64,000 nucleotides of DNA from Cloeon dipterum (lineage: Eukaryota > Arthropoda > Insecta > Ephemeroptera > Baetidae), in the NCBI RefSeq assembly GCF_949628265.1, contig NC_088787.1, positions 19,148,501 to 19,212,500 on the forward strand. Direction: 5' to 3'. The translations under genes were made by a program, and so were the position numbers. The first letter of the stretch is position 1; each line of letters opens with the position of its first letter. The notes beneath the pieces were generated by a model, which saw nothing but the letters and a program-made list of their open reading frames with translations, was not told the DNA's origin and made no database searches. Shown piece after piece: positions 1 through 64,000 of this stretch.

Positions 1-94
1 ATAATCAAAAGCAAGAAAAAAACCGTTTAAATATCAGCGATTTCGGGAAACATTTAATTATTTTGATTCCCGTTCCAAATTTTCTAGAAAAGAA

Positions 95-3068
95 CTAACG
101 CGTTTTTGCTTTCCGCCTTGATTGGGGTTTCCCTCTTGCTTTGAGCAACTGGTACGACGCGTATGTGCACGATTCTTCCGTCAAATAAGGAATGTAGAAA
201 GCTCGGAGAAGTTTCGGAGATCTGCAAATAATCAAAATTAGTGCCGTGATAGCCTGTGTGAATCAAAAACCCACCTTTCATTATCAAGATACGGTATTGA
301 GATAATTAAATCCCATTTTGCCTTGTCATCGGCGTAAATCGGCTCTAATTTTGTCAAACGAGAAGTGTTCAAGTCAACCAAAAAATCACACTTGGCTATA
401 TCAAACTGCAACAAATTCATATTATAACTTACTTTTATCTGTAATTAATAATTAAACGATTTGCTTACATATCTCGACCGTTCCTCTCTATTTTCATCAT
501 TGAAGTTGGGTGGCACGATCGACGTTCCATCTGGCCCAGGCTGGTATGGTTGCGGTAGCTGCCCTTTGAACTCTGACTCGATAAAACGCAGATTCCACCT
601 GATGAAATATTTTATCATAAATTTCAAAAGTTCAACAGGAAGAAGGAATATTAGTTTTCATGACTTTAAATCAAGTTCCGTTATAATATATGCTGTCCTT
701 AAAACATGTATTTTAAAATGACGAGGTATTTTTGAAGTCTCCAGTTTAACGCCACAGAGACCAGAGACAGTTTTCTATTTGAAGTATATCAAGAGAAATT
801 GTGTGCAAACCTGTTATTCGGAAGGAAAAAACTTGAAGGAAATCTGTGCCACTCCTTGCCAACACAAACGTTGATTTCTCGCGAAGTACCAAATTCGTTT
901 TGCGATCCAAACTTGGAAAGCTCCATGTAAATGTCAAGAGGGGCATGGTAGCCTGGAATATTTACTTTCAACCATTAAATTGTTGCTGCTGGCGTTTCTC
1001 ACCTTTGTAAAGGGCGAAACTCCTGGACAGTCCCAGCACAGTAAAAATCAGGGCGATGCCCACTGCTACAAGATTCGTCTGCGGCAGGTATCCGGACATT
1101 TTCATTCTGGTAATTTTCTTCAGCGCAAAAAACATGGTTCTTTGAATGCCGTCCAAGGCGAATGCACCATTCAGGCAAATAAGCGGGTAAATCGGGAAAA
1201 GGAACCGCTCCTCCTGCATAATGACTTAATAAATTGAAGGTTTCAAACCAAGAATAATATTTTTAATCAAACCTTGTGCTGCTGTAATCCAAAAACAGCC
1301 AGCCAAAGGTACAATGGGCTGAGATGGAGGAAATATTGAATTTTCTGTGAGCTCTCCCTTTTGTCACTTATGAGGACAACGACAGCCTGTGTAAAAAGTC
1401 GTATAATTAATTTTTTTATTGCTGATCAGTACTTTCAAAAAGGCTTACTGCGATCAGAATGCTTATCAGGGCTAGAGGGAAAGCAAGGTTGAAGTTGAGG
1501 AAACCGTTGATAAGGTAGAAATGCCATGGCTCTGTCCCGTACAAGTCTGGTCCTCGGTTTGATGAAAATACGTTGTACAAAACAATGTTCAGAGGTGCTA
1601 TCACTATTTTTCCATAAGCATCTGTGTCGATTTTCATAATTGGCACCTGCAAACCAGAATAAAGGCGGCGTACAAAATTTACCTACTAATTTATCGGGAG
1701 TTTAAAAATGTATTTTATATAGTATGACGTGATAAATTACAGCAGAGAGTAGAGTTAGGTCTTTTGAATGTCAGACAAAAAATAGAGAAGGCGCTTACCA
1801 TGACGACGACTAGAGAAATCAAGGAGTATTTACAGAATTCGAAAAGTTCTCTCCTCTTGACAATCAAATCAAAGGCAATTGGTAGACTGTGGAGAAAATT
1901 AAAATAAAATGAAAAGGCAAGACTAAAGGCGATTATTCTCACCCAACGAGAGCTGCAAAAGGCCAACTGAGCAGGGCAGAAAGAGCCGTGGCCAAGACTG
2001 CAAGGGCGTACTGCTTCTCAAACCACGCAGTCATGCTTAATATGGTCATCAGCCTTCAAATCATATTAAATATAAGTGAAACGATATTTTCTTTAAAGAG
2101 CCTCACATTGAAAATGAAGATGGCAGGAAAGCCGAGCTTGCGATGAACATTCCAGGGCTCAAGATCAAGAAGAGCAAGGTTAATCGGCCAATGTGAATTC
2201 CAAACCTCCTGCATACACTCCTAGAAAAGAGAATGTCATTTCTGTACAGCCAAATGGTAGAATTCTCATACTTGTAAAAATAAGTTTCGAGGAGGGCACA
2301 AGAAAATCCCAACAAGCACCGGACAAAATAGAAGACTAGCATTCTGTTTGGGTTGAAGATTTTTTCATAGATCAGGGCAGGCAGGACGTGGAACAGAATG
2401 TAGCTATAGGAGCGAAGAGCATACTCTGGAGAGTATTCCCACGTCTGCATTCCTTTGCCATACATCATGTAGTGCATCTAAAAAAAATTGACAGTTACAT
2501 ATTACTTTTTCCTCTCTAAAATAAATACATAAATCGGTTTGCATAATGCGACATTTCTTTTGAAAATTGATACGATAAGAACTGAATAATAATAGGCAGT
2601 GTACACATATATTTTCATTTTAAGCGACATGTCAATTATTAGAAATTAAAATTATTGCTTATTATTTATGTACATTATAATCAAGAGTACGTATGTATTT
2701 ATGCATTTTTTGTTAAAATATAAATTTGGAAATTTTAATATTACCGGCTCCCAGTAGTTAAAGGTTTCATCGCAATCGGAAATATTGCTCCAAATTGCTG
2801 AACAAATTCTAGCCGAGATTAGAACTTTGAATGCGGTGTTTGTTTGTAAATGGACCATGTTCCTTTCTTCGTAGGTGCCAAGTAAAGGACTTGTCGGAGG
2901 CGCTACTTTCTCTATCTTCTCCTTCTCCTCGCTAGCAAACCAAATTATTGTTTCACATCAAAATTATTTATTTTATTTATTTTCTAACCTTTTGGATTTC
3001 TGTGGCTTCGACTCCTTTGGTGCGTTTTTTAAGAACAATTTACGCAAGCGGGGATTTTTGTTCGTCAT
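95..3068 (-). CDS. ALG9: Alpha-1,2-mannosyltransferase ALG9, 12 exons, complete
   Basis: This is the ER-membrane mannosyltransferase that adds alpha-1,2-linked mannoses to the lipid-linked oligosaccharide during N-glycan assembly (GT22 family). Exons in transcript order: 3068-2989, 2931-2745, 2477-2107, 2053-1943, 1886-1799, 1646-1449, 1386-1273, 1213-1003, 952-811, 598-469, 405-275, 221-95. They sum to 1890 nt, or 629 aa, close to the family's usual length of about 610-620. Visible family signatures are DCDETFNYWEP (residues 79-89, luminal loop 1), the GT22 HKEERF motif (382-387, split across the exon 7/8 junction), GPDLYGTEPW followed by YLINGFLNFN, and VCVGKEWHRFPSSFFLP. Long hydrophobic segments fit a multi-pass protein, and the tail is basic. 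The start ATG at 3068 opens a lysine-rich cytosolic N-terminus. It is head-to-head with the next gene. I recognise the family with high certainty; single exon borders could be off by a few bases. Confidence 0.95.
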
Positions 3069-3479
3069 TATGAATTTAAGTGCCGATTTTCTGTCTTAAG
3101 AAGTACGATATTAGTAGCAGAATAAATGAAACGCTTCTATTCGTATCATAATTTTAAATTCAATCTGAAACAACCTCGAAATATTGAGTACATACACGTC
3201 GGCCTGACAGTATTTTGTTTTGGTTCCCTGTTCCCTGTGCTTTGTAAGACAGACATTATCAACACAGGGGTGTGGTTGGAGTAGCTGTGTGTTGTAGTGG
3301 GGAGAGTTGGCTCTCACAATGAAGCCCGCCAAACTGTTATTTTCACACTTTCTTGAAAGGAGAATTATTAATTATTACTAATATTAAAATTTGTTTTATC
3401 TGCAAAAGAAATTTGTTAGCTAAATTTTAAATTTATAATATATTTTGTCTTTTACAAGTCTTTGGTCATATTAATACAG

Positions 3480-3537
<58 letters not shown>

Positions 3538-4054
3538 TTAAAAATGTTCAGATGAAGCAATTATTGAAAAATAGGAAAAATAGATTTTTTTTTAAATTAA
3601 AAAAATATCGTTTTAAAAATCTTAAACAAAGCCAATACATTTTACGCTCCACCGAGATATTAAAAACAAATTTTTGTCGACATGCACTAAAGCCCACTGA
3701 AAATTATTCAAACACGTTATAACTTTGATTAGAAATGGAAGTGTTTATTTTATTTTATTTTTATTATTACGATTATTACGAATTAATGCACCTCCAGCAC
3801 AAGAATTTATAGCACACCCTTGCGTTTTTGTGGGTGTTTGGAAGTTCTCGTAACAAAAACCAAACAGCAAGGGCATCAGTGGGCGCCGGCTCTTCAAGGT
3901 CTTTAAACCGTATCGTAAAATAACTTCTCATTTGTGTGTGCGGGTTACCATGGTTACGCGCACCCCGAAATAAACACTACACACAGAAATTAAAGCGTGC
4001 ACGCCACTGCGATATGGTTAAATTTCAGACCATTTTGTTCGTAAAAGCAGAAAA
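3069..4054. promoter_or_regulatory. Shared intergenic region between two divergent genes
   Basis: This 986-base gap separates the start codons of ALG9 (minus) and the coiled-coil gene (plus), so it must hold both promoters. No clear TATA box stands out beside either start. The middle is very AT-rich and carries a long AT dinucleotide run. Short open frames here show no family resemblance. Confidence 0.45.
3483..3530. repeat. (AT)n microsatellite
   Basis: An uninterrupted AT dinucleotide run of about 48 bases lies in the divergent intergenic region. It is probably length-variable and self-complementary. Confidence 0.95.
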
Positions 4055-6687
4055 ATGTCCTGGTGGAACGAGAGCCGCCTGGAGTCACCTGAAAATCTTC
4101 GACAGTTTATCAAAGATTTGATTAATACTGAGCTGATTTCCGAGCAGCAAAAAATCAAAATTCACACTGAAGGCAACGGCAACACCACCATCGCGATAAA
4201 TGACCCTGTCCTTGAAATGGATTTTCGTCACAAAGAGGTAAATCCCCGTTATTCTCATCTACTTAATTATGGCAAAAGTCTTTATTGTTTAAAAAAGATA
4301 AAATATTTGAATAACTTTTTAAAACAAAATTCATTTTATGAGCACCTCAGAAGTTTATTTGTAACTAAGCATAGAAAAATCATTCTAAACACATATTTTT
4401 AACAGTTATTTCCACGTCCAGCACGTAAAATATTTTCTAAATACAAACACAAATTAAAATTGAAACTGTATTTAGGCAAAAGAAATAAACGCTGTCAACC
4501 TTGCACAAATGAAAGTCCCCAAACAACAGCTTATAAAGGAAGCTCGAAGGTAAAAATGGCTTTTATTTAAATTAATTAAGAGCAAAACCATTTCATTTTA
4601 TACCATTCTTGCAGGATTGTATTGCAAGAGGAAATCGATGAAAAAATGAAGCGACACCAGGCCGCTTCGTTTAGTAGGGAACTGCGACAGCTGAAAGAGG
4701 ATTTGGAAAATTCAAGTAAGGCTTTGGCATTCACACCGACAACAGATTCGAATCGCAGACGATCTTTGAGCGCCACAAAAAATTCAAGTGATACAAAGTT
4801 GAGATTGGAAAAGAGGGCGCAGAGCTGCACAAGCGAAATATTTAAATGGAGTGGTTCTAATGATCAAGAAAAAATACCGGTGGAGACTCCTGAAATAAAT
4901 AGCAACTATAGCAGCGATTGGCACTCAGACTGCGAAAGTGGAAGCGAGGAATACACTTCCGGAAGCGACTCATCCGCCTCGACAATAATGAAAAGAATTA
5001 ATGTCAGGAAAAATAATGACTTGAAAAAGCAGCAGGTTTGGCTGCCGCCGCTAAAAAACATTTCGGTCACGTCAAAAACCGTAAATCAAGTAGTTCATGC
5101 ACAAAAAAGCCCAAAATTAGAGCGGATCGATCAAACGGAGGACAAAATGCATTTGAGAAAATATTGGTTGATTTGGCGTGCGGTCGCATTCCGCCAAAGA
5201 AATTTGCTCAAATTAAAGAAGCGCGATGAAGATCGAAGCAGTCAGATCGAAGCGTTTGTGAGCCAATTTGAAAGCGATCAGAGTAATTCCGAGTCGCCGA
5301 TCCTCTCATTGGCCTCGACTGACAATTCTAGGTCGAAATCGAAATACTCCAGTCGAAAATCGAATTGTAAATCATATACAAGCAAGAAAACAAAATCCTG
5401 CTCTAATTTGGAGCAGATCATTCGCGACCAGAAAGCAAAATTGCGCGAGCAAGAGGAAATGATCAGCAAATTAAAACTCGAGCAAATTCGCCTGGCCGCG
5501 GAGAAGTCGAAAAGGAGCACGCAGGAGCTGATGGAAAATAGTCTGAAAGATTCGTCCGTTCCGCTGAAGAGGAAGCTGAATTACCTGCGCTCCAGCTTTC
5601 CAGACATTTTGGACAGTCGCAACTTTGAGAAGCCGCGGCCGTCGTTTCTAGTGCAGATGGAAAAGCGGCACCAGGCGCGGATCGAAAGGAAAAAAGAGCT
5701 GCGAGAACAAACCAGGTTGAGGATTCTGGAGCAGAAACGCGTGCAACAGGAAAAGGAGGCGGCGCGCAAGGCTGAGATCGCAGAGCAGAAACGGCTCGAG
5801 CAGGAGGCGAAATTGGAGCAGATGCAGTTTGAGGCCGAAAGGAGGGCCAACGAGGAGGCGGCGAGGGAGTTTTGCAGACGGCGGCGCCTCAGGATGGCAT
5901 TTCAAATGTTACGGAGGCTGCTCGACCAGAGAGAGCGGCGTTTAGAGAAGGCCGATGAGTTGCGGCAGATAAAACTTTTGGCTCATGCCTTCTGCAGGTG
6001 GAGGGAAGCCACGAAGGAGAGAGTTAAGATTAAATTTGTAGAAGCGAAGCGACATCATCAAATGCAGCTCACCAGGTTCGCCTGGAATAAATGGAGAGAG
6101 GTATTTCATTTTACTCTTTTCAAAAAAATTAGACTAGGTCTCAAAATTTTAATACCCTCTTGATATCAATTTAATTACCAAATGTACGTTTTAAAAGTCC
6201 AATAATATTATATTGGCGGGCGTGTGTTTGGAAATTAAAATTTTTGATTCATCCAGTTAATTTTTTTTTTAATTTATTGCTTTCAATTAATAGGTTTCTT
6301 TAGAGGCAAGGAGAGATCGCCAAGTTGCTGAAGACTTTAGTGACCTCTCTGTTCAAGACCGAGCTTTCAAGATGTGGAGATTAACAACAAAGGAGGCTTA
6401 CAATGAAGTTTGTGAAAAGATATTTGATGCCGAACTCCACTATGAAAGGTTTTGATAAACAATATTATAATTTATTATTTTCTGATTGTCTAAACAGTAT
6501 TAATTTTTGGTTATACAGGAACATTATGAGAAAATGTTGGTGTGCCTGGAAAAAATATCACCTAGTCGTGGCTGAAGAAAAAGAAACGGAATCAAAAAAG
6601 GAAGCTTTGAGAAATGCAATACGAGATGTTCTGCCTGATTTTATGCCCAATTTTATGGAGCCTAAACGGCTGCCAAATCAACTGTAA
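4055..6687 (+). CDS. Coiled-coil protein with Sfi1-like W-R repeats (CCDC191-like?), 5 exons
   Basis: Exons are 4055-4237, 4476-4549, 4615-6100, 6294-6448 and 6519-6687. They sum to 2067 nt, or 688 aa. The N-terminal part is polar, with a Ser/Glu-rich acidic tract. The centre and C-terminal half form a long, highly charged coiled coil rich in E, K, R and Q (genomic 5400-5950). Near the ends sit several spaced W-x-x-W or F-x-x-W-R motifs: YWLIWRAV, AFCRWREA, AWNKWRE, AFKMWRL and CWCAWKKY. This pattern resembles Sfi1/centrin-binding repeats and the metazoan CCDC191 family, so a centrosome or ciliary-base role is possible. That function is inference from repeat style only. The exon 1 ATG is the first in the open frame. 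Possible polyadenylation signals lie near 6753. Confidence 0.8.
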
Positions 6688-7637
6688 AATATATTAAACT
6701 CTTTGAAAGTAATGCAAAAGATATAATTTTTGATAAAATTTCAAATTGAAAAAATAAAAGCAAAAAAACGCTCGTGACAAAAGGACACTGCTCTAGTTAT
6801 AAGTATTTGACATGATTTTTATTTTTGTGTGAAAATATTGAAGCCGGATTTTACCGATTTTACATTTTCAACTAAACATAATTGTTTCAGCAGTAAATTT
6901 TTCGCAAACATGTCATAATATACAAGAAAGAGGAATTTCACCAGCCTTCAGAATATGACATGTTGCGCTTTTGCTCTATGATTAACCAATAAAAACTTAC
7001 AAAGCCCAGAACTAACCCTTACATTTTTTAATTGTTTTTTGAAACGTCAAAAATGACCACCGACTGTTTTGTATCATTGAACTGATTGAACATAATTTTA
7101 AAACCAAATTTAAGCTAAAATTAAATTTTCAAACCAATTTTAATTAATTGGCCGGTTTCTTTAAATCTCTTAAAATTGCTAAAATCGTCAAATCAAAGAA
7201 TTCCAGCACTGTATTTATTTTTGGTTTACATCAGGAAATGCTACACGAATTAAATGGTTTCGACAAAAACTATAAGAACGTCGAATCTATGGCGTCAATT
7301 TCCTTGTAAGAGCAATAAAAACGTTAAATAATAATTAAAGAATTAAAAAATGGACAATATAGCAGTAGCGCTTTCTGTTAAGGCTGACGCTCGTGCAATG
7401 TAAGAGAATTTTACAACACGTTCTTATTGCGCCTAAATGCGCTTAAATTTTTTTCAAGCCAATGAGAGCGTACTCCTCGACTGGAGGCTTGCCTGTTTTC
7501 ACAGCCATTGGCGCAAATCGGCGCGAGAAAATCAGCTGACGTTTAGACTGGACCTGGACCTACTGCTGTTGTTGTTGCTTTCAACTTTCAATCTTCTATT
7601 ATTTTCTTCCTTTGTTCCCTGTTATCGTTTTTTCATC
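6688..7637. other. Spacer between coiled-coil gene and ORC5
   Basis: AT-rich DNA with the 3' UTR of the upstream gene at its left and the ORC5 promoter and 5' UTR at its right. The last 200 bases become more GC-rich. I see no gene in it. An open frame from 7437 runs in phase into ORC5 but is judged to be leader sequence. Confidence 0.5.
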
Positions 7638-10299
7638 ATGTCTGCGTCTGAAAATATGAGCATTGATCCTGAAGAGAAATATTCCGAAATCCTTCAAAAG
7701 TTGCCCGGCCGACACAAGCAATGCAGAGTGCTGATAGATTTTTTCTCAACGGTTTGCTTGTTATTTTTTTGAAAAATGATTATTTATCTACCTCTGCACT
7801 TTTCTTCCAGCCTGGTCAGATACCAGCTAGCATTTTCATTCATGGGAACTCGGCGACAGGAAAGACACTCACAGTCAAAACGGTTCTGGATGGTTTGAAA
7901 ATAGAGTATGTCCATCTAAGCTGTGTTGAGTTTGATACTCCAGGTTTGTTGGCAGCAAAGATCGCTTCCAACCTAAATGGTTAGCATTTCATGCCTTTAT
8001 TGTATAAGGTATATTTTAATTTTAAACTGACTTTAGGGGAATATCTGCAATTATCTTCTTCACACAACTGCTCCAGCTTGATGGAGCTTGTTGAAAATCT
8101 GCAGGCGGCTTCGAAAATTAAAAATGATCCATTCGTCATTGTAAGAAATTAATTTAACAAAAAGCTATGAAAATATTATGATATTACTGATGCAGGTTTT
8201 GGATAGAGCTGAGAGACTGCGTGAAATGCCTTCAACCGTGATTCCAGCTCTTTTGAAACTTCGTGAAATTAGCAACATGAACGTGTGTGTTATTCTAATC
8301 AGTGATTTGCTCTGGGATAGATTCTACCATGGCAAAATGCGTTTCTGCAAGCCACTTATCAGCCTCTTCTTCCCTCAGTACACCAAAAGTGAGACTAAAT
8401 TTTAAATCCACCATCAAAATTATTGTATTTTATTTTAGCCGAGTGTTTGGAAATCATTAGGAGCAGGAAGCCAGAAGGTGTTGATGATGCGTTCTACTGC
8501 TCTTACACCTCAATTTTGCTCAGGGTGCTCTACAGGTTTTGCAGGGATCTGAATGAGCTTCTTTACATGGTATGACAAATTAGATTTTCATTTCAGTCTT
8601 TTTTAATAATAGTAATGAAATTCAGGCCAACCAACACTTTGTCCTGGTGAAGAAGCTGAGCAATGACCAGCGCACTATTTTCATCACTTTGCAACCACAT
8701 CTCAAAGCAGCCACACAAAATGTTCATCTGCGACAAGGGATCCAGTGAGTTATTCAAATAGACAGTGTAATGAAGCATCACAAAATTTATTATTTGCAGG
8801 CAAAACCAAAATGTCGATCAAAAGGCGCCAAACTCTTCTCTGATCTCTGCAGTGACTGCCATGGAGCTGCCGTACTATGCTAAATTTCTGCTCATGGCCG
8901 CCTTTTTGGCCTCATTCAACTCACCCAAGCATGATCGACGCCTCTTTGCCAAACACCACGGAATGCAAAGGAAAAAAGCTGCCACCTCAAGAAAGACTGT
9001 TAAGAGGAGCAGTCTCATTGTCGGCCCCAAGCCTTTTAATTTTGAGAGACTGACCGCGATTTTCCACTCCATTGCCGACACACCTTACCTCATTACAACA
9101 AATTTGTGTGCCCAGGTGAGAAAAATTTCCAGATTTAATTGAGAATTTAAGTTAATTTCATTTTTATCAGGGACATGTTTTTCCAGACGGTGGATTTTTA
9201 AAATGTTTTTCCTAAAATTAATGACAAATAAGGACCAAAAATGTGAAACAAATCTTTTCAAGTTGACCACAATACTAATTATTATTTTATATCTCGAAAT
9301 GAGAACAACTTGTTTTGGCTGTTGAAAATTAAGTGGGATCGTTAAATTTTTAAATTTAAACTTTGGAAATTAATTTGAAATACAAACTTTAAATGCTCCT
9401 CAACAGAGCTAGAAAGTGCTTGAGAACACTCTTTCTCAATGTTAATTGATTAAGAACATAGAACCCTGCTATGCAGATGCAGATACATAACAAACGTCAG
9501 TTTAAAATATTCGTTTTTTTAGTAATTTTGTCTTTAGTCGCGATTTCATTCTTCTCTTAAATTGGAAGCGTTACCAACCAATTAAAAAAAACACAATCTT
9601 AGAAAAGTGCAGATGCAAGCAGTCTTTTGGTTTGTGGTCTGCTTGTTTGTCGAGCCCTGGTTTTTATTTTGAAAAATCAGCATGCAGTTTTAACCATGGT
9701 TTCAGGGGATTCTAAATCAACTAGTAAATGTGGAGTGAAAAGAGCTGGGATGCAACCAGTACCTCAAATTTCATTGTTAAAAACTAATTGTTTTAAAATG
9801 CTGAGTTGCCAAGTTAAAAATAATGAAATTGCTTAAATTCCAAAATTGACCGTTACAAAAATCTGAGACATTCAGACAAAAGCAGGTCAAACTAATGTAT
9901 TATTTTGTTGCATTGTTTTCTTTACCAATTGAAACAAATAAGGTTACAAGAACAATTAAAAATCGTTTAAAGTTATTAATTTTGAGACAAAAATGTGGCA
10001 ATTTTTGCTAAGCTATTTTTTTAATTCCAATTCAATATTTTGAGAATGGAGTTTACTTTATTCCAACCGGTTGCAAATATTTTCAGTTGGCCACCCTTGT
10101 GAATTTGCATCTCATCACCAAGGTTGGATTCTCTGGTTTGAGCAACCCAAAATTCAAATGTGCCGTCGGTCTTGACTTTATCAAAGCTGTTGGACGGTAA
10201 AATTAATTCATATGGGAAAATAATTTTGAATAATTGCCTTCCTCCATTTTCAGGACTGTTGACTTTAATGTTCAGAGGTACATAATGGAGGACTTTTGA
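7638..10299 (+). CDS. ORC5: Origin recognition complex subunit 5, 9 exons, complete
   Basis: This is the AAA+ subunit of the origin recognition complex, which binds replication origins in the nucleus and loads MCM helicase. Exons are 7638-7751, 7811-7979, 8037-8140, 8196-8388, 8439-8569, 8626-8744, 8800-9115, 10087-10196 and 10254-10299. They sum to 1302 nt, or 433 aa, the normal ORC5 length. A Walker A motif GNSATGKT lies at residues 50-57. A Walker B-like segment ending DRAERLRE starts near residue 132, matching the family's D-x-A-E. Further matches are VELPYYSKF-like (here MELPYYAKF), KHHG and GPKPF, and the C-terminus RTVDFNVQRY. The start at 7638 was chosen by alignment to the family N-terminus and follows a short spacer. 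An in-frame upstream ATG at 7437 would add a hydrophobic leader unknown in ORC5. Intron 7 (about 970 bases) is the only long intron. Confidence 0.95.
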
Positions 10300-10548
10300 T
10301 TTGTAAAATAATGAAAATCTTTCTGAACTCAGAATTTTTGCTAATATTTATTAATAAAAATACAAAATGATTACATCAATCAGATTTTACTCTTCACTTC
10401 AGTGGATGGAATATGTATAAGTATATATATGATCATTTTAATTTGAGTATTATTTTTAGTTCATATATTATGAAATTCAAGTAGTAAACATTCCAAAATT
10501 TGGATCAAATTATCGTTGTGTTGAACACGTGGTGGTGAGATAAAACAT
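10300..10548. terminator. Convergent 3' intergenic region
   Basis: About 250 bases separate the stop codons of ORC5 (plus) and the small membrane protein gene (minus), so both transcripts must end here. An AATAAA-type signal lies on the plus strand near 10352, and AT-rich DNA follows on both strands. Confidence 0.4.
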
Positions 10549-11372
10549 TTAAGCAGTGGGTGCTGATGGTGGAGCTCCTCCCACAAGCTCGGCGTGGAAA
10601 TATTTTATCGTCCGGATGCAGTACAGCAGGGCAGCTGTTGGCAAAATGTTTAGCTACGATGGAAACCATAAATCAAACACAATTACCCAGAGCAAGGACA
10701 GTGATGATGGCGTCGAGGTTCAAATTCAAGAGGCGAATGACCAGAATGATGATTAAGTACGGAGCACTGACGAACATGGAGAATTTGATCCAGTACTCCA
10801 CCTTTTCGGGAATGGACTGGAAGAGATAATTTATGTTTAATAATTTGTTGAGGTGAAGTTGTGAATTTTACTTTCTTGGCCCCATCGAAGAGGAAATATT
10901 GGAATGGAATGCTGACCAAGGAAATGATCAACACCAGGATGGAGAACCACAGAGCTGTAAATTATTTTGATACAAAAGTGTGACTAAATTTAAAAGAAAT
11001 ACAATCTTACTTCCTGATAGGGTAATCAGTGTGATTGCTGACGTCAACGCTGACAGAACATAGTAAACCTGAAATACAAGAGCAAAATGACTTTGCCAAG
11101 CTTTTCTCTTAAATTAAAAATGCTGGCATTTTTATTGAATTAATAGAGCCATACACACAGTTATCGTTTTTAAATTGTCTTTAATCTTAAGATAAATCAA
11201 TACTATACGTCCCGATTAAAAATTAAAACAAGCTAAAAATTCTAAGAAAATAGTGTGCAGGTGAATGCCGCATTTAACAAGTTGTAGGAGGTGTAAAGTG
11301 TGTCATGCTTACCAGGTACACTGCTGCGATGATATAGGCTGCCTGTTGACTGTTTTCCACTTTGAGACACAT
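10549..11372 (-). CDS. Small four-helix membrane protein (LAPTM4/DUF7027-like?), 5 exons
   Basis: Exons in transcript order: 11372-11313, 11068-11011, 10954-10872, 10816-10687, 10634-10549. They sum to 417 nt, or 138 aa. The last intron is only about 52 bases. The protein starts MCLKVENSQQAAYIIAAVY and contains four hydrophobic stretches, approximately residues 11-38, 41-58, 72-93 and 94-111, so it should be a multi-pass membrane protein. It ends in a proline- and alanine-rich tail. Its size, MCLK-type start and helix layout recall the small insect family related to lysosomal LAPTM4 proteins, but I see no diagnostic motif, so that assignment is tentative. It is convergent with ORC5. The 5' UTR is probably spliced from the GC-rich block upstream. 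Confidence 0.75.
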
Positions 11373-11689
11373 TTCGCTTCCTTTTTATTTAGATTCTGAG
11401 GGCAAACAGTTAAAATTATACTTCCTTTTCAACACACAGTAAATCGAATTAGTAAAAATACTTCTTGAGGACTAGTGACTTTTATATATATTATAAATAA
11501 CGAGAAAATCCATTAAAAGGCAGCCACGCCTATTTTTCTTAAAACGTTTATTTTTAGTTTTGTTGTACCCTGCGTATTTATTACAAACTAAAGCTTAAAT
11601 CGATCTCAAACAACCACAAGGTGCCCTTGAACTGGTAAACATTTTCCGTCGAAATGTACCCATTCGAAATCAATAAAGCAAACTAAACT

Positions 11690-12110
11690 AATTCCAACAC
11701 TACAGAGACAGCAGGACGCCCGCCTACACACCGACGCTGGAAATATTGTGAATAAAATAGCAAGTTTATCACTAAAGGCCTTCAAGTCATTTGAGATTGC
11801 GGCGCAAAGTTTGCGAGTTTCACCCTTCTGTTTGCAACAAAACGCGAGTGTCAGCGGGTCCCTCGCGGAAATGCCATTTTTCAGCGCTAAAGCGTCTCAC
11901 CTGTGCTTGTGTTGTGTGTGTCCGTGCAGCAGCCGTTTTCGGTCGTTCTCTCACTTCTCACTGCTCTGCTCCTCTGCTCTCTTGGCTGAAAAGCAAGCGA
12001 GGCGGCTTCAACAAGGGGCCGCGAACCTGTGGCGCGGCGCAGACTCGTCCACTCGTTGCTCGCTGCTCATAAGAGCCGAGCTTTATGCCTGGTGACGTAA
12101 CGAATGGGAG
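11690..12110 (-). promoter_or_regulatory. GC-rich block, probable promoter and 5' UTR of the small membrane protein gene
   Basis: This stretch is far more GC-rich than its surroundings and contains many CpG steps. On the minus strand a strong splice donor (CACAG followed by GTGAGA) lies near 11897, which would end a noncoding first exon. A CRE-like GTGACGTAA sits near 12092. Overlapping open frames here have no family resemblance. The link to the minus-strand gene is inference. Confidence 0.4.
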
Positions 12111-13195
12111 GCGGTGGCACGGCAACGGCACTCATTCCTAACTTTAGCACCATGAGCTCATGTTATTCTACCTCTCTTGCGTTTTTCGTTTCGTTTTATA
12201 TTCGCGTTTTGAAGAAGTTGATGTTTCGAATTACAGCAAGCGAGCGGAAAAGTCGTTTTGCTTGCGTATGCGTTTTGCTGTGCGCTCCAAGAGGCAAAGA
12301 AGAAATTTAATGCTTCATGTGTGTGCATAATTATAATTCGTGCTCCATTACTTTTTCAATGTGCCATTTTGGAAAACAAATTAGCGGAGTGTGACAAACA
12401 ATAAAATATACTGTTAGCCGCTATTAACCATGAAATTCTATTAATTTTCTTGCTCACGTTAATGATTTTTATTGAAGGAATTTTATTGTACGAAAAATAA
12501 TTAATTTTTTAATATTATCTAGTTGTTCCCCTACTTAATTTAGTCACTGTGCGCCCAAGAATCCGAGGGTTCAAATATTCTCGTACGCCAATCCTTTAAA
12601 ATTAATTAAACACACACGCTATTGCAAAAATCGATAATCAATTTAGTTCCTGCTAAGAAAGTTGAGTGGCTTGGGCAAAATTAAACTTAAAAAAAACGAT
12701 AAAGGTGTTAAATAAAATTCAAAAATAAAATTTAAAAACTCGCAAATGTTAATATTCTATCTACGCATTCATTTTTATCATATATAATATATAGGATTAA
12801 ATTTGTTGATAAAAAATGATTTCATTTAATTGAACGCAAATATTCTGAGGTCAAACAAATTACGGAAATATTTCAGAAACAATATATAAGAGATTATATT
12901 TGCACACCAGGTAAAAGAATTCCAATTTTTGAAGCGTTATTCTGTCTGCTTATAATTATCGTGGTTTAGTCAATTGTTTGGCTTCTGATCTTGTAGGTCA
13001 AGTCTTTCGCATCTATACTAACGTAATTGTATGCAAATAAGTAAGGCGGCCCGCTATAATGCCTTCTCGGGAGTGCTTTGTAATTGACGCGCACGCGGCT
13101 GTGAGGCGCGAAAGGACGCACGGCCACAGGTTCACCTGCCGCAGCGCCGCGTTCGTACTCGAGGGCAGTGTCTGCGAGCAGCGGTGCTCGACAAG
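12111..13195. other. Upstream region of the ITIH-like gene
   Basis: AT-rich DNA without a recognisable gene. The last 150 bases turn GC-rich and should contain the promoter and 5' UTR of the secreted protein gene that follows. Confidence 0.4.
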
Positions 13196-16100
13196 ATGTG
13201 CTCCACACGATTCCTCATCCGAGCAGCAATCATCTCTTTTTGCATCTTATTCGCCAACGCCGCCAATGAGCAACAAGTGAGTTTATCATTTAAAATTATT
13301 CATTGAATTTTTTTGTTGAATTCTATCTTTTAATTTACTATATAGCTGTAAAAACTTGAAAACATTTTATCCACCTAGAAATTTTATTTTTCGATTTAAC
13401 AACTGAATTTATTGTAAAATTTAAGCTGTTTCAAGCTGACATAAATTTTCAGAGCCTTTTTACAGACCTTTTTTTAATTATAGGTGTAAATCCTTATTGA
13501 AAATTTTAGCAACAATTTTGCTTATTTTTTAAATAGAGTTAAAATTTTGTATGCTCAGCCAATTTATTTATTTGAAAATCTATTTAAGGATTCGGAATCG
13601 AAGCTGAAAACATCCGTGAGTGTTCAGGGTCTGGTTCGCCACAGATATGCAACGGTGCAAATTTCGTCTCTTATTGAAAACCCAAGCAACGAATCTCAGG
13701 AGACCAACATCACAATACACATTCCTGAAAACGCATTCGTCTCGTACGCAACGCTGTAAGTTTCTGAAAATTCTGCGAGATCAAGTTGTTCACTTCGTGT
13801 CTTAGAGAGGTGGACGGGGAGGTCATTCGGAGTCAAGTGCAAGAGCGAAAGGTCGTGCAGCAGCAATACCAACTGGCGGTCGGCACTGGGGCAACTGCGA
13901 GTCAAGTTTCTGCGTAAGGCAATAAAAAGAACCGCTACAGCTCCACTTAATTTCTTATAATGCGATCGGCGGATCGAAAATAATTACAATACAATCTCTC
14001 TATCGATAGGATGATGATTTAAATTACAGATTTTTTCCAGGGTGAGAGATGCAAACGCTGTTCTCATTTCTGTCAACGCAGGCGCGAAATCAAACACGTT
14101 ATTTAACGTGACTTACGAGGAACTGCTCGTTCGGCGCAAGGGCCGCTACGAGATGGCAATTAGTGTTGACCCAAAATTGGTCAGTGTTCGCGTTAATATT
14201 TGTTGAGCGGGATAGTTAACTTTTGTCTATAGGAAATGGAATATTTCAAAGTGGATTTGGAAATTAAGGAGAACAAGAACTTTACATTTGTGAACGTGCC
14301 GCCATTCAGCTCCACGTTGACACCTGATGATTTAGGTATGAATTTGTTAAACGTTTTTCTATAAAATGAAATCTATTTAAATTTTTAGATCACACAGTTC
14401 AAAATGAAGAAGTCAATATCGAATATTTGGAGGACGCGGGTCACTGCAAAATTTCTTATTTCAAAGAGGCGAATGCCGATGGAAAGGTCAAATCCCCAGG
14501 ACCGTTTGTCCTTAGATATGACGTGGATCGTGAGGGGAAACAAGGAGAAGTTCTGGTATTTTTATTGCAATTCTAAAAATAATTGTTTTAATTCATTTGC
14601 TATTTAAATCTGTATTGCAGCTCCTTGATGGACATTTTGTACACTTTTTGTCAGCGGAGAAGGAAAAGTACAATCCCGCCGTGTTCCCAAAGCATGCGAT
14701 TTTTGTGCTCGACTCGAGCGCGTCCATGTGGGGCTCCAAACTGAAGCAGCTGCAGGTTGCCATGTCGCAAATTTTAAGACAGCTCTCCAGACAGGACGTC
14801 TTCAGCATCGTCACTTTCGGCAATAAGGCCACTGTAAGTGACAACTGACGGGAATGAAAATATATTATAAAGTATAGATTTCTCCAGGAATGGTACATGC
14901 AAGGACTGCAGCCTTCACTCGGCAAAGGCGTTTACGCCGTGAACAGGCGCAATGTTGCGGACGCTATGGATTTTATTTCCCGAATGCAAGCGACTGGAGG
15001 TTTGATTTCTAGTGAAAATGTAATTTTCTTGGCGCTAATAAGAAAAATCAGGTACTAACATCCAGGCTGGTCTGAGAAGGGCGTTGTATCTCGCGGCAAA
15101 ATACAGGAACATCCCTCTCATTCCGGGAGTTTCTGAGGGTGCGAATTACACAACGCCGCGACCAGAAGCGAAAAAGGAGGTGGAGACCCTGCTTATGTTC
15201 CTGTCAGACGGCATTCCCACTGCTGGGGAAATCAGGCTCAGCAAATTGCTCAAATCCGTGCACTTTGTAAATACCAATGTTAAGGTAAAACTATTCTAAG
15301 TTTATTATTTAATATTATCAATTTTCAATTAATATTAAAGGCGAGCATTTTCGCCCTGGCATTTGGAACGACGGCAAACTACGGCTTTTTGAGGCGAATG
15401 GCCCTACAGAACTACGGTTTTAGCCGCAGGATTTACGAAAGTTCAGACACGGCTATTCAGTTGCAGAGTTTCTTCCAAGAAATCACGTCTCCGTTGCTGA
15501 AAAATGTCACATTTACTTACTTAGATAATAAGGTAGGTTTTCAGAGTCAAAATATGTGGCCGCACAATATATATGAGTGATTTTTGACAGGTCAACTTCA
15601 GCTCATTGACCCTTAGAGAGTTTCCGATTCTTTTCTCGGGCAGCGAAGTTGTAGTCGCTGGCAAATTAAATGACGATTTCGAGCCTGAAGATCAGGATGA
15701 TGAACTGATTGGAAGCTTTTCCGCACAAGGAACGATCTTGAGGGTTTCCAACAATATAACAGTGCCCACAGAGGCTATTACTGCAAATAAAACACAAGTG
15801 GTACAATTCTTTTTATTATTAACCACACATCATATCCTCAATTACTCAAAGTACACATTTTTCAGTGTTTTGATTTTAATTTTTCTCTTCAGCCAACGCG
15901 CAAACGACGCAGATATGGAGTTTTGGAGAAAATTTGGGCCCAATTGACGATTCGCCAGCTTCTAGACAACTATTTAATTGAAGATTTTGGTGACGAATCG
16001 ACTGAAAATAAGGAGTCTGACGCGGCAGACAGTCAGAAATTGGAAGACAACAACCAACAAAGGGCACTTGAGCTTGCTTTAAAGGTTTCCTTTTCTCCTT

Positions 16101-16907
16101 GTTTAATATTACATTTTTACTCCTTTATTCTTTTTAAATAGTATGGATTTGTAACGCCTTTGACGTCACTAATAGTGGTGTCCGAAAAGAAACCGGTGGT
16201 TGTAATTAACTCGGAAAACATGGAAAATGACTTGAAACAGCAGGACCAAATACATTTTAGCGACAAAGCTGGTAATGGACCTTTTTTTCATTTGACGTTA
16301 ATATTTTCGTTTTAACACATATATGTTTTGCACCAAAATGCAGTACCACCGATGTTGTCGCCGATGAGCATCCAGCATGCTGCACTTTATAACAAATCAA
16401 GTGAGGGGGAGAGTAGTGATAAATGTCCGTTTCTGTGTGAAACAAATTTGTCAAATTTTTATTAATAATGATGATAAACATTCGCAGCGCCTTCTGAAAA
16501 GTTTGAGTGGCTGTCTACTTTGCTGGCGGAGAACGACAGCGTAACTTTCATCAAGCCAAATGGGGAAGAAATCACTCGAACTGTCAAAATACCAAGTGAA
16601 GAGGTATTTCCCCACTCAAAATATAAATATTACAGTTTTATTTGTTTTAAACAAATAAATAGGTAGATGAAACGCTGAATGAATGCGTGTTTAAATCTGA
16701 AGATGACACAGAAAAGACTGGCAATTGCAGACCGCTGTTGAGCTGTCCAAGCTCGCAAGTTCCCACATTTGACGAGTATTTCAGGAGGCACTGCGACTTC
16801 GACAGGTATAAAAGATTGCAAATGCAAAAGTTAGCACCAGGTATTCAGCGCCTTCCTTATTTTTCTTTCGCAGCACAACGTTGGCCGTTTGCTGCTTGAA
16901 GAGCTAG
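13196..16907 (+). CDS. Secreted ITI heavy-chain-like protein (VIT + vWA) with C-terminal CLIP-like domain, 17 exons
   Basis: Exons are 13196-13276, 13559-13755, 13806-13913, 14041-14179, 14233-14335, 14389-14555, 14621-14833, 14887-14999, 15052-15284, 15341-15532, 15591-15796, 15893-16084, 16142-16271, 16344-16400, 16488-16603, 16663-16805 and 16874-16907. They sum to 2424 nt, or 807 aa. A signal peptide (residues 1-22) is followed by a VIT domain (about 40-170) and a von Willebrand A domain with a MIDAS DSSAS at 296-300 and FLSDGIPTAGE further on. The ITIH-family C-terminal region follows (KRRRYGVLEKIWAQLTIRQL). The last about 51 residues hold six cysteines at 757, 771, 777, 793, 803 and 804, with the C-x-G-x-C ... 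CC spacing of CLIP domains. I do not see the vertebrate DPHF motif used for chondroitin linkage. The likely role is extracellular matrix or haemolymph binding. The start of exon 2 is the least certain border. Confidence 0.9.
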
Positions 16908-17155
16908 GCATCCCGCAGAGCACGAGTGTTCGCCGGTTGCGTACTTATCAGAAAATTCAATTATTTATATATTTATTGCATTAAGTGCCGAATTTAAATA
17001 TGTGGATCAAATGCAAACGTGATTAGGGAGGAAATAAAATTATAATTTTCTTCAGTTTAAGTTCTTTATTTATATCAGCAATGTTTTAATACCTTTATGA
17101 ATGCCTAGATATAAGGATTTTTTTGGAAATTTAACATCCAGAAAATGATCGATAT

Positions 17156-17872
17156 TTAAACCAGCCCATTCTGCCGTAATACACGTTCTCTGAACAGCCA
17201 GTACTCTACAGAGCGGAGATTTGCCAATAAAATAATAATAATGATAATGCATGAAGTAAATAATATTATGACATAAAAAAATGAAATAACTTCTTCATCG
17301 ATTGCGAACATGTCCTCTGCAAAATCAATAAATAAGTTGTGATCCATTAGTTCATCGAATGCAAGGGTCCTCTGCTTGTTTACAATTGGAAGAACAGGAC
17401 GTTGCTGGTTAATTTCATTTGGATCAATATTATGCATTTCAATGTTTTCGACGTCACTATCGTCCACCGCCGAAGTAGTGCTGACTTGGTCAGTCGAGCT
17501 TACAGTGTCAGTCAAATCTGAGTACTCACTTGTCGAGTCTACAGTTTCAGTCAAATCTGAGTACTCGGTTGTCCAGTCTAGATAAGTCTCGGTAAAATCG
17601 GCGTCAGTTGTTGAAACAGGATCGATATATTCAGGAATGCTGGTGCTGGGGTACGTGGTAGTCTCGTTCACTTCAGAAGTGACAGTAGTTGTAAGACAGT
17701 CGGCACAAGCTTCGATTTCGGGAGTGGTAGTTGTTAGCAGTGTTTCTGCCTCTTCAGTCGGGTCATGATTGAGCGCGTCCAGAGAATGTGGCTCCAATTG
17801 AAGCACGGGAATAGAGGCACTACTTGATAGACTCAATAGCACGGACAAAACGACGATCTTCTTCATCTTCAT
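17156..17872 (-). CDS. Mucin-like single-pass membrane protein, 238 aa, unrecognised
   Basis: One uninterrupted coding exon. The protein has an N-terminal signal peptide (residues 1-19), a Thr/Ser/Asp/Glu-rich ectodomain suited to O-glycosylation, one C-x-x-C (CADC, about 56-59), and two adjacent near-identical repeats starting EYSDLTETVDST and EYSDLTDTVSST (103-127). A strongly hydrophobic helix (about 197-217) precedes a short basic cytosolic tail (about 218-238). The topology is type I. I know no family for it. A splice acceptor lies about 10 bases before the ATG, so the 5' UTR is probably spliced from upstream. The stop is 248 bases from the convergent ITIH-like gene. A decayed partial copy of this locus lies downstream on the map (18.75-20.6 kb). 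Confidence 0.75.
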   Translation of the reverse strand: MKMKKIVVLSVLLSLSSSASIPVLQLEPHSLDALNHDPTEEAETLLTTTTPEIEACADCLTTTVTSEVNETTTYPSTSIPEYIDPVSTTDADFTETYLDWTTEYSDLTETVDSTSEYSDLTDTVSSTDQVSTTSAVDDSDVENIEMHNIDPNEINQQRPVLPIVNKQRTLAFDELMDHNLFIDFAEDMFAIDEEVISFFYVIILFTSCIIIIIILLANLRSVEYWLFRERVLRQNGLV

Positions 17873-17879
17873 CTTAATC

Positions 17880-18755
17880 CTGGAAAATAATGATAATTTA
17901 AAGAAATTTTGTTACAATTCAATATCAATTGCTCTTTCATTTTAGAGTTAATTTAATATCTTTTTTTGGAAATACAATTATTGGTTCTTGAATATGAAAA
18001 GGAGAAAATATTCAGTTTCATAATCACTCAAGAAACGAGAGTTAAACTATTGTCCCCGTGTACAACGCTTTTAAGAATTTAAAAAGGATACCTGAAATAT
18101 GCTTTAGCAATAGAATGGCGTTGAAATAAAAATTAAATAATACATTTTGTTCAGTCTTAGCCACGAAAGCGGTGTTGAAATAAGTAACTGTACGAAATTA
18201 AAAATGAAATTAGATGCTGCGGGGCATATCCACTGTAAATAACGCTGGTTAAATAATACGAGTTTTGCTGACGGAGAGGGAATAAGCAGTCTTTTATTTT
18301 CATAACAACCCCATGCTATCAGGGGAAGATACGTTAATGATTTGGAAAAAAAAAACGCCATATATATTATGCTTCTCGCCTTTTGCTGCTGAGAAGCAAT
18401 TTCGGACTCTATTTTGCCTTTAAACTAAAGTGAAATTATAATACTTACATAATTTTTGTCTATCTTCATTGAAGAAATGTTCAGAGAATCAGCGGGATGC
18501 ACCGACGCGAAGGGATTTACGCCACATGTGTGTTGAATGCAACAAGTAGTGGCGCCAGTGCGATACTAGTTTATGATCTCCCCGACAGGGAGGGTGTCAG
18601 GGTGAAAATACCCTTGAGTTATGCAACCTGCAAGAAGTATAGCAGCAAATGCATCGTGGGTGTCGTAATAAATAAAACTTCATTTTTAAAAACAAAGTTA
18701 ATTAAATTGTGTCTTGCAGCACACAAATTTTATAAGCTATCCTTTTCTCCAGTTA
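17880..18755 (-). promoter_or_regulatory. Upstream region of the mucin-like gene (first copy of a duplicated block)
   Basis: No independent gene is visible. It should contain the noncoding first exon and promoter of the mucin-like gene. Much of it recurs, diverged, at 19500-19880 and 20340-20590. For example, a segment reading GATGCTGCGGGGCATA occurs at 18212 and again near 19674. A second shared part around 18490-18720 matches 20350-20580. Confidence 0.5.
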
Positions 18756-18965
18756 CTGGAAAATTAAATGACGATATTGCTCCTGAAGGTCAAGATGCAG
18801 AGCACGAGTGTTCCACCGGTGTTGTGTTTTTGTTGGATATTGTATTTATTGCATTTTATTAGTGCCACTGTTAAATATTTAAATCATATACAAACGTGAT
18901 AAGGAGGAAAATGTAGTATGACGGAGTTATTTTCTTCAGTTAAATTTCTTGTTTTATTAAACAAC
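18755..18965 (+). pseudogene. Fragment of the ITIH-like gene (exon 11 piece joined to 3' UTR)
   Basis: The first about 45 bases match part of exon 11 of the ITIH-like gene (15655-15703; shared AAATTAAATGACGAT and CCTGAAG-TCA-GAT). The match then jumps directly to the sequence just after that gene's stop codon (about 16915-17070; shared GAGCACGAGTGTTC, ACAAACGTGAT-like, TTTTCTTCAGTT). The intervening exons 12-17 are missing. It is therefore a broken partial duplicate, not a functional gene. Confidence 0.75.
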
Positions 18966-19880
18966 CCTAGTAACCATCAAGGTTGATCAAGAGTCATTTG
19001 ATTTGCTGTTGAAATTCAAGAAGGGTAAAAGTTGCTCATTTTGATGAAATTCTTTTTGGAAAGTTAAGATCACATTCATGGTTACCAAATTTGACAATTT
19101 TTGTTTTGGTCAAGTAACGGTAAGTGCCATTTTGAAGCATGCTTGAATTAGTCTTGAATTTCAACAATCATGAAATATGGTCTTCTTGAAAAACTCATGT
19201 TTGGAATTTATTTAATGAGCTTCAAAATGACCGAATTCATTATCATTAACTCGTAGCTGCAGATAGTATTGAACCATTGATCGTTGGGGTTTGGAGGCGT
19301 CCTCTTACACTCATTTCAGAGTGCAAACGATAGAGAAAAACGAGCAACGAAATTGAAAACCCAGCAACAGAATCTCCCTGACCTCCCAGTGATAATTTCC
19401 TCTTACAAAAATTCAACTTAGCCAAAAGTTTCATCCTTTCTTATATGAGCTATTTTCAAAGAGTTAAAGACTGCTAATTACATCAAGAAAATAATTCAAG
19501 AAGAGAAAAAATAATTTTCTTGTAGCTGATTATTGGAAAATAATTTTTTAAAGTAAATTCTTCTTACACGTGGTTTTTCTTTTTCTCGTACATTAAATAT
19601 ACTTTGTTGATTTTAGGAGCGTAAGTGATGTTGAAATTAGTAACTGCATGTCAAACACGAAATTTATTCAATTAGATGCTGCGGGGCATAATATTAAAAA
19701 AGCTGATTAGCTACGAGTGCTTCTGACGGAGGGAAAAGGTAAAATTAATTTATATATATAACAACCCTTTGCTATCAACGGAGGACGCGACAAAGGTTAA
19801 GAAAACAAAGCTTGCATCATCCCTCTCGCAGCTGAAAAAAAATTTGGGACTCTTTTATACTGTTGCAAAATTGTACTTAC
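18965..19880 (-). pseudogene. Decayed second copy of the mucin-like gene and its upstream DNA
   Basis: Its position between the ITIH fragment and the duplicated upstream block implies a copy of the mucin-like locus. A short stretch at about 19048-19070 (TTTTTGGAAAGTTAAGATC) matches the mucin gene's 3' flank at about 17118-17140. The stretch at 19610-19880 matches 18150-18430. No coding frame resembling the mucin-like protein remains in 19100-19500, only a short unrelated open frame. A TATAAAAG-like element on the minus strand near 19855 corresponds to the presumed promoter area. Confidence 0.5.
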
Positions 19881-19894
19881 AGGTTTTTGTATAA

Positions 19895-20340
19895 CTTTTT
19901 TTTTTTTTTTTTTTTTGCTCTTTTTATCCTTGTCCGTCCGAGTACCGGGAAGGGCGCGCACTGCACTAGCACGAATGCTGAAACCCGGGTCCCAATAACA
20001 CCGCGAACGGATAACATGGGCGCACCAGGCCGCACAGGGACCCAGCCCACTGAGGGGCCACTTGCCTCTGCACCGAGGACTGCATTGAAACGCTAGACAT
20101 TTGTCCCGTGAAGCCAAATCACGCATGCTGGAAAGGTGCAAACCAGCAAGTAGCGAGTCGGCGCCGGTGCGCCTGCCCAGCCCGTCGAGCAATTTGAGCA
20201 ATTCGAGTCACTAAACTAACCACTTTTTGCCATTTCTGACATTGGGTAGCCAGTATTAGATCTCCGAACTGCTCAAATACCTCACATTGCTTTGACACTC
20301 CTGAGAGTGCCTTAACAATGCGAGCCAACGGGCTGGTTTT
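19895..20340 (-). mobile_element. SINE-like retroposon, full-length candidate, poly(A) tail on minus strand
   Basis: Read on the minus strand, the element starts near 20335 with a tRNA-like stretch (GGCTCGCATTGTTAAGGCAC as A-box-like, then AGTTCGGAGATCT as a weak B-box-like) and continues through a GC-rich body. It ends in an A-rich tail at about 19915-19897. About 150 bases of the body (19935-20066) are nearly identical to 62680-62805. The 5' half (20085-20290) is similar to 23835-24010. It interrupts the duplicated mucin upstream block. The tRNA origin is inference from box-like motifs. Confidence 0.7.
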
Positions 20341-20590
20341 TAGAAAAAGCAGAAATACCGATGCGAAGGGTCACCACAACATGTGTGTAGCAACTAGTTG
20401 CGGGGGTGTTCTCACCTGTGCGATACTAGACAGAGAGGTGTCAGTGTGATTACTGATTACACACTGAAGCTATGCTATGCAACCTGCACGTAGCGGATGC
20501 GTCGCGAGCGTGGTAAAAAAAATATATATATATATATAAAAATTGTTGCTTGTGGTGCACGAATTTTTAAGAGTTATAGCTGTGACTGGC
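20340..20590. repeat. Second copy of the 18490-18740 block
   Basis: Shared ordered words include CGATGCGAAGGG / CGACGCGAAGGG, CACATGTGTGT-like, GTGCGATACTAG, and TTATGCAACCTGCA-like segments. Identity looks moderate, with small indels. It ends with an (AT)n run near 20521-20540. It marks the far end of the duplicated unit. Confidence 0.65.
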
Positions 20591-21120
20591 CGAGGAAATA
20601 AAGGCTAATTTTACACAAATTTCTTCTTATTTTTAACGGCGTGCTTTGGAAAAGTGGCTAGAAGTATAAATTTAACGTTTTATTCGACCAATATGTGTTT
20701 GAAAGCTGAATTCTCTTTGAGTCCCCAAAAACCGCAAATCAATTGCGGTCGAGGTCAGGCCTTTATTTATTGACTTGATCAGAATATGACCTGCAAAAAC
20801 TTCTACGAGTAAGCGTTGCTTTCTAAGGATTTTAATAATTTTTGTTAATTAAAATACATTTTTTGCAATATTTTAACAGGATTTTTGAAACAATGAATCA
20901 CCCGTTTTCAATATTTTTGTTCTTTGTTATTTTTCAGCTGTAATTTGGCGAAAACCACAAAAACCATATAGAATAATGAATGGAAAATCATTTTAAAGAA
21001 GGCACATCAAATTTTTTATGCAGTAAAAAGCAAAAAATATATTATTTGTTATATCTAAAAACTGAATTTATACAATAATTTATTCACAGCAGCCTTTGTC
21101 AGGTTTTTATTGTTGGCCAA
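20591..21120. other. AT-rich spacer, nothing recognised
   Basis: About 530 bases without a plausible coding frame or RNA gene. Two AATAAA-type signals on the minus strand near 21060-21115 could serve the candidate terminal exon to the right. Confidence 0.4.
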
Positions 21121-21351
21121 TTAGTCACCGAAGAAATTATCGAAAGATTGCTCAGTGTTTGGTAACTCGGATTTCGATGAATAGCGAAAGGATGCGGCAG
21201 GGACGCAAGCTGCGGGTCCATTTCTGATGAAGCACCTTTCTTCCTCTGCGGTCTATATAAGATTTCACAATATATTATTCTGCTATTTATGATTGTCTTA
21301 CTGTGGTTAAAAATATTATTCTATTGTTGGATAACTGGTTTTCCCCTGCGT
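21121..21351 (-). CDS. Candidate 3' terminal exons of an unrecognised small gene
   Basis: On the minus strand a splice acceptor at 21253 opens a 132-base frame (21252-21121) encoding 43 residues, with two cysteines nine residues apart (ERCFIRNGPAACVP) and a stop. AATAAA signals follow within 20-65 bases. A possible preceding exon (21351-21302) with good splice sites would join it in frame across a 49-base intron. No start codon exon was identified. It could also be an alternative last exon of the secreted-protein gene at 22.2-23.6 kb, since both junctions are phase 0. No family is recognised. Confidence 0.3.
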
Positions 21352-21417
21352 CTAAAAAATGCTTGTAAATGTTTATGTTTAAATCCGTTCTAGCCGATTA
21401 TTGTGCAAGAAACAAGT

Positions 21418-21557
21418 CGTCCTGGTCCCGGCAAAATTGCGTAACTTTCAACAACCAAACGCGAATTTCCTTGTTGCAAGAAAAGGTCAACAATCAATTC
21501 GACAATGAAAATTTGGTTGTTTGTTGAACGTTGCGCAATTTTGCCGGGACCAGGACG
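21418..21557. repeat. Long inverted repeat (hairpin), about 45-base arms
   Basis: The left arm begins CGTCCTGGTCCCGGCAAAAT at 21418. The right arm ends with its exact complement at 21557. The outer 24 bases pair perfectly and pairing continues with a few mismatches and bulges through the AACAACCAAA segment, leaving a loop of about 50 bases. It may be a small foldback transposon or a transcribed hairpin. No terminal target duplication was seen. Confidence 0.8.
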
Positions 21558-22161
21558 AAGTACTTCTTTAGCGCGCGCGTTAAATGCAGTCACTCTTGAT
21601 TTCATTGGAATGTGAAAGCGCCGTTCAGCTTCATTTCCTTGTGTTTGGAATAGTTGTTTTTTCAATCCATATATATGAAGTGATATATGATGTTTGCTAT
21701 TAGTAAAGAAGTGCGAATTTGTTCGTGACGCGTCTCAGGCCACTAATAAGACAAGAAGTGTTCTACTTTTAAAAATAAAAATCGCACCTTGCTTTGGGTG
21801 TAGAGAGGTATCTTCTGCCCTGAAGTGCCCTCTTCAGGGGACAACAATAACTACACAAGGAAAATTTTGGCGTGGATTCGTTTATTTAACATATGCATAA
21901 TAAATTATTAACATTCTAACTTTATACACTTTCAACTTACAAAACTAACAGTGATAAAATGATAAATTGAAGAGGCCATACTTAGCTTCTTTGGCCTGAT
22001 GCAGTATTTATATAATTACGAGTGACCCGTTTTTCATTTCATAAAATCTATACTGTGGAGACTTTTACACAAAATTTATCAAAAAATCTTAGAATATGGC
22101 TGCTTCCAGAGTAAAATACAACAAAGCACAAACACACATGCAGGAAGAGTTCACTCGCCGG

Positions 22162-23582
22162 CTAGTCGGCGCTATTGGAGTTAGTGTTTTGTACCGATAT
22201 GGAGGCTCGACTGAACAAGGACCGGATCGAATCACGAACCTGTCCGCCGAAAATGTAGAAATTGTCTCTTGATGTCTGCAAAAGACGACACATTTGAAAT
22301 ATTACGCGAGGTGGAAAAACAAAAGGAGCAAGGATGAACTTGATTTCATATGGTTATGGTGTTCAGCAGGCAAATCAAAAAGGAAAATTTCGGTTTCAAA
22401 ATTTATCTTCACAAAATATACAAATAACTCATAATACTTTTATTTTTATATGCGTTAAGTTTATGTACAAAGTAAATTTTATTTAAAAAGCGTTTGAACA
22501 TTTTCTGCTTAAATGGAATAAATTATAATTTCTGTAGTAAATTGGTTGTTCTAATAATTAATAAAAAATACTATCTTACTGCAAGAGCTGTTCTCAGTTC
22601 TCGCATAAAAAGGCGGCCAATGCCGCGGAGATTTCGACGCAGGTTCGCCAGAAGCATCTGCCTGTCGATCTTCGGCTTCTGCGTTGTTGTCGTTTCTCCA
22701 TCCTCACTTGACGTACTATTATTCGGAGGAACTAAAGTTGTTGTCTGAGGGCAGAATACGTTCAAAATTTGTCAGAGTATTAATATAATATATTTATCAG
22801 CATTAAGTTTTCTTGTTAGCAGTGCTGCAATGAATTCTCATTTTTTTTTTAAAATGTGTCATTTTCACAGTTATATTTCGCCTGATTTATTTTTGCTTTG
22901 GGATGACAATAATTTAGTCTAGATGCTTAGGAAATTTAAAATTCAGCTTCGGTCTCTTGAGCTGATTGGTTCTCTTTGCAAAAATAATTTAAGCATAAAA
23001 TAATCTTGTTAAAGCGAAACAGAATGTTAGGCATTTTTACTGCAGAGATGCAAAATTAGAATTAAAAAATGTGGAATGTAATTGTATTGTTTTGAAGCTT
23101 TAAAATATTGGACAATACAATGCACCGCATTTTAAATAATTATTTCTCTCCGGTTAATTTATTACTTACGGTATCATTTGGCGAAAGAAATGTTCTGCTA
23201 AGGATTGCTCTGATTTTATCAAGAGCCTCTGCCCTCTCTTTCTGGTTCTGCAAACACATGACAGGAATGAAAAAGTGTCTGAAAACAAAGTGCTGAACAC
23301 AACTTCCTCATTCATCTCATTATAGAGGCGTACGATTTCGCTGAGTTGCCTCCTCGGCCGAGACCTTCCGACCTCACCTCCATTCCGACTCGGCTGAAAC
23401 AATGCTCAGTTAAGGAAAACGCAAAGAAGCTGTAGCAATCGATATTATTATGGACACTCTCTCTCAATTCCTGAAAGCCGCGGCTGCACTGATCTCAACT
23501 TATTGCTTACGAAATTGGTTGGATGGGACGTGAGCGGTCCGAGGCTGGCCAGACATACCAACAGGAGTAATATCTCCCGCAT
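22162..23582 (-). CDS. Secreted orphan protein A, 172 aa, 5 coding exons
   Basis: Exons in transcript order: 23582-23511, 23393-23304, 23247-23170, 22744-22580, 22275-22162. They sum to 519 nt, or 172 aa, and every intron is phase 0. Exon 1 encodes a clean signal peptide (MREILLLLVCLASLGPLTS). Exon 2 carries a furin-like polybasic site (RSRPRRQ) followed by a helical segment. Exon 3 is a 26-residue helical exon. Exon 4 has a T/S-rich linker (TTTTQKP) and an arginine-rich amphipathic helix (NLRRNLRGIGRLFMREL). Exon 5 ends in a hydrophilic tail. There are no cysteines after the signal peptide. A splice acceptor lies just before the ATG, so the 5' UTR is spliced. The donor of exon 2 (GTTGTG) is weak and uncertain. 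I recognise no family. The architecture resembles that of the gene at 37.9-44.1 kb. Confidence 0.75.
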
Positions 23583-23744
23583 ATCCAGCCCCTGAAACAA
23601 AATAATTTAATTATTGTGTTAGTTCAATTAATCGTCAGATAAATTAAATAATATGGCTATCCTAATTTTAAATTTGACACATTGATAGGTTTCTTTCGAG
23701 ATGGGCGACCCCTGATAGCAAACAACTCGTGAAAACTCTTCGTC

Positions 23745-24015
23745 CCGAAAGATTAACATGGGCGCACGGGCCTATCTTTCCGTCCAAAAAAGACCAGCTC
23801 GTGTTCCTGCCCCGCAACGGGGCCGTTTATTGAAACGCTGGACATCCGTCCCGTGAAATTAATTCCCGAATGCAGGAAAGGTGCAAACCAGCAAGTAGAG
23901 AGTTGGACCCTCCCAAATCTGGATAGATTCCTCATTATTCTGCAAAAGAATCAAATATAGGCGCAAATCAGCCCGAACTCGACCACAAACATTGCTCAAA
24001 TTCTCACATTGCAAG
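23745..24015 (-). mobile_element. Diverged SINE-like retroposon copy
   Basis: It is similar to the element at 19895-20340. Shared words include TTGAAACGCT-GACAT, GTCCCGTGAA, GGAAAGGTGCAAACCAGCAAGTAG, ATGGGCGCAC and, at the far end, TTGCTCAAAT-CTCACATTGC. The part around 23775-23830 differs completely from the other copies, which suggests a different subfamily or an internal replacement. The poly(A) end is not clear. It lies about 160 bases upstream of secreted protein A's start. Confidence 0.65.
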
Positions 24016-27000
24016 TATATTGCAAAAATTGACAGTTTAAAAATTAATATAAAGAGCGAAAGAAATTGATAACGACGCGGTTATTGAAATTTAATTTAGC
24101 GGAAATTACGATTTTTTTCTAAATGGATCTCTGTGCGTAATTGATGACTATAAGGATGGGCCGCTAGAGTAGAATTCTTGGAAACGAAAATTAAATTACA
24201 CGTTCTCGTATTGTATAGAGATGGTATTTTTTGGCCTCTAGTACGCAACACCTTTAAAAAATGTACACACCACAGTGTTAGCTGCAGAGAATTCTGAATA
24301 AACGTTTGACTGCACCCATTTCCGAGCGCACAACGTAATAATGATGTTTATTAGTAATTGGAAATTCCCAATGACAAATAACATAATTTATTTATTTATT
24401 CCAACGCTAATTACAGAAAAGAATGGAATTTTCGAAAGAGACAACTAACAGATTGCTCTAGCATCCTCATAAATTTTATTGAATGTTTTTGTTGAGATTC
24501 ATGCTATAAATGAAAAATTGACATTTTTATGTAAGGTTATTTACTGTTCTCCATAATAAACAAAGATTGTTTCTCTAGCTAAAAAGTAAAGAATGGTTTG
24601 AATCCTCTGTTATAAGCAATAGAAGCAAAGTGATATTAGACCACGACAAAATCACGAAATTTTGCAACAGCCATTATACAAACATAAAAATGTCGTAAAC
24701 CGTTGGATGGCACTTCAAGCAGGACAAATGGTAAATAAAAAAACAAAGTGAAAAGGAAAGCCATCCCATCCAATCAACTAATGGATGTGAATAGACGTTG
24801 CGCAGGCGAGAGGTCAAAGGCAGACGACAATCACGCGACCTGCCGCGACGCACCTGCGGCAAAAGTTGCCCAACCGCGCGCGGCCCGTCTGTCATTCCGG
24901 CCGACCAGGCAAATTGGCGCATTGACCATCGCACGCGGCGGCGACAACAATTGGCAGTGATGCAGCGCAATTGGATTGAATGCTTCGTCCTCCACGCGCG
25001 TGGGTCAGTGTTACACGTCTCTATATTCAAGAGATGTCATTCACATCGGACGAGAGGTCGTGCGTGATTATGCACGAGCGCATGTTCATTACTTTGATTA
25101 ATTCTTGCAAGCGCATATCCTTGAATGGCCTTGGGCTTTCTCCGTCGGTGCCAAACTAATTCGTTAATCGCTCGCTACTCTGGAAGCAAAGTCGAAAAGT
25201 GCATTTTGTGATTCGCCAGAGATTTTTTATTTTATTATGCAATGCCCGTTTCTGCGTCTCTGCGCTCTCAAGGTGCATTCTCTTCTTTTCTGCACACGGG
25301 CAATACTAATGAGCAGCTCGTTTGCGCCGGCACATTTGTTCTTGACAAGGTTCTATTGCGAATGAGACGCACTCAAACTATGGAAACACTATTTTTGCAT
25401 TACTGCAAACTTTCAAAGACAGATAGAGGATCTGGCACGATTTGAATATGACACGCACGCAATTCCACTTTCCTGGAAGTCTTGTGCTGGATTCAAACGA
25501 ATACAATTCATGAAGGAAAGTAATGGTCCACGTTATATAAAGACGAAATTTCACGCAAGGACTTTTTTCGTGGAAACCGCCACGCAAGCATGTCTAATAT
25601 GTTAACAAAAAATGGAGCAAAATAGTAATTGAATTCCATCTCTTATGCTGGGAAAAGAGCGCTCCTTTCAAAATTTGATTGTGCGTGCGTAACATTTATG
25701 CGGAAGTCTACTCAAATGCCATCTAACTCATTCATTGGCCTTTAACCTTAGCACGACACCAACGCAGGACAAACTTTACCAAGGCTTTTCTATTGAATTT
25801 TCTCTTCTAAATCATCATCTTGCCAATGCTATTTGAAGTATATATTTAATTTGTTGCAAATAAAACAGGAATGATATCAACCTGAATTTCAATTAATGAT
25901 AATATGTAAAGCTTGGTAAGTATCTGGATTAAAATAACAAATTTCATAACAAAAGCAGAGAAAAATCTATATTTAACTTTATAACAAACTTGAAATGGTT
26001 AATAAAATACGGAACTTTTATCCTCTGCTCTGAACTGCTGACTAAGGGTTTGGCTCCTTTTTATGAGAAGATAAATTAAATAACACTTTCTTGCCTTAAA
26101 ATTATTCCACAGATTAAGCTGCAGAAAAGAGGAATTGGATTTGTTTTTTATTCTTCACAGGAAAAGAAATAGCAAAATTGCATCCTCTTTTCCTGTGAGA
26201 AAATGGATCTAATTTCGAGGCTGAAATAAAAGATTTTTAAGGTTTAGTATAATAATAATCCCACCAATTTTTGCATAAATATTGATCTGGAATGATAACA
26301 CTAGTGCTTCAAGCAAAAGTTAAACATGGAAGATTTTTTGCATCCTGCTGAGCTGAATGATCTTTTCCTTCTTTTTCCAATTGATATATTTTCTGATTTG
26401 AGGATGTATGGGACATAGTTGCTCTGCTGATCCGCAAAATAAAAATCATTTTGAATCTAAAATTTTAATGATATTAAAAAATATTGGGGAAATTCCTTAC
26501 TTTGAAGTGGAAAATTCTATCTGCTTGGATGGGCAGGAAATTAAAATTTAAACTACAAATCAACAAAAGAATTAGTCTCAATTCTGATTATAACATCGTT
26601 CCTATTCGGTTTCAGGCATCGAATTCCCACGAGAAAGTTTTTTTTAAATAAACGTAATTACAGTTGTTTGGTTTTTCTTTGTAATTGTTTTAAGCATATT
26701 AACGACCTACTTTGGTCCTTTCAATAAATAGAAGTTGTATTTTTTAAACTAAATATGGCTATTATTTTAAACCCGGTTTCATCATTTCAGGATTAGAGCT
26801 CATTCTCCAAAAATAGGTAGTCGAATAAATTTGTCTGGTTCCCAGCATGTTATTTCCGTGAAAAAAGTGGATACTGGAGCTTCAGACCATCTGCTGGAGC
26901 CGAATCATAAATTTACTTTCATATTCTGACCTTCCTGGGTTAAAAGGTCAATTTAAAGGCAAATCCATTCACCAAAATTTATGAGGAAGCTTTTTAACCC

Positions 27001-27464
27001 ATTGGCGTTGAGAGGAAATTAATTCTGTTGCGTATTCTTCTATTTCGCACAGAAAGGTTTTATTGACTTTGGGTATGAATTTGTAAGGAAATGATTGACA
27101 AAAGTAGAAAGGAAATCGGTTTCCACTCTCGATCTCGCCTTAGCAATTCTCGATTCCGATCAGCAGCTTCGAACGAGTTAGGCGCGCGTGGGCAATTTTC
27201 ATTTATCAACCGAGAAAAAAGGCGCACGCACAAATATGCGGCACAGCACACACTCGAGAGCGAATTTAGTTGGTATGACGGGGGCATAGAGAGCCGCCTA
27301 ATTCCGAATCAGCAATAACAAGCGCATACTCTCACTTTCTCTGCGTTGCCGAGAGCCATGGCGGCGCATTTGAAACGCACGCGAATATATTTACGCGCTG
27401 CGCGGTGTGTGTGTGTTGATGATGAATGAGCGAGCCGCATGTTTTGGTATAGTGTGTGTGCAAA

Positions 27465-27466
<2 letters not shown>

Positions 27467-27536
<70 letters not shown>
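27467..27536. repeat. Compound (TC)n(AC)n microsatellite
   Basis: About 46 bases of TC dinucleotides change directly into about 24 bases of AC dinucleotides. The serine-leucine and arginine-glutamate open frames over it are artefacts of the repeat. Confidence 0.95.
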
Positions 27537-27537
<1 letters not shown>

Positions 27538-28210
27538 TTTTGTCACTGCCGCGCGGCTGGCTACTCATCCTTTCGTGTACGCGAGGAGGATCTCGCGGCT
27601 CACTCAGTGACGCAACCGTGTTGTAAGTGAACTTGAGCAGGAAGAAAAGGAAAGGCAAATATTATATCATCTGTTTGAGCAGATGACTAGGCACTACGTG
27701 ATAATTCGTTTTCTGTGTCATGATAACCCTAATTATTTATGCTTGAATTGCACCGCACGTTTTTGCAACTTGTTTACCTCTACTGTTTGTCTTTTCGGCC
27801 AATTAACAGAGAGATTTCTGCATAGAAAAAATGATGTGTGTAACAATATCATCGGGAATTACTGCAAATTGTAGATCTAGATATAAATAAACTTGTTTTC
27901 ATTCCTCCCTATCATCAATAAGAAGGTTGCGTGTTTTTTTTTTAATTCTTAATTGGTGAATGTAAGAAATGTACTTGAGATATGCGTACCAGTTTCCAAG
28001 CGTGTATTTTTTTTAAGTTTACACGGCTATTATTTTGTATTTCCCTCATTTTAAATTTTAAACAGGAATAATTTAGGGAAAGTATTTCTTCATCTCGCAG
28101 ATGCGAAACCTGACTGTTCAAATCTAGTTTAAAATTAAGAATTTAAAGGATATGGGTGCCAAAAAATATAATTTGAAATGAGAAGCTAAAATTTCCGAAA
28201 GTTTAGGACT

Positions 28211-28366
28211 GGAAGAAGAGAGCGGCCAGTTCATTGTGACGCCATCAGTGCTGTGGCCAGTGATGTTCACGACACGCCAATTTAACTGCCCTGATTGGAA
28301 TGAATGTAAAAATCTTTGCTACCCTGAGCACTTACGACGTAACAATGTACTGACCGCTCTCTTTCC
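28211..28366. repeat. Imperfect inverted repeat with about 42-base arms
   Basis: The left arm 28211-28252 (containing AGAGAGCGGCCAGT and CATTGTGACG) pairs with the right arm 28326-28366 (CGTAACAATG and ACTGACCGCTCTCT). About three quarters of positions match. The loop is about 70 bases. It looks like a decayed foldback element. Confidence 0.6.
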
Positions 28367-31300
28367 AAAAATTCTAACTGCACTCTGATTTTCAGAATTT
28401 TAAGCTTCATATTATCGCTGTGGCAGTGGCGATTGCCAGTAACTTCTGACAAAGAGTTGAGTTTTAATTGTTAAGTTTGAATTGTAGAGCGAATTTTGTA
28501 ACACTCGAATTTGTGAGCAATTTATTTTTTGACACATGATCATGTCCTTTCATACAGATCCATCCATTATAAATTTCATTGCTATATTCTCAATAACCTC
28601 CATAAAATCCACATTCTTTCGCAACGCAGAATTCTCAGATTCCACAGCTGAAAAGGCCAAACTCATTTGCATGGTCATGTGGACGGCCGAGACAATAATT
28701 TCAAAAAATAACCGGAGCACTTTAATACACACACTGATTTATTGTTATTCCAATTTTTCGTTCCCTCCGGTGATTGGAGTGCGTGTGGATGGGGACGAAG
28801 AGCTAGATAGTCGCACTTGAAACAAGACGACCTTGCGAGTTCCACTCCATTATCTGGGTCAAAAAGCAAATGCGCCAAGCTAGCGTGCGTCTGCGACAGA
28901 CGGCGGACGAAAACTCAATCGGATATTGGCCGCACGTTGTCAGACAGCTTCCTGCCTTGAGGTCGGTATAATTAACCAGTACTGGAAGCCGATGGCGAAT
29001 TTTGGAAGCTGTTTTAGTCCGTTTCACTCTCACCAACAGGAAAAAGAGAAAGAATTTTTAAGTTTTGATTTTTGATCCTGATAGGTCTTTTGCGCTGTGT
29101 GATTCTAGCTCGATATTACGCTATCTGAAGCCAACACGCTGCAGCTTTCTTTGTGCTCGCTTTTCGCTCTGACGAATCTCTATTCCTCTAGTACACCTCT
29201 ACGTTCAAACTTAACCTATAACCAGAAATTCTGAAGAAAATAGCGTAATTATATTAATAAATTAGCGTATTAATTTTACAACTGTTTGGAAGCAACTGTT
29301 ATACGATTAAGAGTTGTAGACTTAGTTTTAACGTTTCTTAATTTGTTTAATATGGGAACAAGATCTTAGATGTTTTGCTTGAAGTAACGTTTGTTATCAT
29401 ATTATAATGATTGACAAGTAAAAGTTTATAAAATAGATCAATTGTTGTTTACAATTTTAATTAATTTATAGAATTTGATTTTTCATTATGTAAATAAAAT
29501 CAAAATTGTTAAAATTTACTTAAAAATCTATACAATAATAAAATATCCAAGTTATATTTTGGTAAAATAAAAACGTAGAAGTATTTACTTACAAGTTTTA
29601 ACTAAAATGAGACCAGGCTAAACAATTAAAGCTTCCGCAGAAAGGCATAAGATTTATAATTGTAGCGAGTTGCGAGACGACAGAGCCTTGCACAAAACAA
29701 TCTCGTTTCCGCAACGTCTCTGAACGCGTCTCCGGCGAATTCTGTTTTACTTGGCCAAGCGAGAAGAGGCGAGACGAATCGCTCCACGTTTGAATTCAAA
29801 TAATCTCCAATCAGCAACAAAAGACCGAGTTTCCTGATCGAAAAATATAGCGTCCACATGCACGGGATAATTGCGCGCGCCGGCAATTTGTTCTTTTCGA
29901 GCAATTTAGATTGGCGGCGCGGATAGGTTTATTCGTCTCATCGATTCTCTCACGAGACGACTTTCAAGGCCGCAATTATTAAGGAAGGAAAGCTGTTTTC
30001 AATTTGGTATTCGGTGCGTGCTTTTTGACTCGAAGAAAGAAACGGGGCCACTTTTATGTACTGCCAGCATTCCACATTTGGAGCGTGCGCGTTTATCGAA
30101 CTACGTGTGCAGTGCATGCGTTTCTCGCTTTTTGAACGCCTGCCGCTTTGGGCCACTTTCGTCTTCAATGCCGGAAATAAGTGTCGGATGCAGAACGAGA
30201 GAGAAAGAGGAATGTGGTCAATAAGGAGAAATCTGCAAATTGTCGGAAGATCAAATTAGCACGAAAAAGATATTGGCTCCCTGTGTATTGACATAAATAA
30301 TCAGGTTTCAAAGAGAAATTTTTAAAAAAGGAGAAGCGTAAGTGAAAGATCATAATATACGAAAAATAAAATAATATGTACACATTTTTAGCTGGATAGA
30401 ATGTTTATTAGACACCGCGTGTTCAACAACATGAAATTTACCATATTACGAAGTGGATAGCGTTGGAAGACATTTTCTTAGTGCTTTGGAATAACGTATT
30501 ACTAATAATTTAAAAATTCAGCTGGATATTTTTGGGCCCATTCAAAAACAAAACTCTTCAAATTCCTCAAAAACTGGACGTTTATAAATTACGGAAATTT
30601 TTAGTGCTATAATAAGGGTAAAATAATTTAAATTTTAAAGATTTCTACGTCACCAGTCTCTGTACCTATTTCATACAATCGTTTAACAATTAAACACTCA
30701 GAATATTGATTTCTCAGCTCTCAAGGGACAAAATAACGGTGCGTTGAGTAGCAAATAAAATCACGTGTCTTTTTCCTTTTGTTTCGCGTTCTTTAATGAT
30801 TTAATTTGCAGCACGTGTAGCCAATAGGAAGTCGCGGAGAGATTTTTTCCTCGTCTTCAAGGGTGTTTATATCGCCTAGGCTTATGCTACACTTCTTGGC
30901 CGCTCTCTTGCTTTTTCTACAAAACGTTCTCGAACTTGAGCCAAAGGCTAACGAGTCTCATTCAATCGGCTTTTAATATTTTTGCGGCTGCAGCAGCGGC
31001 GCAAGGCTCGCCGAGAGCTAGAGCCGAGTGGTTATGTCACGCCAACGGGAGAAATGCGGCCATAATCTTTCAACATACGTACGTAAATCGAGAGCCAAGC
31101 TTACTTTCAACGGACAAAAAGCGTGCATACGACGCTTTATACGCCTTAAACTGTGAAATCACCTCTGGGAATCGCTTCCGATCAATTCGGAAAAATGGTT
31201 CTGATTGGCTCGCACCGTTAAAGCGACCACCAGATTGTGGAAAATAATTAATTATATAATGATAAAAAATTGTAAAATCAATTATAAATTAGTGGGGGTA

Positions 31301-32686
31301 AATTTAGGGTTGAATTCGTGACTCACGTGTTGTTATGATGGACTGCTGACGAGATGGGCTCTTTCTGCCATGGATCTTGAGCCGAGACTGAGTTTGGACC
31401 TCGTCCCCACGGATAAAGCACGCGCTCTGGCGGGGAAAGTTACGTCAACAGGTGCACGTGAATCTGTTTTGTCTTACGGAGCGCGGCGGCGGCGGTGTGC
31501 CCGTCCGCTCCCTTCCTCTTGCAAAGTAACCTTTTAACTTTTCCACCTTTTTACCAACTCTCTCAACGTCGATCGTGAGATGCATCTCTCGTTTGCTGAC
31601 GTGATCTGCGGCCCATAATCTCAGGAACGTATTGAATAATGCTGATTTGGAGCGTTGTGACACTGGAATTATATATATGTATTTTTTTTGCTAAAAAAAG
31701 GAAAATAAACACACTTAATTTTGATTTGCCCACTTTAATGTCGAGAGAGGGCTCATAAAAATTTATTTGCTCAGCTGCATTATTGCGAACAAGTTCATTA
31801 AATTGCAAACGAACATACTTTAAAAAAACAGCCTGGAATATTGTGCTGCAAATTGACTATTGTTATCAGGAAAAAAACGATCCGAGGCATAAAGAAAACT
31901 GCGAGTAAAAGGGTCTGAGCCTGGTCATTTATTTTAAATACATATAAATCATATATATACCATAATACAAATGTTTTTATTAAAATGGATTTGATTTAAG
32001 TGATGTGGTGCAGGGCAACAATTAAAAAATACATAAATTGCTTCATTAAGCGATCAGTTTAATTATTTTAGAACCAAGGAGAGCAATGAATATAACCAAA
32101 AGAGGACCAAGCAGCTTAAAAAAATCAAAATTTTGCGTAATTTTACAATTAAGATCGCGCCACAATTTTTCTCATGGCAGATTCTTGCAGATTTCCTATA
32201 CACAAGAAATAACCAATATGACACTAAGTCTCGCATGATGAGGAAACCTCTTGTTGCGAAACAAAATATAATTTTCCGTCGGCATAGAACGTAGTGTTCT
32301 CAAGGAGAAGAGAAAATACAAATATTCCTGCCTTTAATCTTAAAAACTTTCCTGTCCTCCAAGGTAAATTATTATTATTATTAATATTTTTTGTCTTTAA
32401 TTTCAACCTTTTATCAAGATAAGTTTAGAAATACACAACACGAAATCATTTTTTGTCGTGTCTCCCACAGGATTGTTTAGATTTTAGAGCAAAAACCAGC
32501 ACAAATAACTCAATGTTTTTGGGTTTTGCGCATGATCTTTTAATTTGACCTCTGAAGAAAAGGTCATACATTGCGCCAAACAAGACAGAGAGCATAAAAA
32601 ACTCATAGTTCCAAAAATTAATTATTTTTTATGTTAATTAGCACTATTTTTTAAAATTAATATTATGATCATCTGACATTTAATAT

Positions 32687-32851
32687 TTATTATATGCTAT
32701 GTATAAGCTGTGACAAGAACCAGATGAGTCTGACCCAGGCAGCAAAATTACCTGCCAAATGACTGACCTGACAATTTTCTGTTATATAATATAATCTGTT
32801 GTACACAAATAGGTGTTTAATAAACGAAATTATTATTATTATATGCTATGT
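32687..32851 (+). mobile_element. 5'-truncated retroposon tail with 16-base target-site duplication
   Basis: The 16-base word TTATTATATGCTATGT occurs at 32687-32702 and again at 32836-32851. It flanks about 133 bases that end in GTGTTTAATAAACGAAATTATT, an ATT-rich tail. Direct flanking repeats plus a simple-repeat 3' tail are the hallmark of target-primed insertion by a LINE-type machinery. The body is too short to classify. Confidence 0.75.
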
Positions 32852-33447
32852 CAATACCATGTGTTTGGTAAAATTACGGAAAGTCCCAAAAACTAGTTTT
32901 TTAGATTCATTTGAAAAATGCGGGTTCTTGCGAACCCCGAGTTTCACATTCACCGTGCCAAAATCCTCGCTTTAAATAATTTACACTATAAATTAGCCAC
33001 ATCACAACTTTTTGACGATCAAAAGGCATTAGAAAAATCAAATTCACTTTAAATATGTGCTGATTCCTCAACATCTTAGACTGTTACTATTTATTTGTGT
33101 GTTAAGAAAAAAATGAAATTAAGTAGTGCCCTATGTTGTTATATCACAGCAGCTTGCCAAGTAGCAAATAATGCAAAGCACCTTTCATAGGACCTTTTCG
33201 GACAGGACAGAATTATTAGGAAAGTGCGCAAGTCAATGTACCAAATTGGCTCCATTTGCTTAAAGCGAGATTTCCCATCAGTTTTTTATTCGTTATCAAG
33301 AATCTGTTGGGTTGGAAACATTTTTGTCGGCTCAATTATCATTAGTCGTGTATCTGGATCCATTGTTGTTCTATTCTGCATCCGCAAATCGATCGAAAAA
33401 GCCGACCACGCCCTGACATGCCTCAGGTGTTTCTCTCCAAATGAAGC

Positions 33448-33449
<2 letters not shown>

Positions 33450-33477
<28 letters not shown>
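33450..33477. repeat. (AC)n microsatellite
   Basis: About 28 bases of AC dinucleotides in noncoding DNA. Confidence 0.95.
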
Positions 33478-33479
<2 letters not shown>

Positions 33480-36400
33480 GCTCTCGCGCCAAGGCCTTTC
33501 CTCATACTTCAGCAATAGTCTTGAAAAAATGCGTGGATCCGTACATAAAACTGACGCGGTCTAGGTCCGTCCGTAAAAGTTGCGATTCACTGCAGACGAA
33601 AACAAGGTTGGCGCTAATTATAAAAAGAGGCAGTCTCATTGACACTGGCGAATCGGTCAAAAAGCATGGTGTGTGTAGTTCTCGCCCAACGAGACGAGTG
33701 CTACAAGGCAGAAAGAGAAAGATCGCGTCCACAATTATGTAACTCTGCTGAATCACTGTGCAGCTTTGGAAAATTGCGTTTGTCATGCAGCGCTGGAGAT
33801 ATTTTATTATGTCTGCAATTAAGTAAGTGCTGCTCCAAGTGTTTTGTAAGCGAGATGAATATAACAGTGCGAGGAAAAAAGGCATTATACCATCGCGGAG
33901 GAAGAAAGTGAGAGAGACGGAGAAAGATGCTAATGCACATTTGTGTCGGTGCGAATGAGCCGGACAAGGTCGGCGGCGGTCACACGACACGTTGCTTTTG
34001 TTCAAAATGTTTTTTGTCTGCTCATTCCCGGTGCATCCATGCGGGTTTTCATGCTATAAAAAATAGCTCATAATAATAAAGTGCTAATGTGCGGCAATGG
34101 AGCGTGGAAATATAATTAATTTGCAAGATCATGATTCAATAAAGGACGAAAAACTAGCAAGGATTCGCGAGGAGCGCTTGCGATATCTGTATTGCACCTG
34201 CTTCAGAAAAAAACTATACATTTTTTGTTTCGTTTTTAAAAGGTTATTTTAAACAGGTTTTAAGGACGCTTTTTCAGCTGGAATAAATTATTTAATTACG
34301 GAAAAATTACAGTAAAATAAAAAAAACAGGTATTTCACATTAGCGGTTTCACATAAAGTTGGTATTTGTATCTCAGTCCAAGGAATGGTTAAATACAATA
34401 GGCAAATCGAAGTTGATACAAATGCAGCCATTCTTTATTTTGCCATGGCAGGCGTGTCTATGTTTAGGAAATGCCAACTTTCAGTTCAGGTAGTGATAAA
34501 AAAAATCAGGAATTATTTAGGCCAATTTGAAAAAGTGTTGTTTTTTTAACGAATTTATCATAATTTTCTTTTGATTTAATTTCGAGGAAAATATGAATAG
34601 CTACTTAATTAATTTAAACGTTCTTTTGTTAGCTAGTAAATAAGGAATAAATCAATTTAATTTCAATTCTAATTCTTTCCCATTAAAGAATACTCGAGGA
34701 ATCGTTCATAGAGGAGGAAAGCATTGGACCTTCCTCGTAGAAAAAGCTATTCTTAACATTCCCATTTTGTTATTATTACTTAAATGTTTAATTGATACTG
34801 TATTTTTTTTCTATGAAATGGGGCTTCAGTTGACTAAGAAACTAGTATTCATAAATAAAAAGAAATCTATTTTTAACGAGAAATACCCAATTTTTTCATC
34901 AAACATGTTTATTTGCGGGAGGGAAATATCGTTTTTTTATCGTATAATAAAATCTATGATTAAGTTTAAAAAGGTATTTTTGTCATATTCAGCGTTTTCT
35001 ACGTGCATTTGAAATTACAAATAATGTTTTAACTTATTAAAATATAATAATTTTATTGTTTTAAACACATTTTATCTTTTACTGTCATTATTGGTGTACT
35101 TAATCTGTGCAACTGTGTATATGTAAATTAAAAAAATATTTTTAAAATCAATATTATTTATAATTTTATAAAAGTAATTTAAAATTTTAAAGTGTTTTAA
35201 TATTTGTAAATAAATTTTTAAGATATTAATTTTCAAAATATATAAATTCTAAAAGCCATGCAACTTTAGCTTTAAATGTGTAGCACTCCATTGAAAGAAG
35301 ACAGTTTTTCTTGTTTATATGTACAATATTCATTGAAAAAATGGTGAACTGCAATTAGTTAGAGAACTATATTCACATTGAGCCCAGCGGAAAAGCTTGA
35401 GTTGACGTACAAACATCAATTTTAAGTAATCCCTGCAATATAGTCAAGCCTCCGCACTCCGCACGACACATTAAGCACTACTTGCCTAATCAAGGAGATT
35501 TGCAAAACTGTGTCCACAAAGAGGTAGTCGGAGGTCTTCGGGAAGATGAGCTGATTTGTCTAAACATACTTGTCGTACGTGCGTATTTAATAAGAGTGAC
35601 AATGTGCTTTCCGTCAAGTGGCTCTTTATGGGAAAGGCTAAAACAATTGCAGGCATTACACAAAAACCACTCTTTGTCGCCTGCCATTGAGTCACGCAGT
35701 GTGTTACCAAACGTGCAAAGTGTTTTTGTTGAAAAAAAGGTTCAAGAGTGAGCTGCCGAGAGAAAAACGCATCCTCCGATGCGAACAATACGCGCATTTT
35801 CACGCATTGTGCACCGATATAAATATGGAGCGCGCGCCACAGGGGAAATTAAGAGAGAAAGAAAGCAGGATGCGTGCCGTTGGCGGTCAGTGCGTGTGAG
35901 CTCGCGCGCGTATTTTCGATTCAAATTAATTTGTGTATTCATGAGCCACCAGGGATACTTTCTACTGCTTGCCCGCACTGATCATCCATCTCATTGGTAT
36001 GAAGACAAATTCCAGTTTGACGACACACTGCCCAAATTGAACGAAATAACGGCTCACTCATGTAATCAGAGAGACTTGTTTAACCCAAATTTCTTCGAGG
36101 ACCGCAGCTCCAAGGACGAGTGAGTTTTATGAGGTGGTGTATATTTATAAATCAACTGCACTAAACGCTTATCTCGCTGCATTATCAGGAAGGAGAGCGT
36201 GCAAAAAGCGACCACACACACGTGCAACTTGTTTCAATTACAAAAGTGAATAAAGTTTTAATTGGACTCGGCACTTTCTTCAGTTAATACCACTCTCATT
36301 TTCTCTTGCGAAATCAAAATCACACTTTGGCTGGATTGAAGAATTATATTTGTCCATGGCAGCCTCTTTTAAAAATCCTTGAGGAGATCTATATAATTCT

Positions 36401-36864
36401 TTCAGTCAGTGGAGCGACAATGAGCTTAAATGTTTGCTGCGAAAAACCATTTAACCGAGCAGAGCAATTATAAATCCGTTTTGATCTGGTTTATTTCCTC
36501 GTGAGAAAATTATAAGCAAAATGAAAATATAGCTTCCAAGGCCGTTTTCGTTAGGCATGAAGAGATCATTAAGCATTGAGGTATGCATGAACTTGAAGAG
36601 CTTAAAAATTACTCGAATAACTCTTGCATGTGCTCTAGAAAATTTGTCGGACAAGAATATTTTTTTACCTTCACTCGATGGCAATTAAAAAAGCAAACGA
36701 GATTTTATTTTTAAACTTGACATGTTCAGAGATTAACAGTTTTTTCGCGCGGAGTTTAAAATTGACCGAGAAAGAGTTAAATTTTTCATAACTTGCCGAA
36801 TTTTTCGAAAAAAAATTAAACGGTTTTGCAACGATATTTTCACTTGATTTCATTTCCTCTCGAT

Positions 36865-37045
36865 GCGATCAATCCTCTTATATGCACAAATTATGAAGTA
36901 CATTTCTCTTCTGGCGAAACAAATCATGATTTTCAGTAAAAAAAAAACAGTGTTCGCCACTTGATCAGCATGCAAACCTTGGAACCGATTTTCTCAAAAT
37001 TTTAAACGACTATTTAGAACAATTTTAGCTCTTTCCCAATATAAA
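36865..37045 (+). repeat. Dispersed repeat family, copy 1
   Basis: It is similar in order to 46375-46555. Shared words include CTTCTGGNGAAA, CAGTGNTCGC, GAT-AGCATGC, ATCGATTTTCTCA / ACCGATTTTCTCA, and CAATTTTAGCTNTTTCCCAAT. No open frame is shared. It is probably an old nonautonomous element. Confidence 0.6.
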
Positions 37046-37897
37046 GAGCATGTCAAAAATATTTTTCAGAATTTTGCAATTCATATATCCACATTAAGGC
37101 CAGTAAATGTGTTTTACGCCTTGGCATATAATATTTGATGACTCAATCGGAGTAGGCTGCAACGAAAAAAATGTAAAATAAACGCACTTCATTAAAAAGC
37201 CGTCATCGTGGGATTATCTCAAAAGTGCAACGCCACAGAGGACAAAGCGATTCAGTTGAATTGCGCGCCGAGACGCAAGGTCTCGTGTCCGCACGATGTA
37301 TGGAAATCGGATGCTGGATGACCTACACAAATGTGATCTCATGCACACGCTGCGGCTGTATTATCTAATAATAATATGTATTATTTTCCTCCTACAGAAA
37401 GCGAAAAGGAAAAATCGAGAGTATATATCCAGTGACTTGACGCATGTACACGCCGCGTTTTTATCGTCGGCCTTGACTCTTGGGTTTTACCTCAAGCCCA
37501 CTAGCACTCAGTCAGGCCGGTGATTTTCTAATTCATTAGCGCTTTTTTGCCGATTATCATTGTGCGAGCGGACGTAACAATTTCATAACAAGGGAAAAAA
37601 CGATGCGAGTACTATACAAAACACTGAAGCTTTTATTTCTCGGTAATAAATAAGTACAGAAAATGCTTAACAATTGCATTACAAAAAATACACGAGTAGT
37701 TATGGCATCGAATACTGTTAAAATAAATACCTGTATTACCAGAATGTACACGCAAGGAACACAAGAATGCCTCCTCTTTTATGGTTTATTATAAACGAAA
37801 TTCACTCACACTCAAAAGAAAAATTGAGCCGGCACACGTTTAAAAAGTAGCATCACAGTCAATCATGGGCAGACACGCCCGTTCGTGGGACCAACGG

Positions 37898-39989
37898 TCA
37901 GACGTCGTTGGGCTCGTCGTTATTGTTGGTGCTGTCGTCGGTGCTTTCAGACGACGTCGCCGAGGACTGCTCCTCTCCGGTGCTCTTGGAAATGGACGAG
38001 CTGGTCGTCAGGGCGGACAACTTGTAGCCCAAGCTGCGGGTTATCGCCTGCTTCATACCCTCGACGAACTTCTGCGTGCGTCTCGCCGTGTTCTGAATTA
38101 TAAAAGTTAATTTAACAAATTGATCTAAATTGAATTAAAATTTTTAAAAGCTACATGATATTTCCATTATTTACAATAAAGGAAAAAATTCAAAAATAGT
38201 TATTTGGAATATCCTTCTATTTAAACAGGTTCTTTGATATTTAAAAAAATATCATCATCGTTGTGTTTTAAGTTCAAAAATAAATAAAATCCATTTTGAA
38301 AGCTCATATTTTCATCTTCCTCAATAACCGAAAGTTACTTTTGAAAATTCATTTTTTTGTGTTGTTTTTATATTTTTACTTCAACTTTTTTGAGCTTTCC
38401 AACTCTGTTTTCACATATATAAAACAATTGTACCAAGATTATCAGCTATCGCACACTAGAGTCTTACTCAGATAATCGCAAGTTATATTTTAAATTAATT
38501 AAATTATTCTTTAAGCTAAGAAAAGTATTATTTTAAAATTGTATTTCATCTTAATATTAAATGTTTCTTATTCTTTAAAAAATAATTTATTCTGAAAATT
38601 CGTAACTCACCAATATAACTTCACCAACAATTTTGGATACGTCGGTGACCACAGAAAAGGCTGTGCCGAAAAGCTCGCCAGGGATATCGAGCATAACTCT
38701 GTTCGAATCAAATTCCGGCACGTCCTCCTCCGACGGCTTCAAATGAAATCACACATTAATTTAATCCAAACCAAAATCGGTAAGGAGAAAAAAGTGTTGA
38801 AGAGAGCACTCACGTCTGGTTTTGCGGTCGTTGTCGGGAAGACACTCGCCAAAGCCTGCCGGGCGCTCAGCTGCCCCAGGATGCGGGCTTTCAAACTCAA
38901 CAAGGTGTTGATTTTCTGGAGGAAAAAACAAAAGATTTTATTAATGTTAAAATTGCTGTGAAAGAATATTATAGATCGTTTGTTGGGACGTAGGCAACTT
39001 CTTCACTTCGGTGACGTACAGGTTGCCTAGTTTCGAGACTATTTCACGTTCGTTTGTGTGAGAGGTACTAGACGAACTGTTTTCGAGCGCCTAAGGTTAT
39101 AAACGAATCCGTCATTATTCAGGGCAGAGATTTGACTTTCTCATTAGCACATTTAAAAATAATATGTTTACTGCTGATTGCATGTAATGGCAAAGCAAAT
39201 CTTAGGAGTTTGAGCTCTCGTCGTTATCTATTTGGGAATGAAGAGAGATATCACCACCAGGGATTTCTTACATTGATCTGTCCACAACTACCCTTGATTT
39301 ACAATTTATTTTATGTACCTATTGTCATAGTTACAGTTTTAACCTTTAATTTTAATTTTAGGCTCTAGGGTTGAAATTATATTTTTACGGTTTTTAATAA
39401 TATCATTTTATGCAAGAACACAACTTTTTTATAATGAATAAATAAATATAAAATTAAAATTAAAGAATCTTAAAAATATTTTTTAGTTTATAAAAATACT
39501 TTAGATCATATTAAATTATAACAAAATAATTTAAAACTTGACTTTTACAAATTTGTGTTTTTCTATTTCTTAGTTTTTTTTCTTTTTCTCTGTTATTTTA
39601 TATTCTTAATTATCTTGGCAAATACCACGGTAATTAGTGCCAAAAGAGAACAGATAAGAGAGAAAGAAAGTCGGCGGCGCGCTTTGTATGAAAGGATGGG
39701 TTGGCCGGCAACAGCTCTTCGGCGGCCAGCCCGCGTGCCAAGCAGCAACCGCGCATTTATGGAGCGTATAAGAAAGTGGCACACAATATTATACCATACC
39801 CAAGCCCCGGTGTCAGTCAGTCAAACGGCGCGTAAATGCACCTGCGAGATGAAAACAACAAAGCGCGCGGCGGCTAGGCGAGTTGTTTATTGTCCGCGCC
39901 GAAAACAAGGTCTAGGAGAGAAAGAATGGGCCACTCCCAGATCGACTGGACCACATCTCTCTAGTCCGATATCCAATCAAAGGAGCAAA

Positions 39990-40024
<35 letters not shown>

Positions 40025-43000
40025 ATATTGGGCTAGCGTCCGGGAGAAAGCAAAGTGATTCCGACGCCCGACGCTGACACGGAATTCCAGCCGAAAATGC
40101 AAGTTTTTGGCAGCTGAGCTTCATTTTTTACGTCAGCTTACCATTTTTGGCATTCGCTGATTAGGTCCAACCCCGTTTTTTGGAACCGAATCGAAATACT
40201 CTCACGTACTTTCTTTGTGAATCAGCATATGAGCACCCAGCAAAAATTCTCTGCGCTTTTAAGATCAAATAGAAGAAACACTATTTTTTTAAGCAAACAT
40301 TTGTTCCAAAAATATTAAAAATATAACTCATAAAATGTTTGTAAGAGGCAAAAAATAAAACATAAATTGAATATGAATTGCGAGTAAATATATTTTTTAT
40401 TTAATAAGGGATCTTCCCAAAAGAGATTTGGTATGATCTGCAATTTTTAAATTATTTTCTGCACCTATTTTGGAATGGTGTTAGGGCGTCGAATTTTTTT
40501 TAGGTACAAAATGTCAAAGGTTTAAAAAGGGTATTATTTGTTCCAGAGCTGAATAGTTTGATAAATCAAATTTGAATAATCGGTCGATTTTGACCTGCGG
40601 AACATGCTGGATATCACCCCTGACGTGAGACAAGACTATTAGAGCAAGTAAGAAATCGTATCCTTGGCGTCAGGGTAGCTCTCGAGTGATCGATAGCATT
40701 CAATATCAATGTGTATAGGCATTTTAACGACGCCAACAAGCTCTGAATTGGTGCAATCTGCAAGATTTGCACATCGTTAAAAAGGCCGCAAGTTGAGAGC
40801 TTTAAGAATATGTGCAACTTGACCCTGTGGAAACCATTTTGGTACTCAGGAAACACAATATATCCTCGGAATTAATTCACTTCGGGATATATTTCAGAAT
40901 TTTATAATCCTTAAAATTGAAGGTTCTGGGCAGTTAAGATACAGTTTTTGTAGTATCGTGTACTTAACAATGATTTTTAATGCTAATAATTAGATGGTTG
41001 ATTGAAAAGTGAGAAGTTTCTGCAATTATCAATCAAGCCCAAATGAAACAAAAATTGGAACTGTTTTATTATCTGCAAAGGAAAATATCAGAAATATTTA
41101 AAACACGTTCTATTATTTTCTTCAAAAAGCATGGCTTTGTTAAAAAAATGACTTTCAAGGCTTCTTTGGTTGTGCGTTTTATCAGGCTTGAAATTGCATG
41201 ATTTTATGTTCTCATGATTCATTAAATGAAAGCAAATAAAAAAGCTACAGTCTAAAATTTCACACCGCCAAGAATTTAGTAATCCAAGGTGAGTTTTGCC
41301 AATCGCATTTGGGCCAATTATACATCATGGAGCTGCATAGCGTGTCAAGCAAGTTAATTGTCTCTGGCGTGGAGCTGGCATTGAGCTCTTCGCCGTGTCG
41401 CGCTCACTGTGCGTATGCTCTATTAAAAATCCTCACGCGCTCGCATTTTGACTATGTCGACACCATATCCGAAAGCAATTTGTGAATTCGCCCGTGCTAA
41501 GAGACGGGGCCGTAATTATACGGCTGCTCACTCGCACGATTCTCTTGTTATTCCAATATGTAATTTTCAAAACGGCCATAGAATATATTATGCTCGTTCA
41601 TTGTAGAGTAAGCGTCTCCAGTAAACAGAGAAGGTTCCCAAGAAAAGCTTTTCTCGGCACAGCCAATAAATCAATAAAAATGGTAATCTGACTTTTTATG
41701 AATTGCATTTTTAGCTTTATCTTAACAACATTCTTTGGCATTTAGCTCATGGCATTTGATTTATTTTAAAAGGTGCTTTCTCCTCATTTAATTCAAAACG
41801 TCCAGAGCATATTTAAAAAATTATATTTCTCAATAAGTGCAAAATAGTGAAAACAGACGAGGATAAAAATATTTGAAGATTTAGTTTCCAAAAGCCCATA
41901 TCATGTTTCGTCGCAGAAAAAGACTCTGGACAATAAATGCACTGTCACAAATGTTTTCCTTTCTGAATTAAGAAGCTGCCCACTCAAGAAGCTCGCAATT
42001 TTCTTCCTGGAAAAGCTCTAACGTTCGTAAGACAAAAAGAATTCCTTATTTGCCATGCTTGACGCTCGAGCATCAAATGCAAGGCACACTATTTGATTTT
42101 GTATATGAAATGCGTGACGCAAGCAGGCACGCATTATTAGATAAAAGGATTCGAGACGCACGCCAGCAAATCTTGACGAGAGTGCAGCGCACATAGAAAA
42201 GAGGAATTGACGATGTTTGCCTTTCGATCTCTTCACGCACGCTTTGTGTTTTGTGTTCGAGTCTGCTGCGTGTGTGGTGCAGCTGCGAGTTACATAATTA
42301 TACAACACACGCGCAATTAGATGAGTGCGCTATTCTAGCGACACAGACGCCGAATCATCCGACAAGGTTACGAGCGCGCACTTTCATTCATTGAACTTTT
42401 CTTCTTTCTCCTCACAGAAGTGCTGACTTATCAAAACACCTTTGCCTCTTGTTTTTTCATCGCAGCCTATTTGTGTCGTTCTCGTTACGCAGCAAGGCCG
42501 CGTGTCTCATGTTGATTTTTTACTTGACGCGTTTCTTGCTCATTTGTGCTCAATTGTACTCAGCACAATCGCCCAAAGTCAATATGTGTGTTCACTTTGA
42601 TTAGTTGAAGAGAGATTGACATATTTTTTTCATCACAAGTGCTAACTGCTAACCCATTGTCTTTGTTCGTTTAATAAAGGCAGTTGTGCAATTTCTCATG
42701 GAGACTGGAGCGAGTAATAAAAGTAATTCTAAGAACTGCATTATTTTTTAGTAATTTCAACAAACCAGTGACACGGAAATGATTTCAAGGCCTCCTCCGC
42801 CGCCCAAAATTGCACATATTTGCGGTCAAATTTGCCCGAAAATTATGGCTTTATTGATTGCCGATGGGTCACGTTCATTGCGTGTGAACAAACTGCGGCT
42901 GCGAACGCCCAAATATCGATGCTCTCGAAAGGAAACAACCAGTGATTATCTGTCGACATCCACTGATATCAAATAGAAACTCACCCAAAACAGAATGTTG

Positions 43001-44139
43001 AGCAAAATTCTCGCTTTCCTCTTCTCTCTGGGAGAGCGATCGGACAGGTCTGGTCCGAAAACCTCTTCCGGATGAACAAATGGCTGAAAATAAAATTAAT
43101 AATATAAACAACTGTTGGAAAATCAAATTTTACTTTCACTTTACTGGAAAACATTCGTCTGCAAAGGATATGGAAAGAAAATTGTGGAAGTTAGAAAACT
43201 TGATCATATAAAAAAGCAGATTTATAACTCCATTTAAACTGTAATTACAGACAAGGTTTGCACCGCGAAAAACTAATAATTAACTTAAATTAAAGCTGAG
43301 AATTTTTCCCCACGAAAATTTTTTTCTGTCGGTGGGTTGTCCAATTGAAAAAAGGTGCAGGGAAGGACATTTGTACAGAACCTTGAATATATTTTGGCTG
43401 TCGAGCAACTGCTAACTGTAAAATAGTTTAAGCTTGAAGCATTTTTCACTACTATTATTTGGGCTGTGAATTTTAGACGGTTTATTGGTGTAAAATATAT
43501 GGTTTTAGATGGATTTTGACACATCATTCCTCTTTAATCTACATGTTTTCCAATGATGTTTTTTTTTAAATCCAAGGTTTTTATCGAAAACGTTAATCTT
43601 TATATGATCGATTGCACCAAAAGCACGAACTTAAAATAAAAAGAGTTGCAGTCAATTTTTTTCATTTTTCTTCCAATCTGTGCAATTATTGCAACATGAA
43701 AAACTTTAAGCTGATTAAGATATCATTGTTTCAAGATGGTTTAAATAATATGTTTCAAATGGCTTACAATTGCATAATTCATACTCATTAGAACATCCAG
43801 CATCGAGTGACATTTAAAAAAAAAATCACAGCCCTAAATTATTATTTAAAAAAAAACAATTCAATAAAATCGTATCAAATGTACTGTAAACAAATAAAAA
43901 TATTGCTCAGTGAACATTTTTAATTAAAACATGCACCTTTAATTTCTATGTATCAATTCTTACGACCTTCCGACGCATTTTTCCTTATTACTTCATACCT
44001 GGTGCTCGATCGGGTTGAGTCCATCCTCCTCAGGAAGGGTGGTTTGTCTGCGCAGTCTTCGGTTGGCCACGGGGTTGGCCACAACAGTGTGCACCACCAA
44101 GAGCGCCAGCAAACACCACGCCCGCCACCGCACCTTCAT
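37898..44139 (-). CDS. Secreted orphan protein B, 248 aa, 6 coding exons
   Basis: Exons in transcript order: 44139-43999, 43083-42985, 39090-39007, 38915-38814, 38736-38611, 38092-37898. They sum to 747 nt, or 248 aa, and all introns are phase 0. Exon 1 encodes a signal peptide (WCLLALLVVHTVVA) and then a polybasic processing site (NRRLRRQ). Exon 2 has a second basic cluster (REKRKAR). Exons 3-5 encode amphipathic helices with a T/P linker (FPTTTAKPD) and an acidic stretch (PSEEDVPE). Exon 6 ends in a Ser/Asp/Asn-rich tail (DDSTNNNDEPNDV). No cysteine follows the signal peptide. The exon 3 donor (GTGAAG) was chosen to keep frame. Intron 2 is about 3.9 kb. A splice acceptor 11 bases before the ATG shows a spliced 5' UTR. 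No family is recognised. Confidence 0.75.
39091..42984. other. Intron 2 of secreted protein B gene
   Basis: A 3.9-kb intron with no coding frame of note. It contains an (AC)n microsatellite, a GC-richer island around 39650-40110, and another at 41330-42600 with no recognised function. Confidence 0.45.
39989..40022. repeat. (AC)n microsatellite
   Basis: About 34 bases of AC dinucleotides inside intron 2 of the secreted protein B gene. Confidence 0.95.
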
Positions 44140-46374
44140 CTTGCGAGCCGCTGAAATAAAAAACCGATTAGCTCGTTAGATTTTCACGAGTAAGGATCGT
44201 ATCACACGGCAATTTTTTGCTTTTGAGCAAATTCAAGGATGTTTCACATGTTAATATCCTTGTCAGTATTTGCGTACATGCGGTCTCAATACACGCGTGT
44301 GCATAAAGGGATTCTTGTGTGAAGCGACCATGAAAACTTATTCATGCTCAACCTTGGGCTCGGTGGCAAAAAAATCTTCACTTGAGCCATTTAAATAAAT
44401 TCTAATAATTGAAAAGGGATGCTCTCTGCGTTGAAGAACAAAAGCCAAATTCGGCAGTTGCAAATTTTATTCGCCTCAAGGTTTCCAACATCTAGGAAAT
44501 GCCATTCGAGGAGAATAGGATGGTGTGTGTGTGTGTATTTGTTTTAATAACGAGCCATTTGCACAAATGCTGCATCATTCCTCTCGAAGTCATTCAGATT
44601 CGCAACCTTGGCTTGACCATTAGATTTTACACATGCATTGTTGGCAGGAGTGGAGAAGCTGTGTGTGCGGTGTGCGATCATCAATCCTGGCCGAATGAAA
44701 ACAAGAGCATAACAAGGCACGGAATCACGGATGGCATTGGAGGCGAGAAGAAGCAAAAAGGGCGGCTCGTTTTGTAACCAGTATTCAACACGTAATTCCT
44801 GCAATCAGCACGGCTGTGATTACAGAGCGGCGGGTGCAACAAAACAACAGCAATATATATGAGTTATGTTCAATAAAGTAGTACTAAAACAACGAGAAAT
44901 TTTAAAATGATTAATTGGTTTATGGCGAGAATAGAAATTTTATTAAAATGAGGTTTAGATTGAAGAGCCTTAATTTCTGGTTGCTTTATTATGATTATGA
45001 AGATATAAAGAGACCCCTTTCTTGTTTTTAATTATCACGTTCAGATTACTCAATTTTGTTCCCTTTTAATTTATCTAAACTTTAAATTATGAAAGGTTAT
45101 GTACGTCTTTATATTTGTGTTGCAAAGTAAACCCATAGACTTAGTGGGTATATGGCTTAAATATTATAGCAACCATTAAATACTAACTACGATTGCAAAG
45201 TGAATTGCAAAGACTTGCCGCCAGGCAGAGTAGTGCCGATTCATGCAAAGATCAATTAAAGCGATTCACTAGTTAACCTCTCTGAATGTGTTCTGAACTA
45301 ATTCGTACAATTATCTCTGCTGCTTCAAACGTACACATTATAAATCAAAAGTGTGTAGCAACACATACATATTGGCAATCCACTCGGCGACACAGCTATA
45401 ATCAGCGGAGTAAAACCTTTTTTTAATTCCCCTTTGATTGATACAAACAATTTGTCTAGGCGCGTTTAATCCATCTCTTCACGCGTATAGCCTTGCCCGC
45501 GACCACGCTTTTTCTTTCACCGTATGTGTTGCTCAACCGCCGCCGAGTGTCCGTTTCCAGTTTTCCTTTACTCATTCAGACAGTCAGTCAGTCAGAGGTG
45601 AGGCCTTAGGAAAAAATGCAGCACACCCAGCAGCCTCTCATAAGTCACCTCGATTAAAACGAACGGCGGCGGGGCACGCAACCAAATTGCGAGTGTGTGC
45701 GGTCCGAGGCGGATTTAAAATGAGTCACGGCTGCCGGTTTGCACAACCAAAATAACAACTCTTTAAAGGCAGCAAACATCTTTAGAGGTTTTTCACTTAT
45801 GAATTAAATTTCGGGAACGTTTTTGTGGCATTTGAACAGAAGACGATGTAAATCAGTTCACATGGCGCGGGAAAAGAAACCGAAAGTGTGCCAAATTTCC
45901 CATCGCAGCTGCTAAACGTTTAGCTGAACAATGATGAGAAGAAATCTCTTGGTTGCTGTCTCAAAAATAAATTATAATCTTCGTTGCCGAGCTAAAATTT
46001 GCATACGGAATTAATCGAAAGTGACGCTCGCGTCCGCATATCGTGCTGAAAGGATCGAACGCCTACGATGCATGAGAAAGATAAACTTTTCAAATGCAAA
46101 TAAAAAATAAATCGTGGCACTACGGTTTCTAGCAGTTGAAAGCTATTTGTGGCGATTCATAATATTAATTTTATTCGATTTTTGTTCGTTATAATTTTTT
46201 AGTTGAAGGAAATTCATTTGAAATTATTTTTAATTTTTGACAGCAATTATCAGGTGGTTGAAATTCTATTTTTAATAACAATCCCTAGAATGTGAAATGA
46301 TAAGTAAAGATGGAGTAACTGTAAAATTTTGGAATTTTTCGCATATAGAAAAAAAAATCATTGATTTTGAGCCC

Positions 46375-46555
46375 TCTTGACGCAATCTATCCAATGGTGT
46401 AAGGTAAATTTCCCTTCTGGTGAAATAAAAATCACGATTTTCGATTGGAAGACAGTGCTCGCTTCTTGATTAGCATGCCAAGTTTTGAATCGATTTTCTC
46501 ACAAATCTAAATGGCTAGCAGGGTCAATTTTAGCTGTTTCCCAATTTTAGGTGAG
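46375..46555 (+). repeat. Dispersed repeat family, copy 2
   Basis: It aligns along its length with the copy at 36865-37045 and shares the conserved end CAATTTTAGCTGTTTCCCAA. It also aligns with the third copy at 49715-49875 through the CAATGGTGTA / CAACGGTGTA segment on its left side. Confidence 0.6.
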
Positions 46556-49500
46556 GCATTATTTGTTTTGAGAATTGATATTTTAGTACGTATTCATTTA
46601 TTTGTTCTCCTTTCTTGTTTTTATTATATGTAGATTTTGTTATCTAAAAATAAAAATTATCTCGTTTTTTTCCTAAATAAACTGAATATTTTTGGTTGGC
46701 TTAAAATTTTGATTACGGTAAAATCACCCATTCATCCTTTTATATGCTCTTGAGCAATTATAATTAAAACAGCTGTTTTAAAAATTCAACATTTTTAATT
46801 ATTTAGATTAATTTTTTGAGGAGAAACCATGCAGAGATTCAACATCTTTGGTGACACATGCAGATTACACACATAATTTCGCAACAAAACGCCTCGAACT
46901 GCGACGAAAAGAAAGAAAGTTTGACCTTTGCTGTTGTTTTTTACTCGCGTACTCGCACGAATATTCTGCACGTGCGCACCCCCCTGCTCGCTTGTTATGC
47001 TCGCCAGCAGCAGAGAGAAAGAGTGGATTTGATTTACGATTCGGGCCTTTCTCAATTTCACTCATTGTTGGCGTCCGAAGAAGGAAAAGATCCGTTTGGC
47101 ACCGGCTTTAATGAATTCAGCCTTATATGAGGCGTGAACGCGCGCGGTTATAAAACCAGCTTTAAGGCGTTTGATATGGAAACAAGAAAGGCCAAATGTC
47201 ACTCTACATGGCCCCGCGCAGGGACGAAAGTGTCAAAAGACGGGTCAGCGGGTCACTCGTTGTTTTCGGAATTTTATATCGGTGTTAATTCATTTAGAAA
47301 TTATGAATTGGTAATGAAAACAAACTTTCCTCAATTAAATAAGAAAGGTGGATCAATTTCCCAGCAAGAATGCCAAATAAATTAGGTATTTTTTTGCATT
47401 TTTAACCCACTATAAATCTTGTAAAGATGGGAAATTTATATTATTTTTAATTTAACTCAAGATAAAATTCAAGGTAACAAAGTGTAAACTTTTTTTGATG
47501 ATTTTTAAATGCTGATACACCTATTCTTAGAAGCCTGAGGTTTATCTCGTCAATGAAAACTCTGGCTGAGTAAAGGAACTTCCTCGATAGTAAAATAAAT
47601 TTGATAAATAATGCTGTTTTTTTTCTTATTGAAATTAGGTAAAAAAAAGTTTAAAAAAATATCCTGCGACAATAGGTATCCTTTCCGTTTATGAAAGCTT
47701 CCATATTTAATAGGAAAACAATAATTCAATCTTCACATTCTATTAATTATGAGAATTACGAAAAGTATTTTCAGTTTATCAATTTCATTGTGCTATATTG
47801 AGCTAAAAGATTATGAACATAAACTTTCAACTTGCATAGGTATACATATTTTAAAATTTATATAAGCATGCTTATTAATTTAATAGTATAATAACTAGCT
47901 GAGAAAAAATGATTAAACTAATGTTAAAATTGTATAAATAAGTATTTAATCTAAAAATTTTATTTAATAAATATGATTTATTTTTTATAAAAAACACAAA
48001 TATGTAAAATTATTTTATGTCTTCTGAAAAATAAATAAATTACATTACTAAAAATTTTTAAAATATTAATTACGTTTAAATTTACTATTATCAAATTTGT
48101 TCTTTAATCTTTGCTCAAGGCTACACGTAACATACAAAATTTTTGAATTCAAGTATGCCGTAACAACGTAAAAAATCAATGAATAAATCGTAATTTTAAT
48201 TAAATTTTACGACTGCTCACAATGAAAGGCCACTCGGCGTCGATTTTCTCGGGTGGGTGCTAAAATCTTTCTGCAGACACTACCGATGAAATTAAGCAAT
48301 TAATCGGTGAGTCTGAGAGATAAGAGGTCGACAGTCTCGTCTCGTCTTGCAAATTGGCCAACGCACTCGAGGGGGAACCTGAGTAGGATGCTCCGGTGTC
48401 CGTTTCCCAATGGCCTACGAGATTAATTTTCCGTGATGCGATGGGGAATTTGAGCCTCGGAGGGTTCGCAGCCGCCACCGCTGCATATATACACATACAC
48501 ATTTATTTAATAATAGCTTGGCCAAACACACAAACACAGAGAAAGTAGGGAAAGTGCTCGGGGACAGCCGCCGCCGCCGCCGTGAGTCCATTCGGCTGCT
48601 TTTTCTCCTCGCGCCACGACGCGAATTATTCGTCGCTCGTGTCCGCTAATCGACAAGCCCTTGACATTTCTCAGTGAAAGATCGGCCACTCGATTGCCCC
48701 TGTTCTTTTAAATGTTTTTAATCTCTCTTGAGCCGATCGGCACGGCGGGTGGTGAGCGCTTTTTGCTACCGTGGGAAAATGCACAGTCCTGGTTCCTTTG
48801 TTCGCGGCAAATCGCAGCTAAACTCCCAATTACTCCTTACAAGCTGCGTGAAACGAAATTTATTGAATGTATTTCTGCTGGTTTCGATCCCAGATTACCT
48901 ATTGGAGAGCGAAACTAATGCGGCTTTGCATAGTTAGCTGAAGAAGAAAGGATTTTTCTGACAGACACGAACCATACCGAAAGCAGAAGTTATTGTTGTT
49001 GTTATAAGTTTTGTGGGAAAATTTGATGTAGGTCAAACAAATCCTTCACTGCTTATTAGTTAGTTGTTATTACAACCAAATAATTCTTTCTTCCTGTTTT
49101 GTTAAAAAAAAATGTATTTTTGTAAACGGAATGATTTTTAATTTCATTTTTAGTTCATTCAATGTGAAGTTTTTTAATCTAAAACTTTTTTGTACGCTTT
49201 AAGAAAAAGGGGTAAACTGTGTAGGGTGAATTTAATTCTACTGATTTTACAATGCCTGTTTGTTCGCTTGTGGGTGTAGCCATTGTAGAAAATAAATAAC
49301 ATTATTTTGTATTATTTCAAACATCTTAAAATCGGACTCATAGTCTAGTTTGTATGAAACAATTCGTCATTTGCAAATGTCCTCAGAGTGCGGATCCGTC
49401 AACAGATGGCACCACCCTATACTTACACTTTCAAAGCATTTGTAGCGGTACAACAACGCGGTCCTGCTTTTTGTTGGAAGCCAACAACTGTCGGCGGTTT

Positions 49501-49714
49501 GAATTATTGTAATTTTGCATTATTGTTTAACAGCAGCAACAATTGAAAATTATTTAAACTGTTGGATGCCTTAAACAATTGACCGATAAACAATTTGTTC
49601 AACAATTTGCAATAATAAAAAAATGACCTTCCTACAATAAAAATTCAAATTTTGCCAATTTTCTCCAAAATTTACAGTGCTCGAAAACATTTTCTTGGCA
49701 TATTCCGATTCCTC

Positions 49715-49875
49715 TCGTCGAGATCTGTTCAACGGTGTATGCCACTTATTGGGGAAACTCTTGGTTTTGAAATTAAATCGGATTTCAAGTAAGGAGACAG
49801 CCATTGCCATTTGAAAAGCACGGTAACTTTCAAGCTAATTTTCTCAAAAAATTACAGCGCTCCTTAGGTCAATTT
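49715..49875 (+). repeat. Dispersed repeat family, copy 3
   Basis: A more diverged copy. Shared features are CAACGGTGTA at the left, a middle ATTTTCTCA segment (here CTAATTTTCTCAAAAAA) and GGTCAATTTAGGCTTT at the right, in the same order and spacing as copies 1 and 2. Confidence 0.5.
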
Positions 49876-50439
49876 AGGCTTTAACTGAATCCTAAGGGAT
49901 CAGTTTTTGCATTGGCAACAAGCATTTTCCAGGCTTTTCCAGTATCATTCCTCTTTAAGAATTGCAACAGCGAGGACAGTATGACAAAATATTTGTTTTT
50001 TGGTAGTTGATAATTGTGGCTGATCTGGAGCACAAACGCTCGACACCGTAGTGCAACACCAATGTGCTGGATTAATGACGGCGATTCAAAGTCGGTCCAG
50101 TTAAATTTTTCTTGGCTTTCCAAACATTTTACACTTAAAAGATTTATTTCTGTCTTGCTTAAGCCATATAAATCAGTTCAGCAAATCTCCTTAGGAATGC
50201 ATAAAAATCTTTGTTGACATTTCAACGGCGATTGGCTGGACGGATTTTTGTTTTCAGCATATCAATTGAATCAATTTTAAGAGCAAAATGCACAGTAGCA
50301 AGATTGAGTCTGAAATCGTGATTAACCGGTGATCCCATCTATACTAAACATAAATATTCAACGGCACGTGACAACGTCGAATCAATTTTTTGTTTCACGC
50401 GTTTATGCAGATCCTGCTTGCCATTTTTTGCCTTTGTTC

Positions 50440-50520
50440 ATGTAATTTAATTATTGATTTAATTGTACGAAATGTTATGAGTCATGAACAATAAACAACA
50501 AATAAATAAATAAATAAATA
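50440..50520 (+). mobile_element. Possible retroposon 3' tail ending in (AAAT)n
   Basis: The segment ATGAGTCATGAACAATAAACA runs into a tetranucleotide AAAT tail at about 50500-50520. A similar TGAATCATGAACAATACACA occurs at about 54503-54522. This suggests a shared 3' end of an old element. No target duplication was found. Confidence 0.35.
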
Positions 50521-53500
50521 CTGGCGGCTTTGTACACTCAGACGATTTACGCAAATGATGAGTTCCCATACAGATAAAACTGGAATTTTTGCCAAAATTT
50601 AATACGCCTTTATGATTTAAGATATCAAACTAAGCTAAAATATTTCAAATTATAAAAAAAACTCTTAAAATATCTGCATAGGAGATGCCTAATAAACGAT
50701 AAGTCATCTACAGAAAACATTACCAGTTAAGTGCAGTTCTTAAAAACTCTTCCGTGCTTTAGATCAAATCAATTTAAAATCCAATTAGCCATTCAAGCCT
50801 CCTGAGCCATATAAATTCTGTTGCGCCGTGAACATAGCTATAATTACTAGGTGAGTCGTGAAAACATCTCAATAAAATTGTGACCCAGAATCTGAAAAGA
50901 TTCCTTCCCGAAAACCCGAGCGTGTGAATGCCGTGAGCGCGGAGGTTAAAGTTTCCCTCTCTGCCATATAGAGAGGTTCATGCGTCAGATAGGAAAATCC
51001 GCATAGTGCCTGTTGGATCGATAATTTATTGCACCGCGTAATACAATTTCGTTCGAATTTCCCTCGTGTCTGACAATCTGTCGGCAGCAGCGCGCGAGCA
51101 GAGAAAGTAATGAGGAAGCTGGTCGACTGAGTGCATGAATGTAATTGCCGAGATGTGTATTAGCGGCCGTGGGTATTACCTCGCGATGTTATTTAAGCGC
51201 GCACTCGAGCTAGCCGCTGGGGAAAGAGACGGCGGTGGCGTAATCCCGGTTTGTTTATTGCCAATAAGCATAATAGACGCATACGTCGAGTGTCCCCAAC
51301 CAGCATTTTATAGCCGCTCGGCCGAGCTGTATGCTTTGAATTCTTAACTAATTCGGGGAGAAAACGCAGGAAACAGCCATTTTATTCGTTTAACTTGATT
51401 GCGAGTTTCTAATTATTGTCAATACAGGATCTAACTAGCTAAATTGCAGCAGTTTAAATATTTTTTAGTTGTTCTATGAATTTAAACCACTTTTGTCGCA
51501 ATTATCCGAGCATCTTAATTGACGTAAAAATAGGCACAGTTTTTTTTAAATAATGTAATTAATTAAATCGAATGAATTCAAATATTTCTCGGATCTTGAA
51601 TTTCAGTCTTTATAATTTTTTTTAGTTCGTCGCGGATTCGTTTGGGAGGACAATTTTAGTTTCAAATGAGTTCTAATTAACATTTATAATAATTTACACT
51701 AATTATTCCGTCCCAATTAATTATATCTCGAATGATGTCTATTAGCGAATTACAGCTCGCGGAACCTAATTTCCTTCCGTCGGTTTCTCACACTAGAAAT
51801 TCTAATTCTTTGTCGTGTGCCAGCGGAAGAAGAAAGTTTTTTGCGAGCACACGGCGCCACTTGAGGACAAATTGAGCCACACGCACGCAAACGCCACCTT
51901 AATAAGGCTGTCGTTGGCATAGCTGCGGAAGGCGACGCCTTTGTTTGTTCCTCTTCTCTCCGCACTAATTGCTTAATGGCCGCAGATCTAATTAATTTTC
52001 CTGTGAAACACTGCGGTGCACGTACTGGATCAAAGACCGATCACGCGGAACCGAATCGACCGAAAATGTGTGTGTAATGTGGCTTTCAGGTTCAGTGGAG
52101 AGCGTAATTGCACTTCATTGTCTTTTCTATAGTTAAAAGCTGTCAGACTTTTGCTTCTGGATTTTAAATTGGCTAGACAGTTTTATAGTTGGTGTGAATT
52201 TATTGTTCAAAGGTGTGAAAAATGGCCAAAATTCCACGAACAAAGTGCAATAAAAACGAGGAAAGTATTGTTTTGAAATTATTTTTACCTCACCCTATTT
52301 GCAAGTACTTAATAATTGAACGCTTTTTTATTGAACCGGTTTCGTTCGTCCTTTGCACTGCAATAAGATTGGCAAGATTGTAAAAATGTACTCGCGTTCC
52401 ACTCTAAACGTATGTTTTCTTCGATCGTCATGTCTCTGTTTAGTCCTTGTGAATGACAGAAAGTGCTGAAATCGAAAGTAAAAATAACAGGCATGGTGCG
52501 TAGTTCAGAAAATGCAAATCTTTATCTTTTCGTGGATACACCGGCAAAGTGCACCTAATGGAGATAATAATAGAGGCGGCGGCGAACAAACGCGAACATC
52601 TCTCTGTTGCACCGCCAGGGAAAGTAAACACCAATTAACAGAGCGTAAAGAGCCAAAGAAGCCTCTTACTGCGCGGAGTAGAGAAAAAATATCTCTCTCG
52701 CTCTTGAAAACCTTATCTAACCTCTGCATGTGAAACTCACTGCCAAAAAGCCTTTCGTACTTTTAACTTCACAAATTGTACGAATATTCATACAGGTTGT
52801 TAAAGTTCAAATTGACACACATGTTTTAGTATAGCTTAATTTTGGGTGAAATATCATCCCAAGACTCAAAGAGATCCATAGATATATTAAATGTAATTCG
52901 TTTTTTCTCTTAAAAATTTATTTTAAAATAAGCCATGCACTTAAAATACAATTACTTAAAAATTGATTTAAATAATTGCGTTCTAAATTGAAAAGAATAA
53001 AATTAAATACATTTATAAAAGAAAAATTTAAAAAAGAAAATTAAAACACTACATATTAAAATACTATATATTAAAAATTAGTAAAAAAAGTAATCAAATA
53101 ATATTTTTGTTCTAAATAAACTAAATTCAATAGTTTAGCAATCGCTACATTCAAAATTGGCGCACTATCAAAATTTCAGGTTCCTTTCTCTCCCTCCGCC
53201 AAATAAATTTCAAGCATCGTTTTATGCAAAAACCAACCACATTTAATTGGTCAAGTGAAGGTGTCGACCCCGCGCATGAAAAGCCGCGTGGACGGTATTA
53301 CTCTCGATTCAACAAGCTGTTCTCCTTGAATTCATAAGAGCGAGGCGTGCAGCTTGTGATATAATTACTCAACCCGCGCCGAGAGCATGAAAGGGTTCGC
53401 GTAATAATACGAATAATATAAAAAAGAGTCCACTTCTAATAGAGGAATTGAAAAAATGCAGTGTCAGTCGTGGAGGATGGAGCTGGAGAAAATTGAAAAG

Positions 53501-53523
53501 CAGCGAAATGTGAAAACGCGTAC

Positions 53524-53760
53524 CTGAGTGGGCTGCAGGCAGAGCAGTGAAACGAGAGCAGACGGCCGGGCGAGCAAGCGATATTGTTCACGCAGCGCAC
53601 GTGAGCAGACCTGGGACCAGGTGCTCGCTGGCTGGACACTGACTCACGCCAGGTTAGACTGACTGAGTGAGCCGCGCGGCGGGCCGAACCGCGCGCGGCT
53701 CCTTTCCCTCTCTCGGTCTCGACACTCGCGGGCCGGGGCTGCTGCATGGTGTGCTTTTAG
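53524..53760 (-). promoter_or_regulatory. GC-rich island with a strong minus-strand splice donor; possible first exon of secreted protein B
   Basis: The block is strongly GC-rich. On the minus strand it ends in CCCACTCAG followed by GTACGCG at 53523, a strong donor. The nearest matching need is the splice acceptor at 44151, just before the secreted protein B start codon. That would imply a 9.4-kb 5' UTR intron. Other GC islands in between are alternatives, so this link is a guess. Confidence 0.3.
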
Positions 53761-55490
53761 CTAAGTTATTATGTAAGCTGAAAAAGGAGAAGTAGAGGAA
53801 CGCTTTTTGCAGACACCTGCCTCGTGAGTGAACATGCACTCACGCGTTCTCGTGTCATCTGTTGCCGTTTTATGCAATGTTTGTTGTTGTTGTCTAATGG
53901 TTTAGGCTCAATGCAACAACAATGATGTGTGACTTGCACGATGTTGGCTCATTTCCATACGTGCAAATTTTATTCATGATCCTCATTGACAGGACAGTAA
54001 AAGATGTTCCAAAACAATTTCAAGAGAAAGATATATAGGACCAAAATGATTTATATATTTTGTCAAATTACTCCATTTTAATATTTAAATATTTATTTTA
54101 AGCAGGAGGAACACGTTTAAGTTAGGCTGTGAAATCTAGACGATCGGCCGATTTTTTCCTGTCATGCAATTGCTACTATTCCCTTCAAAAGGCAATGGAC
54201 GAATTTCTTTAAATTTGATAAAAAGGTTAACTATTAAAATGATAAATTTGAACGGTAAAAACGTGTTAATTAGGCTAAAACAATGTATCTGGAACCATCT
54301 CGTTTGCACAGAAAAACTTTCTAAAACAATATGACAATTTTCCGAAAAGAGACCGTCTTATATTCACAACCCTGATTTGTAAGAAAAGCAAGATTTTTGA
54401 AATCGCCTTTTTTAATTTAGAAAAAAAAGAAATGAATGAATGAATTGCCTTTTTGTGTATTGTTGTATAATTGATGACATTCTTATTGACTGATAATATT
54501 TTGAATCATGAACAATACACATTAATAATCAGATAAAATACATAATACCTCGCTAAATTCGCTTATATTTGAGAACAGATTTTGCAGTGCAATATATCTT
54601 TTGAATTATTACTGTTAAATCATTGTGACTAAGTCTGACTGATGAGATTGGATGTCTGAAACAGCTAGGCTGCCCTATTCAGGATGCGTTGGCCAAAATG
54701 TCTAATATTTTGAACCTAAAATTCTGCAGTGGAAGAGACGTTATTGGATTTTTTCTATTCCAGTTTTTTGTTAGTGTGTGCAGTATGCACTCTCTGTGAA
54801 CACGCTTCTTGTTTGCGAAAATTCCTGTTCGCGTGCATGCAGATCGAGCTTGTCATGATCTATTCTATTAATTTTATAAGGGAAATAAAAATTTAATTTA
54901 CGAGTATTGATGCAAATTTAAAGATATGTGTGCTTCAATGATTTGTTAATTCCTGGCAAACATTAAAAACTTTTAGTAAAATTAACTAATTGATTTATTC
55001 AAACTTGTTTTAGTTTAAAGCGCGATAAAAACAAAAATTTTGTTTCTTAACAATTTTATTTGTCACATTTATTTTACAAATACTCAAAAATGTAATATAG
55101 TATGATGACGCCCGACTTATCATCTCAAACGAGTTTATAATTACCACCTACACACAGTTGATGAGAAAAGCACTTTTGGCACTTTGAAATAGTACACAAG
55201 TTTCGTCCTTGGACGTGGCGATGATTGTCGTTTCTTGTCCCACACGGGAGCAAAAATACACAACATAATAGTATGACACTGTAAAATTCATGGCCGCTAT
55301 TTTGTATCTCTTATCTGTAAATGATTGCGTACACTTGAATAACAGATTTATAAAAATCTGAGCATTATAGCTTCTTAAATCTAAAGGTTTCGCATAAAAC
55401 TTATGAAATTAATCAAAATATGTATATGTACAATGTAAATTGACTAGGAACGCGATGAAGGCAGTGTGCTTCCGATTGAGCATCAAGAGA

Positions 55491-58400
55491 TTAGTCCAGG
55501 TCTGGACCGAATTCATCCTCCAACTGAAATGTTCAATAAATTATTAAATACTTATGACTTTGAGAAAATCCCGGAAAACTCACCAATTTTTTGTTCTTCA
55601 ACGCTTCAAGCTCGTCTTTCTTGTCTCTCTTGAAGAATCCAAGCTAAACCGATATTTATTTTAATATATTAGCTGTAATAAATAATGAGATGTCTCGTCA
55701 TTACCTTGACCAAAGCGAGAACAATGAGCAGCAAGATGAGTATGCCGAGAATAATGGCAAGTGCAATCATCCACGACGGAATTCCTTTCTCTTGTATCTT
55801 GCCCAGAAACACCGTGTGGATGACGTGGCTGTCCGGCCTGTCGTTTTCAGGCTGCGTGGCCATCGAGCCGGGCAACAAGGTGGCCATTCCTCCAGACACG
55901 AAGGAAACCACATCTTTGTCTTCTAATAAACTACCTGTGAAATTAATAAATAAATAAAATTAAGCTTAAAATTTTACTAAATCAAAATTCAGGATTTTCG
56001 GATATTTTTCTCATGTCCTATGATCTACTCAAGGAGATAAACACTAAATTCATGGGCGCAGAGTGAGGTGATAAAAATTAAAATTTTACGTGTTTAGGAT
56101 GCAAAAATTGGGTTGGAGGGTTGGCACCCTTAGAATAATTTGGCTAACTAGGAGAGGTCGAGACTAGTCTAGCGGTGTGCGGTTTTTGAAAATCTGATAA
56201 TTAGAAGCTGAGATTTGGACGAGTAAACTTTCTTCTACAAAAAACCCTGCTCAGCCAATAGCCGAAGACTAGTTGAGCAGGATTTTATGCAGAAATACGG
56301 AAAAAATTAAATCATAGTATACACAAAAGAGCTGCATTTAATTTCATCCAAAAATTATAATGATCTTCATTTGCATCTATCGTGAATATATTTTTCAAAT
56401 CAGAAAAAATTTGTCAACCCAGATTACATTTTTCAAGATTTTTAAATAAACCTATAGTAGGTTTTGCAGCCGCACAATTCGACTTGAGTGTCAATGTAAC
56501 TAAAAACCGCGAATCAACATTTTGGGATTAATAGCTGCTCTATCCTTTTAAAACAGAAAATCGTGTTTTGTAAGTTTAATTTAAACTTAAATTTGAAAGT
56601 GCTTTTACCTAATTTTTTGATGTCTGCACGAAGATAGAATGAGATTATTGCCGGGTTGTTGGGTCCTTTGAGCGGCCCAATAAGGCACTCGATGACCATG
56701 CACTGCACCTCCTGAGCGTCGGTGCAGTTGATGAAGAGAGTGCGGTTTGCCGGCAGGTGACCTTCGTAGCCCAGTGCCATCTCCTTGGTTGACCTTCTTG
56801 ATCTCCTGGACGATAAGTCGGAGTAAGTGCCTCCGGTCATCGAACAAAGGAAATCTTCGCCGTCCAAGGAAGCCTGCATCATACGCGCCATTTAGCAAAA
56901 GAAAAGAGATAGTAACAAACGCAAAACGTACCCTTGGCTGCATGACTTCCAAGAAGGTCACTTCTTTTCTTTTGGTGCTGATTTTGTATGGGATGGCCAT
57001 TGTGATCTTGACTTTGTCAACAGGACTTGGCCCGTAGTTGAACACCTGTGAAAGATTTTTTTTTATTTGAACTTGAATTCATTTACGAGCTTGTACCTCA
57101 TAGACGTGATGGAAAGAAGTGATGTCAGAGCTTGCACTTTCATTGTGCCAGTCAATAAAATAGTTTGACATCAAAGATTTCCTAAACATCAAATTTTATT
57201 AGTGAATTCATTCATCTCTGAATTATTATATTAGACTTACCCTGAAACTGAAATGTCAGCCTCAGTTACTAGGGGAATGGTCAGGTTCTTGAAATTGTCC
57301 GCCAAATTGAGGTCATCGCCGGCGCTCGTTGAATTGATTATCAGAGTCAAACTCTTCGTGCCAGGAGCTATGTTTTCAAACTCCAGCTCGAGCGGAATTT
57401 TCGCCTGCAAAATTTAGGAGGTGGTTATGCAACCTGTTCAACTGTGCAGTCACGAAGCTTGCATAATAAAGAATCATTATAGTGGCTTGACAAAAAATCG
57501 ATGCATATAATTTGAAGTCTCAGCCAGCCGCACCAGTGAAATTTTAAGTCACGTTGCCAGCCGTCGTGAATTTGGCTAAGCCACGCCATCCGCCGACCAA
57601 AAAATCGAATAGTGCCAGAGAAATAATTTGATGTGGTCAAGCATTTTATCAAACTTAAACTTAAAAAAAATCTACCGCCACCCGGCTGTAGGTCAAGAAA
57701 AGCCACTACTTAAAATTACGCGGCTGAGACCTCTGAATATTAATCATTAAATTAATTATTAACTAGTTAAAATCTTCCATACTCTACCAAGACTGAGAGA
57801 GAAATGAATTTACAATATTTAATTTCTCCAAAAATTTGATAAAATTAGTTATAAATCATCAATGGAAATATAAATTTTGATTTTACTTTTCAATTAAAAC
57901 TTCATGCACCGTAATTTTAAGGATTTAAATTAAGAAAATAAAGTTAAATAAAATTTAGACAAATATCTTACCATTGACTTGGCTGGCAGGGGGTTTCCAA
58001 TATCACAGCTGAGCGTGTTTTCATTCTTGCCTCTGCCCTCCAAACAGTTTTTGGGCACTCTGGCCAAAGGTGCATTCGGAGGCAGCTGAATGGTCACCTG
58101 CGCAAGGAATGCAGGTTCTCCAGAGTTCTCAATCTGCACTTCCACCTCCAATCGTTTCACTGATCCGATCGCCACAGGAGTACTGTTTTTCGAACAACAT
58201 TTGTAAATTAAAACCATATACTTTGATAAATTCCCCATTACTTTTGGCCGAGTTTTGATTTGATCTTGAGGTCTGTCTCGCAGACATCGTCCCTCTTGCA
58301 GCCTGTGGAATACGGCACTCGCGCCGTCACGGTGGCCAGGCTGTTGGGATCGATTATGGCGCAGCTCTTGCAGAATCGGCCTCCGGTTTGCCTCTTGCGA

Positions 58401-61400
58401 CGCGTCCGCACTTTCGAGTTGTCGATCTCGGAGATTATCTGCAAGTCGATTGGCTTGGAGAAGTCCTGGTTTGAGGTCTGCAAGAGAAGAATTTGGTTTC
58501 TGTTCATTTCTTTTGGTTTAATTAAGAATATAGCATAATTATAATGATAGCAAATAAATAAAATCAATCCAGCAAGTGAGCAAGTTTAAATGTTGAAAAG
58601 CAAAAATATTAGTAAATATTTCACATAATATTTTTATCAACAAAAAGAAATTCAATTTTTTCAGATATTGGAAAATTTTCCCCCTTATATTAACTCGTCA
58701 GAAATTAGAAGTGTGAAAAAAGCCGTTATTCCTGGGAATCTTTTTCGGGAACTAATTCTTTTGAACCAAAGATTTTGATATTAGTTTCATTCGGTTTTTT
58801 CCATTTTTAAAAACAAAATATTAATTGAAATCAGGAGAGTGTGGTAAAGAAGGCGAAAATTATTTGAAATTATTGGAAATATTGGATTTTCACCATCCTT
58901 GTACGATTTATTTTCAAGTTTTGAAAGAAGGAAAAAACACAAAGTCCGTTTTTTTGAAACAAGCAAATCATTGATCAGAAACAAAAGCAGTAATTTAAAA
59001 TAAAATGTTTGAGACTTTATATGCTGCTGTTCATATTCCAGGATCATTTTAATGGATTGCAGCAGCCTATGTAAGATCCCAACAAAAATTAAAAGAGAAC
59101 ACTAAAATGTACCTTGATAATTTCAACATTAAGCTCCTGGCACACAGGTGTCTGCAATTTAAGCCTTGTGGTGAAGCTGAACGAATTAGTCTTTCCATTC
59201 GATGTCACAAAGACAGCTCTTTTGAAAGTAGGATCAGCATTGACGGTGATTTTCGCATCTACAAACAAGTCGGGAATTTTAAATCAAAATTTAAAATTAA
59301 AATCCAAGAAAGTGAACATACCTATGAACTTGGGTGCCTTGTTGCCGTTGAAGGAGACGCAGGCGTTCGCTTTGAACTCAGTTGCGTTGAAACTGATCCT
59401 TTCCACGCTCGGCCTGATGTTTCCATTAAAAACAACGACAGGGTGTGACCTGAACACGACAGCGTGCCCCGACGTGTACGCTCCGACGGCGAAATCTGTG
59501 GAAGGCGAAATGCAACCGTCAGACACTAAATCAAACGGTCGAATTTAGCTTTTTAAGTACCCGGATAATGGTTCTCGTCGATGTCGGTGCCTTTAGTGAT
59601 GCTCATGCCGAAGCCAAGGATGCTGTTGTCGACGTCGCGGGCGGCGATCCTCTGCGCAGCAATTGGCTCCAGACCGAATTTACGGCCGTGATAGACGTAG
59701 ACCACTCCGCGGTTCTCATCCTCGTACGGCGCTCCGACAGCAACATCTATCCGCATTAAAATTTTAGTGTTATTTTCTAGTGCAATAAAAATAAATATCC
59801 AGCTTTTAACGCATTGAATAAAACTGGATACATCCTTGAGTCTTTATACAAAGAAATCGATTGATCATACCGTTTTTCATGTTTTAGTTTTAGCAATTAA
59901 ATTCTACTGTTAATTATGAATTATAATTAACTGAATTATAATTAACAAAAGCATGGGTAAAATGTCGGCTGTTGCCTAAAATAATTCGGTAAAAAACCTT
60001 TCAATTTTGGGAAAAGAAAGGGCATGGTAAATTTTTAAAATGTTATGACTAATTTAAAAGCAAAAGGAATGCAACAAGGGATAATTAAAGATAAAAATTT
60101 TAGCCAGGAATCAAAAGGTTTATCAACCCCAGAATCCTAGAGGGGAGGTCAAAACACCGTTTTAATTTCCCAATCAGTTCACAAATTCCCTGAGCCTTTT
60201 TTAGAATGTTTTCAATAAATAAAAATTAATAAAATTAAATGAAAAACTGCCGAAGTTTTAAACTGACGGAAAACCACATTCATTCGAGAAAACTAGGAAG
60301 AGGAATCTTGATTTAAAGGATTAACACCATTACAATTATTTAAATAGCTTTTTGATTTGATTCTCAGAGTAACAAATGTTTGCTGGGAAAATTTGTTTAA
60401 GATTTGCAACAGTTACAGTAAAATTGCATCAATCGTTCAACTCAGGGGCCTGAAAAAAATTTAATCGCACTATTAGCAGCTGAATTACGTTCCAAAGATT
60501 ACCGAAAACCCACAAAATGAATAATTTCCCTGATAATCTAAGGATGGCCAGAGAATATTACTGGTGTGAATATCATTGCATCCGGTTAAAATAAACCTCC
60601 CATTCGTACCCCTCACTCTTTATATATTTTCATTGATATTCTAAAAACAATAAATGTCACATTTTTCAAAAAAACTATTTCTCTAAACGCCATAACCGAT
60701 TCACAACCTCTGCTTTTCGTGCAACCAACATGACGTCATTTCAAGTTGTTCTCGAAAGTATATTTTCGCGCTGGCGGACGAGAATGCACGTTTGTTTTTA
60801 CTCTTTGTTTTCGACATTTCTTTCCACCTCCTCCACTGATGCAAGCAGACGAAAATGCGGATAACTTCCCACGCAACAGCGCGAGAAATGACTTCTTTAC
60901 TTCTCGCCTCTGCGCGAGTTTCGATAAATAAAACATTATTTGTTCGTTTTTAAAACTCCGCGCACGATGACACTACGCGCGCGACGAGAATTGCCTGGCT
61001 GAAAGCGGGGCCGGCATCAAAGGGATTCGCGCGACGCGCGCTGGCTGTTAGCGTTTCAATGATCGCGACAATTCACACCCACGCACTCACCATCATAGCC
61101 GTCGAGATTGATGTCACCAAGTGAGACGACGGTTGTGCCGAATCGGGCTCCTGCTTTCTTCGAGCCCATCAGCTGGAACTTGTTGCCCATCGTGCGGAAA
61201 GAGCCCTGAAATTAAAAATTAAAAGATATTTAAGTTTGAGTACATAATATATTCGGCTTAACAAAATCTCTGAATTTTTAAGGTCTGAAAATAAATTGAA
61301 TTTATTTTATAATTACCTGTCTCCTTGACACAAACTCGTTGATGAAGACGTAAATTCTTCCTTCATCGCCCTGAGAATAGTCAGCAGAGCTGAGGGCGGG

Positions 61401-63929
61401 CAGAGAATGCTGCGGGGCTCCGACAATGAGGTCGGGCTGTCCATCGCCGGTGACGTCAGCGATGCAGAGACTTGCGCCAAAGTATTCACCCATTTGGTGG
61501 CCTTCAAGCTCGTAAAGCACATGCAAGTCTGAGTCGGTCACTGAGTACAGCAGTACCTGCAAATTAATCCGATAATAATTAGTCGCTTGTAAATTACACA
61601 TTGACTGGGTAATTTTTAATAGAGAACGTTTTGTTATAATGAAGCTAATTATCCCATTTTACCTGCAATGGAATTAATGGAATATACGGAATGTAATTAT
61701 ACAAAATGTTTGAAATGTTAAATAGTAAAATAGTTTCCTAGATGAAATGAAAATTGTATCCTAGATTTTGCAGCATATAAATATAAAATAAAAATAAACA
61801 GTGAGAAAAGAGCAGTACTGGATATTTTTTTCTGCAAAAGTTTGTATATACTGGCTAAACATATTTGAAAAATTTATCAATCTAACTAGAGATCTATTTT
61901 CTATTCAAAACTTAAAAAATGCAAGATTTGTGTTGAATTTAAAATTTAAAATAAATGGCTATGGCTGTATATTTATTTACAAATTTTATTTTATTAGAAA
62001 AAAAGTTTTCCTCACATAAAATCCAACAAATTAAACACTATATTGAAAATTTTGGTGTTGCACCTACTTTTCCTCTGTAGTTGACTCTTGGCGCCCCTGA
62101 CACGTAGTACGCGCTTGAATCACCCGGAAAGAATTGCGCAGCGTCAACCGAATAACCTGCGATGATTAATTATTTGTTAAGCAAGGTACGCGCGACACAA
62201 TGCATGATGTGTGACAAAGTTGTCAATCATTCCGCCGCGTGTCTCACCTAAATATCCAAGGTAAGGAATAGACTTCACGTCCTTTGGGCTCGGAATATCC
62301 GGCACTTGGTATGTGGTCGTCTGCTGCGCGTCGTTCTCCAAGGAACGATATCGCACGAGCGTGCCTAAAAGGATACATTTTCAGTTAGGGATTTAATATT
62401 TTTTCAACTTTAATGGTCTGTACCTTTCCCGTCGAACACTCCAGGAGCACCGATTATTAGCTCAGACCTGTTATTTGACTAGAAGGGAAAATAATAAATT
62501 AGGTAAATTATGATAAAAATTACCTAAAAGCTAACTTTTGATAAATTCTATTCTAATAAATTAAATTACAATGTGCAAGGGTGACTGTATCATTCCACTA
62601 TTTGCATCTGCAGTCCATTTTTTTTTTTATCAAAACACGACTTTTTTTTGCTCATTTTATTCCTGTCCGAGGACCGGAGGACCGGGAAGGGCGCGCACTG
62701 CACTAGCACGAATGCTGAAACCCGGGTCCCAATAACACCGCGAACGGATAACATGGGCGCACCAGGCCGCACAGGGACCCAGCCCACTCAAGGGCCACTT
62801 GCCACTTGAAAATTATATTTTTTTAAATCTTAATTTACTAATTTTTCTCACTAAAATATAGTGCTACACATGCTTCAGTGTATAATTCTTGAGGCTATTT
62901 TAGAGAGATTTAATACCTTGACAAATTGCGCTGAAATTCCAGCCCCTCCGTAGGCATAGTTGAACACTTTGGTGCCCGGCAACCCTGGCGTCTCCGATGG
63001 AGTGTTGAATGCCTGCTTGTCTGTAAACAACGCGCGTTTTTAAATGTTAGTACGCTTGGTTTAGCCCAACACAGGACGGAAATAGCACTAGAGAAATTAA
63101 AGAGAATGGTTGTTAACTCACTCTTCTCGATGAGAGGCGTCAGAATTTGCGCTGCGTTGACCATGTAGCTTCCACGGTCGTACCAATAGCACACGCCGTT
63201 CATTAAGTAAACGTCTGAATAATATTGGTTCACCCATCTCGGGCCGCAAATCTGAAAGATTTCAATCAATTTGACACACACTCAATTTAAATGCTGTCTA
63301 TAGTGGCTTTTTTAGCGGAACTGCTTCAGCCTGTCAGGCGATTTACATATATCAAATTTGAAGTGTGCAAGTGAAGTGCATTACCACTGTCCGCCCATTA
63401 GGCTCATCCTCAACAGCAATTGTGGAGCCAAGCCATGCGTGATCCTTTTTGTGATGAAAACTCAAGCCGTTTGAACGGACTTCACGGTCGTTGCCTGCAA
63501 AATGATTGATTATTACAAACGGCTGCACTCAGATGGAATTTATTTTATTCTTGAAAGTCACCACTGTTTTGAAACAGCATTTTAGTATACAGCAGGAAAA
63601 ATTAAAGTTTTTATACGAAATCCAAACGATTGAATGATTTTTTCTCTACCAAAATTTAAGAGCACAAAGTCACCACATGAAATAATAATTTTCCTGTTAA
63701 ATTATTCAAAGAGCAAGAAGGTCAACCGCGAATTTAATTATACGAGTTGCGCACACGGAATTTCGCTAATAAAGCAGAAAAATTCATGCCTGTGGGGTCA
63801 AAGGGCAGAGTGCTGCATTGGTTCTCAAGCTGTCCGTCCTGAAGGCGGCATTCGAAAACAACACCTGGCTCTTGTAGATCCACTTGCTGAGGGAAAGTCG
63901 AGTTGGCCCTGGGAGCGCCGACCAGCAGC
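55491..63929 (-). CDS. Integrin alpha subunit, C-terminal 1000 aa (21 exons), 5' end beyond the window
   Basis: This is a cell-surface adhesion receptor subunit that pairs with an integrin beta chain. Exons in transcript order: 63929-63790, 63494-63385, 63251-63122, 63020-62917, 62478-62424, 62364-62248, 62156-62068, 61556-61317, 61205-61091, 59746-59561, 59495-59322, 59258-59113, 58477-58242, 58182-57972, 57404-57241, 57181-57097, 57045-56932, 56873-56609, 55934-55705, 55643-55584, 55523-55491. The beta-propeller FG-GAP repeats carry LLVGAPRANST and calcium-binding loops DVTGDGQPD, DINLDGYDDVAVGAP and DIDENHYPDFAVGAY. Thigh/calf domains follow, then a membrane helix (IPSWMIALAIILGILILLL) and the conserved LGFFKR cytosolic motif. 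The tail ends EDEFGPDLD. Two polybasic sites occur, RTRRKRQTGG in exon 13 and SRRSRRSTKE in exon 18; the second is at the usual heavy/light chain cleavage position. Which arthropod alpha type it belongs to is unclear. Confidence 0.93.
59747..61090. other. Long integrin intron (1.3 kb)
   Basis: Mostly AT-rich. A GC-richer stretch with CpG steps at about 60740-61070 adjoins the exon. No coding frame of note. It could be an internal regulatory element, but nothing specific is visible. Confidence 0.4.
62625..62805 (-). mobile_element. 5'-truncated SINE-like retroposon in an integrin intron
   Basis: From 62680 to 62805 it is almost identical to 19935-20066, including GGGAAGGGCGCGCACTGCAC, CCCGGGTCCCAATAACACCG and CAGGGACCCAGCCCACT. 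On the minus strand it runs into AATAAAATGAGCAAAAAAAA and a further A-rich stretch at about 62620, its tail. It stops abruptly at 62805 where the other copy continues, as expected for 5' truncation. It lies in the intron between integrin exons 4 and 5 of the list and in the same orientation as that gene. Confidence 0.8.
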
Positions 63930-64000
63930 CTGCAAACAAACAAAAAACGCCGAACCCATTAATTTTTGCGCATATAAAAACATCTGTTCGCAAACAACCG

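Follow-up and report, generated by a model that had tools for sequence, protein, structure and literature searches.

The window analysed here, a stretch of 64,000 nucleotides of the Cloeon dipterum genome, carries a gene for an ITI heavy-chain (ITIH)-like protein. A preliminary description of this DNA had proposed that the protein, built of VIT and vWA domains and devoid of a protease, ends in a six-cysteine domain of the arthropod CLIP type in place of the vertebrate ITIH C-terminal region, which would link it to the protease network of the haemolymph. This leads one to ask whether the end belongs to the gene, whether it is related to CLIP domains and what it might do at the C-terminus of an ITIH-like protein.

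Gene structure and body domains

Spliced from 17 coding exons, whose boundaries were chosen by hand, the gene gives a reading frame without internal stops, and all 16 introns are of the GT-AG type (Table 1). Both VIT and vWA score above the Pfam cut-off and, in agreement with the preliminary description, no protease family was reported by Pfam for the window protein. The metal site of the vWA domain is complete, DSSAS being accompanied by GGTN at residue 363 and SDG at 415; the three corresponding motifs (D-x-S-x-S, GGTN, [TS]DG) are also present in both paralogs described below. The N-terminus is hydrophobic according to a hydropathy scan. Outside the end, the only cysteines are at positions 2 and 16, within the hydrophobic start, and 219. 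The furin-like motif is absent from the same place in the paralogs, one of which (C) has REKR elsewhere, at residue 355 (motif scan).

Table 1. Features of the window gene and location of its two paralogs (positions in the window, except for the paralogs)
Feature	Position	Strand	Description
ITIH-like gene	13196..16907	+	806 residues; a signal-like hydrophobic start is followed by VIT, vWA, a linker and the CLIP-like end
Exons 2-4, VIT (residues 35-144)	13589..14179	+	PF08487 62.4 bits, E 5.4e-17
Exons 7-10, vWA (residues 282-487)	14621..15532	+	PF13768 57.2 bits; PF00092 41.2 bits
MIDAS D-x-S-x-S = DSSAS (residues 286-290)	14711..14725	+	motif scan
Furin-like R-K-R-R (residues 578-581)	15899..15910	+	between vWA and IWAQLTI segment; motif scan
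Exon 15, linker	16488..16603	+	FEWLSTLL..PNGEE aligns with W-L-containing linkers of paralogs B and C
Phase-0 intron directly before CLIP-like domain	16604..16662	+	phase and place match in both paralogs
Exon 16, Cys1-Cys4 (756, 770, 776, 792)	16663..16805	+	spliced model
Phase-2 intron, Cys4 to Cys5-Cys6 loop	16806..16873	+	GT...AG; phase and place match in both paralogs
Exon 17, Cys5-Cys6 (802, 803)	16874..16907	+	end of split Ser codon, TTLAVCCLKS, stop
Paralog B	G000:C2:29389515-29383789	-	hand-spliced, 15 exons, 884 residues
Paralog C (L025)	G000:C5:5665511-5671437	+	hand-spliced, 15 exons, 898 residues

Several sequences near the gene deserve mention in their own right. Part of exon 11 (47 nt) recurs downstream, at 18751-18797 (81% identity), and positions 18843-18957 match the region just past the stop of the gene (16970-17073; 72% over 116 columns). 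Together, these two segments form a broken partial copy of the gene, as if the intervening part had been lost, and they are flanked by a direct repeat of about 220 bases (18132-18353 and 19592-19809, 68% identical). On the minus strand, a single-frame ORF of 238 aa (17156-17872) has a signal-like start and a Thr/Ser-rich stretch, which holds a tandem repeat of 39 nt (17493-17570). With a hydrophobic segment close to its C-terminus, it has the appearance of a small membrane protein of the mucin type. Further on, an inverted self-match at 21417-21558 (143 columns, 75.5%) is possibly a small palindromic mobile element. A DNA search for a TTAGG array, with a tool that passes over simple repeats, gave no match.

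A CLIP-like end common to three ITIH-like genes

The last two exons and their junction, as placed in the preliminary description, were recovered in the spliced model, and the six cysteines stand in CLIP order; their earlier numbering (757 to 804), however, was one residue too high at each position (Table 1). The protein ends in VDETLNECVFKSEDDTEKTGNCRPLLSCPSSQVPTFDEYFRRHCDFD^STTLAVCCLKS, where the joined 16805/16874 junction reads ...RRHCDFD^S TTLAVCCLKS stop. Loop lengths between successive cysteines are 13-5-15-9-0, the first loop being long. The junction is predicted from splice signals, the open frame and conservation in the paralogs; RNA folding around this last intron gave no signal (z -0.88). 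An AlphaFold prediction of exon 16 alone (47 residues, without Cys5-Cys6) had a mean pLDDT of 55.5, too low to inform on the fold.

A search of the genome with the whole protein, in which only the best candidates were scored, identified at least two paralogs, B and C, and more distant ITIH-like genes are possible. Searching the same genome with the 64-residue tail returned no sequence match other than the tail itself. Both paralogs have VIT and vWA above the Pfam cut-off. The three proteins are well diverged, with identities over aligned residues of 278/753 (36.9%) between the window gene and B, 205/734 (27.9%) between the window gene and C, and 257/800 (32.1%) between B and C.

Paralog B ends in ICANNDVCKPFTTC...LKCDVLLDGDK^FLGVCCPQ and paralog C in SPCLSPLKEPSHCRHLHFCS...RFFCSIN^HFAGVCCPD, so that each of the ITIH-like proteins identified closes with a C..C-x5-C..C..VCC pattern. 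In every case, the third residue of the C2-x5-C3 loop is hydrophobic. Loop lengths are 5-5-19-12-0 in B and 9-5-16-8-0 in C, and the number of residues between Cys1 and Cys6 is 46 in the window gene, 45 in B and 42 in C. The gene structures agree as well: ten intron positions are common to the three genes, with identical phases and offsets of no more than seven alignment columns. They include the phase-0 intron before the domain (columns 927, 934 and 927 for the window gene, B and C) and the intron of phase 2 that separates Cys4 from Cys5-Cys6 (columns 983, 984 and 984). The shared end and intron positions therefore make the CLIP-like end an integral and old part of the ITIH family in this genome. 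As a separate observation, the linker of paralog B (G000:C2:29384454-29384168) contains two extra cysteines (788 and 795) before the CLIP-like end, possibly forming a fourth disulphide.

These comparisons also bear on the gene model. That exons 16 and 17 come from another transcript, or are not spliced to each other, might be suspected from the small size of exon 17 (34 nt), the hand-chosen boundaries and a model predicted from genomic sequence, but such an artefact is very improbable, as the two introns, their phases and the protein end are identical in kind in two diverged paralogs, with an open frame and GT-AG signals throughout.

Relationship of the ends to CLIP domains

Standard domain searches barely recognise these ends. 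Scanned in isolation (58 aa), the tail of the window protein has CLIP as the sole Pfam family reported, with 12.6 bits (E 0.17 for 24,736 models) against a cut-off of 20; the PF12032 match to which the preliminary description had looked thus stays below the curated threshold. A 64-aa tail scored 12.1 bits against the same family, and the Pfam alignment on the window tail begins past Cys1. With the full-length protein (806 residues), Pfam did not report CLIP at E up to 1, nor did an NCBIfam scan of its last 122 residues give any match. Neither the tail of B nor that of C had any Pfam family reported at E up to 10, a range in which HMMER filtering removes the majority of matches beyond about 0.1. 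Within the same limits, none of the three isolated tails gave a Pfam family of another six-cysteine fold, such as Kunitz or chitin-binding type 2, and these candidates were set aside.

The scores against Pfam, with two tails lacking any match, could be taken to mean that the six-cysteine domain arose independently and is CLIP in looks only. Comparisons with known CLIP domains argue in the other direction. Against a home-made CLIP HMM, constructed from ten CLIP domains (seven of the same genome and three from the PDB), the window tail scored 13.8 bits, a value equalled by 1 of 10,000 full shuffles and by 36 of 10,000 shuffles in which the cysteines were kept fixed; by these figures the resemblance exceeds chance, and the same end is present in two paralogs. 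As many as 1089 of 10,000 Cys-fixed shuffles did as well as the tail of B, and 35 as well as that of C. When the three tails, as one profile, were compared with nine reference CLIP domains, also in profile form (hhalign), the match had P 9.4e-6 and a probability of 82.8%. With the cysteines aligned, the profile score was 30.0 (P 4.3e-6), reached by none of 500 Cys-fixed column shuffles (best 20.8) and none of 500 full column shuffles (best 16.4). For reference, in a leave-one-out comparison eight of the nine reference CLIPs scored between 41 and 93, and L028, which diverges most, had 24.5; taken singly, the tails scored 24.9 (window gene), 16.6 (C) and 16.4 (B), with single-sequence P values of 0.0046 for C and 0.0056 for B. 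The sequence evidence for a CLIP relationship is accordingly graded as good for the three-gene family, fair for the window gene alone and mixed for C; by itself, B is inconclusive and proves nothing.

A search of the PDB with the three-row profile had the CLIP structure of PAP-2 (2ikd) as its best match, with the weak E value of 0.43; the next three matches, at 0.57, 0.8 and 1.6, are unrelated chains. With the single window tail, Dicer and 2ikd tie at E 0.78, and this search by itself is no evidence. The weakness of these sequence matches to the PDB clip again speaks for an independent origin.

In honeybee clip proteases, the sequences of which are hypervariable, Cys2 and Cys3 are separated by exactly five residues with one exception, Cys1 and Cys6 are 30-70 residues apart (mean 45) and adjacent Cys5-Cys6 serve as a working criterion, according to the sections of that study drawn on here (PMC1761132). 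All three tails have Cys2-x5-Cys3, a Cys1-Cys6 distance within this range and adjacent Cys5-Cys6. CLIP domains are also recognised by their place ahead of a protease (S1) or a domain resembling one, and here whole-protein Pfam scans of the three genes reported no S1 family. With the PF12032 CLIPs of clotting and melanisation proteases, the three tails share the order of the six cysteines, the two spacings just mentioned, a comparable Cys1-Cys6 gap and VCC. They differ from them in being C-terminal, as the preliminary description had stated for the window protein and as now holds for each ITIH-like gene identified, in scoring below the Pfam cut-off and in having a phase-2 intron in the Cys4-Cys5 loop, where two CLIP-coding genes of this genome appear to have one of phase 0. 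In CLIP domains, the disulphides pair C1-C5, C2-C4 and C3-C6.

The other CLIPs of the genome help to place these differences. PF12032 matched the genome at three places with E up to 0.001 and at ten with E up to 10. None of the ten is an ITIH end, because the domain is split over two exons there and is weak. Four of the ten score 16.6-19.4 bits alone; two of these four pass the cut-off together with neighbouring stretches, and two are partial. In L003, where a CLIP precedes the start of a protease, the intron in the Cys4-Cys5 loop appears to be of phase 0, as it does, judging from the donor only, in the CLIP-coding locus L029. In L001 and L002, the whole CLIP lies within one open frame. It follows that the ITIH end is no recent copy of any of these four.

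Considering the five-residue loop with its hydrophobic third position and the VCC present in every tail, the profile match unmatched by shuffling and the lack of any competing Pfam family reported for the isolated tails at E up to 10 within the filter limits given above, an independent origin is unlikely, and the end domain is probably of the CLIP type.

Possible function and place among ITIH proteins

If the end is of the CLIP type, its role may be to dock the protein to the clip cascade of the haemolymph. Docking would bring the VIT-vWA body to the assemblies of clip proteases, protease homologs and prophenoloxidase found there, where this body could act as an adaptor or as an ITIH4-like inhibitor, which after cleavage by a protease would stay held against that enzyme. 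As an outcome, clotting and melanisation would be limited or localised. The haemocyanin/prophenoloxidase family is present in the genome.

Excerpts from the literature on other arthropods and on human ITIH4 bear on this proposal. Of the eight major serum bands of silkworm, one consists to 97.9% of an ITIH heavy chain (PMC8367846). In Tribolium, three ITIH4-like genes are increased 10.2-, 6.6- and 5.6-fold after LPS, among 70 up-regulated genes, and rise together with serine proteases and serpins (PMC3541394). For a shrimp ITIH H3 transcript, a value of 7.83 is given in one of two challenge columns, quoted here without their labels, and the other is not significant (PMC8388422). Human ITIH4, once cleaved, is described as an inhibitor of MASP-1/2 (reviewed in PMC10855846). 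For PPAF-II, the CLIP domain is presented as a binding module for phenoloxidase or the precursor of this enzyme (PMC4553444, PMC7580898). A study of silkworm immune complexes, in whose main text neither 'inter-alpha' nor 'ITIH' occurs, names a vWA trypsin-inhibitor-like protein (PMC5310873). Taken together, the data on ITIH, on LPS induction and on CLIP binding in PPAF-II suggest that the CLIP-type tail is best read as a docking module. It should, however, be noted that the venom protease homolog Vn50 is reported to inhibit melanisation only with its clip and protease-like domains together, the clip alone being inert (PMC4553444), and that knock-down of ITIH4 in a planthopper affects the ovary, reproduction and survival, with no melanisation phenotype mentioned in the portions of the paper used (PMC8951764). 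Docking is put forward as plausible from the literature, at slightly less than an even chance.

The planthopper phenotype also fits a role in the matrix or in transport, and it can be imagined that a true CLIP relative acts only within the ITIH molecule, as a C-terminal cap or as a dimer or matrix contact that stabilises the protein and never touches the protease network. The fusion of the domain to a protein with no reported S1 family and its far drift from protease CLIPs speak for such an internal role; the joint induction of the Tribolium genes with serine proteases and serpins and the vWA protein of the silkworm immune complexes speak against it. On balance, an internal role is possible but doubtful. 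The preferred explanation as a whole has about an even chance: the window gene encodes a secreted ITIH-family protein in which a VIT scaffold precedes a vWA domain whose metal site is complete, a linker and a CLIP-type end that would serve for docking. As a whole, the interpretation of the preliminary description is partly supported.

The resemblance to vertebrate ITIH4 lies in the VIT-vWA body, the complete MIDAS and, in the window protein, an FVTPLTS segment after vWA, which we take to have a counterpart in vertebrate ITIH4. The difference lies in the end: the window protein closes with the six-cysteine domain, and Pfam reported no ITI_HC_C match (E up to 1 for the window gene, up to 10 for the paralogs), so that the proposed replacement of the vertebrate C-terminal region stands. 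Vertebrate ITIH proteins are cross-linked through a DPHF motif, and a motif scan found no exact DPHF in the window gene, B or C. Paralog C has EPHF at 684-687, near an exon end soon after vWA and one letter off DPHF, probably by chance.

Among insects, ITIH4 of Nilaparvata lugens is like the window protein in that a signal peptide is followed, in unchanged order and at comparable positions, by VIT (64-175) and vWA (304-517 of 907 residues); it is unlike it in that VIT and vWA are the only domains reported for it, and the main text does not use the word 'clip' (PMC8951764). Elsewhere, insect ITIH is described as a serum protein and as LPS-induced, with no CLIP end in the passages at hand (PMC8367846, PMC3541394), and papers that treat both an ITIH heavy chain and a CLIP domain mention them separately in the parts consulted (PMC8367846, PMC8388422). 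Among the matches listed, no title or beginning of an abstract reports a VIT-vWA-CLIP protein, which may already be visible in InterPro, UniProt or arthropod proteomes.

We tentatively suggest, as a view with the odds against it, that VIT-vWA-CLIP is the ancestral arthropod ITIH architecture, missed by domain scans through divergence of the CLIP, and that its bearers are dedicated regulators of the clip cascade. If true, this architecture would be the arthropod counterpart of the ITIH4-MASP arrangement of vertebrate complement. In the studies as excerpted, insect ITIH makes up most of a major serum band or is induced by LPS, yet has no stated molecular role (PMC8367846, PMC3541394). A conserved CLIP-type end would directly link the adhesive, metal-binding ITIH family to the protease network of clotting and melanisation, and would be an example of CLIP domains at work in proteins other than proteases.
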